Of a stretch of 64,000 nt of DNA, positions 1 through 64,000 are shown piece by piece. Positions within the stretch are counted from its first letter, which is position 1. Every line of letters starts with the position of its first letter. Source of the DNA: Desulfitobacterium metallireducens DSM 15288. Lineage in GTDB: Bacteria; Bacillota; Desulfitobacteriia; Desulfitobacteriales; Desulfitobacteriaceae. A model generated the notes under the pieces. It saw only the letters and a program-made list of their open reading frames with translations, had not been told where the DNA came from and did not search any database. The translations under genes were made by a program, and so were the position numbers. Where the stretch lies: assembly GCF_000231405.2 (NCBI RefSeq), contig NZ_CP007032.1:1364001-1428000 (forward strand), written 5' to 3'.

Positions 1-1
1 C

Positions 2-388
2 GGTCTAGGTATTGTGTTATTTTCAATCGGGATCTTTCTCATTGTAGATTCCGCTCTACAGGCAATCCTATATATCGGGGGAATGTTGCTCGCTCTAGGA
101 ATCTTAATCCTTTTAAGTTTTCGTTTTCCGCGAACACGTAAATTTTGGAAGAAATTTTCTTTGGGCACCCGTCAAATGAAAGAAGCAGGTTATGTCGCGC
201 CAGAACCCAGTTATGAGCATTTTCTTGGAAAGAGAGGAGTAGCGCTCAGTCAACTCCGTCCAGCCGGAGTTGCAGAGGTCGAGGGAGAACGTCTCGATGT
301 TGTAACTGAAGGAGGGTTTATCTCACAAGGCACAAAAATTAAAGTAATTGAAGTTGAAGGAACCCGCATCATAGTACGAGAGGAATAA
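2..388 (+). CDS. NfeD-family membrane protein, C-terminal part
   Basis: The open frame runs in from the left edge, so the true start lies outside the window; the GTG at 14 is internal. About 128 residues are visible: two hydrophobic segments (roughly residues 1-45), a basic linker, then a small soluble domain of about 60 residues ending in VREE that matches the OB-fold NfeD domain (block [16 protein letters not shown]). NfeD proteins are membrane partners of flotillin-type SPFH proteins, and floA follows 46 bp downstream, which supports the call. Whether the protein carries the ClpP-like protease half of long NfeD proteins cannot be seen here. Confidence 0.85.
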
Positions 389-434
389 TATAAAGAGAGA
401 AAGTGGAGGTGAAGCCCTTTACTGGGCGCAATAT

Positions 435-1430
435 ATGGCAGCTACGCTTATGTCATTCATTCTATTAGCAATAGTTCTACTAATTGTCGGTATGTTGTTT
501 ACATTTATTCCAGTCGGACTCTGGATATCAGCTTTAGCGGCTGGAGTTAACGTAGGGATTTTTACTTTGGTTGGGATGAGACTACGGAGAGTCATTCCTT
601 CAAAAATTGTCAACCCGCTTATCAAAGCTCATAAGGCAGGCATCAATATTACAACTGAAAAGTTAGAAGCACACTATTTAGCGGGCGGAAATGTGGATAA
701 AGTAGTTAATGCTTTGATCGCAGCGGAGCGTGCAGCTATACCCTTGCAATTTGAGAGAGCCGCCGCCATTGACCTTGCCGGTCGTGATGTCTTGCAAGCA
801 GTCCAAATGTCCGTCAATCCAAAAGTTATTGAAACTCCGATTGTCTCCGCAGTGGCCCAAAATGGTATCGAACTGAAAGTAAAAGCTCGAGTTACTGTGC
901 GCGCCAATATTGATCGTCTCGTCGGTGGAGCAGGAGAAGAGACGATTATCGCCCGGGTAGGAGAGGGTATTGTTACAAGCATCGGTTCGTCATATTCGCA
1001 TAAAGCTGTCCTGGAAAATCCAGATATGGTTTCTCGTACCGTTTTAGAAAAGGGACTCGACTCAGGAACCGCCTTTGAAATTCTCTCTATTGATATTGCC
1101 GATGTCGATGTTGGTAAAAACATTGGTGCCCAACTTCAGACGGATCAGGCTGAAGCTGATAAACGTATTGCTCAAGCCAAAGCAGAAGAGCGTCGTGCCA
1201 TGGCCGTTGCACGAGAACAAGAAATGAAAGCCTCCGTTCAAGAAATGAGAGCAAAAGTCGTCGAGGCAGAAGCCGAGGTTCCGCTTGCGTTGGCAACCGC
1301 CTTAAGAGAGGGTAAACTGGGGGTTATGGACTATTACAATATGCAAAATATAATGGCGGATACCTCGATGAGAGATACGATAGCCCGTACGGGTAAGGCT
1401 GAGTCCGGTGATCCCAGCCCGAAAAAATAA
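435..1430 (+). CDS. floA: Flotillin-like protein FloA
   Basis: This 331-residue protein has the FloA layout: an N-terminal hydrophobic hairpin (about residues 3-45), the conserved block GMRLRRVIP, the SPFH core (residues 60-220, with [28 protein letters not shown]-like and [16 protein letters not shown]) and an Ala/Glu-rich coiled region ([20 protein letters not shown]). Length and sequence agree closely with Bacillus FloA (YqfA) as remembered. FloA organises ordered membrane microdomains. The gene sits between nfeD and a repeat protein and is probably co-transcribed with both. The only strong Shine-Dalgarno (GGAGGTG, 405-411) lies 23 nt before the ATG, which is unusually far; no in-frame ATG, GTG or TTG is closer to it. 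Confidence 0.95.
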
Positions 1431-1445
1431 TAGGGGGGGACACCC

Positions 1446-1997
1446 ATGGAAAATATATTTTCCTGGATACCCATCATCATTGCTATCCTTGTAGCACTAT
1501 CTTCGGCCAGTGAGAAAATCAAAGGAAAACCAGGCTCAAAATCGCTTACCCCATCTCTTCCTTGGGTTAAGGGCCTTGAACCTCGCGAATTTGAACTTCC
1601 CAAATGGCTCACTCAGGCAATACCTGGAATAGAAACCCTTTTGACTACAAATGAAAGAATCGAAGAGTATCCTTATGAAAAGACAGTTATTAATGACAGG
1701 ACGATGGGTCTTGAAGGGACCATTGGAATTGAAGGAACTGCTGGAGATGAGGGAACATTAGGAATCGAGGGAGCAATTGGAGTCGAGGGAAACTCGGGTG
1801 TTGAGGGGACATCTGGAACAGAAGGTGCTTCCGGACAAGAGGATACGGCTGAAGCCAAACCCCTTAGCACTCTTAAAAGATCCTTACAAGCTGGAGGTAA
1901 ATCAATAACTAACATCCCGAATAATGAAGACTTAATTAATGCAGTGGTATGGGCAGAAATTCTCAACAAGCCAAAAGCATTAAGGGCAAGGAGGTAA
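1446..1997 (+). CDS. Hypothetical membrane-anchored protein with Gly-x-Glu-Gly hexapeptide repeats
   Basis: A 183-residue protein with a good ribosome site (AGGGGGG) and 15 bp after floA. Residues 3-20 form one hydrophobic segment. Residues 86-133 hold eight tandem hexapeptides of form x-x-Gly-x-Glu-Gly (for example TIGIEG, TLGIEG, AIGVEG, TSGTEG); the last ends QED. This is not a collagen Gly-x-y triplet, although the glycine spacing alternates 2 and 4. The C-terminal 30 residues (NEDLINAVVWAEILNKPKALR) look like a conserved functional block. I do not recognise a named family. Position as third gene of an nfeD-floA operon suggests a role at the same membrane microdomain, but that is inference. 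A terminator follows. Confidence 0.75.
   Translation: MENIFSWIPIIIAILVALSSASEKIKGKPGSKSLTPSLPWVKGLEPREFELPKWLTQAIPGIETLLTTNERIEEYPYEKTVINDRTMGLEGTIGIEGTAGDEGTLGIEGAIGVEGNSGVEGTSGTEGASGQEDTAEAKPLSTLKRSLQAGGKSITNIPNNEDLINAVVWAEILNKPKALRARR
1701..1844 (+). repeat. In-frame 18-bp tandem repeat coding Gly-x-Glu-Gly hexapeptides
   Basis: Eight degenerate 18-nt units in phase with the reading frame. The glycine and glutamate positions are constant while the third-position bases and the x residues vary, so selection acts on the protein rather than the DNA. The register is residues 86-133 of the host protein. Confidence 0.8.
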
Positions 1998-2027
1998 GTA
2001 AATATTTTCTCATTGGAATAATGTGAA

Positions 2028-2074
2028 GGAGCAAGAATTCCACTTCAGAAGAAGGAGAAACTCTTGCTCTTTTT
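2028..2074 (+). terminator. Terminator of the nfeD-floA operon
   Basis: Inverted arms GAGCAAGA (2029-2036) and TCTTGCTC (2062-2069) followed by a T run. The loop is 25 nt, longer than ideal. Confidence 0.6.
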
Positions 2075-2126
2075 ATGTTACTTGCCTATTTTGTATTTGG
2101 AGTTCATCAGTTCATTGAACTGATCC

Positions 2127-2981
2127 CTAATTTTCTGTGTTCATCAATTTAAGCTTAAAGCCTTTGTCGGTCTTTTGAATTCTTCCTGATTTGAGTAAGC
2201 TCCCGATCGCGCGTTTAAATTCAGATTTACTCATGTGAAACATCATTTCAATTTCCGCAGGACTTGCTTTTTCACTTAAGGGAAAGTTTCCGTCATTTTC
2301 TTGCATCACTTTAAGAAGAAGCTGGGCATCGATACTCATTTGCTGATAAGAAAGTCTGCGCGTTGAGAGATCTAGCTTACCGTCTTCCCGAACCCGAATG
2401 ACACGGGATTGAACTCGATCTCCTGCGTGTAGCTCGGTGAAATTCTCAGTGTTCGGAATAAGTCCCTTATACAGGTTATCCACGGCTACAAAGGCACCAA
2501 ATTCAGATTGGATCTGATATACCGTCCCTGTGACGACATCATTTTTTTGATAAGGCGCATCCGAGCTTAGAAATTGAGTGATCTCCGTTGTACAACAGAG
2601 CCTACCACTTTTGTCTATATAGACTGAAACTAAATAACTTTTTCCGACCTCAAGCGGATACTTCTGCTCACTAAACGGTAAAAACAAACCGCGCTCTAGG
2701 CCGAACTCCAAAAACGCTCCAATTTTTGTTTTGGCAGTAACGGTTAAATAGGCGAGCTCCCCAACTTGGGCAAGTGGGGTCCTCGTTGTGGCAATCAGCC
2801 GATTTTCTGAGTCCCGGTAAATGAAAACGTCTAGAAAATCGCCCGCTTTAGCTTCCGCTGGGCGTTGCTTTTCCGGCAACAATACATTATCCTTACGATC
2901 TCCAGTTTCAGCATCGAGATAAGCCCCAATGGGAACGAGATTAGATATTCTAAGTCTATTAAACTTTCCAATCTGAATGAT
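2127..2981 (-). CDS. cvfB: S1-domain RNA-binding protein, CvfB/YitL family, with non-canonical start codon
   Basis: The translation has tandem S1-like OB folds followed by a C-terminal winged-helix block (FPLSEKASPAEIEMMFHMSKSEFKRAIGSLLKSGRI), the signature of the CvfB virulence/regulatory RNA-binding family. The first in-frame TTG (2882) would remove about 33 residues of the first S1 domain. The frame stays open upstream with a typical family N-terminus (IQIGKFNRLRIS) and meets a perfect AGGAGG (minus strand, about 2994-2989). At a 7-nt spacing the codon is ATC (2981-2979), followed by ATT (2978-2976). No ATG, GTG or TTG exists between the ribosome site and residue 33. The start is therefore inferred to be ATC or ATT, about 284 residues, unless a sequencing error has altered an ATG. 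Confidence 0.85.
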   Translation of the reverse strand: MIQIGKFNRLRISNLVPIGAYLDAETGDRKDNVLLPEKQRPAEAKAGDFLDVFIYRDSENRLIATTRTPLAQVGELAYLTVTAKTKIGAFLEFGLERGLFLPFSEQKYPLEVGKSYLVSVYIDKSGRLCCTTEITQFLSSDAPYQKNDVVTGTVYQIQSEFGAFVAVDNLYKGLIPNTENFTELHAGDRVQSRVIRVREDGKLDLSTRRLSYQQMSIDAQLLLKVMQENDGNFPLSEKASPAEIEMMFHMSKSEFKRAIGSLLKSGRIQKTDKGFKLKLMNTEN

Positions 2982-3228
2982 ATGAATTCCTCCTAGTATT
3001 TAACGGTTAACTAATCTCTAATATACCATTAATTATAGCATAAGGTCTTATTCTCTGCCATTTTTACTTCTTTCCTACTTTTTATAGATAAAAAGATTTG
3101 AAGAGTTGGCAATCGAAACGATAGAGAGTTATAATCTTGTGGTGGTACTTAAAGTTTCTTAGATTCAATAAGTAACTAATAACCGACTATAATACTTAAA
3201 CTTATCTAATTTATGAGGAGGATTATAT

Positions 3229-4233
3229 ATGGCGAAATTACTTCAGCCTATACAAGCGGGCCAACTAACCTTATCTAATCGTTTAGTTATGCCACCGATG
3301 GCTACGGCCAAAGCTGAAGCTGATGGTCAAGTGAGTCAAGCAATACTTGACTATTATGCCGAAAAATCAGCCGGCGGTCATCTCTCATTAATCATTATTG
3401 AGCATAGTTTTATTAAACCCGAGGGCAAGGCTAGCCATAACCAGCTTTCTGTTGCAGACGATCAAATGATAGAGGGATTAACAAAGCTAGCTCAAGTTAT
3501 TCAAAAAAATGGTTCTAAAGCAATGATGCAACTCGCTCATGCCGGAAGTCAAACTGCCAGAGAAATTACTGGCTTTACACCAGCTGCTCCTTCTGCAGTT
3601 CTTAACTTGCGTAAAGGAGAGGAACTGCCTCATGAGTTGACTCATGAAGAAATATTTGAGCTTGTCAAAGCCTTTAAACATGCAGCTCGCAGGGCAAAGA
3701 TTGCTGGTTTTGACGGAGTAGAAATTCATTCAGCTCATGGTTACCTTCTGAACCAGTTTTTATCACCACTCTCAAATAAGCGGACTGATGAATACGGCGG
3801 AACTCTTTTAAATCGTATTCGACTTCATCTTCAAGTGATTGAAGCCATTCGTTCCGAAGTTGGGCCCGATTATCCGGTCTTCATAAGGATTGGTGCATCT
3901 GACTTCATGGTAGGAGGAACAACTCTAGAAGACAGCCAAATTGCAGCTCGTGAATTTGAAAAGGCTGGAGTTAATGGAATTGATATTTCTGGAGGATTCT
4001 GTGGTTTCACTTTACCAGGCATAACATCACAAGGCTATTTCTCAGAACTCTCTGAAGGAATTAAACAAGTGGTTTCGGTTCCAGTTATTCTTACGGGTGG
4101 CATTATTGAAATAGAGGTAGCAGAGCAACTTCTCAATGAAGGTAAAGCCGATCTTATTGGAGTAGGTCGAGCTCTTTTGCGAAATTCCAAATGGGCTGAG
4201 GAAGGGATTATTAAACTACAAAGAGAAGGCTAA
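3229..4233 (+). CDS. Old Yellow Enzyme-type NADH:flavin oxidoreductase
   Basis: 334 residues forming a complete FMN-binding TIM barrel of the OYE family. Visible landmarks are the N-terminal NRLVMPPMAT block, EIHSAHGYLLNQFLSPLSNKRTDEYGG (FMN/substrate site with the His and Tyr), the ILTGGI phosphate-binding strand and GVGRALLRN near the end. It is the single-domain form, without the C-terminal FeS/NAD domain of enoate reductases. Such enzymes reduce activated C=C bonds using NAD(P)H; the physiological substrate cannot be told. The start has GAGGAGG 8 nt upstream and a TATAAT at 3188-3193. Single-gene unit, divergent from cvfB and closed by a terminator. Confidence 0.88.
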   Translation: MAKLLQPIQAGQLTLSNRLVMPPMATAKAEADGQVSQAILDYYAEKSAGGHLSLIIIEHSFIKPEGKASHNQLSVADDQMIEGLTKLAQVIQKNGSKAMMQLAHAGSQTAREITGFTPAAPSAVLNLRKGEELPHELTHEEIFELVKAFKHAARRAKIAGFDGVEIHSAHGYLLNQFLSPLSNKRTDEYGGTLLNRIRLHLQVIEAIRSEVGPDYPVFIRIGASDFMVGGTTLEDSQIAAREFEKAGVNGIDISGGFCGFTLPGITSQGYFSELSEGIKQVVSVPVILTGGIIEIEVAEQLLNEGKADLIGVGRALLRNSKWAEEGIIKLQREG

Positions 4234-4250
4234 AGAGATTTATGATTAGA

Positions 4251-4304
4251 AGCGGCAATCTTTTTTCCGGAAAAGGGAGTAAAGAATTGCTGCTTTTATT
4301 TTAT
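4251..4304 (+). terminator. Terminator after the flavin oxidoreductase gene
   Basis: Imperfect stem AGCGGCAAT(C)TTT against AAAGAATTGCTGCT (4281-4294) with a T-rich tail. Confidence 0.6.
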
Positions 4305-4343
4305 CAAGTTGCCGAGCCTTGGAGCTGTTAAGTGAACGGATGT

Positions 4344-4397
4344 GGGGGCATAGAGTCGACTTATCCTCGAAGGGGAAGGGGAGAAGCTACATGCCCC
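4344..4397 (+). other. GC-rich hairpin upstream of the helicase promoter, function unknown
   Basis: GGGGCAT (4345-4351) pairs with ATGCCCC (4391-4397). The intervening 39 nt contain further pairing options (cctc with gagg-type runs). A TATAAT at 4428-4433 lies downstream, so the element may precede the helicase transcript rather than be part of it. No known riboswitch consensus was recognised. Confidence 0.35.
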
Positions 4398-4480
4398 GGA
4401 TTAAGGGTAAACTCCAGAGAATTGTGTTATAATAAACTTTATTCCTAATTTTCTTGGAGCGATTCAAAGGAGTCTTTTTG

Positions 4481-7400
4481 ATGTTACGTCTCGAAATGAC
4501 AGATCGACAAATGCGGAACCTAGCGAGCTACCCAATGGCTTATCAACTCGGGGTTGCATATTATCAAGCCGGGAAAGTAGGTCCACTAGAATATAATCCA
4601 GCGGAACGAAAAGTTAAGGCCTTCGTTGCTGGAACTTCTCGATATCTCATTCAGCTTCAGCTCACACCTGAGGGCGGACTGGGCAGTTATCAGTGCAGTT
4701 GTCCTGCCTATAGTAATCATTCGGGTGCCTGTAAGCATATTATTGCTGTCCTGAAAAGCACTCAGACTAACTTACCCTTGATATTCCAGAAAAAGGCGAA
4801 CAGTAGTTCAACTCAGGAGTTTTTAACGTTTTTTGAAAATCATACTCAGGACCCCTTTAAGGAAGAACTCAACCTCGAGGTTGAACTTGACCTTTTTGTT
4901 GTTCCGAGACATCGGGTCGCAGCAGACTTTTCCTTAAAAGTAGGCTTGGAACGACTGTATGTGGTTAAAGATGTCGGAATGTTTTTGAACTCTCTTTATA
5001 AAGGGAAAACGTTGGAATTCGGAAAACAGTTTACCCTTGAACCCCATCGCCAAACCTTTAAAGAGCAAGACCGTCCAATAATTAACTTTTTACTCGATAT
5101 GTATGAACAGAATCTGGCCTGGTCAGATATGTTAAATACCTACGCTGGATCGGCCTTTAATAGCAAAAAGTTAGTTTCTTTAAAAGGAGTCTATTTTAAG
5201 AAGTTTCTAGACGCTTTAGGGGATAAACCCTTTAATCTATATCAAGAATCTGCACCTATCTCAGAAACTCAAATTTTTCGTCAAGCGCTTCCTTTAGAAT
5301 TGTCTCTAAATTCCGAAGCCGAAAATCTTGCTTTGACGTTCGAAGCTGACGAACTTCCTATTCAATTACTTCCCGATGCAAGTTATTTCCTATACGAACA
5401 GAAGATTTACCAAGTGTCACCTGCTCAACAGGAAATTCTTCCGTCTGTGCTCAAGGCACTACACAAAGAATACTCTTCAACTTTGATCCTACCTTCTAAT
5501 AGCAAAGAATTTTTTATCTCAGAAGCATTACCTTCGCTTGAAAAAATGGGTAAAGTTTCAATTGCACCTAGACTGGCTGAAAAGTTCAGGCGTGAGGACC
5601 TTGTGACCCAGATTTATTTTGAACGGGGAAACAATGATGGAATAGCGGCTCGCGTCGAGTTCCATTATGGGAAAAACTCCATCAATCCCTTTGCACCGGT
5701 AGGAGGAAGCCATACCCTTAAGGATTCCCAAGAGGTGATTTTAATCCGTGCTGTTGAAGAGGAGCGCAAAGTTTTAAACTTGTTCGAACTTGCAGAATTC
5801 AGTGTTAATCAAGGAAAAATTCATCTTGAGAATGAGCAAAAGATCTTCGAATTTGTCACAGAATACCTTCCTCAACTCCAAAACATTGCTGAAGTCTATT
5901 ACGCCGAGGATTTTAAAATGAGTATTCATAGTTCTGTTTCGCTTTCAGGCGGTGTTCGTTTGGATGAAAAAATGGATCTTCTCGAAATATCTTTCCATTA
6001 TAGTAATATCGATGAAGCTGAATTAGCGGATATCTTTCAGGCAATAAATGTTAAGAGAAAGTACTACCGTCTTAAAGATGGATCCTTTCTCAATTTGCAC
6101 CAGCCTGAATTAGAGACAGTGGCTCGCCTTGTCGATTATTTGGATCTCACAGCAGAAGATCTAGAACAGAACGTACTTCAGCTTCCGAAATATCGGGCTC
6201 TCTATATCGACAATTATCTGCGTCAGGCCAATTTACCAGGTATTCAACGTAACAAGGCGTTTAAGCAACTGGTCCAAAGTATCCTTGAACCTCATGATGG
6301 GGAGTTCGAAATTCCATCTTCTCTAGAAGGTGTGCTCAGGGACTATCAGAAAACAGGATTTCAGTGGTTAAAAACCCTAGCTTTCTATAGCCTAGGTGGA
6401 ATTCTAGCGGATGATATGGGGCTTGGAAAGACCTTACAAGTTTTGGCCTTCATTCTCTCTGAAAAGACAACGGCTACACACCCTGCGCTTGTAGTTGCTC
6501 CAACCTCATTGATCTATAATTGGCAGGAAGAAGCTCTTAAATTTGCGCCAGAATTGAATGTTCTTGTTATTGATGGCCCGCCCCAGGTAAGACAATCTTT
6601 ATTAACAGACCTCAAGTGTTGGGACCTTGTGGTAACCTCTTATCCGCTCCTGCGACGTGATACAGAGATCTATAGCCATCTTGAATTTTCTTATTGTTTT
6701 CTGGATGAAGCACAACATATTAAAAATCCGCAAACGATCAATGCAAAATCAGTTCAACAGCTCCAGGCCAAAGGGTATTTTGCTTTAACCGGGACTCCAA
6801 TCGAAAATTCGCTTTCGGAACTTTGGTCTATTTTTCAATTCATTATGCCAGGGTATCTTTTGTCTCAGCCTGATTTTCGAAAGAAATATGAAATTCCCAT
6901 CGTCAAAGGAGACGATTCTGAACCTTTAATAGAGCTCAGCCGGCACGTCACTCCTTTTATCCTGCGCAGATTGAAAAAGGACGTTCTCTTAGAGCTTCCT
7001 GAAAAGATTGAAACCCGGATGAGCGCTCAGATGACTGAAGAACAAACAAAAATTTATCTTGCCTTTCTTCAGGACGCTAAAAAGAATATCGCTCAAGAAA
7101 TCGCCACTGTCGGCTTCGAAAGAAGTCACATTAAGATTCTCGCCGCGCTGACCCGACTTCGTCAGATCTGTTGCCATCCTGCGATGTTCGTCGAGGATTA
7201 CACAGGGGGTAGCGGTAAGATGCAACTGTTTGAGGAAGTCATTGCCAATGCCCTTGACAGTGGACATCGCATTTTAGTCTTTTCCCAATTTACGACCATG
7301 CTCGATATCATTCAAAAACATCTGACCCATGAGAAGATCGAATATTTTTATTTGAGTGGTTCAACCAAAGCCTCAGATCGGATGCGAATGGTTCAGTTAT

Positions 7401-7732
7401 TCAATAATGGTGTAGGTCAGATTTTTCTTATTTCACTTAAGGCGGGTGGAACAGGGCTTAACTTGACAGGCGCAGATATGGTCATCCATTTTGATCCCTG
7501 GTGGAACCCTGCGGTTGAAGATCAGGCTACTGACCGAGCTCACCGGATCGGTCAAAAAAATGCAGTGCAGGTTATTAAACTTGTTACCCAAGGAACGATT
7601 GAAGAGAAAGTTTTGGCTTTGCAGGAGAAGAAGAAGGAACTCATTCAAGCGGTTATACAGCCGGGTGAAACGCTGCTTTCCAAGTTTACCGAGAAAGAGC
7701 TTGTTGAACTGTTTGATCTGAATGATATTTAG
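4481..7732 (+). CDS. SNF2/SWI2-family DEAD-like helicase with SWIM zinc finger
   Basis: 1083 residues from the ATG at 4481, chosen because AAAGGAG sits 8 nt upstream; an upstream TTG (4454) has no ribosome site. Domains in order: SWIM zinc finger at residues 70-90 (Cys72, Cys74, Cys84, His86), a bacterial SNF2 linker region of unknown fold, the SNF2 ATPase from about residue 610 (Walker A DDMGLGKT near 645, DEAQ box near 740, ALTGTPIEN) and the helicase C-terminal domain (FSQF, GGTGLNLT, ATDRAHRIGQ near 1018). These are ATP-driven DNA or protein-DNA remodelling translocases related to HepA/RapA-like SNF2 proteins; the bacterial SWIM-SNF2 class has no settled function. An MFS gene follows after 13 bp, so the two are likely co-transcribed. 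Confidence 0.92.
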   Translation: MLRLEMTDRQMRNLASYPMAYQLGVAYYQAGKVGPLEYNPAERKVKAFVAGTSRYLIQLQLTPEGGLGSYQCSCPAYSNHSGACKHIIAVLKSTQTNLPLIFQKKANSSSTQEFLTFFENHTQDPFKEELNLEVELDLFVVPRHRVAADFSLKVGLERLYVVKDVGMFLNSLYKGKTLEFGKQFTLEPHRQTFKEQDRPIINFLLDMYEQNLAWSDMLNTYAGSAFNSKKLVSLKGVYFKKFLDALGDKPFNLYQESAPISETQIFRQALPLELSLNSEAENLALTFEADELPIQLLPDASYFLYEQKIYQVSPAQQEILPSVLKALHKEYSSTLILPSNSKEFFISEALPSLEKMGKVSIAPRLAEKFRREDLVTQIYFERGNNDGIAARVEFHYGKNSINPFAPVGGSHTLKDSQEVILIRAVEEERKVLNLFELAEFSVNQGKIHLENEQKIFEFVTEYLPQLQNIAEVYYAEDFKMSIHSSVSLSGGVRLDEKMDLLEISFHYSNIDEAELADIFQAINVKRKYYRLKDGSFLNLHQPELETVARLVDYLDLTAEDLEQNVLQLPKYRALYIDNYLRQANLPGIQRNKAFKQLVQSILEPHDGEFEIPSSLEGVLRDYQKTGFQWLKTLAFYSLGGILADDMGLGKTLQVLAFILSEKTTATHPALVVAPTSLIYNWQEEALKFAPELNVLVIDGPPQVRQSLLTDLKCWDLVVTSYPLLRRDTEIYSHLEFSYCFLDEAQHIKNPQTINAKSVQQLQAKGYFALTGTPIENSLSELWSIFQFIMPGYLLSQPDFRKKYEIPIVKGDDSEPLIELSRHVTPFILRRLKKDVLLELPEKIETRMSAQMTEEQTKIYLAFLQDAKKNIAQEIATVGFERSHIKILAALTRLRQICCHPAMFVEDYTGGSGKMQLFEEVIANALDSGHRILVFSQFTTMLDIIQKHLTHEKIEYFYLSGSTKASDRMRMVQLFNNGVGQIFLISLKAGGTGLNLTGADMVIHFDPWWNPAVEDQATDRAHRIGQKNAVQVIKLVTQGTIEEKVLALQEKKKELIQAVIQPGETLLSKFTEKELVELFDLNDI

Positions 7733-7745
7733 GTGAGGTATATAA

Positions 7746-8945
7746 ATGCGAAAAAGAGATTTTATTCTATTTCTATTGGCCAGTGCACTTTTGGGTATAA
7801 GCCAAAGTATAGATAATTCTTTTATTAATAATTTTTTTAACGATACTTTTCATTTATCTGTTACCCAACGGACGATGCTTGAAATTCCTCGCGAGTTTCC
7901 AGGGTTCGCTGTGGTTTTTGTCTCGACAATTCTGTTCTTTTTAGGAGATGTCCGATTGGCAGCACTGGCAAACGTTTTAGCCGCCTTCGGTATGTTCGGA
8001 TTAGGTTATTTTTCTTCAGGCATGGGCTTGATGGTTGCATGGCTTCTTCTCTACAGCCTTGGACAACATCTTTTCATTCCATTGTCGAATAGTATTGCGA
8101 TGAGCCTTGCGGACGAAGGGAATATGGGGAAAAGGCTCGGCCAAATAAATGCTGCAAATACATTGGCATTTCTGCTTGCCAATCTCAGCTTTGCTTTAAT
8201 TTTCAAAGTAGTCGCAGTCAATTACCGCGTTGTCTTTTTAGTGGGTGCACTTGCATTTTTTGCCGCGTCGTTGCTGATCCTTAAGATGACTCCGCATTCT
8301 CCTCAAAATGTGCACAAGGGCTTCAAAATCCTTATTCGGAAAGAATATAGGCTTTTTTATGGGCTCAATGTGTTATTTGGCGCACGCAAGCAGATCTTTA
8401 TCACCTTTGCTCCCTGGGTACTTATACAAGTCTTTAATCAAGGAGTAAGCACGTTTGCGTTGCTAGGTTTTATCATCGCGGGTATAAGTATCTTCTTTAA
8501 ACCTTTTGTTGGCTATCTTATTGATAAATATGGGGAACGGTTTGTCCTTGCAGGCGAGGCATTCTGCCTTATTTTCGTTTGCCTGGGATATGCTTTTTCC
8601 CAGCGCTTTTTTATTGGAATTGGGCATGGTGAATTTACGATTTACTTGATTAGTGCCTGTTTTGTTTTTGATCAAATGATTATGGCTGCCGGCATGGCAC
8701 GAGCAACTTATTTGAAAAAAATTGCGTTAAATTCTGAAGATGTTTCGCCAACCCTGTCCATGGGAACGACGGTTGACCATGTGCTTTCTATGATTGTTCC
8801 GTGGATTGGTGGGTTTATCTGGACACGTTTTGGTTATGAATATGTATTTCTCGGGGGAGCCATTATCGCTTGCTTTAATTTACTGGCTACAAGCAGAATA
8901 CAAATTCCTAAGCACGACAGCGTATCCAGATCTTTAGCGCAGTAA
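7746..8945 (+). CDS. MFS transporter
   Basis: 399 residues, about 12 hydrophobic segments, with the typical central break around residues 190-205 and a RxxGERF-like loop (DKYGERFVLAG) equivalent to the conserved MFS loop motif. Ribosome site GAGG lies 9 nt before the ATG. Substrate cannot be predicted; a drug or metabolite exporter is the general expectation. Close spacing to the SNF2 gene suggests one transcript, although the functions look unrelated. Confidence 0.85.
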   Translation: MRKRDFILFLLASALLGISQSIDNSFINNFFNDTFHLSVTQRTMLEIPREFPGFAVVFVSTILFFLGDVRLAALANVLAAFGMFGLGYFSSGMGLMVAWLLLYSLGQHLFIPLSNSIAMSLADEGNMGKRLGQINAANTLAFLLANLSFALIFKVVAVNYRVVFLVGALAFFAASLLILKMTPHSPQNVHKGFKILIRKEYRLFYGLNVLFGARKQIFITFAPWVLIQVFNQGVSTFALLGFIIAGISIFFKPFVGYLIDKYGERFVLAGEAFCLIFVCLGYAFSQRFFIGIGHGEFTIYLISACFVFDQMIMAAGMARATYLKKIALNSEDVSPTLSMGTTVDHVLSMIVPWIGGFIWTRFGYEYVFLGGAIIACFNLLATSRIQIPKHDSVSRSLAQ

Positions 8946-9050
8946 GGTCTGTCTACATTCTAAAATAAAGGGAAATTTTCAGTTTCTGACGAATAATTCC
9001 TTTGGTATTCTGCGTTTTTCCAAACAGGATGCTAAAGGAGTTGTTTCTTT

Positions 9051-11231
9051 ATGATAGAAAAAGCCTTAAAAACTTTAGAACATTATTTTGGATATTCCCA
9101 ATTTCGAACAGGGCAAAAAGAAGTCATTACGAGTTTGCTTTCAGGAAAAGATACTGTAGCAATTATGCCAACTGGAGCAGGGAAGTCACTAGCCTATCAG
9201 ATCCCTGCGCTTTTATTTGACGGGGTAACCCTTGTCATTTCACCCCTCATATCTTTGATGAAAGATCAGGTTGATGCACTCCAGGAATATGGCGTCCCAG
9301 CCACTTATATTAATAGCTCACTTTCTATGCGAGAAACTATATCTCATATTGAACAAACAAAACGCGGAGAATTTAAATTGCTGTATATTGCTCCCGAACG
9401 TTTGGAAACGGAAAGTTTTCTCACTTTGCTTGAAACCTTAGAGATTTCGTTTATTGCGATTGATGAGGCGCATTGTGTTTCCCAATGGGGTCATGATTTC
9501 CGCCCTAGCTATATTCGCATTGGACAATTTCTACATCATCTTCAGGTTCGTCCGTTGGTGGGTGCTTTTACTGCTACTGCAACCGAAGAAGTCAAGGAAG
9601 ATATTATAAATCAATTAAAACTTCAAAACCCACAAGTTTTTGTAACGGGTTTTGACCGCCCCAACCTTACCTTTTCAACTCTCCAAGGGGAAAATCGCAA
9701 AACTTACCTCTTAGATTATGTTAGAGCTCATGCTGATGAGTCCGGAATTATCTACGCTTCCACACGTAAAAAAGTCGATGCAATACAAACTTTTTTGAGC
9801 GGAAAGGGGTTCCCTGTCGGAAAATATCATGCAGGAATGAGTGATAAAGATCGCCAAAAGAGTCAGGAAGATTTTCTCTATGATAAAACACCTATTATCG
9901 TAGCAACTAATGCTTTTGGAATGGGCATTGATAAATCAAATGTACGTTATGTTATTCATTACAATATGCCTAAGAATATGGAAGCGTATTATCAGGAAGC
10001 GGGCAGGGCTGGGCGTGATGGCGAACCGGCCGAATGTATTCTCCTTTTTTCTCCGCAGGATGTGGTACTTCAAAGGCATATGATTGAGCAAACAACGTTT
10101 CAACCTGAACGAAGGGAAAATGAACATAAGAAGCTTCAGGATATGGTCGATTACTGTCATACGACACGATGTTTACGTAAGACGATTCTGGAATATTTTG
10201 GAGAAACAAATGTTCCTGAAGAATGTGGTAGATGTGGTAATTGCTTGGATGATCGTGAAACGGTGGATATTACTGTTGAAGCGCAAAAGATTTTTTCGTG
10301 TATTGTCCGGATGCGCGAACGTTTTGGCATGAACCTCATTGCCGAAGTTCTTAAAGGTTCGCGGAATAAAAAGGTCCTTGAACTCCAATTTGATCGACTC
10401 TCAACATACGGAATTATGAGTGACAAATCACTTCAAGAAATCAAAGATCGCATTAATTATTTGATGACCGAAAACTATTTGCGCTTATCGACTGGAGAGT
10501 ATCCAATCGTGAAACTTGAACCCAAAAGTATACCCGTTCTCAAAGGGGAAGTGAAGGTTTCTCAAAAGTTATCACGCAGGGTTGAAAAAGCCAGCACTGA
10601 TCTGCAAAGTTTGTTTGAACGGCTTCGCTTACTTCGTCATAACCTAGCATCGAGAGAAAACCTGCCTCCCTATATGGTCTTCTCTGATAGCACACTTCGT
10701 GAAATGGCTGAGAATCTTCCAATCGATCTTGCCGGTTTTATCCGAATTGGTGGAGTAGGGGAAAAGAAGCTTGAAAAATATGGAGCAGAATTTATCGAAG
10801 AGATAAGTGCTTATCTTTTAGAGAAACAGGCAATGGCTGGGGACCAAGTGCAGGAATTACATGATGTTGTTCAACAGACAAATTCAAATCAAGAGCGGAT
10901 ATCTCATAATTTAGAACCCGTTACTCATCCTTCTGTGAAAATCCCCAGCTATATCCAAACTCTTGAGCTCCTTCAACAGGGAAAAACACTGGAGGAAATC
11001 GCTGTCTTAAGAAAATTAACGATATCAACTGTTCAGGATCATCTTATTCGTTGCCATGAGGAAGGCCATACTATTCCTTGGGAAGTACTTATCCCTCCCG
11101 ATCAGGAAGAGCTTATCCTCGAAGCAATAAACCAAGTAGGTAGGGACAAGTTACGTCCTATCAAAGACACCTTACCTAAAGAAGTCGATTGGTTAGCGAT
11201 TAAGGCCGTACTAGCCAAGCACAAAGCATAA
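9051..11231 (+). CDS. recQ: ATP-dependent DNA helicase RecQ
   Basis: 726 residues. The order is classical RecQ: DEAH-type helicase with TGAGKS (residues 41-46) and the RecQ-specific DEAHCVSQWGHDFRPSY loop (near 138-155), helicase C-terminal domain (QEAGRAGRDG), the RecQ zinc site (CHTTRCLRK through ECGRCGNC, residues 365-400), winged helix (RQC), an HRDC domain (near 510-585, LRHNLASRENLPPYMVFSD) and an extra C-terminal helix-turn-helix (TLEEIAVLRKLTISTVQDHL). RecQ unwinds DNA 3'-to-5' in recombination and fork repair. AGGAG precedes the ATG. The C-terminal extension is found in many Firmicute RecQ proteins and explains the length above the 600-residue E. coli enzyme. Confidence 0.95.
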   Translation: MIEKALKTLEHYFGYSQFRTGQKEVITSLLSGKDTVAIMPTGAGKSLAYQIPALLFDGVTLVISPLISLMKDQVDALQEYGVPATYINSSLSMRETISHIEQTKRGEFKLLYIAPERLETESFLTLLETLEISFIAIDEAHCVSQWGHDFRPSYIRIGQFLHHLQVRPLVGAFTATATEEVKEDIINQLKLQNPQVFVTGFDRPNLTFSTLQGENRKTYLLDYVRAHADESGIIYASTRKKVDAIQTFLSGKGFPVGKYHAGMSDKDRQKSQEDFLYDKTPIIVATNAFGMGIDKSNVRYVIHYNMPKNMEAYYQEAGRAGRDGEPAECILLFSPQDVVLQRHMIEQTTFQPERRENEHKKLQDMVDYCHTTRCLRKTILEYFGETNVPEECGRCGNCLDDRETVDITVEAQKIFSCIVRMRERFGMNLIAEVLKGSRNKKVLELQFDRLSTYGIMSDKSLQEIKDRINYLMTENYLRLSTGEYPIVKLEPKSIPVLKGEVKVSQKLSRRVEKASTDLQSLFERLRLLRHNLASRENLPPYMVFSDSTLREMAENLPIDLAGFIRIGGVGEKKLEKYGAEFIEEISAYLLEKQAMAGDQVQELHDVVQQTNSNQERISHNLEPVTHPSVKIPSYIQTLELLQQGKTLEEIAVLRKLTISTVQDHLIRCHEEGHTIPWEVLIPPDQEELILEAINQVGRDKLRPIKDTLPKEVDWLAIKAVLAKHKA

Positions 11232-11285
11232 CAATCTAGAGTAAGAAGTAACATAGCGTAGAGGGAAAGTAAAAGGGTTGATCCG

Positions 11286-12599
11286 ATGAGAAGAATGACA
11301 CGCTATCTCTTGGTAATTTCCTTTGATGGACTATCGAGTCTTGACTTTGATTACCTGATAACTCTTCCCAATTTTAAAGAGTTTCTTGAGAAAGCCTCTT
11401 ACGCTCGAAAAGTATATAGTGTTTATCCCAGCTTAACTTATCCTGCGCATGCAACAATCGTTACAGGAAGATATCCGAAGAATCATGGAATCATCAATAA
11501 CACTCTTTTTCAGCCTCAACGGGAATTTCCCGATTGGTATTGGCAACGGAAATATCTTAAGGGTGAAACTCTTTATGACGAAGCACTTAAAAAGGGAATG
11601 AAAGTCGCGGGCCTTCTTTGGCCAGTTACTGGAAAATCAAGCATTACCTATAATATGCCGGAGGTGCTTGCGAATCGTTCTTGGCAAAATCAGATTCTCG
11701 TTTCTTTGCTTAATGGAAGCCCTCTTTATCAATGGACACTTAATCAGAAATTTGGTCACTTAAGAAATGGGGTCAAGCAACCTGATCTTGATCACTTTAC
11801 CCATCAATCCTTAATTTATACCCTCCGAGAAAAGAAACCAGAGCTTACCTTAGTCCACTATACTGACTTGGATTCGATGCGGCATTATCATGGGTTCAAC
11901 TCTACAGAAGCACAGGAAGCCTTAAAGAGGCATGACCAAAGATTAGGAGATATTCTTCTAACTTTACGAGAGATGCAGATTGAAAAAGAAAGTACGATTG
12001 CCGTTCTCGGAGATCATAGCAGTCTTGATGAAGATCAGGTGATTAAACTCAATGTTCTTCTTAAGGAGAACGGATACCTAGAGTTTGATGCGAAAGGAAG
12101 ACTTAATAACTACCGAGCGATTGTTAAAAGTTGCGATGGGTCGGCTTATGTATACTTCAATCCCAAATATCCAAAGAACCCGAGGGAAGTGAAGAAGCTT
12201 CTCCGTCTTCTCGAAGGATTTAAACAAGAAACGGGAGCTATAGAGGGAATTTACTCGAGCGCAGATGCGATTCACTGGGGTGCTGATCCCCAATGTGCAT
12301 TTCTTTTAGAAGCGAGCTTGGGGTATTATTTTATCGATCAGCTTAATGGACCTGTCCTTGAAAAGATTAAGCCAGAAGATGTTGGTGGACTGCATCATCG
12401 AACCAAAGCCGCACACGGGTACTCCCCTTTCAAAGAGGGTTATACCACAGTTTTTATAGCTCGAGGGCAAGGAATTAGAGAAGGGGTAGTACTTCCGGAG
12501 ATGAGTTTAATTGATGAAGGCCCTACTCTTGCTCGACTTCTTGGCTTTATTCTTCCTAAAGCAGATGGGCGTGTTCTTGATGAAATACTTGAACTTTGA
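11286..12599 (+). CDS. Alkaline phosphatase superfamily protein (type I phosphodiesterase/nucleotide pyrophosphatase)
   Basis: 437 residues with the metal and nucleophile sites of the NPP group: Asp14 in SFDGLSS, Thr51 as nucleophile in PSLTYPAHATIVTGRYP, HYTDLDSMRHYHG, GDHSS and a late AAHGYSP histidine. Family members hydrolyse phosphodiesters or nucleotide pyrophosphates with two zinc ions. No signal peptide is obvious, so a cytoplasmic role is likely. The start ATG has only a weak AAAGG 9 nt upstream. It follows recQ by 54 bp and is closed by a stem-loop. Confidence 0.88.
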   Translation: MRRMTRYLLVISFDGLSSLDFDYLITLPNFKEFLEKASYARKVYSVYPSLTYPAHATIVTGRYPKNHGIINNTLFQPQREFPDWYWQRKYLKGETLYDEALKKGMKVAGLLWPVTGKSSITYNMPEVLANRSWQNQILVSLLNGSPLYQWTLNQKFGHLRNGVKQPDLDHFTHQSLIYTLREKKPELTLVHYTDLDSMRHYHGFNSTEAQEALKRHDQRLGDILLTLREMQIEKESTIAVLGDHSSLDEDQVIKLNVLLKENGYLEFDAKGRLNNYRAIVKSCDGSAYVYFNPKYPKNPREVKKLLRLLEGFKQETGAIEGIYSSADAIHWGADPQCAFLLEASLGYYFIDQLNGPVLEKIKPEDVGGLHHRTKAAHGYSPFKEGYTTVFIARGQGIREGVVLPEMSLIDEGPTLARLLGFILPKADGRVLDEILEL

Positions 12600-12620
12600 T
12601 TAAAAACTTTGATGTAAATA

Positions 12621-12661
12621 AAAGCCGTTGCCTTAGTCTTATAGATTGGGCATCGGCTTTG
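12621..12661 (+). terminator. Terminator after the phosphodiesterase gene
   Basis: AAAGCCGTTGCC pairs with GGGCATCGGCTTT. The A-rich and T-rich flanks on both sides could serve the convergent DUF3793 gene as well. Confidence 0.7.
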
Positions 12662-12782
12662 TTACCCTATATCCGGTATCGTTTTTCTCCATTTTTAAGA
12701 GCATCCAAGATTAAGCCTTCCCAGCCGTAAGAATATCGTGAACATTAACTATAATTTTTTAAGGAACACACTATATTTATAC

Positions 12783-13436
12783 TTATATGCTAAGCCACCT
12801 TTCAAAGATAGCCTTGTTCATGAGCCGACGTGCTAGCTGATACTTCTCAAACCATTCATCCGATAATCTTTCATCACCATAGACTCTCCAGCCTTGGGTT
12901 TTTACAAACGGAAGAGGAGCGAGCCCCATGAAGCCTAAAACATCTTTTAAGGGATATCCAAGAAAAAGGCCAACTTCGTGTGGGAAATTCCGAAACCGTA
13001 TTTTTTCAATAAGCTGTTCAAGATAGTCCTCTAGCGAAGAGGATGGGGGATAGTTTATTTGTTGTAAAAATTCTTGACTGATCGGATTGATTAGCCTTCG
13101 AGCTAAAACTTTCTTGTTATAAAAAAGGATTTGTTGGTATTGTTTTATTTTACGTACTTCGAAAACCTCTATATCTGGGATTTGGGTCAGCCTCATTCGA
13201 AACTCCCCCCAGGAAACTTTGTGAAGTTCGATATTCAAGAGTTCTGCAGGCTTCTGGGAGAGGAGCATGGGAGCTAAGCATTCAAGAATATAGCGTAGGT
13301 TCTCGCCCAGCGTCAATTCATTAAAGCGATTTTGACTAACAAACTCTAAAATAGCAATAATATCACTTTGGTTTATTATTTTTTGAACTCGGTTATCATT
13401 CTCTGGAATTAGGCTTTCTAATAAGATTGTTTTCAA
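12783..13436 (-). CDS. DUF3793 family protein
   Basis: 217 residues starting at TTG, with GAGGAG 8 nt upstream. The C-terminal half contains FPHEVGLFLGYPLKDVLGFMG followed by a Gly-Trp-Arg-Val-Tyr block, the pattern of the DUF3793 family found in anaerobic Firmicutes. The N-terminal half resembles family members only loosely. No catalytic motif or membrane segment is visible and no function is established. It stands alone on the reverse strand. Confidence 0.7.
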   Translation of the reverse strand: MKTILLESLIPENDNRVQKIINQSDIIAILEFVSQNRFNELTLGENLRYILECLAPMLLSQKPAELLNIELHKVSWGEFRMRLTQIPDIEVFEVRKIKQYQQILFYNKKVLARRLINPISQEFLQQINYPPSSSLEDYLEQLIEKIRFRNFPHEVGLFLGYPLKDVLGFMGLAPLPFVKTQGWRVYGDERLSDEWFEKYQLARRLMNKAIFERWLSI

Positions 13437-13566
13437 AGTCCTTGCTCCTCTGCTCCTAAGTAAGGCTCTTTTAATCGTAGCCTACCTTTAGGGTTCTCTT
13501 ATTAATCCAGGATTATGATGTCAGAGGTATGAATAATGCGTGAGGACCTGAATTGGAGATGATACT

Positions 13567-14139
13567 TTAAACTTTTAAATGATGTAATTTCAGATAATTT
13601 AAGATTTTTTCCCTTTCACTTGTTTGGGCATAGATCAAGGGTTGTACTTCTTCATCGACGACTCCTGCCCATTTCATAAAGAGGGATTGTTGATAGGATT
13701 GATTTAAGACTGGATCAGCATAGCTTAAGTGAATAACAAGGTACTGAGGATTAATATCTTTGTCGATGAGTGATATATCTTGGTTATCTAACTGGATCAT
13801 CAGGCGGGTCGTCGTCTCACGTGGAATATCGTTAATTAAAGCATACTCGTCTACATGTACGGGTTTTAAATTCAAGCTTTGATCGAAAACATAGGTATTA
13901 CTGACTAATGTAGAAGCTGCATGTTTACCCACGTTTGTAAATTCAAACTCGAACATTACTTTTTTTTGAAGGACGACTTGAGGAGAATTCTTCACACTAA
14001 AATAGGGACGATCGGCTTGGCGTTGGGTCTGCCAGGAAGTAATTGTAATATAGGCTGTGATCAAGGACACGATTGCAAAAATCACAGTAGAGAAAGTAAC
14101 AATAGTCGTCGACCAATCCCATTCTTTTTTAGAAGGCAT
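13567..14139 (-). CDS. Hypothetical single-pass membrane protein
   Basis: 190 residues. A short polar N-terminus is followed by one transmembrane helix (about residues 10-33, WSTTIVTFSTVIFAIVSLI) and a predicted extracytoplasmic beta-rich domain without cysteines or known motifs. GAGGGA 5 nt before the ATG supports the start. A perfect 15-bp inverted repeat lies 22 bp upstream and may be its operator. I do not recognise a family. Confidence 0.7.
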   Translation of the reverse strand: MPSKKEWDWSTTIVTFSTVIFAIVSLITAYITITSWQTQRQADRPYFSVKNSPQVVLQKKVMFEFEFTNVGKHAASTLVSNTYVFDQSLNLKPVHVDEYALINDIPRETTTRLMIQLDNQDISLIDKDINPQYLVIHLSYADPVLNQSYQQSLFMKWAGVVDEEVQPLIYAQTSEREKILNYLKLHHLKV

Positions 14140-14161
14140 GCGGATCCCTCATTTGCAACGT

Positions 14162-14201
14162 TTCTAATATATTTATGAAGACTTTTATAAATATATTAGA
14201 A
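14162..14201. promoter_or_regulatory. Perfect 15-bp inverted repeat, candidate operator
   Basis: Arms TTCTAATATATTTAT (14162-14176) and ATAAATATATTAGAA (14187-14201) with a 10-nt spacer. It lies between divergently placed coding regions, just upstream of the reverse-strand membrane protein gene. No T tail follows on either strand at once, so an operator is a better guess than a terminator. Confidence 0.5.
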
Positions 14202-14276
14202 TATTTTGAGGGTATATTTGGCTGGATTTTTATGAGTTCTGAATTTTTCGTGACCTACACTGGCAATTAACGCGTG

Positions 14277-14532
14277 ATGAAAGTGTACTATGAAATTATT
14301 GAGAAAAAGAATACTCATGAAGTACAAATTCAGGGGGGATCAATTGGTACAAACCCGTCCCGCTGATGGGAACTGCGGGCTGATTGTAACGACAAGAGAT
14401 AAAGCTCGGGAGTTGAGTACCGATAAAAACGTCAAGTTCAGATCCTATCCTATGGTTATGCTCGTGCTGAAAAGGCCTCATATGGCAGCGGCGATAGTGC
14501 CCGCTTTACAAATGGCGATTGAGATTCTATAG
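14277..14532 (+). pseudogene. Small conserved-looking gene frameshifted at a G6 run
   Basis: From ATG 14277 the frame reads MKVYYEIIEKKNTHEVQIQG and then stops at TGA 14364. If one G of the hexa-G run at 14333-14338 is skipped, the frame joins the downstream frame and continues to the TAG at 14530, giving about 84 residues with a natural composition (ends AIVPALQMAIEIL). The alternative of starting at ATG 14290 in the downstream frame gives an 80-residue protein with a highly basic, unlikely N-terminus and no ribosome site. A sequencing error, true pseudogene or slippage are all possible. Family not recognised. Confidence 0.5.
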
Positions 14533-14550
14533 CAATAGTAAAGCTTAATA

Positions 14551-14588
14551 AAAGAACTCCGCATCCCTCGTGATGCGGAGTTCTTTTA
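14551..14588. terminator. Strong bidirectional terminator
   Basis: AAAGAACTCCGCATC pairs with GATGCGGAGTTCTTT, with a T run on the plus side and an A-rich flank on the other. It lies between the small frameshifted gene and the converging aminopeptidase gene, whose stop codon falls in the tail. Confidence 0.9.
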
Positions 14589-15818
14589 TTCAAAGGCAAA
14601 ATTGCCATTTCTGAAGATCGGAATCTGTTGTCCGGTTTCCGTCACACCTGTAATCTCTAAATCAGCGGTTCCAATCATAAAATCTTCGTGGAGCAAGGAA
14701 TCATTGACTCCAGCCTTTTCAAGTTCTTTGGCGTTTAGGGTAGCTGCTCCTTCAAGGCAAATGGGGTATGCTTTTCCAATGGCTAAATGACAAGACGCAT
14801 TTTCATCGAAAAGGGTATTATAAAATAAAATTTTTGAGTTAGAGATCGGGGAGTCGTAAGGAACAAGTGCGACTTCACCTAAATAGTGAGAGCCTTCATC
14901 GGTTTCAATTAGATTTTTTAAGGCCTCATATCCTTTTTCTGCGCTAAAATCCACGATACGACCCTCTTTAAAGGTAAAAGAAAAATCATCAATGAGGGTT
15001 CCATTATAATTTAAGGGCATGGAGCTGAAGACTTTGCCATTAACGCCTGTTTTCTTCGGAAGTGTAAAAACTTCTTCGGTGGGCATGTTGGCAACGAATT
15101 CTACACCGTCGGGCGTGAATTCTGACCCTCCAAGCCAAAGATGTCCTTCGGGTAGTTCTATAGTTAAATTAGTTCCCAAGGAATTTTGGTAATGCAGAGA
15201 TTTTATGTCTTGAGCATTTAAATAATTCATTCGGTTTTTTAAGTTATTTTTGTGGTTTTCCCAAGCTTTGAGTGGGTCTGATTGATCGACACGTACGGTT
15301 TTTAAAATTGCATCCCATAACTTTTCAATTCCCTTAGCCTCGTCATACTGTGGAAAAACCTTTTTGGCCCATGAAGCCGTTGGAACCGAAATTACGCACC
15401 AGACATTTTTATTGCTCATTAAATGTTCGCGATATTCCTTTAATGCGTTACTTCCGGTCTTTTGGGCTTTCATCAGACGTGCTGGGTCGACATCTTTCAT
15501 CAGTTCCGGATCATTAGCAGAGATACTCAAGAATGCAGCGCCCTGCTGAAGATAACCCATATACATATCTTTCTGCCAGTCTGGAAATTCGTCGAACACT
15601 TCTTCGGGAGCATAAATGTAACGGATTTTGGAGAAGAGCTCATCTTTCCAGTTAATGATGACATCTCTTGCCCCTTCACGATAAGCTGCCTCAGCGATTT
15701 CCCGAGTAATCGGTGCACATTCGATCGGAGAGTTAATGAATAAGGTTTGATCCTTTCTGAGATTAAGTCCAACCTGAAGAATTAAACGGGCATATTTCTC
15801 TAGAGTGCTTAGATCCAT
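14586..15818 (-). CDS. Aminopeptidase, M29 (AmpS/thermophilic aminopeptidase T) family
   Basis: 410 residues, the usual family length. The N-terminus (LEKYARLILQVGLNLRKDQTLFINSPIECAP) and the metal-binding C-terminal half (ELPEGHLWLGGSEFTPDGVEFVANMPTEEVFT, FFKEGR-like strand, DENASCHLAIG, HEDFMIGTADLEITG) match M29 metallopeptidases, with the expected Glu, His and Asp ligands present. The enzyme removes N-terminal residues from peptides in the cytoplasm. AAAGGAG lies 9 nt before the ATG. Single-gene unit; it ends in a bidirectional terminator. Confidence 0.92.
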   Translation of the reverse strand: MDLSTLEKYARLILQVGLNLRKDQTLFINSPIECAPITREIAEAAYREGARDVIINWKDELFSKIRYIYAPEEVFDEFPDWQKDMYMGYLQQGAAFLSISANDPELMKDVDPARLMKAQKTGSNALKEYREHLMSNKNVWCVISVPTASWAKKVFPQYDEAKGIEKLWDAILKTVRVDQSDPLKAWENHKNNLKNRMNYLNAQDIKSLHYQNSLGTNLTIELPEGHLWLGGSEFTPDGVEFVANMPTEEVFTLPKKTGVNGKVFSSMPLNYNGTLIDDFSFTFKEGRIVDFSAEKGYEALKNLIETDEGSHYLGEVALVPYDSPISNSKILFYNTLFDENASCHLAIGKAYPICLEGAATLNAKELEKAGVNDSLLHEDFMIGTADLEITGVTETGQQIPIFRNGNFAFE

Positions 15819-16048
15819 ATAAAAATCTCCTTTATTAAAGAAATTTAGTAGTGTCAGTATATCATTGATTTTAATGAAATACGAATTCGTCTAACATGGC
15901 TAATGCATAAATCTTTAGAATTATTGTCTTCATAAGCAGGAGTTTACTCCCCAAAAGTCGAAATTTAATTACTAATCTAAAAACTTTAGAATATGACAAT
16001 TTAGAAGATGATGGGTGAATGAGTAGTGAACAATGGAGTGTGATTTTG

Positions 16049-18223
16049 ATGGACGGATTTACCTCAATTACCTTGTCATCATATGACTGGAAGCAGTGTA
16101 TTACAACTGATATCTTACGATTTCAATATAATACGTCACTGAGAGAAGCTGTGGATATTTTCCTTTCTCATCATCTTAGTCAAGCCCCAGTCGTCGATGA
16201 GGAGGGACGCTTGATTGGTATTCTCGATAGTTTAAGCCTTCTTAAAGGATTAAATTTATTAGAAAATAGCAATCATGCAGTGACAACTTTAATTAACGAG
16301 TTTATCCAACAACCGCAATTAGTCATTTATTTAGAGGGTAACTTTGGGCAAAATGTCAATCGAGTTATCGAAAGCCAAACTTCTGCACTAGTAATTGATA
16401 GTGATGGAAAATTTAAGGGCGAAATGAAGTATACTCAAGTGATGCAAACCTTAAATGTGCTTTATGAAGAACTTGAATGCTTTGTTTCTAAGGTTATTGA
16501 ATTACCCTACAATGGGATTATTGCTATTAATTCAAGTGGAACGACCATTTTCTATAATCATTCGGCAGAACGGATTTTGGGTTTTCCTGCCCAGGATATG
16601 ATTGGTAAATCAATTACCCAGTTATTACCGGATTCATTTACCTATAAAGTTTTGAAAAATGGTGAAGCACAGCGGGGAGTACCTCTTACGTATGGAGATA
16701 TTAGCGTTCATGCTGATTTCACACCTATTATTGTTGCAGATAAGCTCCTTGGCGCAGTTGCCATTTTTAAGGATGTGACTGAGCTTCAAGAAGTTACAGG
16801 TCGTTTAAGTACTAATGAAAAACTCATGGCAACTTTGGAGGCAATCGTAGAAAATACCTACGAGGGGATCATCGTTATTAATAATCAGGAAAGAATAGAA
16901 ATTATTAACCAGTTCTTTCTAGACGAAATGGGAATGAAAGCAGAGGATGTAATAGGTAAAAAAATTAATGAGATTAGCCCCGAAAGCCAATTACCTAATA
17001 CCCTTAAATCTGGCGAAGTTCAATTCGGAGAACATATGAATATTGGTGAAAAAGATTTTTTAATCATGAGAGCACCTGTAGAACGAGATGGTAAAATTGT
17101 GGGTGCGCTAGGTAAAACACTTTTTAAAAACATGGAAGTTGCTAAAATATTTGCCAAAAAGGTTATGCGCCTTGAAGGAGACGTAGCTTATTATAAACAT
17201 GAATTACGCCGCTTTCACTCTTCACAGTATGCATTTAGCGATATCATAGGGAATAGTCCACGTATGCAAGCTGCAAAGACCTTGGCTAAACGTGCAGCCC
17301 GTACAAATTCAACCATTCTTTTATTGGGGGAGAGTGGGACAGGTAAAGAAGTCTTTGCTCATGCTATCCATGAAACCAGTATGCGCAAAAATGGACCTTT
17401 AATTCAAATTAATTGTGCTGCTGTACCGGAAAATTTATTGGAATCTGAATTGTTCGGTTATGCTGAAGGAGCATTTACAGGAGCACGCAAGGGTGGAAAA
17501 CCTGGGAAATTCGAACTTGCTGATAAAGGGACAATCTTTCTCGATGAAATTGGAGATATGCCGTTATCGATGCAGGCTAAGCTTTTACGGGTTTTGCAGG
17601 AAAGAGAAGTTGAACGCGTCGGAGGTACACAACCCTTAAAGATTGATGTGCGAGTCATTGCGGCTACAAATCGTGATCTTTACCAAATGGTTATCGACCA
17701 TAAATTTCGACTCGACCTTTATTATCGACTCAATGTTATCAATATCGAACTTCCGCCATTACGTGATAGGGAGGAAGATTTTGAGTATATTACAAATTCA
17801 ATCTTGCAAAAATTAAATCACCGTCTCGGTTCTTTTATCGAAGGCGTAACCCCTGAAGCTTTCGAATATTTACGAACTTATGACTGGCCAGGAAATATTC
17901 GTGAATTAGAGAATATTTTAGAACGGGCTATTATAACTTGTGATGAATTGTGGGTCCAGTCTTGGCATCTTTCATTACCCCTTCGAAACAGTACAGATAG
18001 ACTTTTAGACAGCGAGGGTGTGGATAATAATACTCAGCAGAATAATTATCAGAATAATCAATTCACGACTTTAGAGGAAGGCTTAAATGAAGCCGAACGT
18101 AACATGATACATTTAGCACTTCAAAGATCCCATGGTAATAAGATGCAAGCTGCTCGTTTACTAGGAATTCATCGTTCAGCACTTTATAAAAAGATGTCGA
18201 AACATCGTCTTACACAGACTTAA
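16049..18223 (+). CDS. Sigma-54-dependent transcriptional activator with CBS and PAS domains
   Basis: About 724 residues from ATG 16049 (GGAG 10 nt upstream); an in-frame ATG at 16019 has a weaker site and would add 10 residues. Domains in order: a CBS pair (about 15-140), two PAS sensor domains (about 150-265 and 275-385), an AAA+ sigma-54 interaction domain (GESGTGKE Walker A, ESELFGYAEGAFTGA containing the GAFTGA loop, FLDEIGDM Walker B) and a Fis-type helix-turn-helix at the end (MQAARLLGIHRSALYKKM). CBS domains often bind adenine nucleotides or CoA-like ligands, so an energy or metabolite signal is plausible. A sigma-54 promoter 390 bp downstream in front of hbd makes the beta-oxidation operon its likely target. 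Confidence 0.93.
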   Translation: MDGFTSITLSSYDWKQCITTDILRFQYNTSLREAVDIFLSHHLSQAPVVDEEGRLIGILDSLSLLKGLNLLENSNHAVTTLINEFIQQPQLVIYLEGNFGQNVNRVIESQTSALVIDSDGKFKGEMKYTQVMQTLNVLYEELECFVSKVIELPYNGIIAINSSGTTIFYNHSAERILGFPAQDMIGKSITQLLPDSFTYKVLKNGEAQRGVPLTYGDISVHADFTPIIVADKLLGAVAIFKDVTELQEVTGRLSTNEKLMATLEAIVENTYEGIIVINNQERIEIINQFFLDEMGMKAEDVIGKKINEISPESQLPNTLKSGEVQFGEHMNIGEKDFLIMRAPVERDGKIVGALGKTLFKNMEVAKIFAKKVMRLEGDVAYYKHELRRFHSSQYAFSDIIGNSPRMQAAKTLAKRAARTNSTILLLGESGTGKEVFAHAIHETSMRKNGPLIQINCAAVPENLLESELFGYAEGAFTGARKGGKPGKFELADKGTIFLDEIGDMPLSMQAKLLRVLQEREVERVGGTQPLKIDVRVIAATNRDLYQMVIDHKFRLDLYYRLNVINIELPPLRDREEDFEYITNSILQKLNHRLGSFIEGVTPEAFEYLRTYDWPGNIRELENILERAIITCDELWVQSWHLSLPLRNSTDRLLDSEGVDNNTQQNNYQNNQFTTLEEGLNEAERNMIHLALQRSHGNKMQAARLLGIHRSALYKKMSKHRLTQT

Positions 18224-18234
18224 ATCGCAATTTT

Positions 18235-18274
18235 AAAAAAGACAGTGTCTACAGATAGAGACACTGTCTTTTTT
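18235..18274 (+). terminator. Terminator of the sigma-54 activator gene
   Basis: GACAGTGTC (18241-18249) pairs with GACACTGTC (18259-18267), flanked by A6 and T6. Confidence 0.9.
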
Positions 18275-18346
18275 CGGAGACGATTTCATCAGTTTAAATA
18301 TATGTCTTAGTTATCATTACTTTTAAGTATTTCGAGTTCAAAAAGT

Positions 18347-18362
18347 GTCTCTTATTTGAGAC
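18347..18362. promoter_or_regulatory. Candidate upstream activator site
   Basis: Inverted repeat GTCTC-N6-GAGAC, about 260 bp before the sigma-54 promoter, a normal distance for an enhancer bound by a Fis-type HTH. Assigned only from symmetry and position in an otherwise gene-free stretch (18224-18616). Confidence 0.4.
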
Positions 18363-18616
18363 GGCATTGTTTCGAATTTTCTGAGATATATTTGCCTTCT
18401 ACGACATTAAATTATTAATTATTAACGATTGAGGCTTGCTTTATTACAGGACTCTTAAAAATATTTTAGTTTATACTAAAGGATGCTAATCCCGCTCATA
18501 ATCATAACTTTGAAGACATGGAATTATTTAATAAACTGATTTTACTTTTAAAAGGAGATCCGTTTTTGATATTATAATATTTTAATTTGATGATTAACTT
18601 TATAAAATGAAGATTG

Positions 18617-18632
18617 TGGCATGACTATTGCA
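18617..18632 (+). promoter_or_regulatory. Sigma-54 (-24/-12) promoter of the beta-oxidation operon
   Basis: TGGCATGACTATTGCA matches the sigma-54 consensus TGGCAC-N5-TTGCA with only one mismatch and exact GG to GC spacing. Transcription would begin near 18643, leaving a leader of about 158 nt before the hbd start. The leader carries an AAAAGGAGG (18671-18679) with no usable ATG/GTG/TTG start after it. Confidence 0.85.
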
Positions 18633-18800
18633 ATAAATATCTGACAATTGAAACTCTTCTCAAAACTTTGTAAAAGGAGGCACAAAGTATTATCAGATTG
18701 TGATTTTAAATTTCTAAATTATGGTAATGAGGGTTTCGCAAAGATAAAAAGAGCGAATCCTTATAATTTACATTTAAGAATATATAAGGAGGAGAAAACA

Positions 18801-19640
18801 TTGAAAACAATTATGGTTATCGGAGCCGGTCAAATGGGTGCCGGAATCGCACAAGTTGCAGCACAAGCAGGATATGATGTTATTCTTAACGACATTAAAG
18901 AGGATTTTGTTACCCGAGGACTTCAAGGAATCGAGAAAAACTTAAATCGCAGTGTAGAAAAGGGCCGCATGAGTGCTGAAGATAAAGCAGCAATCTTAGG
19001 TCGTTTTCGTAAAAGTACCTCTTACCAAGATGCAGCTGATGCTGATCTTGTTATTGAAGCAGCTGTTGAAAAAATGTCGATTAAAGGTGAAATTTTTAAA
19101 ACGCTCGACTCGGTCTGCCCAGAGCATACGATTTTAGCTACTAACACCTCATCTCTGCCGATCACGCAAGTTGCTGCTGTTACGAAACGTCCTGATAGAG
19201 TAATTGGCATGCATTTCTTTAATCCTGTTCCTGTTATGAAGCTAGTTGAAGTTATTCGTGGCTTAGAAACAAGCGATGAAGTTTATAATACAATCGAAAA
19301 ATTAAGCCGTGAGTTGGGTAAAACTCCTGTTGAAGTTAAAGATGCCCCTGGTTTTGTTGCTAACCGGATCTTAATCCCAATGATCAACGAAGCGGTTTGG
19401 ATTTTAAATGAAGGAATTGCAAAACCTGAAGATATTGATGAAGTGATGAAACTTGGCGCTAATCAGCCGATGGGGCCTCTTGCATTGGGAGATCTCATTG
19501 GGTTGGACACTGTACTTGCAATTTGCAATGTGCTGCATGAAGGCTTGGGAGACAAATATCGTCCCTGCCCACTGCTTCGTAAGTATGTAGATGCGGGTCG
19601 TCTTGGACGTAAAACTGGACGAGGATTTTTCACCTATTAA
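18801..19640 (+). CDS. hbd: 3-hydroxybutyryl-CoA dehydrogenase
   Basis: 279 residues from TTG 18801, chosen because AAGGAGGAG lies 6 nt upstream and the protein then begins directly with the Rossmann strand ([17 protein letters not shown]). The open frame extends 51 codons further upstream but across the leader. The catalytic block [15 protein letters not shown] and [17 protein letters not shown] are present. It interconverts acetoacetyl-CoA and 3-hydroxybutyryl-CoA with NAD(H). First gene of the sigma-54-driven operon; length is typical of clostridial Hbd (about 282). Confidence 0.95.
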
Positions 19641-19728
19641 AGCCTTCTCGACTAGTTGTTTTTCCCATTAACTTAAGGTACCCCATAAATTATATATATA
19701 TATAAATAAATAATTGGAGGAATGAAAG

Positions 19729-20877
19729 ATGAATTTCAATCTAACTGAAGACCACATCATGATGCGTAAAATGGTGCGCGATTTTGCTGAAAACGTATGT
19801 GCCAAAGGACTCGAAGAACGGGATGAGAAAGAAGAATGGTCTCGCGAGATTTGGAACCAACTTGCTGAACTTGGTTTAGCTGGAATTACATTTCCTGAAG
19901 AATACGGCGGTGCCGGTGCTGACTATATCTCCTATGCAATTGCAGTTGAAGAACTTTCCCGTGTAGATGCTTCAGTAGGGGTTACCCTTTCCGCACATGC
20001 TAGCTTAGGTTCTAATCCAATCAATATGTTTGGTACTGACGAACAAAAGAAAAAGTTCTTGACTCCGCTTGCTGAAGGAACAAAACTTGGCGCTTTCGGT
20101 TTAACCGAACCTATGGCAGGATCAGATGCTTCTGGAACAAAGACGACTGCTGTTCGTGTTGGCGATGAGTATATTTTGAATGGCTCTAAAATCTTCATCA
20201 CTAATGGTAAAGAAGCAGATGTTTATAATGTTTATGCACAAATGGATAAGAGCAAAGGAAACAAAGGAATTGCAGCTTTCATCGTTGAAAAAGGAACTCC
20301 TGGTTTCACCTTTGGTAAAAAAGAGAAGAAGATGGGAATTCGTTCTTCTGCTACCTATGAACTTGTCTTTGAAGATTGCCATATTCCTGCAACCAACCTC
20401 CTCGGTAAAGAAGGAGAAGGTTTCAAAATCGCTATGCAAACCTTAGATTATGGCCGCATCGGTATTGCTTCCCAAGCTTTAGGAATCGCACAAGGCGCTT
20501 ATGAAGCAGCTGTAAAATATACCAAGGAAAGAGTACAGTTTGGCAAGCCGATTTCTGAATTACAAAATACGCAGTTCAAACTAGCTGATATGGCTACTCA
20601 AATTGAAGCTGCTCGTCTGCTCGTATATCAAGCTGCCTTCATTGCTTCAGAACACAAAATTTCTGTTTCTAAAGCTGCTGCTATGGCAAAACTGTTCGCA
20701 GCTGAAACGGCTATGGCTGTTACAACTCAATCAGTTCAACTTCATGGTGGTTATGGATATACCCGTGACTATCCTGTTGAACGCATGATGAGAGATGCTA
20801 AGATTACAGAAATCTATGAAGGTACAAGTGAAATTCAACGTGTAGTTATCGCCAGCAAGATTCTCAAAGAATTCTAA
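19729..20877 (+). CDS. bcd: Short-chain acyl-CoA dehydrogenase (butyryl-CoA dehydrogenase type)
   Basis: 382 residues, exactly the short-chain acyl-CoA dehydrogenase layout: FAD-binding [62 protein letters not shown], and catalytic Glu364 in the terminal [10 protein letters not shown]. It forms crotonyl-CoA from butyryl-CoA or the reverse, exchanging electrons with the EtfAB encoded next. GGAGG precedes the ATG. Chain-length specificity is inferred from context. Confidence 0.93.
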
Positions 20878-20937
20878 GAAACTTTGAGGTAAAACCTAAA
20901 GGTGTTGGCTCATATCATTAGCTTGGGAGGTAAGCCT

Positions 20938-21711
20938 GTGAATATTGTCGTATGTATGAAACAAACATTTGATACAGAAGCTAAAATTGTTCTTAACGCT
21001 GAAGGAAAAGTTAATTCTGACGGTGTTACGCTGGTTATCAATCCTTTAGACGAATATGCAATCGAAGAAGGACTTCGCCTGAAAGAAAAATTGGGCGGTG
21101 AAGTTACGATCCTCACATTAGGTGGAGATCAGGCTACAGCAGCTATTCGTACTGCTTTAGCAATGGGTGCAGATAAAGCGGTTCTTATCAATGACCCTGC
21201 GCTTGGTGAAGTTGATGAAGGAGTTGCAACTGAAGTCCTGTCGGCTGCTGCAAAAACATTATCAAGCGATATTATCCTTGCTGGGGTAATGGATACAGAT
21301 AATGGTTCTGCTCAAGTTGCGGTTCGAATTGCTGAAAAACTAGGGATCCCCTCGGTCAGCGCAGTTACCAAACTAGATATCAACGCCGATAAAGCTGAAG
21401 CAGTTCGGGTTATCGATGGTGGTACAGCAACTCTTGAGGTTCCACTTCCTGTGATGGTCACTGTAGTCCAAGGAATTAACGAACCACGGTATCCTTCAGT
21501 AGCCGGAATTATGAAAGCAAAGAAGAAACCTCTCACGACGATGACATTGAGTGACTTGGGAGTCAATGCTTCTGATTTGACCGTTCACAATAAAGTCACT
21601 AAACTTACTTTGCCCATCCCACGTAAAGGAGGAAGAATAATTCCTGGGGAGGTTGCTGAGGCTACCCTAGAATTAGCACGCTTACTACATGAGGAAGCTA
21701 AAATCCTCTAA
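20938..21711 (+). CDS. etfB: Electron transfer flavoprotein beta subunit
   Basis: 257 residues from GTG 20938, preceded by GGGAGG at 7 nt; an upstream in-frame GTG (20902) has no proper site. The protein starts NIVVCMKQTFDTEAKI and carries the nucleotide-binding blocks VINPLDEYAIEEGLRLKE and DTDNGSAQVAVRIAEKLGIPSVSAVTKL. It pairs with EtfA to carry electrons from the acyl-CoA dehydrogenase. It resembles ETFs paired with membrane oxidoreductases, but bifurcating and non-bifurcating types cannot be separated by eye. Confidence 0.94.
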   Translation: MNIVVCMKQTFDTEAKIVLNAEGKVNSDGVTLVINPLDEYAIEEGLRLKEKLGGEVTILTLGGDQATAAIRTALAMGADKAVLINDPALGEVDEGVATEVLSAAAKTLSSDIILAGVMDTDNGSAQVAVRIAEKLGIPSVSAVTKLDINADKAEAVRVIDGGTATLEVPLPVMVTVVQGINEPRYPSVAGIMKAKKKPLTTMTLSDLGVNASDLTVHNKVTKLTLPIPRKGGRIIPGEVAEATLELARLLHEEAKIL

Positions 21712-21746
21712 AAATGAGATGAATAGGTAAAGGAGCGAGTGAAGTT

Positions 21747-22736
21747 ATGCCAAAGGGTATATGGATTTTAGTAGAACAAGCAAAGGGACAAATTCGCAAA
21801 GTCTCTTTAGAGATTTTGAGTCAAGGCCGTAAAATTGCGGATCAAACGGGAGAACCACTTGTCGCAGTTATCGCAGGAGAAGGCATTGCCAACCTTGCTA
21901 AAGAGGTTGCTGAGTATGGAGCAGATCAAGTTTATCTCCTTGACTCGCCTCAATTGGCACAGTATACAACAGGTGCTTATACCTCAGCACTGAACAAACT
22001 TATCAGAGAGAAAGAACCTAAAGCGTTTTTGCTTGGATTTACTGGTCTCGGTAAAGATTTAGCTCCACGTTTAGCGCAACGCTTAGGCGTCGGTCTTGCT
22101 TCAGACGTAACCGACATCGAAGTTGATCCGGAAAAGTTTCTTGTGTTTAAACGCCCAGTCTATACGGGTAATGCGTTTGCATTTGTTGAAACAACAAGTA
22201 TTCCCGCTTTTGCGACTGTACGGGCGAAATCTTTCGTTATTGCAGAGCCTGATGCTTCTCGTCAAGCAGAAGTTATTCAAGCTGAAGTCAGTATTGATCC
22301 TTCAGATCTGAAAGCAATTTTGAAAGAAGTAGCTATTGCAGCATCTAGTCGTCCTGCACTTACTGAGGCTGAGTTTATTGTTTCAGGTGGTCGTGGGATG
22401 AAAGGCCCTGAGAATTTTGCTATTCTTGAAGAATTGGCAGACGTCGTTGGTGGAGCTGTTGGTGCTTCTAGAGCTGCAGTCGATGCAGAGTGGATAGACA
22501 ACCAATTCCAAGTCGGACAGACAGGAAGTATCGTTGCTCCCACACTTTATATTGCTTGTGGAATTAGTGGTGCTATTCAGCACTTAGCAGGTATGGGGGC
22601 TTCGAAATTCATCGTTGCCATTAACAAAGACCCAGAAGCTAACATTTTTACTGTAGCTGATTATGGGATCGTTGGTGACCTTTTTGAGGTAGTCCCCCTC
22701 CTTACTCAAGAATTCAAAAAATTAGTTAATAGCTAA
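21747..22736 (+). CDS. etfA: Electron transfer flavoprotein alpha subunit
   Basis: 329 residues with the C-terminal FAD-binding signature (VVGGAVGASRAAVDAEWIDNQFQVGQTGSIVAPTLYIACGISGAIQHLAGM, then VAINKDPEANIFTVADYGIVGD). No N-terminal ferredoxin extension is present, unlike some bifurcating EtfA proteins. AAAGGAG lies about 12 nt before the ATG. It works with EtfB and the FeS oxidoreductase that follows after a structured 184-bp gap. Confidence 0.95.
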   Translation: MPKGIWILVEQAKGQIRKVSLEILSQGRKIADQTGEPLVAVIAGEGIANLAKEVAEYGADQVYLLDSPQLAQYTTGAYTSALNKLIREKEPKAFLLGFTGLGKDLAPRLAQRLGVGLASDVTDIEVDPEKFLVFKRPVYTGNAFAFVETTSIPAFATVRAKSFVIAEPDASRQAEVIQAEVSIDPSDLKAILKEVAIAASSRPALTEAEFIVSGGRGMKGPENFAILEELADVVGGAVGASRAAVDAEWIDNQFQVGQTGSIVAPTLYIACGISGAIQHLAGMGASKFIVAINKDPEANIFTVADYGIVGDLFEVVPLLTQEFKKLVNS

Positions 22737-22751
22737 TAAATTATCTTTAAA

Positions 22752-22837
22752 CTCGCACGGGGAACCAAGGCAACTCACCAGCCAGGTTTGATCTGAAGTA
22801 AGATTAAACGGGAGTTTATCCTTGTTCTCCGCGCGAG
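22752..22837 (+). other. Long hairpin between etfA and the FeS oxidoreductase gene
   Basis: CTCGCACGGGGAACCAAGG (22752-22770) pairs with CCTTGTTCTCCGCGCGAG (22820-22837), about 16 pairs with one bulge and a few mismatches; inside, AACTC can pair with GAGTT. There is no adjacent T run, so it may act in RNA stability or processing rather than termination. A C4T6 stretch lies 14 nt further on (22851-22860). Confidence 0.6.
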
Positions 22838-22920
22838 AATCCATTTCAGCCCCTTTTTTCTGCTAAGTTAAGAGTGGATTAGGATTTTGATTTAAATAAA
22901 GAAGAGGAGGAGAAGGGTAT

Positions 22921-24990
22921 ATGCCTACAAGGGAGCTTTATTGGAACATCCATGGACATTGGTTAGTATATCCCGTTTTTATTATTGCCGTAGCCTTTTT
23001 AATCTATGGTTATAGACAACGCTATCATCTCTGGAAGCTAGGACAGCCTGAGAATCGCTGGAAAGATGTTGGAACAGGAATTAAGGATCTCCTTGTTTAT
23101 GGCTTATTTCACAAACGAATACTAAAAGATGCATATCCAGGAATCATGCATTTCTTTATTTTATGGGGCTTTATATTTTTAGCTTTTGCGACAGCAATGT
23201 TGACACTACAAGCTGACTTTGGAATTAATATCTTCCATGGCCCACTTTATGTCTTCGTTAAGCTGACCGCAAACTTATTTGGTTTATTAGCCGTTGTGGG
23301 TGTGCTAATGGCGATATGGCGGCGTTACATCACCAAATCAGATCGTTTGGATAATAAAAAAGGTGCAGGGGACGGAATCGTTCTCGCTCTTATTTTGGCT
23401 ATCCTTCTTACCGGTTTTGTGATTCAAGGCGTTCGTATGGCTGCCACCAATGATCCTTGGGCTTATTATGGTTTCGTGGGATATTGGATTGCTCCCCTGT
23501 TTAGCGGGCTGAGTGCTGAAGCTCTTAGTACCTTGCATCAAATTCTATGGTGGACTCACCTTGTGTTAGCGATGAGCTTTATTGGTTATTTCCCCTATTC
23601 AAAGCTAACCCACATTTTATTGGCTCCAGCCAATCAATTTTTGAGAAAACGTGGACCTATTGGAATCCCGGAAAAAATTGATTTTGAAGATGAAAGTCTC
23701 GAGACTTTTGGAAAAAGTAAACTACGCGAATTTTCTTGGAAAACGCTCTTTAATACAGATGCTTGCATTCGCTGTGGAAGATGTCAAGACAATTGCCCAG
23801 CGTATTTAAGCGGTAAACATCTTAATCCTAAAAAAGTCATCCAAGATATGCATGACTATATGGAAGAAGTGGGTGAAGCGTATGATAAATACGCTAAGGC
23901 TCACCCCGCAGTTGCCACAGCTAGTGCAACGCAGGGATCAGATGAAGTTGCGGCTACTGTAGAAGCTCCTTCTGAAGAAGAACTCGGGCTCCGTAATCTA
24001 ATCGGGGATGTTATTCCTGAAGAAGACCTTTGGGCCTGTACTACTTGTCGTTCCTGCGAACAACAATGCCCAATCTTTGTCGAGCACGTGGATAAGACCG
24101 TTGATATGCGTCGTAATTTGGTTCTTATGGAAAGTCGCTTCCCAGCGGAGGCACAACTTGCCTTTAAGAACATGGAAAACAACGGTAATCCGTGGGGCAT
24201 TGGCTGGACTAAACGAGCTGAGCACATGACGAGCTTAGGCGTTCCTACATTGGAAGAAAATCCAGAACCCGAAATTCTTTATTGGCCAGGTTGCTCCGGA
24301 GCTTTCGATGCACGGAACCAAAAAGTTTCTACAGCCTTCGTAAAACTCCTGAAGAAAGCCAATGTTAACTTCTCCATCATTGGTAATGATGAAAAATGCT
24401 GTGGCGATTCTGCCCGTCGTTTAGGAAACGAGTATCTGTTCTTCTCGCTCGCATCAGAAAACATTGAGGTCATGAATGGTTACGGCGTTAAGAAGATTGT
24501 GACTCAGTGTCCGCACTGCTTCAATGTTTTGAAACAAGATTATCCTGAGTTTGGTGGTAATTATGAAGTCATTCATCACACCCAATATCTGAATGATTTA
24601 GTGAAATCAGGGCGTCTTAAACTTAATAAAGTAGGTAATAATCCAACGATTACCTACCATGATTCCTGCTATTTAGGACGTTACCATCAAATTTATGACG
24701 AACCCCGTGAATTGTTAAAAGCTGCAGGATTTACAACGCTGGAAATGTCTCATCATCATGAGAAGAGTTTCTGCTGTGGCGCAGGGGGAGGTCGGATGTG
24801 GTTAGAAGAACATGAAGGACAGCGTATCAACGAAATGCGTACAGATGAAGCGCTGGCAATCCAAGCTGACTATGTAGGAACAGCTTGTCCGTTCTGTTTA
24901 ACCATGATCAATGATGGAATTGCCTCACGTGAAGCTGAAGAAAAAGTCAAGGCACAAGATATCGCTGAAATTCTGGCGCAAGGAATTTAA
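22921..24990 (+). CDS. Membrane Fe-S oxidoreductase, ETF:(methyl)menaquinone oxidoreductase type
   Basis: 689 residues. The N-terminal 240 residues hold about six hydrophobic helices resembling the nitrate reductase gamma/heme b domain. Two 4Fe-4S motifs follow ([12 protein letters not shown] near 281 and [12 protein letters not shown] near 375), then two CCG domains ([29 protein letters not shown]) as in HdrD/GlpC-like proteins. Proteins of this DUF224 type next to etfAB have been described as EMO in Syntrophus and as the membrane FeS oxidoreductase in Syntrophomonas, passing electrons from reduced ETF to menaquinone. The operon position here fits that role. The polar insert between the two clusters ([20 protein letters not shown]) is probably a linker. 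Confidence 0.9.
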
Positions 24991-25039
24991 TATTAGTTAT
25001 CTTTTAAAATATTTAATATCGAAAAGTGAGGGTATAAAC

Positions 25040-26218
25040 ATGAAAGATGTTGTTATTGTAAGTGCTGTAAGAACGCCTGTCGGCACATTTAATGGGAAAT
25101 TGAGTAAACTTACAGGAGCACAACTTGGGGCGGTTGTTATTAAAGAAGCTGTTTCTAGAGCCGGCATTAAACCAGAGCAAGTTGATGAAGTAATCATGGG
25201 AAATGTATTAAGTGCCGCTATGGGACAAAACCCTGCTCGTCAGGCAGCTGTTAATGCAGGTATGCCGATTGAGGTTCCGGCTTGGACGGTAAGCAAAGTT
25301 TGCGGATCTGGATTAAAAGCGGTTGTCTGTGCTGCTCAAGCGATTATTTCAGGAGATGCTGATGTTATCGTTGCTGGTGGTATGGAAAGCATGTCTTCAG
25401 CTGCTTTTGCATTACCTAAAGCTCGCACAGGCTATCGTATGGGCAATGACACTTTAGTTGATACGATGATCAACGATGGACTGACTGATGCGTTCCATAA
25501 TATTCATATGGGCATCACAGCTGAGAATATCTCTGAAAAATTCGGAATTACTCGTGAACAACAAGACGAACTTTCTGTACGCAGCCAAAATAGAGCAGAA
25601 GTCGCTATTAAGTCTGGAAGATTTAATGATGAAATCGTTCCAGTTTCGATTCCTCAAAGAAAAGGTGATCCGATCGTTATTGATCAAGATGAATTCCCCC
25701 GTTTCGGTACAACGCCTGAGTCACTTGCTAAATTGAAACCAGCTTTTAAAAAAGATGGAACAGTTACTGCAGGAAATGCGTCTGGAATTAATGATGGAGC
25801 AGCCGCTTTCGTCGTAATGTCCAAAGAAAAAGCCGATGAATTAGGTTTAACTGTACTTGCTAAAATTACCTCTTGGGCTTCTGCTGGTGTAGATCCTTTG
25901 ATCATGGGAACTGGTCCTATTCCGGCTTCTCGTAAAGCAATGAAGAAAGCTGGGCTTAAAATCGAAGATATAGATCTTGTGGAAGCAAATGAAGCTTTTG
26001 CAGCTCAAGCTCAAGAAGTGACCAATGAGTTGGGTCTCGATATTGAGAAAACGAATGTTAATGGCGGAGCAATTGCTATTGGTCACCCTGTTGGAGCATC
26101 CGGTGCACGTATTTTGGTAACTTTAGTCCATGAAATGGGAAAACGCGATGCTCATCGTGGACTTGCTACCCTTTGCATCGGCGGCGGGCAAGGTATTGCT
26201 ATGATCGTCGAGAGATAG
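25040..26218 (+). CDS. thl: Acetyl-CoA acetyltransferase (thiolase)
   Basis: 392 residues from ATG 25040 with GAGGG upstream; the frame runs open upstream into the previous gene but that part is not coding for this protein. Active-site Cys88 in [11 protein letters not shown], the [18 protein letters not shown] histidine block and the terminal LCIGGGQG cysteine are all present. The enzyme cleaves acetoacetyl-CoA to two acetyl-CoA or condenses them. Biosynthetic-type length and motifs. It lies 49 bp after the FeS oxidoreductase gene. Confidence 0.96.
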
Positions 26219-26250
26219 TACCAAGCAAAAATTGAGGAGGCAGGGTTTAA

Positions 26251-27033
26251 ATGGAGTTTGAAAATCTAATCCTCGAATATCAAGAGCATATCGCTATTTT
26301 GAAAATTAATCGACCCAAAGCCTTAAATGCATTAAACAGTGCAACTTTAAAAGAGCTTTCTCAAGCCTTTACGCAACTCGCTGACAATGCGAACGTTCGC
26401 GTGGTTCTTCTTACAGGTAGCGGTGAAAAAGCATTTGTTGCTGGAGCAGACATCGCTGAAATGAGCGATATGAATCCCCAACAAGCACGGCGATTTAGCC
26501 AAATGGGACATAATGTTATGGATCAAATTGAGAATTTACCTCAACCCGTCATTGCAGTAGTGAATGGATTTGCTCTGGGCGGAGGTACAGAACTCGCAAT
26601 GGCATGTGATTTTCGTTTAGCGGGAGAGAAAGCGAAATTTGGTCAACCTGAAGTAACATTAGGACTTCTTGCAGGATTCGGCGGAACTCAACGCTTAGCG
26701 CGATTAGTGGGAAGTGGGAGAGCAAGTGAAATACTGTTTACTGGGGATAATTTGGACGCACAAGAAGCGTACCGGATTGGCCTTGTAAATCGCGTTTATG
26801 CGCAAGAGGATCTTATGGATCAAGCAGAAAAACTAGCGCAAAAGATAGCTTCTCGAGCACCTATTGGTGTTCAGTTGACGAAGACGGCTATTCAAAAAGG
26901 ACAGAACATGGATATCGTAGCCGGTCAAGCTTTTGAAGCTGAAGTTTTTGGAGAGGTTTTCAGTACTCAGGATCAAAAAGATGGGTGTTCCGCTTTTCTT
27001 GAAAAACGAAAAGCAGATTTTCAAGGGAAATAA
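26251..27033 (+). CDS. crt: Enoyl-CoA hydratase (crotonase)
   Basis: 260 residues of the crotonase fold: RPKALNALNSATL, the oxyanion hole AFVAGADIAEM, ALGGGTELAMACDFR and the catalytic glutamates in FGQPEVTLGLLAGFGGTQRL. It hydrates crotonyl-CoA to 3-hydroxybutyryl-CoA. GAGGAGG precedes the ATG. It is the last gene of the operon and is closed by a strong terminator, completing the C4 beta-oxidation cycle apart from the acyl-CoA activating enzyme. Confidence 0.95.
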   Translation: MEFENLILEYQEHIAILKINRPKALNALNSATLKELSQAFTQLADNANVRVVLLTGSGEKAFVAGADIAEMSDMNPQQARRFSQMGHNVMDQIENLPQPVIAVVNGFALGGGTELAMACDFRLAGEKAKFGQPEVTLGLLAGFGGTQRLARLVGSGRASEILFTGDNLDAQEAYRIGLVNRVYAQEDLMDQAEKLAQKIASRAPIGVQLTKTAIQKGQNMDIVAGQAFEAEVFGEVFSTQDQKDGCSAFLEKRKADFQGK

Positions 27034-27078
27034 TGTTTTATTTGCTTGTATAATATCTCATATAAATGGAATACAAAG

Positions 27079-27116
27079 AATAGAGGGAGATTTAAAAACT
27101 CCCTCTATTTTTTTTG
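27079..27116 (+). terminator. Terminator of the beta-oxidation operon
   Basis: AATAGAGGGAG pairs with CTCCCTCTATT, followed by T8. Confidence 0.93.
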
Positions 27117-27238
27117 CGTTTTATGTATGTGCTGGCATTCAAGTTTATCTTTCATTATGATATAATAAGAAAATAGAGAACAATTTTAAAGTGAGAACGA
27201 TTATAATGAAGAAACTTTAATGATAAAGGAGATTTCGC

Positions 27239-28312
27239 ATGCCGATTCCAATTGGTGCGAGAGTTTTGAAAACAGGGATAGGAGTTACTATTGCACTGCT
27301 AATCTGTCAAGCTTTACAAATTGTCCCTGCTACTTTTGCGGCAATCACAGTAGTTGTGAATATGCTACCTTCGGTCAATAGAGCCTTAACGGATGCTTGG
27401 GCTCAAATTCGGGTCCATCTTCTGGGTGTTATTCTTGCAACCTTTTTGGGTATCTTTTACTGGAATAATCCCTTTGGGGTTGGGATAGCTGTCATTCTTA
27501 TTATTATGGTCGCTAATCGTCTGGGGTGGGGAGGAACGATAACCCCAGGTATTGTTTCGATCATTTTTATTCTCGATGCTCCCCCTGAACAATTCTTAAT
27601 GCATGCAGGAACCCGTTCCATTAGCATCTTTATTGGGCTTGGTGTTGCATTAATCACGAATCGTGTATTGGCACCGCCACGGTATAAAAAGTCACTCTTA
27701 GAAAAGCTTCAATCCATATTCCTTGATTCCTCAGCATACTTTATTCAAAGTATGAGGGCTTTTGTTCAAGGAACGTATATGAAAGAATATGAAAAAACTA
27801 ATGTTGAGGGTCTCGAAGCCCGAATAGAAGAAATCCTTGAAATGCATGAGCATGCCCGAGATGAATTCTTACCTGGAGAAAATGCTCATCTTGTTGAAAA
27901 GCTTATTGAGATTTGTCAGGGTTTTGTGGAACGTGGACAAAATATTGAAGAAATGACGTATCAACGCGTCAAACGTCGACTTTCTCCTGATTCCCCGCTT
28001 GAATTTCAAGAAATTGCTCCTGCCTTTCAAGAGCTTCTTAATGTTCTTCACATTGGTGATGATCAGTTGGAGGTTTTAACTCGCCAGATTTCTGAAAATC
28101 TATATAGACCACATACTAACATGATTAATAAGGGTGATAATATTGAGTACTGGGATCGATTTGATCAAGCCATGGCAGTTTGGCAGAGTGAAGTGAGCGG
28201 TGTTTTCTATTTACGTGCGATGATGGAAGTCGCAGTCGTCGCAACTGAGATGCGTTGGGCTGCTCGTCGGCTAAAACGGATCTATAATCTGGGAAGCTTT
28301 AAGAAGGCTTGA
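27239..28312 (+). CDS. Aromatic acid exporter/FUSC-like membrane protein
   Basis: 357 residues. The N-terminal 150 residues contain several hydrophobic helices (GARVLKTGIGVTIALLICQALQIVPATFAAITVVVNM is the typical start of the DUF939/ArAE_1 family), and the C-terminal half is helical and cytoplasmic. Bacillus YgaE/YqjA-type proteins share this layout; members are proposed exporters of aromatic acids or lipids. AAAGGAG precedes the ATG. Monocistronic, with a terminator that has been followed by a group II intron. Confidence 0.82.
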   Translation: MPIPIGARVLKTGIGVTIALLICQALQIVPATFAAITVVVNMLPSVNRALTDAWAQIRVHLLGVILATFLGIFYWNNPFGVGIAVILIIMVANRLGWGGTITPGIVSIIFILDAPPEQFLMHAGTRSISIFIGLGVALITNRVLAPPRYKKSLLEKLQSIFLDSSAYFIQSMRAFVQGTYMKEYEKTNVEGLEARIEEILEMHEHARDEFLPGENAHLVEKLIEICQGFVERGQNIEEMTYQRVKRRLSPDSPLEFQEIAPAFQELLNVLHIGDDQLEVLTRQISENLYRPHTNMINKGDNIEYWDRFDQAMAVWQSEVSGVFYLRAMMEVAVVATEMRWAARRLKRIYNLGSFKKA

Positions 28313-28333
28313 GATATTTCTGGATAATATAAA

Positions 28334-28370
28334 AAATCCTTGGGAGAATTAAACTTCCAGGGATTTCTTA
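28334..28370 (+). terminator. Terminator of the exporter gene, adjacent to the intron insertion point
   Basis: AAATCCTTGGGAG (28334-28346) pairs over 13 positions, including two G-U pairs, with CTTCCAGGGATTT (28354-28366). The T tail is weak and the group II intron begins about 6 nt beyond. Confidence 0.7.
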
Positions 28371-28372
28371 TG

Positions 28373-30269
28373 GTGCGCCACGCATGGCGATTAACTAGAC
28401 GGTGAAAGTCCGTTATGGGGGTATGTAGCGACCAACCATTAGCTTAAGGCAAGGGTGTCCATCGTGAGGTGGAATCTGAAGGAAGCCGGCGGCAAAGCTC
28501 CGACCCGAGGAACACGAACAGTATCAGGCGCAAAACGTGGGGTAAGGCTGCCATTCAAGCTGAAGCCCAAAAGCTACACGGATACGTTAGCGTAAATGCT
28601 GCGGGTACATGGAACGAAAGTGAATCGTCTTACCGTGGGAGGCCTCACGGACAGGTGGAAACAGAGTAAGAAACCTGGTTGAAACAAGATTTATCGTGAG
28701 GAGTCAGCTGAAGCCATAGTACAGAGGTGGTCTAGACACCGACGGAAGGGTTGAACCAAAGGAGGTGTGGGTCAATGAAAGTTACTGAAAGTGGTAATTC
28801 AAAACACAGACAACTTCGATTCGAAGACTATCTGCAAAGGGTATCTGCGGAACAGAGAGAGTATGCGGAAGTGTGCGCGCCACCTAAGATGACTGAAACC
28901 GACAACACCAACACGAACAAGCAGACAGAAGGCTTGCTTAAGCAAATTCTTAGCGTCGAAAACCTAAACCGAGCTTACAAACAGGTGAAGAGAAATAAAG
29001 GCGCAGGTGGAATCGATGGTATGCAGGTGGATGAACTTCTACCCTTCCTGAAAGAGCACAAGAATGAACTTTTGCAATCCCTCTGGGACGGTAAATACCG
29101 TCCAAAACCCGTACGGAGGGTAGAGATACCCAAAGAGAACGGAAAGACTAGAAAACTGGGAATACCAACAGTCGTAGACCGGTTAATCCAACAAGCGATT
29201 ACTCAAGTCCTGAGCCCCATCTTTGAAGAGCAGTTCTCAAACAACAGTTTTGGATTCCGACCGAACCGCAGTGCTCATGATGCACTGTTGAAATGCCAGG
29301 GTCATATTACAGAAGGATACAAATATGTAGTAGACATGGACTTAGAGAAATACTTTGATACGGTCAACCAGAGCAAACTGATTCAAATTCTGTCTGAGAC
29401 AATAAAAGACGGGCGAGTCATCTCACTCATCCACAAATTCCTAAGAGCAGGAGTTATGGTGGATGGTTTGTTTGAGGAAAGCCCCGAGGGCGTACCGCAA
29501 GGCGGACCCCTTAGTCCCTTACTTGGAAACATTATGCTCAATGAATGTGACCACGAGTTGGAAAAGCGAGGGCATAGATTTGTGCGTTATGCAGACGATA
29601 TGATGATTTTTTGCAAAAGCAAGAAAGCAGCAAAGCGTGCGCTTGACCATATACTTCCGTTCATCGAAGGGAAGTTATTTCTCAAGGTAAACAGGGAGAA
29701 AACTAAGATCTCGCACGTAAACTATGTAAAGTATTTGGGATATAGCTTTTACATCTACAGAGGATTTGGGCGACTGAGAATCCATCCTAAAAGCATCCAG
29801 AAACTCAAAGATAAAATCCGAGAAGTGACTGGACGGAGCAACGGGATGGGAATCGAAGAACGGAGAACAAAACTCAACCAGATAGTGCGAGGCTGGACGA
29901 ACTACTTTAAACTGGCCGACGCTAGAAATCTACTTAAGACACTGGATGAGTGGCTAAGAAGTCGCATACGGATGGTTACCTGGAAGCGATGGAAGAGAAC
30001 CCGAACGCGATTTGAAAACCTCAAGAAAGTAGGTATACAAGAGGAACAAGCGTGGATGTGGGCAAACACAAGAAAAGGCTATTGGCGTACTGCCCATAGC
30101 CCGATTTTGACAAAAGCCTTATCCAATAAGCGTTTCGAACGGATTGGATATCTCAGTTTTAGTTATTCTGCGAAGTAACGCGTAAACTTTGGAAGCGCCG
30201 TATACCGAACGGTACGTACGGTGCTGTGGGAGGTCGGCTGACCAAATAATGGTCAGCCTCCTACCCGAT
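28373..30269 (+). mobile_element. Group II intron with maturase, class C-like
   Basis: The 5' end reads GTGCGCC, and the 5' ribozyme part has strings typical of class IIC introns such as the Oceanobacillus one (TTAGCTTAAGGCAAGGGTG, GGAATCTGAAGGAAGC, CGAGGAACACGAAC). Domain V/VI features lie after the maturase gene: AAGCGCCGTATACCG with CGGTACGTACGGTGCT, then GGTCGGCTGACC with GGTCAGCCTCCTACCCGAT. The 3' boundary is taken at the AT ending CTACCCGAT (30269). It sits right after a terminator hairpin between convergent genes, the known preference of class C introns. Exact ends are uncertain by a few bases. Confidence 0.88.
28775..30178 (+). CDS. ltrA: Group II intron reverse transcriptase/maturase
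   Basis: 467 residues from ATG 28775, chosen because AAAGGAGGTG lies 7 nt upstream. Reverse transcriptase blocks 1-7 are intact: RRVEIPKENGKTRKLGIP, NSFGFRPNRSAHDAL, DLEKYFDTVNQ, GVPQGGPLSPLLGNI and the catalytic RYADDMM. A GIIM maturase domain follows (IVRGWTNYFKLADARN). No HNH endonuclease domain is visible after it, as in class C-like introns. The reading frame is uninterrupted, so the element may be active. Confidence 0.95.
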   Translation: MKVTESGNSKHRQLRFEDYLQRVSAEQREYAEVCAPPKMTETDNTNTNKQTEGLLKQILSVENLNRAYKQVKRNKGAGGIDGMQVDELLPFLKEHKNELLQSLWDGKYRPKPVRRVEIPKENGKTRKLGIPTVVDRLIQQAITQVLSPIFEEQFSNNSFGFRPNRSAHDALLKCQGHITEGYKYVVDMDLEKYFDTVNQSKLIQILSETIKDGRVISLIHKFLRAGVMVDGLFEESPEGVPQGGPLSPLLGNIMLNECDHELEKRGHRFVRYADDMMIFCKSKKAAKRALDHILPFIEGKLFLKVNREKTKISHVNYVKYLGYSFYIYRGFGRLRIHPKSIQKLKDKIREVTGRSNGMGIEERRTKLNQIVRGWTNYFKLADARNLLKTLDEWLRSRIRMVTWKRWKRTRTRFENLKKVGIQEEQAWMWANTRKGYWRTAHSPILTKALSNKRFERIGYLSFSYSAK

Positions 30270-30283
30270 TTCAATCATAAATG

Positions 30284-30553
30284 CTAATGAAAGACTGTCC
30301 AGAGTCCATAAAACATTATTCCATTGATAAAAAGGAGAAGGGGGACACCAATTCTAAATTTTGAATGCTTTGTTTTATGATGAAAAATGTTCATTCCAAG
30401 AAAGACTCCTAAGGCTCCTCCGAGCAAAGCCACACCTAGAAGTCTCGCTTCAGAAATTCGCCAGAGGCCTTTCTTAGCACGATTCTTATCCGTGCCCATA
30501 AGTAAACATGTAACTAGATTCCATATGAGGAGCACTATGTTGAAAGTTTGCAT
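30284..30553 (-). CDS. DUF1294 family small membrane protein
   Basis: 89 residues with three or so hydrophobic helices and the family pattern (MGTDKNRAKKGLWRISEARLLGVALLGGALGVFLGM, then FHHKTKHSKFRIGVPLL). Function unknown. It ends 14 bp from the intron and begins 3 bp after the next reverse-strand gene ends, so the two form an operon. Confidence 0.85.
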   Translation of the reverse strand: MQTFNIVLLIWNLVTCLLMGTDKNRAKKGLWRISEARLLGVALLGGALGVFLGMNIFHHKTKHSKFRIGVPLLLFINGIMFYGLWTVFH

Positions 30554-30556
30554 TGA

Positions 30557-30859
30557 TTAATCTTCTTTCGAAAAAGCGACAAAAGAGGAGATCAGAATAG
30601 AATTTCCTGTGGCAAAATAGGCTATACGCAGAGCCTCGGCAATTTCTTGATCAGATGCCCCAATTGCACGTGCTTGTTGAGCTAGAGAGGAAACGCCTTG
30701 GTCTGCTCCATGAGCAGCATCAAGAGCTAAAGCAATCAGCGTTTTGGTTTTCGGATCGAGTGCTCCATTCCCCATAGATAGTCCCATAATCTTTTCTATA
30801 GCTTGAGCAAATTCTGGATCATTTTGTTCTAGTGCTTTCAAAAAAGGGGGTAAAGGCAT
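30557..30859 (-). CDS. Carboxymuconolactone decarboxylase-like (AhpD-fold) protein lacking the CxxC motif
   Basis: 100 residues from ATG 30859, where GGAGGAG lies 7 nt upstream; a longer frame to 30922 has no ribosome site. The helical AhpD fold pattern is clear (DPKTKTLIALALDAAHGADQGVSSLAQQARAIGASDQEIAEALRIAYFATGNSILIS). The position usually occupied by Cys-x-x-Cys reads Ala-Asp-Gln-Gly, and the protein contains no cysteine. It therefore cannot do AhpD-type thiol chemistry and may be a structural or ligand-binding variant. Upstream of DUF1294 in the same unit. Confidence 0.78.
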   Translation of the reverse strand: MPLPPFLKALEQNDPEFAQAIEKIMGLSMGNGALDPKTKTLIALALDAAHGADQGVSSLAQQARAIGASDQEIAEALRIAYFATGNSILISSFVAFSKED

Positions 30860-30982
30860 AATAAACTCCTCCAATTCATAGATTTCTAATTTAAAGATAA
30901 CAAGCTGTACGTATTTAGTCAAAGGGAGTATGAAAATTAAGACGAAGGGAAATCTAATATGAATAGGAAAGGGGGATTTCTT

Positions 30983-31120
30983 GTGTCAAAACCAAAAGGA
31001 AAAGATAAGATTATTGATGTCCAAAGGAAAAAAACGATAATACATTATGATAAAATTCCTCCCTTTGATACCGCGTATAACGATACAATTGGTAAATCCG
31101 ATTCCAAGGAACGTACTTAG
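30983..31120 (+). CDS. Small hypothetical protein, 45 residues
   Basis: GTG 30983 is preceded by AAAGGGGG at about 7 nt and gives a highly charged 45-residue peptide (starts MSKPKGKDKIIDVQRKK, ends SKERT). An inverted repeat follows 57 bp later. No family recognised. The good ribosome site and lysine-rich composition support it, but it is short enough that chance cannot be excluded. Confidence 0.5.
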   Translation: MSKPKGKDKIIDVQRKKTIIHYDKIPPFDTAYNDTIGKSDSKERT

Positions 31121-31176
31121 TTTCTAGGTGACTTTATCTAATCATCAATTCTCTATTTCAGTATAGTAACTCTCAA

Positions 31177-31206
31177 GGCCTTGAGTAGAACCTCAAGGCC
31201 TATTCT
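31177..31206 (+). terminator. Probable terminator after the small gene
   Basis: AGGCCTTGA (31177-31185) pairs with TCAAGGCCT (31193-31201), followed by ATTCTT. The left arm lies inside a self-complementary CTCAAGGCCTTGAG. Confidence 0.6.
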
Positions 31207-31382
31207 TAATCTAAAAGCATAAAGCTTATCGTTTGATCGAATAAGTTCATAAACAATTTATCATACCTTATCAGTTAGAATTTATACCCAATATAGGTTA
31301 TTTATCTTAAATATGATAGTATGAAACTAGAGGCTAGAGTTCAATTTACGTGAAAAGTAATACATAAAGAGGAAGGGTCTTA

Positions 31383-32543
31383 TTGATTGTTATCGCTATT
31401 TTAATTATTATCCTTCTTTATGGGGGAATAAACTATTGGATCGGGATTCGAGCTTGGCAAGGGCTTTTTAGATATTTCCCTCATGCCATCAAGTACCGTC
31501 CTTTGTACTGGTCCATTTATATTCTTATTGTATTTTCCTATATTATCGGTCGTTTTATTCAAGACTATCTTTCCGCCAATATCAATCGTTTTATAGCTTA
31601 CCTTGGTGCCTATTGGCTAGCAACGATGTTCTATGCTGTTTTGTTTCTTTTTCTTTTTGAAGTCATAAAAAGAGTGAACCAATTCGTCCAAGTTATTCCG
31701 GCTAAAATTGTAAGGCAACCCATTTTTCAGATGGCCTTTAGTATACTATTCATTGTCAGTGTTAGCGGAATATTGGTATATGGAACTTGGAACGCGCAAA
31801 ATCCAAGAATACAGCACTATGATCTTCAGATGGATAAAAGTGCCTCTAATTTGAAAACTCTTCATGTTGTAATGGTTTCCGATATTCATCTTGGTACCAT
31901 GAATCAGAATAAATTGTTAAACGGTCTCATTACGCGGGTTAAGGCTCTTGAACCCGATATGATCGTTTTTGTTGGGGATACCTTTGATGAAAATGTTGAA
32001 GTCTTTGTCGAGCAGAAGATGGCCATTCCTTTACAGTCTTTAAGAGCCCCTTATGGAATCTATGCTGTTCTTGGGAACCATGAATACATAAGCAATCATC
32101 CTGAAGAGGCGATTCATTATCTCGAAGAAGCCGGAATTAAAGTGCTCCGTGACGAAACGGTCGAAATCGCGGGTAGTTTTAAATTAGTCGGCCGAGATGA
32201 TCTTAATGGATCACGTTTTAGCGGTCAAAAACGAGCTGATTTAATAACACTACTTCAAGATAGCAATCGTCAACTTCCTGTTATTGTCTTAGATCATCAG
32301 CCCTCCCATTTAGAGGAACCAGAACAAGCGGGAGTTGATCTTCAACTGTCCGGACATACGCACCGGGGTCAAATTTGGCCTGCTGAATGGATAACTGGGC
32401 GAATTTTTGAAAAAGATTGGGGACTTTTAGAAAAAGGTCCTTTCCATTTGATTGTCTCGGATGGGTATGGGACGTGGGGACCTCCTATTCGCATTGGTAA
32501 TCATCCTGAAATCGTAGATTTGCAAATTCAGTTTAAACCCTAA
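31383..32543 (+). CDS. Membrane-anchored metallophosphoesterase
   Basis: 386 residues from TTG 31383 (AGGAAGG upstream). About four N-terminal helices (residues 1-145) precede a calcineurin-like phosphoesterase domain with all five blocks: MVSDIHLG, FVGDTFDE, LGNHEY, LDHQPSH and LSGHTHRGQIWP. Related proteins such as YkuE act on the cytoplasmic or external face on lipid or nucleotide phosphoesters. Only 50 bp separate it from the ABC exporter genes, so it may be their operon leader. Confidence 0.9.
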   Translation: MIVIAILIIILLYGGINYWIGIRAWQGLFRYFPHAIKYRPLYWSIYILIVFSYIIGRFIQDYLSANINRFIAYLGAYWLATMFYAVLFLFLFEVIKRVNQFVQVIPAKIVRQPIFQMAFSILFIVSVSGILVYGTWNAQNPRIQHYDLQMDKSASNLKTLHVVMVSDIHLGTMNQNKLLNGLITRVKALEPDMIVFVGDTFDENVEVFVEQKMAIPLQSLRAPYGIYAVLGNHEYISNHPEEAIHYLEEAGIKVLRDETVEIAGSFKLVGRDDLNGSRFSGQKRADLITLLQDSNRQLPVIVLDHQPSHLEEPEQAGVDLQLSGHTHRGQIWPAEWITGRIFEKDWGLLEKGPFHLIVSDGYGTWGPPIRIGNHPEIVDLQIQFKP

Positions 32544-32593
32544 AAAGCACGTTGAACCTTAAAGAATGCTTCGAACGGATGAAAGGATTTTTT

Positions 32594-34375
32594 ATGCGTT
32601 TGTTTTTAGATTTACTTTGGTTTTTTAAACAAGAAAAGAAGAGTTACCTAATAGGGATATCTATTCTGATCCTAGTTGCTATCATCAACCTTTATCCGCC
32701 GTATGTGGTGGGTAAAATCGTTGATGAAATCAGTTCCCAAACGCTTACTCTGGAGTTGCTTTGGCCCTGGATGGTTTCGCTATTCATCAGTGGGGTGCTT
32801 GTCTATGTCCTGCGTTATGTGTGGCGATTGATGATCTTCGGGGCTGCCATTCGTTTGAGCCGTTTACTCCGTAATCGGCTTTTTGAGCATTTTACTCGTA
32901 TGTCACCAGGCTTCTATCACAAACACCGCACGGGAGATTTAATGGCTCATGCCACGAATGACATTCAAGCCATTGAGATGACAGCAGGTCAGGGTGTCCT
33001 AACGTTAGTGGATTCACTGGTGACTGGAGGGTCGGTCATTTTTTCGATGTCCTATTTTTTAAGTTGGAAACTCACTGTGATTACTCTTTCACTGATGCCT
33101 ATAATGGCTTGTGCTACTAGTCATTACGGAACAATTCTTCATGAGCGTTTCTACAAAGCTCAAGAGGCTTTTAGCAGTTTAAATGATAAAGTTCAAGAAA
33201 ATATCTCTGGTGCTCGCGTCGTTAAAGCATTCGGACAGCAAAAAGCAGAAATTCGCGCTTTCCGCGACCTATCCTCAGAGGTGGTTGTTAAAAATATGGC
33301 TGTTGCTAAAGTCGATTCTTTATTTGATCCTACCATTATGCTCATTGTGGGTTTTTCCTATTTTCTTGCCATAGCTTTTGGATCCAAAGATGTCATTCAG
33401 GATCGACTTACCCTTGGACAACTTACTCAGTTCACGTTATACCTTGGCCAGTTTATTTGGCCAATGCTTGCGTTTGGCTGGCTTTTTAATATCGTTGAAA
33501 GAGGAAGGGCCTCCTATGATCGAGTTAGCATTTTGCTCAAAATTGAACCCGCAGTTAAAGACATTGAACGCTTAGATGATCAGGTTGCCACAAGTAATCT
33601 AATTTCCAGTGGAAATCTAATCGTCTCGATTCGATCGTTCCATTATTCAGAGCAAAAACAACCCGCACTTCAAGATATCCATTTCACTCTTCCAAAAGGG
33701 AAGACTCTGGGTATTGCGGGGAAAACAGGGGGCGGGAAAACGACACTTTTCCGCTTACTCATGCGTGAGTTCGATGGCATTAACGGTACGATTCAAATCG
33801 GAGAAAAACGGATTGCGGAAATTCCGCTTTTATCTCTGCGTTCTACATTAGGTTATGTCCCGCAAGAGCATTTTCTCTTTTCGACAACTCTTGCAGAAAA
33901 TATAGGCTTTGGGAGACCTGGCTCTAGCTTGGAAGAGATCAAGGAAGCAGCATTGCTCGCTTGTATCCATGAAGATATTGAACGGTTCAAGGAAGGATAT
34001 GCAACGCTTGTGGGCGATCGCGGGGTAACGCTATCGGGCGGTCAGAAGCAAAGAGTATCGATCGCTCGTGCTCTTTTACTTGATCCTGAAATCTTGATTC
34101 TCGACGATTCTTTGTCTGCGGTTGATGCTCGAACAGAAAAAACGATACTTGAATCTTTACGTAAGAATCGTCTGGGTAAAACCACTCTTATTTCAGCTCA
34201 TCGTTTAAGTGCGATTGAACATGCCGATATGATCCTTATTTTACAAGAGGGGAAAATATTGGAGCAGGGAACTCACAGCGACCTTCTTCAATATAATGGG
34301 TGGTATGCTCAGACTTATCGTGCTCAGCAACTTGAAAGTCAGATCGAGGAAGGAGAGATATCAAATGGCGATTGA
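32594..34375 (+). CDS. ABC exporter half-transporter, degenerate-site subunit (YheI/LmrC-like)
   Basis: 593 residues from ATG 32594, where AAAGGA lies 6 nt upstream; an in-frame TTG/ATG upstream has no better site. Six-helix transmembrane domain (about 15-310), then the nucleotide-binding domain: Walker A GKTGGGKTT, signature LSGGQKQR, Walker B ILILDDSLSAVD and the H-loop SAHRLS. The catalytic glutamate after Walker B is aspartate, as in the degenerate subunit of heterodimeric exporters. Its partner is encoded next, overlapping by 11 bp. Probably a multidrug or lipid-linked exporter. Confidence 0.93.
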   Translation: MRLFLDLLWFFKQEKKSYLIGISILILVAIINLYPPYVVGKIVDEISSQTLTLELLWPWMVSLFISGVLVYVLRYVWRLMIFGAAIRLSRLLRNRLFEHFTRMSPGFYHKHRTGDLMAHATNDIQAIEMTAGQGVLTLVDSLVTGGSVIFSMSYFLSWKLTVITLSLMPIMACATSHYGTILHERFYKAQEAFSSLNDKVQENISGARVVKAFGQQKAEIRAFRDLSSEVVVKNMAVAKVDSLFDPTIMLIVGFSYFLAIAFGSKDVIQDRLTLGQLTQFTLYLGQFIWPMLAFGWLFNIVERGRASYDRVSILLKIEPAVKDIERLDDQVATSNLISSGNLIVSIRSFHYSEQKQPALQDIHFTLPKGKTLGIAGKTGGGKTTLFRLLMREFDGINGTIQIGEKRIAEIPLLSLRSTLGYVPQEHFLFSTTLAENIGFGRPGSSLEEIKEAALLACIHEDIERFKEGYATLVGDRGVTLSGGQKQRVSIARALLLDPEILILDDSLSAVDARTEKTILESLRKNRLGKTTLISAHRLSAIEHADMILILQEGKILEQGTHSDLLQYNGWYAQTYRAQQLESQIEEGEISNGD

Positions 34376-36188
34376 TACCTTATCTGAACCTCAAAAAGAT
34401 CATGATGTTCGTTCTCTTGTGAATCAACGCTCCGTTCTTATGCGTTTACTTCGTTACTTGAGACCCCATATTAAACCCTTAATCTACGCCTTTAGTATCC
34501 TCTTGTGTGCAACGGCAGCCGATGTGGCTGGTCCTGTTCTCATCAGAATTTTTATAGATGATTTTTTAGCTCCTCGTATCTTTGACATCACTGCCCTCAT
34601 TATGTTAGGAGGGGGCTACCTGGGACTGGTTCTTCTCTCAGCAGTGCTTCATTACCGACAACTTGTTGCTTTTAACCAAATTGCGCTGAAAATCATTCAG
34701 ACCCTACGCGTTGAAGTATTCAGCAAAGTTCAGTTCTTGGGCCTTCGTTTTTTTGACTTTACCCCAGGAGGTGCGCTGGTTTCTCGTATCACCAATGACA
34801 CTGAAGCGATTAAAGAGCTCTATCTGGGTGTGCTCTCGACTTATGTACAAAATATTGTTTTCCTGTGTGGTATTTTCATTGCAATGTTTGTCCTCGATGT
34901 CCGCTTGGCCACTCTCTGTTTGATTTTCCTCCCCTTGATTTTACTCTTGATGCAAATCTATCGAATTTTTAGTTCGCGAGTCTATCGTGTACTTCGAAAA
35001 CAACTTAGCCAGCTTAATGCTAAACTCAACGAAACCTTACAAGGGATGAACATCGTTCAAGCGATGAATCAGGAAAAACGCTTTCGTCATGAGTTTAGTA
35101 AAATCAATGAGAGTTACTATCAGTCTGCGCTCCTAAATATAAAACTTGATTCTGTCTTAATGCGACCCGCGGTTGACGTCCTCTATACATTGGCCTTTAT
35201 TATCGTCCTGAGCTACTTTGGACTTCAGTCTCTAACTGGTCCGGTTGAAATCGGGATCATCTATGCCTTCATCAATTACTTGGACCGTTTTTTTGAGCCG
35301 GTTAATATGATGATGATGCGCCTTTCCCAGTTGCAACAGGCGATAGTTGCAGCTGAGCGGGTTTTTGGGTTGATGGATGATGTTCATCTTGCGCCAGGGC
35401 AGAAACCGGATATTGCTCAGTATGAAAAGTCGCCTAAGACCTCAGAATGTAGACCTAAAATTGAAGAAGGGAAAATTGAATTCCATAACGTTAGCTTTTC
35501 TTATGACGGAGTGACAGAAGTTCTTAAAAACATCACTTTTACTGTTGAACCAGGACAGACGGTAGCTCTTGTCGGGCATACTGGGAGCGGGAAGAGTACA
35601 ATCTCCAATCTTCTCATGCGTTTTTATCCTCTCAACCAAGGAGAAATACGGATTGATGGTATTCCTCTGATGGACTATTCGGAGGAAGAAATTCGTTTAA
35701 AAATCGGCCTTGTTGCCCAAGATCCGTTCCTTTTCGCTGGAGATGTGGCTCAGAACATTCGTCTCGAGCGCCCGGAAATTACGCCAGAAGATGTGCGTGC
35801 AGCGGCGCATTTTGTCCAGGCTGATGAATTTATTGGAAGGCTTCCTCTAGGCTATGATGAACCTGTCGGTGAACGGGGAGCGACCTTCTCCAGTGGACAA
35901 CGCCAGCTTCTTTGCTTCGCCCGGACCATGGCAGGCAACCCCAAAATATTAATTCTTGATGAAGCAACAGCCAATGTTGATACTGAGACAGAATTAGGAA
36001 TTCAAACGGCTTTAAACAAAATGCGTCTGGGGCGTACCACTGTGGCGATCGCGCATCGACTTTCGACGATACAAGACGCGGATTTAATCCTCGTCCTTCA
36101 TCGTGGGCAAATCGTTGAAAGAGGAAATCATAACGAGCTTTTAGGTTTGAAAGGACTTTATTATAAAATGTTCTTACTTCAACAGTGA
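34365..36188 (+). CDS. ABC exporter half-transporter, catalytic subunit (YheH/LmrD-like)
   Basis: 608 residues from ATG 34365 with AAGGAGAG 7 nt upstream. Six-helix membrane domain (about 45-330), then nucleotide-binding domain: Walker A GHTGSGKST, Walker B ILILDEATANVD with the catalytic Glu, and IAHRLSTI. The signature motif is FSSGQRQL rather than LSGGQ, so the composite site formed with the partner's Walker motifs is the weaker one, complementing the degenerate Walker B of the other subunit. Translationally coupled to the upstream gene by the 11-bp overlap. Confidence 0.93.
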   Translation: MAIDTLSEPQKDHDVRSLVNQRSVLMRLLRYLRPHIKPLIYAFSILLCATAADVAGPVLIRIFIDDFLAPRIFDITALIMLGGGYLGLVLLSAVLHYRQLVAFNQIALKIIQTLRVEVFSKVQFLGLRFFDFTPGGALVSRITNDTEAIKELYLGVLSTYVQNIVFLCGIFIAMFVLDVRLATLCLIFLPLILLLMQIYRIFSSRVYRVLRKQLSQLNAKLNETLQGMNIVQAMNQEKRFRHEFSKINESYYQSALLNIKLDSVLMRPAVDVLYTLAFIIVLSYFGLQSLTGPVEIGIIYAFINYLDRFFEPVNMMMMRLSQLQQAIVAAERVFGLMDDVHLAPGQKPDIAQYEKSPKTSECRPKIEEGKIEFHNVSFSYDGVTEVLKNITFTVEPGQTVALVGHTGSGKSTISNLLMRFYPLNQGEIRIDGIPLMDYSEEEIRLKIGLVAQDPFLFAGDVAQNIRLERPEITPEDVRAAAHFVQADEFIGRLPLGYDEPVGERGATFSSGQRQLLCFARTMAGNPKILILDEATANVDTETELGIQTALNKMRLGRTTVAIAHRLSTIQDADLILVLHRGQIVERGNHNELLGLKGLYYKMFLLQQ

Positions 36189-36305
36189 GTAGCTCAAGTT
36201 ACCACTACAAATCGAAGGTGTTAATCGATAAATGGTACCATCCTAAAGATATCTTGATCAATAAGATGGGTTCCACAATTGCAACGTATGCCGGCAAAGA
36301 GGGAA

Positions 36306-36725
36306 TCATAGTTGCGTTTTAACTATTGTTTTATTTGAGAGATTGATCCCTTTACATGCTAAGTTCTCTAGGCATTCTTGAAGATATTCAGGATCATGCT
36401 CTGGATAAACACAAGCGTTCGACTCCTTTTCAACCTTGCCTATTCGTTCCTTACTCAAGATATCCGTTTCGAGATGAGAACAATTTTTCCCACGGTATTT
36501 TGGTTGAAGCCAGAGGGGCTCTACTTGATACCCCCTCTTTTCCATCTCTTTTATTACTTCCATGTGATAATGATAGAGTTTTAGGTAGGAATGTTTAAAT
36601 ACATAATCAACGGTCGCATGTTTTTTTCCCCAACCCTTTCCTCTAAGGGCACAACATTCACGATGCTGGCCTAAGAGTTGCTGACGGGGGAGATAGGGAA
36701 GCAAGGCTTCGTGCCACAGACGCAT
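36306..36725 (-). CDS. Pyrimidine dimer DNA glycosylase-like protein (TIGR02328 family)
   Basis: 139 residues beginning MRLWHEALLPYLPRQQLLGQHREC, followed by RGKGWGKKHATVDYVFKH and an EMEKRGYQVEPLW...YRG region. This is the pattern of the TIGR02328 family, assigned to the T4 endonuclease V-type pyrimidine dimer DNA glycosylase superfamily. Repair of UV lesions is the family expectation and is unproven for most members. Single gene on the reverse strand. Confidence 0.8.
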   Translation of the reverse strand: MRLWHEALLPYLPRQQLLGQHRECCALRGKGWGKKHATVDYVFKHSYLKLYHYHMEVIKEMEKRGYQVEPLWLQPKYRGKNCSHLETDILSKERIGKVEKESNACVYPEHDPEYLQECLENLACKGINLSNKTIVKTQL

Positions 36726-36820
36726 TCAAATCACATCCTAACTCTTATATTTTTATTCATATTCAGAAATCTTGTCTCATACGCTTTAGTAAAACGTTCA
36801 CCAGAAAGTGGGAGGGTGCG

Positions 36821-37099
36821 ATGACTAAAGAAGATGAGATTTTAGATTTTTTAGAGGCGCGTATGTTTGCCCCTATTCTTAATTCTCCAGCCACGTCTGA
36901 ACGGTTTAAAAAAGCGACACGAGGCTTAAGACTTCGCCTTAAGCAACGTGATGCGCAGGGAATGGTTCAGTATTTCTGGAACACCGTCGTCGACGCCAAT
37001 GCTAAACATGCAAACTATGGACGGATGTGTCAAAATGAGAAAATTCTCGAGTTTGAAGAAGTTGTTAATGATTTCCGCGTGAAATTTAAAGAACTTTGA
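36821..37099 (+). CDS. Hypothetical protein, 92 residues
   Basis: GGGAGGG lies 6 nt before the ATG. The product is helical, charged and without membrane segments (MTKEDEILDFLEARMFAPILNSP at the start, LRLRLKQRDAQGMVQYFWNTVV in the middle). The composition and terminator support a real gene; I do not recognise the family. Confidence 0.7.
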   Translation: MTKEDEILDFLEARMFAPILNSPATSERFKKATRGLRLRLKQRDAQGMVQYFWNTVVDANAKHANYGRMCQNEKILEFEEVVNDFRVKFKEL

Positions 37100-37119
37100 T
37101 AACGAAAATAGTGAAAATA

Positions 37120-37154
37120 AAGTCTCGCTTCGATGTAAAGCGAGACTTTTACTT
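37120..37154 (+). terminator. Terminator between convergent small genes
   Basis: AAAGTCTCGCTT pairs with AAGCGAGACTTT, with a T tail; likely works for the plus-strand gene and perhaps for the converging PspC gene. Confidence 0.85.
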
Positions 37155-37191
37155 TATATTATCTTAGACGAAAACAACGTTTCTTACAAAC

Positions 37192-37377
37192 TTAATAAGG
37201 TTCATTGGGAATAAGCACCCACGCTACAAGATAAGCCAATACACCAGCTCCTGCTCCAAAAACTGCGATAATCATCACTAAGCGAATCAATGTAGGATCT
37301 AAATCAAGATATTCTCCTAAACCAGCACATACCCCACCTATCATTTTATTTTGCCGTGACCGATAAAGTCTTTTCAT
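37192..37377 (-). CDS. PspC domain protein
   Basis: 61 residues: KRLYRSRQNKMIGGVCAGLGEYLDLDPTLIRL followed by one hydrophobic helix and WVLIPNEP, the whole PspC domain and nothing more. GGAGGCG precedes the ATG. PspC proteins are linked to envelope stress responses; this stand-alone short form is common in Firmicutes. Confidence 0.93.
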   Translation of the reverse strand: MKRLYRSRQNKMIGGVCAGLGEYLDLDPTLIRLVMIIAVFGAGAGVLAYLVAWVLIPNEPY

Positions 37378-37499
37378 TCTGTTCGCCTCCTTACCTATAA
37401 CTACGTATTACAGTCTAAAATGTTTCAACGTGACTTATTGACGTATAAATTTTCTGCCTTAACACAAAACTATAAATATTATAATAAGGAGGTGCTTTC

Positions 37500-37985
37500 A
37501 TGCCAGTACAACTCAGTCAAAAGGAAAGAATGTTGCTTCAGGATCAACAGCATCATGAACAATTATGTGTTCAGAAATACAACAAATATGCAAATGAAAC
37601 GCAATGTTCCGAGCTTAAACAGTTGTTTCAAACTCATTCTTCTCATGAACAGCAACATTATAACACAATCTCTCAAATCTTGAGCGGACAGATTCCTAAT
37701 ATGAATCAAGGACAACAAAATCAAGCCATGCAAGCACAGCAAAAAATGAATACCATGCAATCCCAAGCTGGAAGCACAGGTTATAATCAAAATGATGCCT
37801 CCTTGGCTAATGATATGCTAACCACGGAAAAGTACATATCGGGGACGTATGATACTGCGATATTTGAATGTCGTGATACCAATATTCGTCAGGCCTTAAA
37901 CCATATTCAAAAAGATGAACAACAACATGGGGAAGACTTATACAATTACATGCAAGCTCACGGTATGTATAATACGCAATCTTAA
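37500..37985 (+). CDS. CotF-family spore coat protein
   Basis: 161 residues of ferritin-like helical pattern (LQDQQHHEQLCVQKYNKYANETQC, SSHEQQHYNTISQIL, then DMLTTEKYISGTYDTAIFECRD and HIQKDEQQHGEDLYNYM), matching the Coat_F family. A Gln/Asn/Met-rich linker joins the two helical halves. AAGGAGG lies 7 nt before the ATG. Expression during sporulation is expected but no sigma-K or sigma-E site was verified. Monocistronic with a terminator. Confidence 0.88.
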   Translation: MPVQLSQKERMLLQDQQHHEQLCVQKYNKYANETQCSELKQLFQTHSSHEQQHYNTISQILSGQIPNMNQGQQNQAMQAQQKMNTMQSQAGSTGYNQNDASLANDMLTTEKYISGTYDTAIFECRDTNIRQALNHIQKDEQQHGEDLYNYMQAHGMYNTQS

Positions 37986-38015
37986 ATTGCGATCAATATT
38001 GAACTAAAATCAGAG

Positions 38016-38045
38016 GCGACTAGGAAAATTACCTGGTCGCTTTTC
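38016..38045 (+). terminator. Terminator after the coat protein gene
   Basis: GCGACTAGG pairs with CCTGGTCGC, followed by TTTT. Confidence 0.85.
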
Positions 38046-38170
38046 CGCTATCTTCTCGAGAAATTTTGTTCCGCGTATTCTCAACATTACAACTCTCTGC
38101 TATAATATTCACTATGTAAAACCTTGTTTCATAGTACATAACAAACTAGTATAGACGGGAGTTGAGGAAC

Positions 38171-38692
38171 TTGTCACAACTATGGGATTTATTCATTGCT
38201 TTTTTTAGAGCAAGTAACCTCGCTTTTGGTGGTGGACCAGCAATTATTCCGCTAGTACAAGCAGAAGTATTAAACCACTATCAATGGATGACACCTGCTC
38301 AATTTTCGGATGGGCTAGCTATTGCTACATCTTTACCCGGTCCAATTGCAACACTTCTAGCTGGTTATGTTGGATATCATGTTTCAGGCTGGCTAGGTGT
38401 ACTGGCAGCTTTACTTGGAACGATCGGTTTGACCACCATTGCAGTTATTTTATTAACGGGTTTCTTAATGAAACATATGAATTCGCCTGTTCTTAAAGGA
38501 ATGCTCAAAGGGGTACGTCCAGTAGTAGCGGTGCTCGTCGCTAAAACTGCCTTTGATATGGGGTCGAATGTCTCGCTCAACATTTATAGTCTTTTAATTG
38601 CCCTTTTTACAGTATTTGCACTTTTTAAATTGAAACTTCATCCTGGGATTATTATCGTCCTATCGATGCTTTTTGGGATTGTGGTATTTTAG
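38171..38692 (+). CDS. Chromate transporter, first half-size subunit
   Basis: 173 residues from TTG 38171 (GGGAG 9 nt upstream). It carries FFRASNLAFGGGPAIIPLVQAEVL and LPGPIATLLAGYVGYHVSGWLG, the ChrA domain signature. Half-size ChrA proteins act in pairs (as Bacillus YwrA/YwrB), and the second half follows after 14 bp. Substrate in the cell may be chromate or sulfate-like anions; this is family knowledge, not proven here. Confidence 0.9.
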   Translation: MSQLWDLFIAFFRASNLAFGGGPAIIPLVQAEVLNHYQWMTPAQFSDGLAIATSLPGPIATLLAGYVGYHVSGWLGVLAALLGTIGLTTIAVILLTGFLMKHMNSPVLKGMLKGVRPVVAVLVAKTAFDMGSNVSLNIYSLLIALFTVFALFKLKLHPGIIIVLSMLFGIVVF

Positions 38693-38706
38693 GAGGTACT
38701 CTAAAC

Positions 38707-39270
38707 ATGTCGAAAGACGTCTGGAATCTTATGATCGCCTTTACTCGAGCTTCAAACCTGGGATTTGGAGGCGGTCCTGCAGTTATTCCTTTAATTCAAA
38801 AAGAAGTCGTAGGTCGTTATCAGTGGATGACAGAGGAAGAATTTGCTGATGCTCTAGCTGTTGGAAACTCGCTTCCAGGACCGATCGCGACGAAAATGGC
38901 GAGTTATATTGGATATCGTGTTGCTGGCTGGGTAGGGGTTTTAGCAACTCTTACCGGAACGGTTCTTCCCACCTTACTGATTACGATTTTCTTAGGAGAT
39001 TTGCTCATTCGGTATTCAGATACGCCTGCCTTGAGTGCTGCACTAACGGCAGTTAAACCAGTCGTTGTGATTTTGATCGCTCAATCGGCCTATGACCTTG
39101 GTAAAAAAGCATTCCCTCAAAATTCACAGGTTGCATGGATTATAGCCATTGTGGCACTCTTATTGATGTTCTTAACACCGATACATCCAGGTTTTTTGAT
39201 TATAATTGCGATGGTGATTGGATATTTTACGTGGGGAAGAGAGAAGAAACTGAACTCTATTAAAAAATAA
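38707..39270 (+). CDS. Chromate transporter, second half-size subunit
   Basis: 187 residues, homologous to the preceding gene (TRASNLGFGGGPAVIPLIQKEVV, LPGPIATKMASYIGYRVAGWVG). AGGAGG precedes the ATG. The pair arose by tandem duplication and probably forms a heterodimer with antiparallel halves. A terminator follows. Confidence 0.92.
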   Translation: MSKDVWNLMIAFTRASNLGFGGGPAVIPLIQKEVVGRYQWMTEEEFADALAVGNSLPGPIATKMASYIGYRVAGWVGVLATLTGTVLPTLLITIFLGDLLIRYSDTPALSAALTAVKPVVVILIAQSAYDLGKKAFPQNSQVAWIIAIVALLLMFLTPIHPGFLIIIAMVIGYFTWGREKKLNSIKK

Positions 39271-39295
39271 GCATGTTCCAATAGAAGATCAGTTA

Positions 39296-39328
39296 AGCGA
39301 TAGCTCGTAATGAAGCTATCGCTTTTTG
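39296..39328 (+). terminator. Terminator of the chromate transporter pair
   Basis: AGCGATAGCT pairs with AGCTATCGCT, followed by T5. Confidence 0.93.
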
Positions 39329-39378
39329 TTTATACTAGCACTATGATTTAATGTCTTGTAGTGGAGGTGTTGAGACTA

Positions 39379-40815
39379 TTGATTTGGGTTTTGATCCTTG
39401 TGCTTCTGCCAGCTCTTGGGAACTTATGCGCACAGGTGATTATCTTATTGGAGCATCGCAATCAGAAGAAAATGGTGTCCTGGTTGGCTATCTTTGCCCT
39501 TTGGCCGTTTATTGGTGGAGTTCTCTATTTCATCTTTGGTTATTCTGAACAACAGCAAAAACTGTTTAAGCGAAAGCATCTTCCACGAAGTCTTTTGAAG
39601 GAAATTTCTCAAAAACAAACTTCGTTGTTCCCGGATCAGAGTATTTACTTCCAAGAGTACGCAGAAGCAAATAAACGCTTAGCTCGTTTGGTTCTACAAA
39701 GTGGGAAAGCGCCTCTAACTCGAGCCAACGATATCCGCGTTTTGACGAACGGAAAGGAGAAGTTTGGGGCCCTATTCAAGGACTTAGCAAATGCTCAGGA
39801 ACATATCCATCTTGAATATTATATATTTCGTGATGATGATATTGGTACTCAGCTTAAAAAAATACTGATGGATAAAGCCCAGTCGGGAGTTGAAGTGCGT
39901 GTTATTATTGATGCACTAGGCAGTTATAGTTTATCCACTTCCTTTATTGAAGAAATGCGAAGTAAGGGTGTTCAGGTTAGTTTATTCTTCCCGCTGAAAT
40001 TCCCCCAACTTCTCAGGACAATTAATTATCGAAATCATCGCAAATGCGTTGTGATTGACGGAAAGATCGGTTACCTCGGCGGTCTAAACATTGGAGATGA
40101 ATATTTGTCCCGGGATCCCAAAATTGGCTTTTGGCGAGATACCCATTTACGCCTTGAAGGAGAATGCGTACAAACGATGCAAGCAACCTTCTTAAATGAT
40201 TGGTATTTCTTAACCCAGCAGGAACTCTATGATCGTCGCTTTTATCCCAAACCTCAAATCAAAGGAGGATTTTTAACACAAATTCTTGCTGGCGGTCCAG
40301 ACTCTCAGCAAGAACCCATGAAAGAGCTCTTTTTTACAATTCTAATGACTGCGCAAAAAGAAATTCTTATAACAACACCCTATTTCATTCCAGATGAGAG
40401 TATGATAATGGCTCTGAAATCGGCTGCACTTAGTGGATTGAATGTAATTTTGTTGGTTCAAGGAAAACCCGATCATCAGCTTTCTTACCTGGCTTCAGCA
40501 ACATATTTTGAAGAATTATTAAAAGCAGGGGTCCAGATTTATCGTTATCAAAAGGGAATTATACATAGCAAAGTTCTTATCGTTGACCGAAAGGTGAGCA
40601 TCGTTGGATCTGCAAACTTTGATATTCGAAGTTTTCAGATTGATTTTGAGCTTAGCGCCCTCATTTATAGTTCAGAAATTGCAAAGCGATTAAATTCTGA
40701 CTTTCAGAAGGATCTACATGATAGTCAATTGATCCATTATGAAGAATTTAAGCAACGCAGTATTTGGTTAAAAATGAAAGAAGCGAATGCGAGCCTCCTT
40801 TCGCCTTTACTCTAA
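39379..40815 (+). CDS. cls: Cardiolipin synthase
   Basis: 478 residues from TTG 39379, chosen because GGAGG lies about 11 nt upstream and the protein then begins with the first membrane helix; upstream in-frame GTG/TTG codons overlap the ribosome site itself. Two N-terminal helices precede two phospholipase D motifs: HRKCVVIDGKIGYLGGLNIGD (near residue 218) and HSKVLIVDRKVSIVGSANFD (near 395). It condenses two phosphatidylglycerols to cardiolipin at the membrane. Single gene with a strong terminator. Confidence 0.93.
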   Translation: MIWVLILVLLPALGNLCAQVIILLEHRNQKKMVSWLAIFALWPFIGGVLYFIFGYSEQQQKLFKRKHLPRSLLKEISQKQTSLFPDQSIYFQEYAEANKRLARLVLQSGKAPLTRANDIRVLTNGKEKFGALFKDLANAQEHIHLEYYIFRDDDIGTQLKKILMDKAQSGVEVRVIIDALGSYSLSTSFIEEMRSKGVQVSLFFPLKFPQLLRTINYRNHRKCVVIDGKIGYLGGLNIGDEYLSRDPKIGFWRDTHLRLEGECVQTMQATFLNDWYFLTQQELYDRRFYPKPQIKGGFLTQILAGGPDSQQEPMKELFFTILMTAQKEILITTPYFIPDESMIMALKSAALSGLNVILLVQGKPDHQLSYLASATYFEELLKAGVQIYRYQKGIIHSKVLIVDRKVSIVGSANFDIRSFQIDFELSALIYSSEIAKRLNSDFQKDLHDSQLIHYEEFKQRSIWLKMKEANASLLSPLL

Positions 40816-40912
40816 CATGCGTTGCCTTATCTTGAACTCTAGCTGATCATATTTGGTGTCTATCGTTTCCATAGGTCAAAACGTTGTAAATAATTTCGTT
40901 AAGGGATTCCTT

Positions 40913-40960
40913 AAAAGTACCTGATTCCCTCTGTGCTTAGAAGGGAATTGGGTACTTTTA
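40913..40960 (+). terminator. Terminator of the cardiolipin synthase gene
   Basis: AAAAGTACCTGATTCCCT pairs with AAGGGAATTGGGTACTTTT; the stem is long and T-tailed. Confidence 0.9.
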
Positions 40961-41105
40961 CGTTCCCAATCACTTATTACCAATGTTGAAAGTATTTCCA
41001 TTCGCGTCTATACTATAATAAAAATGATAGCTAAAAGGAACTCCGTGTTATATGAAATGACAGGAACCTTAAGCATATTCTCTAGGAATAGGGGGAAAAA
41101 ATAAC

Positions 41106-41951
41106 ATGCAATTATGGCATAACCTAAAAAAGGTTGGGCCTCTTCTAGGGATTGTTTTGGGGGCAACCCTTGCGGCCTATAGCGTTCAAGGGTTTATTGT
41201 CCATGCTGGCTTGGGGGGAGGTGGAATTGGAGGTATTGCTCTAATTTTATTCTATACCCTAGGTCTTCCAATCGGCTTAATGACGTTTCTCATGAATATT
41301 CCTCTTTTTTTCTTAGGTTGGAGAGAAGTAAGCCGTCAATTTGTGATAAAAACGCTTATCGGCTTAGTTATTTATTCTATAGCACTTGACTTGTTAAAAG
41401 GAATTCGCCCCTTACCCTTTGAGGATATTTTTTTAGGCGCTCTTTACGGTGGAGTTTTAGGTGGTATAGGTTCTGGCATTGTCTTTCGCTTGGGCGGAAG
41501 TTTGGGTGGAACTGATATCATCGCAAAAGTTATACAGCGTCGATTTGGCTGGGCCATGGGCACCACGATGCTCTTCTTCAATGCGTTTATCCTCTTGATA
41601 TCCTGGGCCTTTCTCGGGCCTAAAATTGCTTTATATTCTTTAGTATCAATGTTTACCTTCAGCCGTACGGTAGATGCCATACAAGGTGGAATTCCGGCAA
41701 AATCAGTAACGATAATTTCAAATAATTCAGATATGCTGGTCAGCCGTATTCACCATGAGGTTGGCAGAGGGGCAACCTTCTTGCAGGGTCGTGGAAGTTT
41801 TTCAGCTGAAGAAAAAAATGTGATTATTTGTGTTGTGAGTATGCCTGAAATTGGTCATCTTAAGCGTGTTATTCGAGAAGTTGATCCGCACGCCTTTTTG
41901 ATCATCCAGGACGCAAGTGAAGTTGTGGGTCAAGGATGGGCTGTAGAATAG
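41106..41951 (+). CDS. YitT family membrane protein (DUF161/DUF2179)
   Basis: 281 residues: five or six helices (IVLGATLAAYSVQGFIVHAGLGGGGIGGIALIL, GSLGGTDIIAKVIQRRFGWAMGTTML) and a C-terminal soluble DUF2179 domain (PAKSVTIISNNSDMLVSRIHHEVGRGATFLQGRGSFS, ending near QDASEVVGQGWAVE). Transport function unknown. The family normally ends close to this TAG, but the same frame remains open for 34 further codons. GGGGG lies upstream of the ATG. Confidence 0.9.
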   Translation: MQLWHNLKKVGPLLGIVLGATLAAYSVQGFIVHAGLGGGGIGGIALILFYTLGLPIGLMTFLMNIPLFFLGWREVSRQFVIKTLIGLVIYSIALDLLKGIRPLPFEDIFLGALYGGVLGGIGSGIVFRLGGSLGGTDIIAKVIQRRFGWAMGTTMLFFNAFILLISWAFLGPKIALYSLVSMFTFSRTVDAIQGGIPAKSVTIISNNSDMLVSRIHHEVGRGATFLQGRGSFSAEEKNVIICVVSMPEIGHLKRVIREVDPHAFLIIQDASEVVGQGWAVE

Positions 41952-42056
41952 AATGAGGAAACTAAAGAATTACAACCCATGCCCTGTCGCGAATTTGAGG
42001 ATAATCCCTTTGAATTTACAAATTGGGATTACATGCCTTTGATTGATTCAAATTAG
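41952..42056 (+). other. Open in-frame extension beyond the YitT TAG codon
   Basis: After TAG (41949-41951) the frame continues for 34 codons, including MPCREFEDNPFEFTNWDYMP, to a second TAG at 42054. The composition (acidic, aromatic) looks protein-like. An independent start at ATG 41979 lacks a well-placed ribosome site. It may be a decayed C-terminal extension, a tiny peptide, or a readthrough product; chance is also possible. Confidence 0.3.
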
Positions 42057-42072
42057 AAATCAATAAATATTG

Positions 42073-42098
42073 AGAGCCCTGTAGGGCTTTTTATTTTT
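42073..42098 (+). terminator. Terminator after the YitT gene
   Basis: AGAGCCCT-GT-AGGGCTTT with a long T-rich tail. Confidence 0.85.
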
Positions 42099-42178
42099 AG
42101 TATTATTGCATGATATAATATTAACCAACTCAATTATTTATAATTTTGTATCTCAAATTATTATGAAAGGAATCAGTT

Positions 42179-42922
42179 ATGGAAGAGAGTATAAAACTTA
42201 GTGTCGAAAATATATCACTCAGTCTTAAGGAGAAACACCGCGATCTTACACTCTTAGAGCATGTGAGCCTTAAAATTCGCGAAGGTCGCGTACATGCCTT
42301 ACTAGGTCCGTCTGGGAGTGGAAAAAGCACTTTGCTCTATACACTTAATCGTTTACGGGAAATCAGTGAAGGCAAGATTTATCTAGACGAGACAGAAACA
42401 CGTCTTATTGATGTTCTTGAGCTGCGCAGGCGAGTAGGATTAGTTATGCAAAAAGCGATCTTTTTCCCAGGAACGGTAAGTGATAATATTCTCTATGGTG
42501 CTCATATCCAAGGTAAGGAACTTCCAGACCCAGGTCATTATCTTGAGTTAGTTGGTCTGAATATTGATTTTGCAAACCGTGACCCCAATACTTTATCAGG
42601 AGGGCAACAGCAACGCGTTTCGATTGCACGTGCACTAGCAAATGACCCTGAAGTTCTTTTATTGGATGAACCCACTTCTGCGCTTGATGCTCAAGCGAGC
42701 GAGCATTTAGAAGAAGTGGTTACCCAACTTTGCCAAGAATGTCAATTAACCGTTGTCTGGGTTACCCACGATCTCCAACAGGCTCAAAGGGTAGCCCAGG
42801 ATGTTACACTTCTTTATCGCGGCCATATGCTTGAGCAAGGAGAAGCTCGTCAATTTTTTGTCCAGCCTTCAACAGAAGAAGGCAAAGCTTATTTAGAAGG
42901 GCGATTGGGGGGGGCAGAATGA
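42179..42922 (+). CDS. fetA: ABC transporter ATP-binding protein, FetA (YbbL) type
   Basis: 247 residues with Walker A GPSGSGKST, signature LSGGQQQR, Walker B VLLLDEPTSALD and the H-loop VTHD. The gene ends in ATGA overlap with a UPF0014 permease, the arrangement of FetAB, which exports iron and protects against oxidative stress in E. coli. Substrate assignment rests on this partner. GAAAGGA precedes the ATG. Confidence 0.88.
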   Translation: MEESIKLSVENISLSLKEKHRDLTLLEHVSLKIREGRVHALLGPSGSGKSTLLYTLNRLREISEGKIYLDETETRLIDVLELRRRVGLVMQKAIFFPGTVSDNILYGAHIQGKELPDPGHYLELVGLNIDFANRDPNTLSGGQQQRVSIARALANDPEVLLLDEPTSALDAQASEHLEEVVTQLCQECQLTVVWVTHDLQQAQRVAQDVTLLYRGHMLEQGEARQFFVQPSTEEGKAYLEGRLGGAE

Positions 42923-43674
42923 GTTATTTAGCATTAACCCTTTCTTTAGGATTTGTGGGATTAGCCGCAATCGTTTCACGCCATCAGGAATTAGGTTTAG
43001 AGAAGGATCTTGCTGTTGGCGTTATTCGATCATTCGTTCAGTTGACAATTGTCGGTTATCTTCTATCCTACGTATTCGCTTCCCATAACAATGTGTATAT
43101 CTTTTTAATGGTTTTAGTCATGATTTTCGTTGCTGCTCGTAATGCGGCCAATCGAGGTAAGGGAATCCCACAGGCACAAACGATAGTTCTTATTGGAATT
43201 GCTCTTAGTGAAGGAATTACGCTTCTTCTTCTTCTGGGTTTAAAAATTATCCCAGCGACTGCGCAATATATCATTCCTTTAAGCGGTATGATCGTCGGAA
43301 ATAGTATGGTGGCAGCAGGTGTAACCTTGAATCGCTTAAGCTCCGAATTTAAGTTGCGCAGGGGAGAGGTTGAATTGGCACTTTCGCTTGGGGCTACCCC
43401 GAAACAAGCTGCTTTGCCAGCTATTCAATCTGCTGTGAAAGCAGGCCTGATTCCAACAGTCGATTCAATGAAAACAGTAGGATTGGTTCAACTACCAGGT
43501 ATGATGACAGGCCAAATTTTAGCCGGGGCTGATCCAGTTCAAGCTGTACGATATCAAATCATGGTTATGTTCATGATTTCCGGAGCCTCAGCTATCACCA
43601 GTTTAATTGTCGTCTTATTGGGTTATACGCGTTATTTCACTCCTCATGCGCAACTTGTGCTTGGAGATTCGTAA
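42919..43674 (+). CDS. fetB: ABC transporter permease, FetB (UPF0014) family
   Basis: 251 residues, about seven helices, with family blocks VIRSFVQLTIVGYLLSYVF, PLSGMIVGNSMVAAGVTLNRL, ELALSLGATPKQA and VGLVQLPGMMTGQILAGADPVQAVRYQIMVMFMI. It forms the membrane channel for the ATPase encoded directly before it (4-bp overlap, so translationally coupled). Iron export is the family function known from E. coli. Confidence 0.92.
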   Translation: MSYLALTLSLGFVGLAAIVSRHQELGLEKDLAVGVIRSFVQLTIVGYLLSYVFASHNNVYIFLMVLVMIFVAARNAANRGKGIPQAQTIVLIGIALSEGITLLLLLGLKIIPATAQYIIPLSGMIVGNSMVAAGVTLNRLSSEFKLRRGEVELALSLGATPKQAALPAIQSAVKAGLIPTVDSMKTVGLVQLPGMMTGQILAGADPVQAVRYQIMVMFMISGASAITSLIVVLLGYTRYFTPHAQLVLGDS

Positions 43675-43800
43675 ACGTAGATATATTTTTTTGCACGGTA
43701 TAGTTGAGCTTGTTTTATGAATAAGTATAAGCATAGACAGAAAGGAAGAGATAACCTGTGATGCTTTAATTTTAAACTCAAGAAGAGGGGTGTTCCTATT

Positions 43801-45126
43801 TTGCAAAAGGTCTATGTTGTTGATTCTAGCGTTTTACTTCACGATCCTAATGCGATTTACGAATTTGAAGATAACGAAATAGTTATTCCCTATGTCGTGT
43901 TAGAAGAACTTGAAAGTAAAAAACGGATAGCTGATAATGTTGGGATGTCAGCCCGTGAAATTATCCGTCAACTTGACAGTTTAAGACTAACTGGACCACT
44001 TGCGAGTGGCGTAAAATTAAAGAGTGGTGGAGTTCTAAGAATTGAGCTTAATCATTCTTCGCCAGAAGTGCTCCCTCTTTTTTATGATCCGAGCCTAGCA
44101 GATAACCGGATTTTAACGGTCTCATTGAATCTAACTCGTGAAGAAAAAAGACCCGTTGTTTTGGTGACTAAAGATATTGCTATGCGAGTAAAAGCGGATG
44201 CTGTTGGTGTCAAAACACAGGATTATTATAATGATAAGGTTGTTCTCCCCCCGATTGCAGATGAAATCTTTACCGTAGCTTTAAACGATGAAAATGTGAA
44301 TTTCCTATATCGTTTAGGAAAAATTTCTGCTCCCTTGACTTTACCATCAAATGCATGTGTCAAAGGAATTCTCCCGGATGATAGTATTTTACCGTTGATG
44401 AGTTCACCAAGTGGACAGGAACTTTACTATAACCCCCCGAGTAGGCTGGGAACCTGGGACATCATGCCTAAGAATATTGAGCAAACGTGGGCCTTGCAAC
44501 TCTTGAATAATCCATCAGTTAGCCTTGTTAATTTAATGGGCCCGGCCGGAACGGGTAAAACCCTTCTCGCTTTAGCAAGTGGACTTGAGCAAACTCTTCA
44601 TTCTGAAATGTATTCACGTCTTCTTTGTGCCCGTCCGATTGTGCCCTTTGGCAAAGATATCGGCTTTTTGCCCGGTGAAAAAGAGGATAAAGTCAGACCC
44701 TATATGCAACCGATTTATGATAACTTAGAGTTATTGCTTCGCCCCAAAAAGGAAAAAGATCGCGAAAAAAACTCGGATTCTATTGTTGACAGTGCTATTG
44801 ACTTATTAAAGAAAAAACATCAACTAGAGATCGAGGTTCTCACTTATATTCGTGGTCGGAGCATTCCAAATCAATTTATGATCATTGACGAGGCCCAGAA
44901 TCTATCTGTCCATGAAATAAAGACGATAATTACGCGTGCTGGTGAAGGTACAAAAATCGTGCTGTGTGGTGATCCAGATCAAATTGACCATCCGTATCTC
45001 GATAAAGAAAGCAATGGGGTAGCTCATTTGACGCTACGCTTAAAAGGTAAACCTTTTTATGCGCAAGTTAGGTTAACCCAAGGAGAGAGAAGTGAACTGG
45101 CAAGTTATGCCGCAGAACTCCTCTAA
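43801..45126 (+). CDS. PIN domain-PhoH family ATPase (YlaK-like)
   Basis: 441 residues from TTG 43801 (AAGAGGGG 8 nt upstream). An N-terminal PIN ribonuclease-like domain (VYVVDSSVLLHDPNAIYEFEDNEIVIPYVVLEELE, with acidic metal sites) is fused to a PhoH-type ATPase (GPAGTGKTLLALASG Walker A, FMIIDEAQNLSVHEIKTIITRAGEG Walker B). PhoH2-type fusions act as RNA helicase-nucleases in mycobacteria; the role in Firmicutes is unsettled. Single gene between fetAB and addB. Confidence 0.92.
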   Translation: MQKVYVVDSSVLLHDPNAIYEFEDNEIVIPYVVLEELESKKRIADNVGMSAREIIRQLDSLRLTGPLASGVKLKSGGVLRIELNHSSPEVLPLFYDPSLADNRILTVSLNLTREEKRPVVLVTKDIAMRVKADAVGVKTQDYYNDKVVLPPIADEIFTVALNDENVNFLYRLGKISAPLTLPSNACVKGILPDDSILPLMSSPSGQELYYNPPSRLGTWDIMPKNIEQTWALQLLNNPSVSLVNLMGPAGTGKTLLALASGLEQTLHSEMYSRLLCARPIVPFGKDIGFLPGEKEDKVRPYMQPIYDNLELLLRPKKEKDREKNSDSIVDSAIDLLKKKHQLEIEVLTYIRGRSIPNQFMIIDEAQNLSVHEIKTIITRAGEGTKIVLCGDPDQIDHPYLDKESNGVAHLTLRLKGKPFYAQVRLTQGERSELASYAAELL

Positions 45127-45177
45127 TTCGATATCCAGAAATTCTATCTAAATCCGGTTGAATTCTAGAATTTTACG

Positions 45178-45218
45178 CTACAAGCTTCCGCTTAAAAAGC
45201 AGAAGCTTGTAGTGATTT
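45178..45218 (+). terminator. Stem-loop after the PIN-PhoH gene
   Basis: CTACAAGCTTCCGCTT pairs with AAGCAGAAGCTTGTAG, a stem of about 15 pairs; the following TGATTTG is only weakly T-rich. Confidence 0.65.
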
Positions 45219-45336
45219 GTTGATTCTACTATTCTTTACAATTTTTTATCCGCCTTATCTCTTATAATGAAGGAATGAAGAAAGTAATAAAACAAACTCA
45301 CATGATATAATGAGCATACGGGAAGGAGAGTACCTT

Positions 45337-48300
45337 GTGAGTATACAATTTATTTTTGGCCGTGCTGGTACGGGTAAAAGCACATATTGTTTGGAAGAAA
45401 TCGCCAAGGAAATTAAAAGAGATCCGTTAGGAGCCCCTCTCGTGCTTCTTGTACCCGAACAAGCGACCCATCAGATGGAAATGCGTTTGGCTAAAATTCC
45501 TGAATTGGGCGGGATTCTACGTGCTCAAGTTTTGAGCTTTCGCCGTTTAGGTTGGCGCATTTTTTCCGAGACGGGTGGAGGGCAAAAAACAATACTTGGA
45601 GAAATGGGTAAGCGCATGCTATTAAGACGTTTGCTCTTACAATATAAACCTCAGCTTCAAATTTTCGCTCGTTCAGCGACTCGACCGGGAATGGCCGATT
45701 TACTCGCGCAAATGATACGAGAATTTAAGATTTACCGTGTGACACCCAAAGATCTGCGTAGTATTTTAGATTTAAATTCAAGTCTTACTCAAAAGCTACA
45801 GGAACTCGCTTTACTTTATGATGGATTTAATCAAGCCCTGGGGTGTAATATCCTCGATCCTGATGATGAACTAGAAATTGTTGCACTAAAGATTCCATCT
45901 TCACCTAGCCTTCAGAATTCAACGGTATGGATTGATGGATTTAAAGGTTTCACGCCTCAGGAACTTTATGTGGTTGAATATATACTTAGAACGGTGCAAG
46001 ACGTTATCATCACTTTACCTCTCGATCCGGTGTTCATTCATCGACAAGCTTCCTATTCTTTCACTCCTGATGAGGGGATTTTTAAGCATGGAGAGGAGTT
46101 CTTCTCTGGACCGTGGCGAACTTACCAAAGTCTTATACGTGTTGCGCGCGAGACATCAACTCCAATCCTAGACCCTATTTTTTTGGAGAAAACTCACCGT
46201 TTTCGCAACCCTAAGCTTAGTTTTCTCGAAAAGCATTACTTCACTTATCCAACCCTATCTTACCCTGAGAATGGGGAAGAGATCGCGGATGAAGGGTTTC
46301 AAGGGATCCGTCTATTCTCTGCAGTGAATAGACGGGAGGAAGTCCATGGAGTTGCTCGTGAATTACGCCGTCTCGCTCGTGAAGAAGGACTGCGCTGGTT
46401 GAACATGGCTGTTGTGACTCGGGATCTCTCGGTTTATCAGGAAACGATTCAGCACGTTTTTAACGAATATGACCTTCCTTTTTTCTTAGACAGCAAGCGT
46501 CCTATTCTACACCATCCTCTTCTTGAACTTCTCATGTCAGCACTTGAAGTCGCACAGAAGGATTGGGCCTATGAACCTCTTTTTAGGTCTCTTAAAACTG
46601 GTTTTTTCTCCTTAGCTCAAGATTCCTTGGATCGCTTAGAAAACTATTGTTTAGCGTACGGAATTCGAGGAGAGGCCTGGACCGCTGGAAAGGAATGGAA
46701 CTATAAGTCCCGTTGGCGGGCAGGGGATCAAAAAGACCAATTGCTGGCTGATAAAGAAAATGAAATATGCATTAATGATGCCCGTCAAATCGTGTTATCT
46801 TCACTCCAGTCTTTTGTGGAAGCGGTGACATCGTTTGAGCCACTTCCTTCCGATGATTTAAAAAGGATTAGCGTCCGCACAGTGACTGAAGCTCTCTATA
46901 ATCTTCTCATTCATCTTAATGTTCCAGAGTCTTTAGATCATTGGGCTGAAGAGGCTCGTGATTCGGGTAACCTCGCTGAAGCACGACTTCAGGAACAAAT
47001 TTGGGATGCCGTTATCGAAGTTCTAGATGAAATGATCACAGGTTTGGGTGAAGAATCTTTGGAACTTCAGGACTATGCCTTAATTCTGTCCTCTGGGTTG
47101 GAAAATCTGAAGCTGGGTTTAATTCCCCCAGGTCTAGACCAGATTTTAGTGGGCTCCTTAGATCGCTCACGAAATCCTGAGATTCGTGTTCTTTTTCTGT
47201 TAGGTGCCAATGAGGGCATTCTTCCAGCACGGCCTGCATCTGATGGAGTCCTCGACAGTGACGAGAGAGAACAACTTGAACAGTTAGGAATGAGTCTAGC
47301 ACCAAAAGGAAAAGCACAACTTTATGAAGAACAATTTTTTATTTATACAGGCTTAACTCTGGCCAGAGATCGCTTGTATGTGAGTTATCCGTTAACAGAT
47401 GAAGAAGGGAAAGGTCTTACTATTTCACCAGTGGTTACCCGTCTACGAACCTTATTTTCTGAACTTCATGAACAGTATATTGGCAATTTAGATAATGATC
47501 TAGAACAGCTTAGCCATCCACAGCCTCTATTACCTGCTTATGCCACTCAACTTTTACAGTTGAGGCAGCATAAGGCATTATCTCCGATGTGGCAGGCTGT
47601 TCAAGAGTGGTACAAAAATGCGTCTGGATACCAATGGCAAGTTAAGCTCCTCGAAGCAGGAGTTTTAGCTGAAAACTATGAAGAAAAGCTTTCTAATCGT
47701 TTGGCACGTCGACTTTATGGTAAACGTCTTCTGGCTAGTGTTTCACGACTAGAAGAGTTCGCTCGTTGTCCTTTTGCCCATTATTCGAAATACGGGTTGA
47801 AGCTTAAAGAGCGCCCGATCTATCAACTGGCTAGCCCAGATATGGGACGATTTTTCCATGCTGTTTTACGCGATTTTGCGGAAAAAGTTCAACATGAAAA
47901 ATTGGACTGGGGAGCGATGTCAAAGGAAGATTCCTGGAATATCGTCAGTGAACTTGCTGAAATTATTGCGCCACGGCTCCAAAATGAAATTCTTCTCAGC
48001 AACGCTCGGTATCGATATCTAAAGCATAAGTTGAAAAGAACTGTGCATCATGCTGTCCGTGTCTTAGGAGAACATGCACAAAAGGGAAGTTTTGTTCCTA
48101 TTCAGCTCGAAGTTCCTTTTGGCCCAGATAAAGTTCTTCCAGGGATTGAGGTCCCTCTTCAAGACGGAAATTCTCTCTTGCTTCGAGGGCAGATAGATCG
48201 AGTAGACGCCGCCGTCTTAGACGGAAAAGTGTATTTACGTATTTTGGATTATAAATCACGACAAAAGCATGTGAGTTTAGACCACATTTACTATGGACTG

Positions 48301-49008
48301 GATTTGCAACTTCTGGCATATCTTGATGCAGCCTTACAAGGAGCCGAGGTTTTACTCGAAACACTCCCCTCTAAACAGGTTGAATCATCTGAACAGATTG
48401 AGTCCTCCAATCCGCAATCTCTAGAAATGTTACCAGTTAGTCCTGCTGGTTTTCTTTACTTTCCTGTTATTGAGCCCCAACTGGACTCGAAAACACTACT
48501 CAGCACGGAAGAGGTTGAAGCAAAACGGATTACAGCCGTTAAGGTCAAAGGCTTTCTCTTGGCAAATCGCCAAGTATTAGAGGCTATGGACCAAACATTA
48601 AGCACTGGACAATCCGACTTGCTTGGAATCAAACTGACTAAAACAATGGAATTCCGTAAAAATGCGAATGTCTTGACGAATGACCAATTTTCACTTCTTC
48701 GGGAGCATTTGCATACTTACCTCCAGAATTCCGGTGAGGAGATCTTGTCAGGTAATATCGCAATTTCGCCTTATCGCCAAGGGAAAGAAAATGCGTGCCA
48801 GTATTGTGAGTTTAAACCCGTTTGTCATTTTGATTCTTTTTTACCTGAAAATCAATATCGTGATTTACGTGCATTAAGTGACCCTGAAGTTTGGGATATT
48901 ATGGATTTGAATTCGAAGATAACTATTACTGAAACGACAACTCACTCCCCAGAATTGAATTGGTTAGGTGATGATTTTAGCGAAAAGGTAGATGAGAAAC
49001 ATGAGTGA
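45337..49008 (+). CDS. addB: Helicase-exonuclease AddAB, subunit AddB
   Basis: 1223 residues from GTG 45337 (GGAAGGAG 8 nt upstream); an in-frame ATG at 45310 lies before the ribosome site. Walker A FGRAGTGKST is at the N-terminus. The C-terminal nuclease domain has the iron-sulfur cysteines: one in EEFARCPFAHYSKYGLKL and three in NACQYCEFKPVCHFD, plus the nuclease ILDYKS motif. AddB with AddA resects double-strand breaks and recognises Chi. Length is slightly above the Bacillus protein (about 1166). It overlaps addA by 8 bp. Confidence 0.95.
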   Translation: MSIQFIFGRAGTGKSTYCLEEIAKEIKRDPLGAPLVLLVPEQATHQMEMRLAKIPELGGILRAQVLSFRRLGWRIFSETGGGQKTILGEMGKRMLLRRLLLQYKPQLQIFARSATRPGMADLLAQMIREFKIYRVTPKDLRSILDLNSSLTQKLQELALLYDGFNQALGCNILDPDDELEIVALKIPSSPSLQNSTVWIDGFKGFTPQELYVVEYILRTVQDVIITLPLDPVFIHRQASYSFTPDEGIFKHGEEFFSGPWRTYQSLIRVARETSTPILDPIFLEKTHRFRNPKLSFLEKHYFTYPTLSYPENGEEIADEGFQGIRLFSAVNRREEVHGVARELRRLAREEGLRWLNMAVVTRDLSVYQETIQHVFNEYDLPFFLDSKRPILHHPLLELLMSALEVAQKDWAYEPLFRSLKTGFFSLAQDSLDRLENYCLAYGIRGEAWTAGKEWNYKSRWRAGDQKDQLLADKENEICINDARQIVLSSLQSFVEAVTSFEPLPSDDLKRISVRTVTEALYNLLIHLNVPESLDHWAEEARDSGNLAEARLQEQIWDAVIEVLDEMITGLGEESLELQDYALILSSGLENLKLGLIPPGLDQILVGSLDRSRNPEIRVLFLLGANEGILPARPASDGVLDSDEREQLEQLGMSLAPKGKAQLYEEQFFIYTGLTLARDRLYVSYPLTDEEGKGLTISPVVTRLRTLFSELHEQYIGNLDNDLEQLSHPQPLLPAYATQLLQLRQHKALSPMWQAVQEWYKNASGYQWQVKLLEAGVLAENYEEKLSNRLARRLYGKRLLASVSRLEEFARCPFAHYSKYGLKLKERPIYQLASPDMGRFFHAVLRDFAEKVQHEKLDWGAMSKEDSWNIVSELAEIIAPRLQNEILLSNARYRYLKHKLKRTVHHAVRVLGEHAQKGSFVPIQLEVPFGPDKVLPGIEVPLQDGNSLLLRGQIDRVDAAVLDGKVYLRILDYKSRQKHVSLDHIYYGLDLQLLAYLDAALQGAEVLLETLPSKQVESSEQIESSNPQSLEMLPVSPAGFLYFPVIEPQLDSKTLLSTEEVEAKRITAVKVKGFLLANRQVLEAMDQTLSTGQSDLLGIKLTKTMEFRKNANVLTNDQFSLLREHLHTYLQNSGEEILSGNIAISPYRQGKENACQYCEFKPVCHFDSFLPENQYRDLRALSDPEVWDIMDLNSKITITETTTHSPELNWLGDDFSEKVDEKHE

Positions 49009-52000
49009 ACCGAAATGGACGGTTGAGCAACAGGCTGCTATTGAGCTCAAAGGACAACTCTTGGTTGCTGCAGCCGCTGGTTCTGGAAAAACAGCCGTTT
49101 TGGTGGAACGTTTGATTCGGCGCATCATCGACCCTAAAGCAGGAGTGGATGTGGATCAGTTTCTCGTGCTTACCTTTACTAAAGCGGCCGCGAATGAAAT
49201 GCATGAAAGAATCGGTAAAGCCTTAGAGGATGCTTTATTCAAGGAGACCGATTCAGCTGAGGTTGAACACCTCCTGCATCAGCGCGCGCTTCTCAACCGC
49301 GCTAGTATCACAACGATTCATTCTTTTTGTATGGAGCTTCTTCGTCAGAATTTTTATCGTCTTGAGCTCGACCCTGCCTTCAGAGTCGCTGATCAAGCTG
49401 AGGCCGATCTCTTACGTCAAGATATCGTTGAAGATCTTTTTGAAGCGCTATATGACGAGGAGAGTGCACCTTTCCAAGCTTTGGTTGAAGCTTTCGGGTC
49501 TGATCGCGATGACCAACCTTTAATGGAAATCGTTTTAAAACTCTATGAATTTTCCACGAGTCAAGTTGATCCTCATAACTGGTTAGAAAACCTGGCTTTT
49601 GCCTATAATTGGAGAAGTACGGACGAGCTAATTCAAAGTCCCTGGGGAGAGTCTGTCCGGCAAGGTGTTAAAGACAAAGTTGAAGAAAGCATTGCATTAT
49701 TGGAACGTGCGTATCAGATCAGCATACAACCTGGAGGACCGAAGCACTACGCGAGTTGCCTACTGGAAGATCTTGATCGCTTACAACATCTCAGCAAAAC
49801 ATTAAAAGAAGGAATTTGGGGTGAAATCGAAGTTCAATTCCAAGAATCCTCAAAATTTCCAAAGCTTCCAGCAGGTTCTCGTAAGAAAAAAGAAACGGGC
49901 ATTGACGCCGAAGAACTTTCACTTTCTGAAGAGTTTCAGACCGCTCTACGGGAAGAAGCAAAAAAAGCGCGAGATAATGTGAAAAAGAAACTCGATAAGC
50001 TCAGCAAAGATTTATTTCAGTTTCCACTGGAGGAACAACTTCCTCGACTGCAGAAGATGGGGGAGCTCATCGAGACATTAGCCACTGTTGTTCAAGAATT
50101 TGCGCAGCAATATGGTCGTGCAAAACGTCAACGAAATATTGTCGATTTTTCTGATCTTGAACATTTTGCTTTAAGGTTGTTGGAAGAACAGGGAGAAGAT
50201 GAAGAAGATGAGACTTCGACTTCAGTTGCACGGGCTTTACAAAAACGTTTTGCTGAGGTTATGGTTGACGAATACCAGGATATAAATCCTGTCCAAGAAA
50301 GAATTCTGCAGCTCGTCTCTCGGCAGGAAGGACCGTCTCCCAATCTATTCATGGTGGGTGATGTCAAACAGAGTATTTATCGTTTTCGCATGGCCGATCC
50401 TAGCTTATTTTTGGAAAAATATATGGAATTACCCCATTGGACGTCAGAACTAACCCCTTCTCAAGAGCAAAAGTTAGTGATTGATCTGAATCGGAATTTT
50501 CGAAGCCGCCAGGAAGTGATTGACGGAGTCAATTACCTATTTCGTCAGATTATGACGTCAGGAGCAGGTGAAATTCCATATGATGATCAAGCTGCTTTAT
50601 GCTATGGCGCGAATTTCATCAGTGGACATGCTGAGATTAAAACTGCAGAGGGTCCGATTGAGGTTCACCTATTTGATCCTAAAACTTTAAAACAGACGAC
50701 GAAGGAGACTCTCTCTGCAAATTTAGACCAGGATCAAATCCAAGAGCAAACCCAAGACATAAGTCAAGGGGAGAGTGAAATGGATGAGGGTAATGAAGAG
50801 AAGGAATATTCGCAAGAAGATATGACTCTCGAAGATCTTGAATCAGCGCGTTTGGAAGCGCGTTTAGTTGCCAACCGGATTCAACAGATTATTCAGGGGC
50901 GTGAATTTCAAATCTATGATAAAAATCTTCAAGATTTTCGCGCCACCCAATATTCTGACATTGTCATTTTGATGCGTTCCTTCTCAGCGATTGCTCCACT
51001 TTATGTAGAAGAATTTCAGGCTTTGGGAATTCCGGTTTATGCTGAAACGAGCAGTGGTTACTTCGGAGCGAGCGAAGTCGAAACGATGCTTTCTCTTCTT
51101 AAAATTATAGATAATCCCCGTTTAGATATTCCTTTGGCTGCGGTTCTTCGCTCTCCTTTTGTAGGTATGAATGGAACAGAATTGGGAAAAATGCGTTCCG
51201 TATTGCCTCAAGGTGATTTTTATGAATCTTTTGTCCTGGTTTATTCGGCAGCCCTAGAACTGGAACGAATGAAGCAGGAACAACACGATGCAGAACAGCA
51301 AGAACAGGAAAATCCCTTTATCTCAGAGATTCCAGACGTGCTTGAAGAATATGCAAAATCTTGGCCTCAACTTTTAACGCAAGCTTATCAGGTTCTTAAT
51401 GAATCACCGAACCTTAAGAATAAAGTGCTCTACTTTTATCGCAAACTCCAAGTTTATCGTCAGATGGCCAGACAGATGTCCTTAGCCGACTTATTATGGG
51501 AAATTTATGAGGATACAGGATATTTGGCGTATGTCGGAACCTTACCCAGCGGTCCCCAACGTCAGGCGAATCTGCGTGCGCTCTATGATCGTGCATGCCG
51601 TTTTGAAGCAACTAATTACCGAGGCCTTTTTCGTTTTCTCCGTTTCCTTGACCGTTTTCAAGGACAGGGTAAAGATTTAGGAAGCGCACGAGCTTTGGGG
51701 GAAAATGAAGATGTAGTACGCTTGATTACCGTTCACGCGAGCAAGGGATTGGAATTTCCCGTTGTTTTCTTCGTAGGGCTAGGGAAGAAATTCAATACCC
51801 GCAGTCTAAGCGGCAATCTCTTACTTCATTCAACTCTTGGGGTCGGAATTCCGTTGATAGATTTTGAGAATCGTGTTCGTTATCCATCTTTTATTCAAAC
51901 GGGTATAAAGGAACGACTTTGGCAGGAGTCTTTGGCTGAGGAGCTCCGCATTCTTTATGTTGCATTAACCCGAGCTAAAGAAAGGTTATTTCTTTATGGC

Positions 52001-53143
52001 AGTCTTTCCAAAATACCTGAGATAATTAAACAATGGCAAAGTTTAGCATCCTGCATTACTCCTGCGTTCCCAGATGGTCAACTACGCAGTGCTCGCTCTT
52101 TCATGGATTGGATAGGTCCCGCACTGGCACGTCATCCACAGAATTTTTTTGATGAATCGGTTAAGCCTGAACTCCTCGATAGTTCCTCTCAGTGGTTAGT
52201 CCAAGTTCATGAACATCTTGTGATCCCTTCAGCTGAGAAGAGGGAAGGGCAAGAGCAAGAGCAAGGGGAATATTCCTCAGAAAACGAAACTGAATTCGTG
52301 GCGGAGCGTTCTTTAGAGGAATGGTTTCAATTGGTTGATGAACGATTGAATTATCATTATGCTTATCCAGAAGCTGTTCATCAGGCAGCTAAGACCAGTG
52401 TTAGCGAGTTAAAACGCCGTTTTGCTTGGCATAAAGATGATTTGGCAGATACACCTGTAGAAAAAAGACTTTCCCAAGAGTACACACGACCTAAATTCCT
52501 TCAAATCAGCAAGAAATTAACCCCAGCAGAACGTGGAACTGCTTTTCATGCGGTCATGGAGCATTTGCCCTTACAGGATTGGTCAAAAAATTGGTCTGCT
52601 TTTTCGGGTGAAGAGCAAGAAATTCATATTGGAATTCTTTTTCAATCTCTGCTTAAACGAGAAATTCTTACCCTGGAGCAAGTAGAGACCCTTTCTATAA
52701 AGCAGATCGCAAATTACATCAATTCGCCATTAGGCATGCGCCTTCTTACGGCCAAGGAAGTTCGCCGAGAAGTTCCGTTTACCTTAACACTTTTTCTGGA
52801 TACTCCCACAGAATGTCCTGAAGAGGCAGACAGAGGATGCGAGGGAATCCTCGTTCAAGGGGTAATTGACGCACTTGTTCTTTCTTCTGATCGGAAAAGT
52901 GCAGAGATCGTAGATTATAAAACGGATCAGATTAAATTCATGGAGACTCCTGAAAAAACACTGGTAGAACGCTATGCATTGCAACTTTCTATATATTCTT
53001 TAGCCGTTGAACGACTCCTTCAGATCCGAGTCGACCAAGCAACCCTTTACTCGGTCGATCTTAGTTGTGAGATACCCATACCCGAAAAAGAGATCCGGGC
53101 ACAACAAGAAAAGCTAAAAAAAACCCCCATAGATTTATCGTAA
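49001..53143 (+). CDS. addA: Helicase-exonuclease AddAB, subunit AddA
   Basis: 1380 residues from ATG 49001, with ATG 48992 an alternative three codons upstream. UvrD-type helicase motifs are in order: GSGKTAVLVERL (near 25), LTFTKAAANEMHERI, VDEYQDINPVQ, GDVKQSIYRFR, VHASKGLEFPVVFF and YVALTRAKERL; the RecB-family nuclease block follows (RGTAFHAVMEHL, then VDYKTDQ). The protein is about 150 residues longer than Bacillus AddA (1232), with acidic Gln/Glu-rich inserts near residues 575-615 and 745-770. Its last codons form the stem of a terminator used by the converging operon. Confidence 0.95.
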   Translation: MSEPKWTVEQQAAIELKGQLLVAAAAGSGKTAVLVERLIRRIIDPKAGVDVDQFLVLTFTKAAANEMHERIGKALEDALFKETDSAEVEHLLHQRALLNRASITTIHSFCMELLRQNFYRLELDPAFRVADQAEADLLRQDIVEDLFEALYDEESAPFQALVEAFGSDRDDQPLMEIVLKLYEFSTSQVDPHNWLENLAFAYNWRSTDELIQSPWGESVRQGVKDKVEESIALLERAYQISIQPGGPKHYASCLLEDLDRLQHLSKTLKEGIWGEIEVQFQESSKFPKLPAGSRKKKETGIDAEELSLSEEFQTALREEAKKARDNVKKKLDKLSKDLFQFPLEEQLPRLQKMGELIETLATVVQEFAQQYGRAKRQRNIVDFSDLEHFALRLLEEQGEDEEDETSTSVARALQKRFAEVMVDEYQDINPVQERILQLVSRQEGPSPNLFMVGDVKQSIYRFRMADPSLFLEKYMELPHWTSELTPSQEQKLVIDLNRNFRSRQEVIDGVNYLFRQIMTSGAGEIPYDDQAALCYGANFISGHAEIKTAEGPIEVHLFDPKTLKQTTKETLSANLDQDQIQEQTQDISQGESEMDEGNEEKEYSQEDMTLEDLESARLEARLVANRIQQIIQGREFQIYDKNLQDFRATQYSDIVILMRSFSAIAPLYVEEFQALGIPVYAETSSGYFGASEVETMLSLLKIIDNPRLDIPLAAVLRSPFVGMNGTELGKMRSVLPQGDFYESFVLVYSAALELERMKQEQHDAEQQEQENPFISEIPDVLEEYAKSWPQLLTQAYQVLNESPNLKNKVLYFYRKLQVYRQMARQMSLADLLWEIYEDTGYLAYVGTLPSGPQRQANLRALYDRACRFEATNYRGLFRFLRFLDRFQGQGKDLGSARALGENEDVVRLITVHASKGLEFPVVFFVGLGKKFNTRSLSGNLLLHSTLGVGIPLIDFENRVRYPSFIQTGIKERLWQESLAEELRILYVALTRAKERLFLYGSLSKIPEIIKQWQSLASCITPAFPDGQLRSARSFMDWIGPALARHPQNFFDESVKPELLDSSSQWLVQVHEHLVIPSAEKREGQEQEQGEYSSENETEFVAERSLEEWFQLVDERLNYHYAYPEAVHQAAKTSVSELKRRFAWHKDDLADTPVEKRLSQEYTRPKFLQISKKLTPAERGTAFHAVMEHLPLQDWSKNWSAFSGEEQEIHIGILFQSLLKREILTLEQVETLSIKQIANYINSPLGMRLLTAKEVRREVPFTLTLFLDTPTECPEEADRGCEGILVQGVIDALVLSSDRKSAEIVDYKTDQIKFMETPEKTLVERYALQLSIYSLAVERLLQIRVDQATLYSVDLSCEIPIPEKEIRAQQEKLKKTPIDLS

Positions 53144-53157
53144 TAAATCTATGGGGG
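53124..53157 (-). terminator. Terminator of the reverse-strand ABC operon, embedded in the addA 3' end
   Basis: CCCCCATAGATTTA (53124-53137) pairs perfectly with TAAATCTATGGGGG (53144-53157). On the minus strand it is followed by a T run (the A-rich stretch 53113-53123), while on the plus strand GAGAGG follows. The addA stop codon lies in the loop. Confidence 0.85.
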
Positions 53158-53169
53158 AGAGGTGAGCAG

Positions 53170-53973
53170 TTAAAAGGTACCTGCTAAAATCATGCGGTCA
53201 TTATTCATATGCACGCCACTTGCTTTTTCAAACATCTCTAGTAAGCGGTTCATGCTCATATTATTGCGGTCTGTGCCCTTTAGATCGAGTATAATCCTTC
53301 CATCATGCATCATAATTGTACGATTACCCACCGCTAACGCTTGTTCGAGATTGTGAGTAATCATCAATGTGGTTAAATGCGACTGTTCAGTAACTGAACA
53401 GGTCAAATCTAATACTTTCTCAGCTGTTTTCGGATCGAGGGCAGCGGTGTGTTCATCTAGAAGCAGAAGTTGAGGCTTTTTGAGAGTAGCCATTAACAAG
53501 GTCAACGCTTGCCGTTGACCGCCGGAAAGAAGACGAACTTTCGTCGTTAACCGTCCTTCCAAGCCTAAACCAAGCTTCTTTAGTTCTTCTTGAAAAAATT
53601 CGCGTTCTTTGTTTTTAAGTGCCCAGCGTAAATGACGAGGCTCACCACGCTTTAAAGCCATAATCAGGTTTTCCTCTATGGTCATGGAAGCAGCTGTTCC
53701 TGACATAGGATCTTGGAAGACTCGGCTGACTAGTTCAGCTCTTTTAAACGAGGGTAATTTAGTGACATCCTTACCATCTAGAATAATTTGACCCTGATCG
53801 GGAGGAAAGGTACCTGCTATAGCATTCATCAGTGTTGATTTCCCCGCTCCATTAGAGCCAATCACGGTAACAAAATCTCCCGGTTCTAGGTGCAATTGCA
53901 CGCCGTCTAATGCCTTTTTTTCATTAATTGTTCCTAGGTTAAACACTTTAGTCAAATTACTTACTGTTAGCAT
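53170..53973 (-). CDS. ABC transporter ATP-binding protein (TrpZ-type)
   Basis: 267 residues from ATG 53973, with AAAGGAG 7 nt upstream; a longer frame to 54000 is not supported. Walker A GSNGAGKST, signature LSGGQRQA and Walker B LLLLDEHTAALDP, the His replacing the usual Pro as in this importer group. It energises the permease whose frame it overlaps by 17 bp. Substrate unknown; tryptophan/tyrosine-type or purine-type solutes are family possibilities. Confidence 0.9.
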   Translation of the reverse strand: MLTVSNLTKVFNLGTINEKKALDGVQLHLEPGDFVTVIGSNGAGKSTLMNAIAGTFPPDQGQIILDGKDVTKLPSFKRAELVSRVFQDPMSGTAASMTIEENLIMALKRGEPRHLRWALKNKEREFFQEELKKLGLGLEGRLTTKVRLLSGGQRQALTLLMATLKKPQLLLLDEHTAALDPKTAEKVLDLTCSVTEQSHLTTLMITHNLEQALAVGNRTIMMHDGRIILDLKGTDRNNMSMNRLLEMFEKASGVHMNNDRMILAGTF

Positions 53974-54874
53974 AATGGGTCTCCTTTCCACGTCCAGCAC
54001 GACTCAATGCAGAAACCTTAAATTTCATATTGGGCGCAGCTAAAGCAATAATGACAATAAAGGCTGTAATCATCTTTAAGTCGGTCGGGGCAAGCCCTAA
54101 TTGTAATGCAATTGCGATAATAATCCTGTAAATTACTCCGCCGCAGATAACAGCAATCAGTGTGCGTCCGAGGGTAGAGGTACCGATGAGAACCTCACCA
54201 ATAATCAAGGAGGCTAGACCAGCTACGATCATCCCAATACCCATCCCGGCATCAGCAAATTGCTGATTTTGTGCTATAAAACTTCCGGAGAGAGCAACGA
54301 GACCATTTGATAAAGCAAGTCCCAGCAATTTCATACCATTCGTATTAACACCTAAGCTACGGATCATCAACTCATTATCCCCAGTAGCTCGCATAGCCAA
54401 ACCTAACTCTGTTTTTAAAAATAAATAGAAGACAACACCCAGCACTACGATTGTAAGAAGGGCTAATACGAGTACGCCATATGATTCCATATTAGGAAGG
54501 TTTTTAAAATCTGAAAAGATTGTATGCCCTTTGAGTAGAGATACATTGGCGCGTCCCATAACCCGCAGATTGACGGAGTAGAGCGCTGTCATCGTCAAAA
54601 TACCTGTAAGAAGGGGAGAGATCTTGAAGCGAGTGTGGAGAAAGCCGGTGAAAAGTCCAGCTAAACACCCCGCTACAAAGGCAACGGCAGTTGCTAACCA
54701 GGGGTTAGTGCCGTTAACTATTAAGATTGCTACAGTGGCTCCACCAAGTGTAAAGCTACCTTCAACCGTAAGATCTGCATAATCGAGAATCCGGAAAGTT
54801 AGATAAACTCCCAGAACCATGATGGCATACATCAAACCCTGTTCGATTGTACCCATTGCAATTTGGGAATACAT
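53957..54874 (-). CDS. ABC transporter permease (TrpY-type)
   Basis: 305 residues from ATG 54874 (GAGGTG 7 nt upstream) with about nine helices; blocks LTFRILDYADLTVEGSFTLGGATVA and LGLAMRATGDNELMIRSLGVNTNGMKLLGLALSNGLVALSGSFIAQ match branched-chain/Trp-type importer permeases. It forms the channel of the system completed by the ATPase and the lipoprotein encoded on either side. Confidence 0.9.
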   Translation of the reverse strand: MYSQIAMGTIEQGLMYAIMVLGVYLTFRILDYADLTVEGSFTLGGATVAILIVNGTNPWLATAVAFVAGCLAGLFTGFLHTRFKISPLLTGILTMTALYSVNLRVMGRANVSLLKGHTIFSDFKNLPNMESYGVLVLALLTIVVLGVVFYLFLKTELGLAMRATGDNELMIRSLGVNTNGMKLLGLALSNGLVALSGSFIAQNQQFADAGMGIGMIVAGLASLIIGEVLIGTSTLGRTLIAVICGGVIYRIIIAIALQLGLAPTDLKMITAFIVIIALAAPNMKFKVSALSRAGRGKETHYANSK

Positions 54875-55024
54875 GTTTACACACCTCAATTTCTTCTTTT
54901 GGAAGAATTTTGATATTCGTGTTGGTATACTCGAATATCTTTTCATATCTTTAATTGATACGTTTATCTTCTATATTTTTATTTCTTTATTTGTAAATTC
55001 TTAGCCTTGAATTCAGTTCTCTAC

Positions 55025-56023
55025 TTATTTTAAGATGGCTTTTTGTTGTAAATCGGCGGGCAATTTAATTCCCAGAAGTTCTAAGGTCGCTTTATTGAAA
55101 ACAGTATCAAACTCTTTTTGACTTTCAATTGGCATATTTGCAGGTTTTTGACCTTTTAATATTTTAAGTGCCATATCACCTGTTTGTGCTCCTAATTTCT
55201 TGTAATTGATACCGATTGTTCCCAAACCGCCTTTATCAACAACACTGCTTTCTCCTGAAATTAGGGCGATTTTATTCTTATTAGCAACTTGAATTACGGA
55301 ATCTGCAGCTGAAACAACAGTATTATCAGTAGGAATATAAATCGCATCTACTTTTCCTACAAGGGATTGAGCCGCTTGTAAAACATCTGCAGTAGTGGCT
55401 ACTGTTGCTTTAACAAGTTCTAAGCCTGCATCTTTGGCAACGCCCTCAGCCATTTTAACTTGCACTTGTGAGTTATCTTCGCCCGCATTATAAATAACTC
55501 CGACCTTTTTAGCATTTGGAACGACAGTTTTAAGAAGATCAAACTGTTCCTTTAATGGATTCATGTCGGTGGTGCCGGTTATATTCTTGCCGGGTTTCTC
55601 CATACTATCGGCTAAACCTGCTGCTACTGGATCAGTTACTGCTGTGATCAAAATGGGAATATCCTGACTGGCACGTGCCATGGATTGAGCTGATGGAGTC
55701 GCAATTGCGAGAACGAGATCAAGTTTCTCTGTTGCAAATTTCTGTGTAATATTTGATAGAATGGATTGATCTCCTTGAGCACTTTGATATTCAACCGTTA
55801 GATTCTTACCTTCTTCGTAGCCATTGGACTTTAAGGTTTCTAAAAATCCTTCACGGGCTGCATCAAGCGCTGGGTGTTCCATAATTTGAACAATCCCGAC
55901 CTTAATTGCTTTTTGACTAGACGTATTACCGGTTTGCGTACTTGGTGCAGGCTGGGATGCACCGCATCCAGCTAAGCCTAATGCCATCACGAGTGAGAGT
56001 CCTACCGCTAAAACCTTTTTCAT
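55025..56023 (-). CDS. ABC transporter substrate-binding lipoprotein (TrpX/DUF534 type)
   Basis: 332 residues. A lipoprotein signal peptide (KKVLAVGLSLVMALGLAGCG) places Cys21 as the lipid-modified residue. The mature part shows the two-lobed binding fold (VGIVQIMEHPALDAAREGFLETL, ITAVTDPVAAGLADS, KKVGVIYNAGEDNSQVQ, GGLGTIGINYKKLGAQTGDMALKIL). AGGAGG precedes the ATG. It is first in the operon; a 150-bp gap before the permease gene and a terminator-like hairpin upstream suggest uneven and regulated expression. Confidence 0.92.
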   Translation of the reverse strand: MKKVLAVGLSLVMALGLAGCGASQPAPSTQTGNTSSQKAIKVGIVQIMEHPALDAAREGFLETLKSNGYEEGKNLTVEYQSAQGDQSILSNITQKFATEKLDLVLAIATPSAQSMARASQDIPILITAVTDPVAAGLADSMEKPGKNITGTTDMNPLKEQFDLLKTVVPNAKKVGVIYNAGEDNSQVQVKMAEGVAKDAGLELVKATVATTADVLQAAQSLVGKVDAIYIPTDNTVVSAADSVIQVANKNKIALISGESSVVDKGGLGTIGINYKKLGAQTGDMALKILKGQKPANMPIESQKEFDTVFNKATLELLGIKLPADLQQKAILK

Positions 56024-56068
56024 CTAAAGTACCTCCTCAATTTCGGTAATACGTTAAAAAAGGGTATA

Positions 56069-56093
56069 AAAAATACACCTCCGCAGGAAGTGC
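56069..56093 (-). promoter_or_regulatory. Terminator-like hairpin in the leader of the ABC operon
   Basis: On the minus strand, GCACTTCC-TGC-GGAGGTGT followed by ATTTTTTATA, about 50 nt before the lipoprotein ATG. This looks like an attenuator. No T-box core (TGGNACCGCG) or known riboswitch consensus was found in the remaining 302 bp, which otherwise hold only AT-rich, promoter-like sequence. Confidence 0.5.
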
Positions 56094-56325
56094 ACCTCTC
56101 CAGTCCCATTCCTACTGTACTACCATACTACAATTTATTTATTTATTTTATGTTATAGTTTTCGCAAATGATTGTCAATATGATTTAATTAAATAATTTT
56201 TCTTTTTTCTCCCTGGTACATACTCACATTTCCTAGTAAACCATATATTGTTAACAAAAAGATTATCAATATTTAAATGAAACTACTGAAATGTTGAGAT
56301 AACAGGACGTGAAGGAGGAAATTTT

Positions 56326-56739
56326 ATGAATATGCCAATGCAACCTATGACCGGTACTGCAGGTATGATGGGAACCCCAGGAATGGGTATGACACCTGGA
56401 ACAATGGGAGCTGCTCCCGGAATGTATGCCCCAGCTTTTCCCCAAGCGGGTTACGTCAACCTTGATCCAGACTATGCACCTGGTGCTGTAACTCTTGATG
56501 TAGGTAATCCTTGCTGCTATCCATATCATGGTATGGAGATGCACCATGAGATGCACCATTGTACACCTGAGCAGCTTCCAACCCCAACACCAGAAGTTTA
56601 TGTTGTTAAAAAGGGAGATAGTGTATACAAAATTGCAAAACGCTATGGAACAACGATGAGAGCGATCATACTTGCCAATAATCTCTCAAATCCTGATCTT
56701 ATTTATCCTGGGCAGGTCTTATATATCCCTGGCGTCTAA
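56326..56739 (+). CDS. LysM domain protein, probable spore-associated
   Basis: 137 residues. The first 80 are rich in Met, Gly, Pro and Tyr (repeats such as GMMGTPGMGMTPGTMG) with a Cys-Cys and His-rich stretch (MEMHHEMHHC). A single LysM domain ends the protein (YVVKKGDSVYKIAKRYGTTM, NPDLIYPGQVLYIPG). No signal peptide is seen, as in SafA/coat-type LysM proteins that bind cortex peptidoglycan from the mother cell. GAAGGAGG precedes the ATG. Confidence 0.85.
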   Translation: MNMPMQPMTGTAGMMGTPGMGMTPGTMGAAPGMYAPAFPQAGYVNLDPDYAPGAVTLDVGNPCCYPYHGMEMHHEMHHCTPEQLPTPTPEVYVVKKGDSVYKIAKRYGTTMRAIILANNLSNPDLIYPGQVLYIPGV

Positions 56740-56773
56740 TCTTATGCATTGACTCTTTCCCAGGGAATATCTG

Positions 56774-56818
56774 AAAACAACAGCTGAACCTTTGAGGTTC
56801 AGCCGTTGTTTTCTTTTA
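56774..56818 (+). terminator. Terminator after the LysM gene
   Basis: AAAACAACAGCTGAACCT pairs with AGGTTCAGCCGTTGTTTT, T-tailed. Confidence 0.93.
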
Positions 56819-56830
56819 CAAAACTCACAA

Positions 56831-56875
56831 ATGTGTATATACTGTATATAATTATAATGTACAGTATATACACAT
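56831..56875. promoter_or_regulatory. Operator of the GntR gene overlapping its promoter
   Basis: Perfect 16-bp arms ATGTGTATATACTGTA (56831-56846) and TACAGTATATACACAT (56860-56875) around a 13-nt spacer that contains TATAAT (56853-56858). YtrA-type GntR repressors commonly bind such TGTATA-rich palindromes in front of their own gene. Confidence 0.85.
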
Positions 56876-56948
56876 AAAATTATAGGCGTATTTTTTAAAA
56901 CAAATAACCCTTGCTTATTGGCTTATTAAAAGGAAGGAGGATAAGGAA

Positions 56949-57323
56949 TTGAAAATTCTCATCTCAAACTCTTCGTCAGACCCGATTTATCAACAGATAT
57001 TTAATCAGATTCAGCAAGCTATTTTTAAAGGTGAATTAAAGGAAGGTGAAGCCCTGCCCTCAATCCGTAATCTCGCGAAGGAACTTCAGATTAGCGTTAT
57101 TACAACGAAACGCGCTTATGACGACTTGGAACAAGATCATTTTATTGAAACTGTTCCAGGAAAAGGTTCTTTTATTGGCATACAAAACAAGGAGCTTATG
57201 CGCGAAAAGCATCTTCGAATTCTCAAAGATCAGCTAATAGAAGGAATTCAGACGGCTAAACTCTTGGGGATACATTTAGATGAACTCCAGAAAATGCTGA
57301 CATTGCTTTATAAGGAGGAGTGA
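56949..57323 (+). CDS. GntR family regulator, YtrA subfamily
   Basis: 124 residues from TTG 56949 (AAGGAGG upstream). The N-terminal winged helix is typical (PIYQQIFNQIQQAIFKGELKEGEALPSIRNLAKELQISVITTKRAYDDLEQDHFIETVPGKGSFI), followed by a short helical dimerisation tail as in YtrA-type proteins. It probably represses its own operon through the palindrome upstream. The expected ABC transporter partner is missing; only a broken small membrane gene follows. Confidence 0.93.
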   Translation: MKILISNSSSDPIYQQIFNQIQQAIFKGELKEGEALPSIRNLAKELQISVITTKRAYDDLEQDHFIETVPGKGSFIGIQNKELMREKHLRILKDQLIEGIQTAKLLGIHLDELQKMLTLLYKEE

Positions 57324-57325
57324 AA

Positions 57326-57493
57326 ATGGATAAAATTTTGAAGTCCATGACTTAACGAAGCATTAGTCTGATTGTTCTCTTGCTCATGTTAATTTTCTTA
57401 GGTATGTCTTTTCTTCAATCCCTTCGTTTTATAATCGTTAGGAGTTCTGAAATTATTTGGAATGCAATTGTACATGAGTTTAGAAAGTTCTAA
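57326..57493 (+). pseudogene. Small membrane protein gene interrupted by a TAA codon
   Basis: ATG 57326 is preceded by a perfect AAGGAGGAG 5 nt upstream. The frame gives MDKILKSMT, then TAA (57353-57355), and stays open for 45 more codons (RSISLIVLLLMLIFLGMSFL, ending EFRKF) to TAA 57491. The whole would be a 55-residue single-pass membrane peptide. Either it is a recent nonsense mutation or translation restarts at an internal ATG (such as 57416). It lies 2 bp after the GntR gene and before the operon terminator. Confidence 0.6.
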
Positions 57494-57503
57494 AGCCTTA
57501 TAT

Positions 57504-57549
57504 ATTACAGGCAGCTTCTGCGAGGAAGCTGCCTGTAATACTGTATATT
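57504..57549 (+). terminator. Terminator of the GntR operon
   Basis: Perfect 15-bp stem ATTACAGGCAGCTTC/GAAGCTGCCTGTAAT. The tail overlaps an ATACTGTATAT that repeats the operator half-site. Confidence 0.9.
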
Positions 57550-57595
57550 TTTCTAAATCTGTGAACTTGTTTTAATAGGGATAACACGTAAACAA

Positions 57596-58348
57596 CTATT
57601 TTACAGCTGGCTCACCCTTGATAGAATGGATTAGTTCAAGAGCATTTTTTACAGTCGCATCCTCACCATCCATCACAAGCGTGATTGCTCCTTCAGAACC
57701 ATTCACGCCACCGGAAGCAATGCATTTGGCATGAACAGGGAAGAGGGCCTCTAAAGCTGTTATTTCGGTAACCACGGTTGCACCAAACATAGGTATTAAC
57801 CCTATCTTATCACCAATGGCTTCATCCGGACGATGCCCAGACATAAACTCGACTGCTTCACGAACATCCGGAACGAGCTTTTCTAAGCCAATGGGTACAA
57901 TGAGCTCTATCCCACGGACATACAATGTGCCTTCTGCTGCCCCAATGGTTCCTCCTGTGAGATTAGAAGCTGCAACAGCTGCTAACCCTGTATGATCCAC
58001 AGCATTTCCACCTTTAATAAAAAGGTCCCCAGGTTCTAATTTTGTAAGGTATTCTTTCCAATGAACATCAGATCTGAGTGCTTTACCTTTCGAAATGATA
58101 AATGGATGAATTTGTTTTTTTTCTGCACTGACCCCAGTTTTACCCTCACTAATGATACCTACTGTATAGGTACTTTTCTCATCTATCCGTATCCCTAAGA
58201 TTTCTTCCGCTAGGAAAGCATTCGTCGTTCCTCCCGCAAGAATGATGGTGTGTTCAGCTAATGCTTTTTGCATAGCAGGCAGAGCTTTAACTCCTTTTGC
58301 AATCAAACGTTTTGACTCACTTGAAGTAAGTGTGATTTGTGCTCGCAT
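57596..58348 (-). CDS. Conserved hypothetical protein, 250 residues
   Basis: From ATG 58348, with AGGAGGAGG 7 nt upstream; a longer frame to 58384 is unsupported. The product has glycine-rich turns that look like a nucleotide- or metabolite-binding enzyme (IILAGGTTNAFLAEEILGI, KPGDLFIKGGNAVDHTG-like, NLTGGTIGAAEGTLYVRGIELIVPIGLEK, MFGATVVTEITALEALF, CIASGGVNGSEGAITLVMDG). I recognise no named family and see no membrane segment. Single gene on the reverse strand. Confidence 0.78.
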   Translation of the reverse strand: MRAQITLTSSESKRLIAKGVKALPAMQKALAEHTIILAGGTTNAFLAEEILGIRIDEKSTYTVGIISEGKTGVSAEKKQIHPFIISKGKALRSDVHWKEYLTKLEPGDLFIKGGNAVDHTGLAAVAASNLTGGTIGAAEGTLYVRGIELIVPIGLEKLVPDVREAVEFMSGHRPDEAIGDKIGLIPMFGATVVTEITALEALFPVHAKCIASGGVNGSEGAITLVMDGEDATVKNALELIHSIKGEPAVK

Positions 58349-58475
58349 TAAATTCCTCCTCCTTATACCATAGGCTTTTTCCAAGGAATCTTTCCTTATT
58401 CATATTCTAAAGCGAATTGAATGAAAGGTCAAAATGTTCGCCAAAAACTACCAGATGAACCGTATATAAAAGTCA

Positions 58476-58504
58476 TTGACAGGTAACGTCTTGGCTGGCA
58501 TAAT
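58476..58504 (+). promoter_or_regulatory. Near-consensus sigma-A promoter of the structured RNA
   Basis: TTGACA (58476-58481), a 17-nt spacer and CATAAT (58499-58504). It is among the best matches to the housekeeping consensus in the window and has no protein gene behind it for 430 bp. Confidence 0.85.
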
Positions 58505-58510
58505 AGAGTC

Positions 58511-58816
58511 ATAGATAAGACTTAATATTTAGTTAGCTTTCCCGCAAAGCTCCAATATGCCAGATTGTGTATAAGTCAAACTTAAATCACCAAAGTAGGT
58601 TTCGAATTTTGTTCCTTCGTAAGATCGCATTCGAGTCTGATCAATCGTTTACCGACATTGGAACATTTTATTCTGTGGGATTGTAATTGGGAATCTAATT
58701 CAGTGGATATCTTTGTCAAGTACCGTTTATAGCTTTCGGTTTTCTTAGAGCTTTGCGGGAATTATATTAAAAACGTCTGGCCGCTTGAACGTAATAGTTT
58801 AAGCGGTCTTTCTTTT
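58511..58816 (+). ncRNA. Structured RNA, possibly 6S RNA
   Basis: This gene-free stretch begins at a strong promoter and ends in a clear terminator. TTCCCGCAAAGCTC (58539-58552) pairs perfectly with GAGCTTTGCGGGAA (58748-58761), a 14-bp closing stem around about 195 nt. Inside, TGTTCC pairs with GGAACA, giving a long rod with open regions. Size and shape resemble Firmicute 6S RNA, which binds sigma-A RNA polymerase. No RNase P, tmRNA or SRP RNA hallmark was found. Identity as 6S is inference; an independent RNA gene is well supported. Confidence 0.65.
58779..58816 (+). terminator. Terminator of the structured RNA
   Basis: GGCCGCTTGAAC pairs with GTTTAAGCGGTC (12 positions, two G-U), followed by TTTCTTTT. 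Confidence 0.9.
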
Positions 58817-58936
58817 AGCAATAAATATAAAAATGATCCAAATTAGGGATTTTTTAGTAACAATTTATTTCTGATAACATAATTTATATTAGGTAAATTC
58901 AATAAACTAAGATTTAAATCACAGGAGGGAAATATT

Positions 58937-59047
58937 ATGGCACTTGGTGGAGTAGTTGTTGACGGATGTGGACCAAACTTCTTACCAGGCATTGCAGTAG
59001 TCGTTGTGATTATCCTTCTGCTTATCGCGATGGGAATCGTCTTCTAA
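58937..59047 (+). CDS. Tiny hydrophobic protein, YjcZ-like sporulation type
   Basis: 36 residues from ATG 58937 with AGGAGGG 8 nt upstream. A short Gly/Cys-containing head is followed by one transmembrane helix (GIAVVVVIILLLIAMGIVF). This is the shape of YjcZ/YczJ small sporulation proteins. It shares its pattern with the next gene, so the pair is a tandem duplication. Confidence 0.75.
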   Translation: MALGGVVVDGCGPNFLPGIAVVVVIILLLIAMGIVF

Positions 59048-59089
59048 TTTCGCATAAGGTCAGACTAAAAATAGAGAGGGAGGATCATT

Positions 59090-59191
59090 ATGTACGGATA
59101 TGCATGTGGCGTACCTTTGGGCGGTTGCGTAGGAGTTGGGATTATTGCGATTGCGATTCTCATCCTTATTGCTCTCGGCGTAATCTTCTAA
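59090..59191 (+). CDS. Second tiny hydrophobic protein, YjcZ-like
   Basis: 33 residues from ATG 59090 with GGGAGG 7 nt upstream: MYGYACGVPLGGCVGVG followed by a helix ending LIALGVIF, closely matching the end of the neighbour (LLIAMGIVF). The cysteine in the head is shared. A strong terminator follows, so the two genes form a unit. Confidence 0.75.
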   Translation: MYGYACGVPLGGCVGVGIIAIAILILIALGVIF

Positions 59192-59217
59192 AAATGGTTT
59201 AAAACTAAATTGAACAG

Positions 59218-59250
59218 GAGGGCGTCCTGAATACAGGGCGCTCTCTTTTT
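59218..59250 (+). terminator. Terminator of the tiny-protein pair
   Basis: GAGGGCGTCCTG pairs over 12 positions with CAGGGCGCTCTC, followed by T5. Confidence 0.92.
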
Positions 59251-59372
59251 ATACATATAAATTTTGCACATGAATAAAAAAGGACATCCTATAACATCCT
59301 AACTTTGGTCTTATTAACATAAGTATTAAACAGATAAGCAATCAATATTGAAATTAAGATAGGAGAATAGGC

Positions 59373-59633
59373 ATGAATTCAAATATTCTCGCTTTAAAAA
59401 GTTTAGAAAAGCTTCTTTTGGCCCAAGGCTTTCTCTACTGTCAAGTAACAGGACAAAGGATTATGTCTGATGAGGAGTTAGCCCTCATAACTATAGGCAA
59501 CGATTCAGGTCAAATTCTAAGTCTGCCTGTACATAAAACTTATTCTAAAGAACTCCTGCAAAACGAATTGAGCACATTTTCACTAGGACTTCCTTCCTTA
59601 GAGGATCTAGAAGAGGATGAAGTACTCTATTAG
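59373..59633 (+). CDS. Hypothetical protein, 86 residues
   Basis: GGAG lies 9 nt before the ATG. The product is soluble, acidic at its end (LPSLEDLEEDEVLY) and has no recognisable motif. It stands alone, with a terminator after it and the pilus locus beyond. Confidence 0.65.
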   Translation: MNSNILALKSLEKLLLAQGFLYCQVTGQRIMSDEELALITIGNDSGQILSLPVHKTYSKELLQNELSTFSLGLPSLEDLEEDEVLY

Positions 59634-59671
59634 AGGTGGGTGCTAGTAGGAGCTTATACAATAAATATATT

Positions 59672-59699
59672 AAAAAAGGCGTAAAGAACGCCTTTTTTC
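59672..59699 (+). terminator. Terminator after the 86-residue gene
   Basis: AAAAAAGGCGT pairs with ACGCCTTTTTT around a short AAGA loop. Confidence 0.9.
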
Positions 59700-59824
59700 T
59701 ACTTCTATACACAATAATCAAATGTCTTTGTAATAGGTTCTGATTTTCTTATTCTCTTTCTAATGATCAATAATCCAATATACATTTCCTTTTTAATCGA
59801 GTACTCTCTTGGATATGACTAGTG

Positions 59825-59852
59825 CTAAAGTCCCTTGAAAGCAAGGACTTAG
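59825..59852 (+). other. Hairpin in the leader region of the pilus locus
   Basis: CTAAAGTCCCTTG pairs with CAAGGACTTAG (two bulges). It is followed by an A run, not a T run, so it is not a forward terminator. The rest of the 354-bp gap to flp is AT-rich and contains TATAAT at 59924-59929, a likely -10 of the pilus promoter. Confidence 0.45.
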
Positions 59853-59987
59853 ATAAAAAAATATAAGCCTTCTCGATTCGACTAATATGACCAATGCTTC
59901 ATGTTAAATTAAATCGAGAGATATATAATAAAGTCAGAAACGAACATTCTAAATAGTTAAAACTATGATGAAGGGATAGTGTTTTCT

Positions 59988-60155
59988 ATGAAAAACAAAT
60001 TGATGGGTATTTTAAAAGATGACGCAGGACAAGCCATGACAGAATATGGATTAATTATTGCATTAGTTGCTGTGGTAGTGATTGTAGCACTTGGAGCTAT
60101 AGGAACAAATCTAAATACTAAATTCTTAGGAATAGGAACAGAGTTAGCCAAATAG
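59988..60155 (+). CDS. flp: Flp/Fap-type pilin
   Basis: 55 residues: a short charged leader, then the type IVb prepilin site Gly14-Gln15 with Glu at +5 and Tyr at +6 (GQAMTEYGLI), and one hydrophobic helix (IIALVAVVVIVALGAIG). This is the standard Flp major pilin. GAAGGGA lies about 11 nt before the ATG. It is followed by a terminator inside the operon, which would raise pilin levels over assembly genes. Confidence 0.93.
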   Translation: MKNKLMGILKDDAGQAMTEYGLIIALVAVVVIVALGAIGTNLNTKFLGIGTELAK

Positions 60156-60201
60156 CTAAACCTGATCCATATCAAATGGTTTAAATTTTAAAATACCATC
60201 T

Positions 60202-60235
60202 ACGACCCTACTGTATTTCAGTAGGGTCGTTTCCA
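60202..60235 (+). terminator. Internal terminator between flp and the assembly genes
   Basis: Perfect 12-bp stem ACGACCCTACTG/CAGTAGGGTCGT followed by TTTCC; the short T tail suggests partial termination. Confidence 0.8.
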
Positions 60236-60250
60236 AAAGGGGGACGCTAC

Positions 60251-60769
60251 ATGGGGCTTACTGAAGTGGTCTTAGGTTTCACATTGAGTATTGCAGCTTT
60301 TACAGATTGGCGGGAACATCGAATCCATAATAAGCTTCTTGGCCCAGCCTTCTTGGTTGCTATATTTTTACAAACCTTCTTTAATGGTTGGGCAGGTTTG
60401 AAAGAAAGCACGATCGGAGCATTGGTTGGATTTGGTATCTTACTGATTCCCTATTTATTTGGTGGAATGGGAGCGGGTGATGTTAAATTGCTTGCTGTCA
60501 TTGGAGCTTTTGGTGGCGCACATTTTGTTATCACCAGTTTCCTCTATGGAGCGATTATTGGGGGAGTTATTTCAGTGGCATTGCTTGTTCGCCATGGAGC
60601 ACTTGGAGCTACACTGAAACGATTTCTTTTGTTATTTCCATTACTATCTAAACCTGAATATCTTAGTGAGGATATGCGGAATGCTCGTAAAGAGAAATTC
60701 CCTTATGGCATCGCTATTGTATTGGGTACTGCACTTGAAATGTTTATACCTTTTCCAGGAGGATTTTAG
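60251..60769 (+). CDS. Prepilin peptidase, CpaA/TadV type (A24)
   Basis: 172 residues, about five helices. Both catalytic aspartates are in their motifs: Asp in FTDWREHRIHN (near residue 18) and GGMGAGDVKLLAVIG (near 78). The short form lacks the methyltransferase domain of PilD, as in Tad systems. It cleaves the Flp prepilin leader. GGGGG precedes the ATG. Confidence 0.92.
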   Translation: MGLTEVVLGFTLSIAAFTDWREHRIHNKLLGPAFLVAIFLQTFFNGWAGLKESTIGALVGFGILLIPYLFGGMGAGDVKLLAVIGAFGGAHFVITSFLYGAIIGGVISVALLVRHGALGATLKRFLLLFPLLSKPEYLSEDMRNARKEKFPYGIAIVLGTALEMFIPFPGGF

Positions 60770-60771
60770 AA

Positions 60772-61161
60772 ATGAAACTTCACAAAGAGGAACAGGGGCA
60801 GGCCTTGGTTGAAATGGCACTTGTATTGCCTCTTCTGTTATTACTTCTCTTTGGGATAATTGAAATGGGTCGGGTAGGATACGCCTATATCACGGTTAGT
60901 AATGCTGCCCGATCCGCTGCTCGAGTCGCTACTACTGGAGGAATGGATCTGGATATTCAAAATGCTGCAATAATTGCTGCCCCCTCTTTAAATGAAGCAG
61001 AACTGACGACAGTAATCACCCCGACGCAGGCTAACCGCCAATCAGGACAAAGTGTCCAAGTCCAAGTCTCCTATCCGGTACACCTCATAGTCCCTCTGAT
61101 TAGCGATATCCTTCCGAATCCTTTTGTAGTCAATTCAACTCTAAGCATGCGTGTAGAATAG
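60772..61161 (+). CDS. TadE-like pseudopilin
   Basis: 129 residues. KEEQGQALVEMALVLPLLLLLLFGIIEMGR shows the TadE site (Gly-Gln with Glu at +5) and hydrophobic helix; the periplasmic-type part follows (ITVSNAARSAARVATTGG). It begins 2 bp after the peptidase stop codon, so it is translationally coupled. It is a minor pseudopilin of the Tad secretion/pilus machine. Confidence 0.9.
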   Translation: MKLHKEEQGQALVEMALVLPLLLLLLFGIIEMGRVGYAYITVSNAARSAARVATTGGMDLDIQNAAIIAAPSLNEAELTTVITPTQANRQSGQSVQVQVSYPVHLIVPLISDILPNPFVVNSTLSMRVE

Positions 61162-61176
61162 AATGGGGGAGAACGA

Positions 61177-62226
61177 ATGGCTATATGGACTCAATTTATG
61201 TTTTTATATATGAAGTTAGCACGGTCGCATGTACCGGAGCCTGAGATAAACTCGTCTGAACGGGGAAGTATAGTCATTCTTGTTGCTTTAGGGATGACTG
61301 TCTTATTAGGAAGTTGCGCAATGGTGGCCGACATCGGGCTGCTCTATGTACAAAAGGCCCGACTTCAAAATGCGGTTGATTCGGCAGCATTGGCTGGAGT
61401 TCAGGAACTCCCAGGTGATACAAATCGCGCTAATCAAGTAGCTGAGGATTATGCCTCGCAAAATGGTGTTAATAATATCACGACGCGTATTGAAGCTAAT
61501 AATTTTGAAATAGCTGTTGCAGGTCAAAAAACGGTCCCTACTTCTTTCGCAAAATTATGGGGAATTAACGAAGAACAAATATCCGCTAATTCAGCGGCAA
61601 TGATGGTCCCTCCCAGTTCATTATCTGGAGCGGTCCCTTTAAGCATACAAGAACAGGACTTCCAATATGGGGCTCTCTATACCTTAAAAACAGGATCAGG
61701 GAATCAGATTACGGGGGAAATTGGAGGTCAATATTATGGCTGGTTTGGTCCCTTGGATCTTACCGGAGGTGGTGCTAGTGATTATGAAGCGAGCTTGACC
61801 AATAATTACCAAGGAAGTTTAAGTATTGGCCAGTTTATTAACACCGAAAACGGTAATATGAGCGGGCCAACAAAACGTGCAGTTGAGACTCGTCTTGCTA
61901 GTGATACGAGAGTGCCCCCTAATACCTTTGATAACCATGATCGTAATGCTCCGGAGATTATTTACGTGCCGATTGTAAAGTTCGCTAATTCTGATCTGAA
62001 TGCAGTATATCAAGTCCAAATTACCGGATTTGCTGCGTTTTTCCTCGAAGGTGTATCAGGAAATGGTACTGACTCAATCATTACGGGTCGTTTCATAAAA
62101 ACTTTAATCACCAGTGGAAAGACTGGGGGAACTCTGGCCGAGCTTCTTAAACAAGAAGAAGATATGAAAAGCGGAACCTCTGGTATAGATTATGGCCTCT
62201 ATGCACCCAAACTCGTTGCGAATTAG
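61177..62226 (+). CDS. TadG-like pilus assembly protein
   Basis: 349 residues. Residues 28-58 carry the Tad_N pattern (ERGSIVILVALGMTVLLGSCAMVADIGLLYVQKARLQNAVDSAALAG) with the single helix; the remainder is extracytoplasmic and repeat-free. TadG anchors or shapes the pilus. A von Willebrand A-like domain, common in longer TadG proteins, is not evident. GGGGGAG precedes the ATG. Confidence 0.85.
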   Translation: MAIWTQFMFLYMKLARSHVPEPEINSSERGSIVILVALGMTVLLGSCAMVADIGLLYVQKARLQNAVDSAALAGVQELPGDTNRANQVAEDYASQNGVNNITTRIEANNFEIAVAGQKTVPTSFAKLWGINEEQISANSAAMMVPPSSLSGAVPLSIQEQDFQYGALYTLKTGSGNQITGEIGGQYYGWFGPLDLTGGGASDYEASLTNNYQGSLSIGQFINTENGNMSGPTKRAVETRLASDTRVPPNTFDNHDRNAPEIIYVPIVKFANSDLNAVYQVQITGFAAFFLEGVSGNGTDSIITGRFIKTLITSGKTGGTLAELLKQEEDMKSGTSGIDYGLYAPKLVAN

Positions 62227-62240
62227 GAGTGAACATAAAT

Positions 62241-62975
62241 ATGCATCGAAAAGGTTTTTTACTACTTGCTTTGATCTGTGGTCTTATTGCGTCGGGCTCA
62301 ATTTATGTTTTCTTAAGTGGGACGCGATCAGGTCCTCAGGAAACTTTAAAGTCACTAGTGATTACTAAAAGTAGTATTCCGGCACGTTCAATCATCAAAG
62401 CGGAGCAGCTCACGACAAAGGAAATTCCGAGTCAGGCATATCCAGTGGGTGGTGCTTCTTCCATTGAAAGCGTGGTTGGCTCTGTTGCCTTAGTTAATTT
62501 AACAGCAGGTGATTCTATTGTTAATTCTGTCATACAACACTCTACAAGTAATGTCACAAATTATTCAGGGTCCATTGCACTTACCGTTCCTGACGGTAAA
62601 AGAGCGGTAGCCATTCCGATTGGGCTTGTGAGTGGGGTAGGGTTTATGGTTAAACCCGGAGATCATGTGGATATTCTCGTAACGATGGATATTAAAGAAC
62701 CCCCTGGAAACGGTCAAACCTATACTAGTTTAGTTGCTCAAGACGTACTGGTCTTAAGTAACGGGGAAAGCTCATCTTCTGATAAAACAAAGGTAGAAGT
62801 GAAATCCTATACTCTTGCCCTCACCGTACCTCAAGCAATGGCTGTAACCTTAGGGAGTGAAAAAGGAAGTATCCGTTTATTATTAAGAAATCCAGTCAAT
62901 ACCGATCAGCGCTCTGATACACCTTTTACAGCAAACAAATATCTCGATCCAAATTACTTCACTCTTTATAAATAA
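62241..62975 (+). CDS. cpaB: Flp pilus assembly protein CpaB (RcpC)
   Basis: 244 residues from ATG 62241 (AGGAG 11 nt upstream; a GTG at 62229 overlaps the ribosome site). One N-terminal helix, then an SAF domain (SLVITKSSIPARSIIKAEQLTTKEIPSQAYP) and the RcpC region (VPDGKRAVAIPIGLVSGVGFMVKPGDHVDILVTM). It controls Tad pilus assembly, probably at the cell wall. Confidence 0.92.
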   Translation: MHRKGFLLLALICGLIASGSIYVFLSGTRSGPQETLKSLVITKSSIPARSIIKAEQLTTKEIPSQAYPVGGASSIESVVGSVALVNLTAGDSIVNSVIQHSTSNVTNYSGSIALTVPDGKRAVAIPIGLVSGVGFMVKPGDHVDILVTMDIKEPPGNGQTYTSLVAQDVLVLSNGESSSSDKTKVEVKSYTLALTVPQAMAVTLGSEKGSIRLLLRNPVNTDQRSDTPFTANKYLDPNYFTLYK

Positions 62976-62988
62976 AGGAGGACTATGA

Positions 62989-64000
62989 ATGAAGCGTATA
63001 GGGGTCCTCATTGTTGATGATATCAGTGATACCCGAGAAAGTGTAAGACGTCTTCTCCAATTTGAGACAGATATTGAAGTCATCGGGGAAGCGGGCGCAG
63101 GCTCTGAAGCTCTGCGCCTAGCGGAAAGCTTACATCCCGACATTGTACTTATGGATATCAATATGCCAGACATGGATGGAATTCGAGCAACTGAATTTCT
63201 TTCCTTGCGCGTTCCTGATTGTGCAGTAATTATAATGTCAGTTCAAGAGGAGCAAGACTATCTCCGACGCGCAATGATGGCAGGAGCTCGCGAATATATT
63301 GTCAAGCCTTTCACAGGGAGTGAATTGTCGAGTACTATTGCCAGAGTCTATGAAATTGAGAGCCGTAAACGCGAGGCTCTCGGGAAACAGCTAGAGGCGC
63401 CGATAGTTACTCCGGAGAAAACCCGAAAAGGTCAGATTATTTCCTTCTTCAGCACAAAGGGAGGAGTCGGTAAAACGAGCTTAGCAACAAACTTAGCCGT
63501 CGAGCTAGCTCGCTCAGGAAAGTATAGAGTACTTCTGATTGATTTGAACTTACAATTTGGGGATGTTTGTGCCTTTTTGAATTTAGCTCCTAAACGTAGT
63601 ATTGCCGATTTAGCTCAGTCGGGTTCTCTTCAATATAGTGAAATTCAGTCCTTTTTATTGACCCATTCTACAGGAATCCAAGTGCTTGCGGCACCTACTC
63701 GTCCCGAATATGCCGATTTTGTTAGCGTCGAACAGGTTGAACAAATTCTTCAAGAAGTTAAATCCCATTTTGATTTTATTATTTGTGATACGGTGAGTCG
63801 TTTCGATGAATTTAGTATGCTTAGTCTTGATCTTGCAGAAACAATCTTTCTTATTGTCGGTATGGACGTCCCCGCACTTAAAAATGCTAAGCTAAGTTTA
63901 GAAACTTTGGAAGGTCTTCATTATATGGACAAAATCAGAGTCGTTCTCAATCGCTCCGGTAAAGAAATGGGACTTGATCTGAAAAATGTGGAAAAAGCAT
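62989..64000 (+). CDS. cpaE: CpaE/TadZ-like pilus localisation protein with receiver domain (3' end missing)
   Basis: 337 residues are visible from ATG 62989 (AAAGGAGG 7 nt upstream) and the frame leaves the window. Residues 1-120 form a response-regulator receiver with the acidic pair (LIVDD), the phosphorylatable Asp in LMDINMP and the Lys in IVKPF. A ParA/MinD-like ATPase follows with the deviant Walker A (STKGGVGKTS near residue 157) and LLIDLNLQFGD. CpaE/TadZ places the pilus machinery at a cell pole. The receiver looks intact, so it could be phosphorylated, unlike the degenerate receivers of many TadZ proteins. Confidence 0.92.
   Translation, partial: MKRIGVLIVDDISDTRESVRRLLQFETDIEVIGEAGAGSEALRLAESLHPDIVLMDINMPDMDGIRATEFLSLRVPDCAVIIMSVQEEQDYLRRAMMAGAREYIVKPFTGSELSSTIARVYEIESRKREALGKQLEAPIVTPEKTRKGQIISFFSTKGGVGKTSLATNLAVELARSGKYRVLLIDLNLQFGDVCAFLNLAPKRSIADLAQSGSLQYSEIQSFLLTHSTGIQVLAAPTRPEYADFVSVEQVEQILQEVKSHFDFIICDTVSRFDEFSMLSLDLAETIFLIVGMDVPALKNAKLSLETLEGLHYMDKIRVVLNRSGKEMGLDLKNVEKA

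Follow-up and report, generated by a model that had tools for sequence, protein, structure and literature searches.

A probable family of stem-closed non-coding RNA genes, outside Rfam 15, in the Desulfitobacteriales

Analysis of a 64,000-nucleotide stretch of Desulfitobacterium metallireducens DSM 15288 DNA (the window) revealed an intergenic element that is probably, judging from sequence comparison, a member of an uncatalogued non-coding RNA (ncRNA) family found in most genomes of one order, the Desulfitobacteriales. The first-pass annotation had proposed an independent structured RNA gene at this position, and the proposal was borne out in that a promoter, a stem and a terminator recur jointly in about 70 copies, with the stem covarying among them. 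The family is new at the class level because nothing in Rfam 15 matches it, and a published description was not found in the open-licence literature searched; its way of working may nevertheless prove ordinary. It represents an RNA class outside Rfam 15, carried by most of the genomes in this order, which comprises sulfate reducers and dehalogenating bacteria. The element is most likely a trans-acting RNA gene, which in many lineages would be gated by attenuation.

The element lies in a protein-free gap of 588 bp, which extends from the ATG (58348) of a minus-strand gene encoding a 250-aa protein to a small open reading frame (ORF) at 58937, and in which no ORF longer than 45 aa was found. On the plus strand, a sigma-A-type promoter (58476–58504) combines the hexamers TTGACA (58476–58481) and CATAAT (58499–58504), 11 of 12 positions matching the consensus, with a 17 nt spacer and a TG extension upstream of the −10 element. 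This site ranked best among four promoter-like sites in the region; since shuffled sequences gave 2.7 sites on average, the promoter alone is weak evidence. An intrinsic terminator (58779–58813, plus strand) consists of a 12 bp hairpin (58779–58808) followed by the T-rich tail TTTCTTTT, with one terminator found against 0.2 expected. Taken together, promoter and terminator predict a plus-strand transcript of about 300 nt (58511–58813), starting about 7 nt past the −10 element and ending in the T run.

Between these signals, TTCCCGCAAAGCTC (58539–58552) is perfectly complementary to GAGCTTTGCGGGAA (58748–58761), forming a 14 bp stem that encloses 195 nt (58553–58747). By simple arithmetic, about 5e-4 perfect 14 bp inverted repeats within 250 nt would be expected in a 588 bp gap. 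When the arms were taken as 17 nt, the 5′ arm TTCCCGCAAAGCTCCAA (58539–58555, plus strand; family consensus TTCCCGCAAAGTTCCTCC) and the 3′ arm TTAGAGCTTTGCGGGAA (58745–58761, plus strand) were 94% complementary, leaving a variable interior at 58556–58744 of the same strand. The −10 element is followed 35 nt later by the stem, with no leader in between. The predicted fold of 58511–58822 had an energy of −82.2 kcal/mol (z = −3.98), with 0 of 100 shuffles as low, and the segment from arm to arm folded alone gave z = −2.66. The near-consensus promoter, the perfect stem around 195 nt, the strong terminator and the protein-free gap had each been described before, and all four were confirmed.

The same annotation had likened the element to 6S RNA, and this part was not upheld. 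When the window element was searched against Rfam 15 at gathering scores, no family matched, including the 6S, tmRNA and RNase P models that had been suggested as a check as well as those for SRP RNA and tRNA. At E ≤ 10, RF00013 was still unmatched and nothing credible came from other Rfam families, and none of the Rfam families matched the element's homologues, leaders included. The genome's true 6S RNA was located at C1:1291625–1291802 (RF00013, 70.8 bits), and a recognisable 6S was found in 59 of the 61 genomes searched, that of D. metallireducens among them. With no Rfam match, and with a distinct 6S gene present here and in 59 of the 61 genomes overall, the 6S reading is unsupported and was dropped. 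Like 6S RNA, the element is a stand-alone gene of a few hundred nucleotides with a long closing stem, and two 6S RNAs are present in some bacteria, so that a second, diverged paralogue binding RNA polymerase could be imagined. We consider this extremely improbable, because in addition to the failed model match the family ranges from 200 to 1000 nt in length, and its consensus folds, in which the closing stem alone is supported, lack the central bubble between two long stems that is typical of 6S. The evidence instead favours the fallback offered in the first-pass annotation, a new RNA class. As a separate observation, one genome with six 6S matches (G024) carries one of them (C5, 117955–118146) directly upstream of a family copy (118465–119061).

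When the whole window element was used as a BLAST query in 61 genomes, it returned only itself, with no second copy in its own genome, because the interior diverges. Homologues were first reached by synteny, by looking beside the counterparts of the neighbouring 250-aa gene. The corresponding gaps in Desulfitobacterium-type genomes hold the same arms and terminator, and in three such genomes and one further genus the copies are flanked by that 250-aa gene on one side and by those small ORFs on the other. A 5′-arm pattern then matched in 20 of the 83 genomes of the class, and its reversed control in none. Further copies were added by BLAST with a Desulfosporosinus copy, by a 3′-arm pattern and by reading the surrounding DNA. 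The family amounts to 70 paired copies in 53 of the 83 genomes, 205–1005 nt across and up to three per genome, those found via arm patterns being biased towards conserved arms; one additional copy with a bulged stem (L293) stands outside this count. A promoter-like site was found upstream of 69 of the 70 copies, the exception being truncated by a contig end, and an intrinsic terminator just downstream of 67. The window copy displays these family traits, with the closing stem TTYYCGCRRAGYTCC / GGARCTTTGCGGGA, an upstream promoter and a downstream terminator.

The D. metallireducens genome was found to hold a second copy, L259 (C1:1643444–1643770, minus strand; with its leader, to 1643934). Tandem pairs, in which each copy has its own promoter and leader, occur in Desulfosporosinus-type genomes (L233, L238 and L248). 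The genomes with copies include what we take to be Desulfosporosinus, Desulfitobacterium and Dehalobacter-like bacteria, the genus labels being drawn in part from matching named records (Acididesulfobacillus acetoxydans for L127 and a Desulfosporosinus MAG for L077). An exact-pattern scan of 84,980 species, which diverged copies would escape, found a credible partner arm nearby only in the Desulfitobacteriales; matches elsewhere look like chance.

The closing stem is 14–18 bp long in the family and nearly invariant in sequence, with only a minority of cells varying. Over 34 distinct arm pairs it was 98.7% paired, against 32–60% in slid controls. Covariation in relatives, which had been named beforehand as a test of the gene, was found: double-sided changes occurred in 7 of 16 stem pairs and in 12 cells, where shuffles that ignore relatedness gave 1.8 (0 of 500). 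In one copy (L228), an A–U pair was lost from both arms (CCCGCAAGTTCC / GGAACTTGCGGG). A second count, on 33 distinct arm pairs, gave 36 G–U pairs against 8 A–C mismatches, indicating that the constraint acts on the plus-strand RNA. This asymmetry would be unexplained by a DNA repeat, which bears on whether the element might be a MITE-like insertion with inverted repeats at its ends that mimic an RNA stem. The 17 nt inverted repeats at both ends, the several copies per genome and the tandem copies would all suit such an insertion. However, the promoter and terminator are situated beyond the arms and still accompany them from copy to copy, BLAST returned no second copy in the genome, and synteny marks copies in different genera as orthologous; we therefore regard a mobile element as very unlikely. 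No target-site duplication was seen by eye, and no empty site was noticed in close strains.

We found that family copies are located in unrelated intergenic places, following thiamine genes or close to M42-type peptidases, a purine nucleoside phosphorylase, lactate-type genes and others (named by sequence reading), and these varied contexts leave no constant partner gene. The 250-aa protein gene (57596–58348, minus strand) is conserved in the order, and in several genera the RNA is found close to it; its product matched nothing in Pfam or NCBIfam. Downstream of the element, the small ORFs at 58937 and 59090 are of sporulation type, and a LysM-type protein similar to the spore coat assembly domain of SafA is encoded nearby at 56326–56739 (plus strand). 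The element could in principle be a cis-acting leader or attenuator of these two ORFs, whose orientation it shares and which also follow it in Desulfitobacterium-type genomes. Its own terminator, however, ends the RNA 124 nt before the ORF, and other family copies precede different genes in either orientation, making a cis role improbable.

In many copies, those of Desulfosporosinus and Dehalobacter-like genomes and L259, a leader of about 170–200 nt separates the promoter from the stem. It is absent from the window copy and from Desulfitobacterium-type copies, and it does not define the family as a whole. According to structure prediction, it can form a long P1 helix whose 3′ strand is shared with a terminator-like hairpin, so that the two structures would be mutually exclusive. 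When the leader RNA was ended before the 3′ strand of the hairpin, an antiterminator of at least 8 bp formed in 45 of 46 sequences, and with longer leader RNA the terminator was the minimum-energy fold in 16 of 46. For this structure, double-changed cells numbered 15, compared with 5.8 in shuffles (0 of 500), with slid controls less than 50% paired; it was set by hand, the RNAalifold consensus on the leader alignment being poor, and covariation was weaker in an earlier test on a larger alignment.

A covariance model of the leader, with no arm included, had hits in 49 of the 83 genomes of the class at E ≤ 1; the L259 leader scored 42.2 bits (model R1). Ten loci outside the set used in model building (L291–L299 and L304) were read, and in all of them an arm-closed element and a terminator were found downstream of the leader match, although in two of them (L293 and L304) one arm had already been visible in earlier pattern searches. 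Of all the evidence for the family, this recovery of arm-closed copies by a leader model is the most independent. Weak matches at four further loci (L300–L303) were rejected, as they fell in protein-coding or unrelated sequence and had no arms. In 398 genomes of the phylum, the model gave one weak match outside the order (L312), which lacked arms and is probably due to chance. The leader is a candidate orphan switch over an ncRNA instead of a protein gene, for which there are few precedents.

The enclosed region behaves differently from the stem. The window interior had no secure similarity to that of any other copy and was not confidently alignable to them. Consensus folds of the interiors gave little support beyond the closing stem, with the exception of an inner stem in Desulfosporosinus, where UAGUGGAGGAUUUGUCCAGAUUAG pairs with GAUUAAUCUCGAGCCGUGUAUCCAUUA; its pairs are almost invariant and hence uninformative on covariation. 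The rod-like architecture described earlier accordingly holds for the closing stem, which is strongly supported, while the interior is too poorly conserved to back any single fold. Sister-family copies and L259 share, some 50 nt upstream of the 3′ arm, a sequence like RAAGUAGGUGAYUCU. In addition, some copies carry repeat arrays just after the 5′ arm, among them 14.5 copies of a 31 nt tandem unit in L207 (5185–5639) and about 31 copies of AGTTAGTT (AGTT unit) in L235 (4296–4761). It is unusual for a closing stem that hardly varies to enclose an interior that expands by repeats. The window copy could be a decaying one, since its interior is unalignable and its stem is shorter than that of most copies, the GGAGG part being absent. 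We also observed that AGGUGAY, a Shine–Dalgarno-like sequence, recurs inside L222–L226, L259, L291–L299 and Desulfosporosinus copies.

These features suggest how the RNA might work. An ncRNA of about 300 nt would be made from its own sigma-A-type promoter, end at its intrinsic terminator and act in trans. Because the closing stem is conserved in sequence beyond what pairing needs, we infer that it may be recognised by a partner, either a protein or an RNase, while the enclosed region would carry lineage-specific binding sites. A binding or sequestering RNA of this kind, in which the partner reads the closing stem and the interior holds lineage-specific sites, is our tentative proposal. Alternatively, the gene could encode a trans-encoded base-pairing sRNA whose interior pairs with target mRNAs, with the closing stem merely stabilising it. 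The stand-alone gene with promoter and terminator would fit this well, and lineage-specific targets would be in keeping with the rapid evolution of the interior and with as many as three copies in one genome; but no short interior stretch is conserved family-wide as a seed, and repeat expansion to about 1 kb would be unusual for an sRNA, so that we think this rather unlikely.

To return to the binding RNA, in leadered copies, including L259, competition between antiterminator and terminator would gate its production. The window copy has no leader, and its output should simply follow the activity of its promoter. It is conceivable, though doubtful as a complete account, that the class is private to the order and that an orphan riboswitch-like leader, sensing some signal, gates a repeat-expanding, stem-closed, trans-acting binding RNA. 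In Listeria, the ncRNA Rli55 is terminated early by a B12 riboswitch and sequesters EutV (PMC8079631). The likeness lies in the control of an ncRNA through early termination within its leader, which is what we propose for the leadered copies; the differences are that no B12 or other Rfam riboswitch matched the family's leader, that no ANTAR or eut link was noticed and that the window copy has no leader. Rli55 may thus serve as a working precedent for a possible mechanism and not for membership. The raiA motif, or ModT, is likewise a structured ncRNA gene conserved in Bacillota, for which trans action by a mechanism still open has been reported (PMC11706538); it differs in that the window element and its homologues are without any Rfam match. 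Elsewhere in the window, the group II intron domains RF02001, RF01998 and RF00029 were detected above gathering score at 28458–30269 (plus strand).
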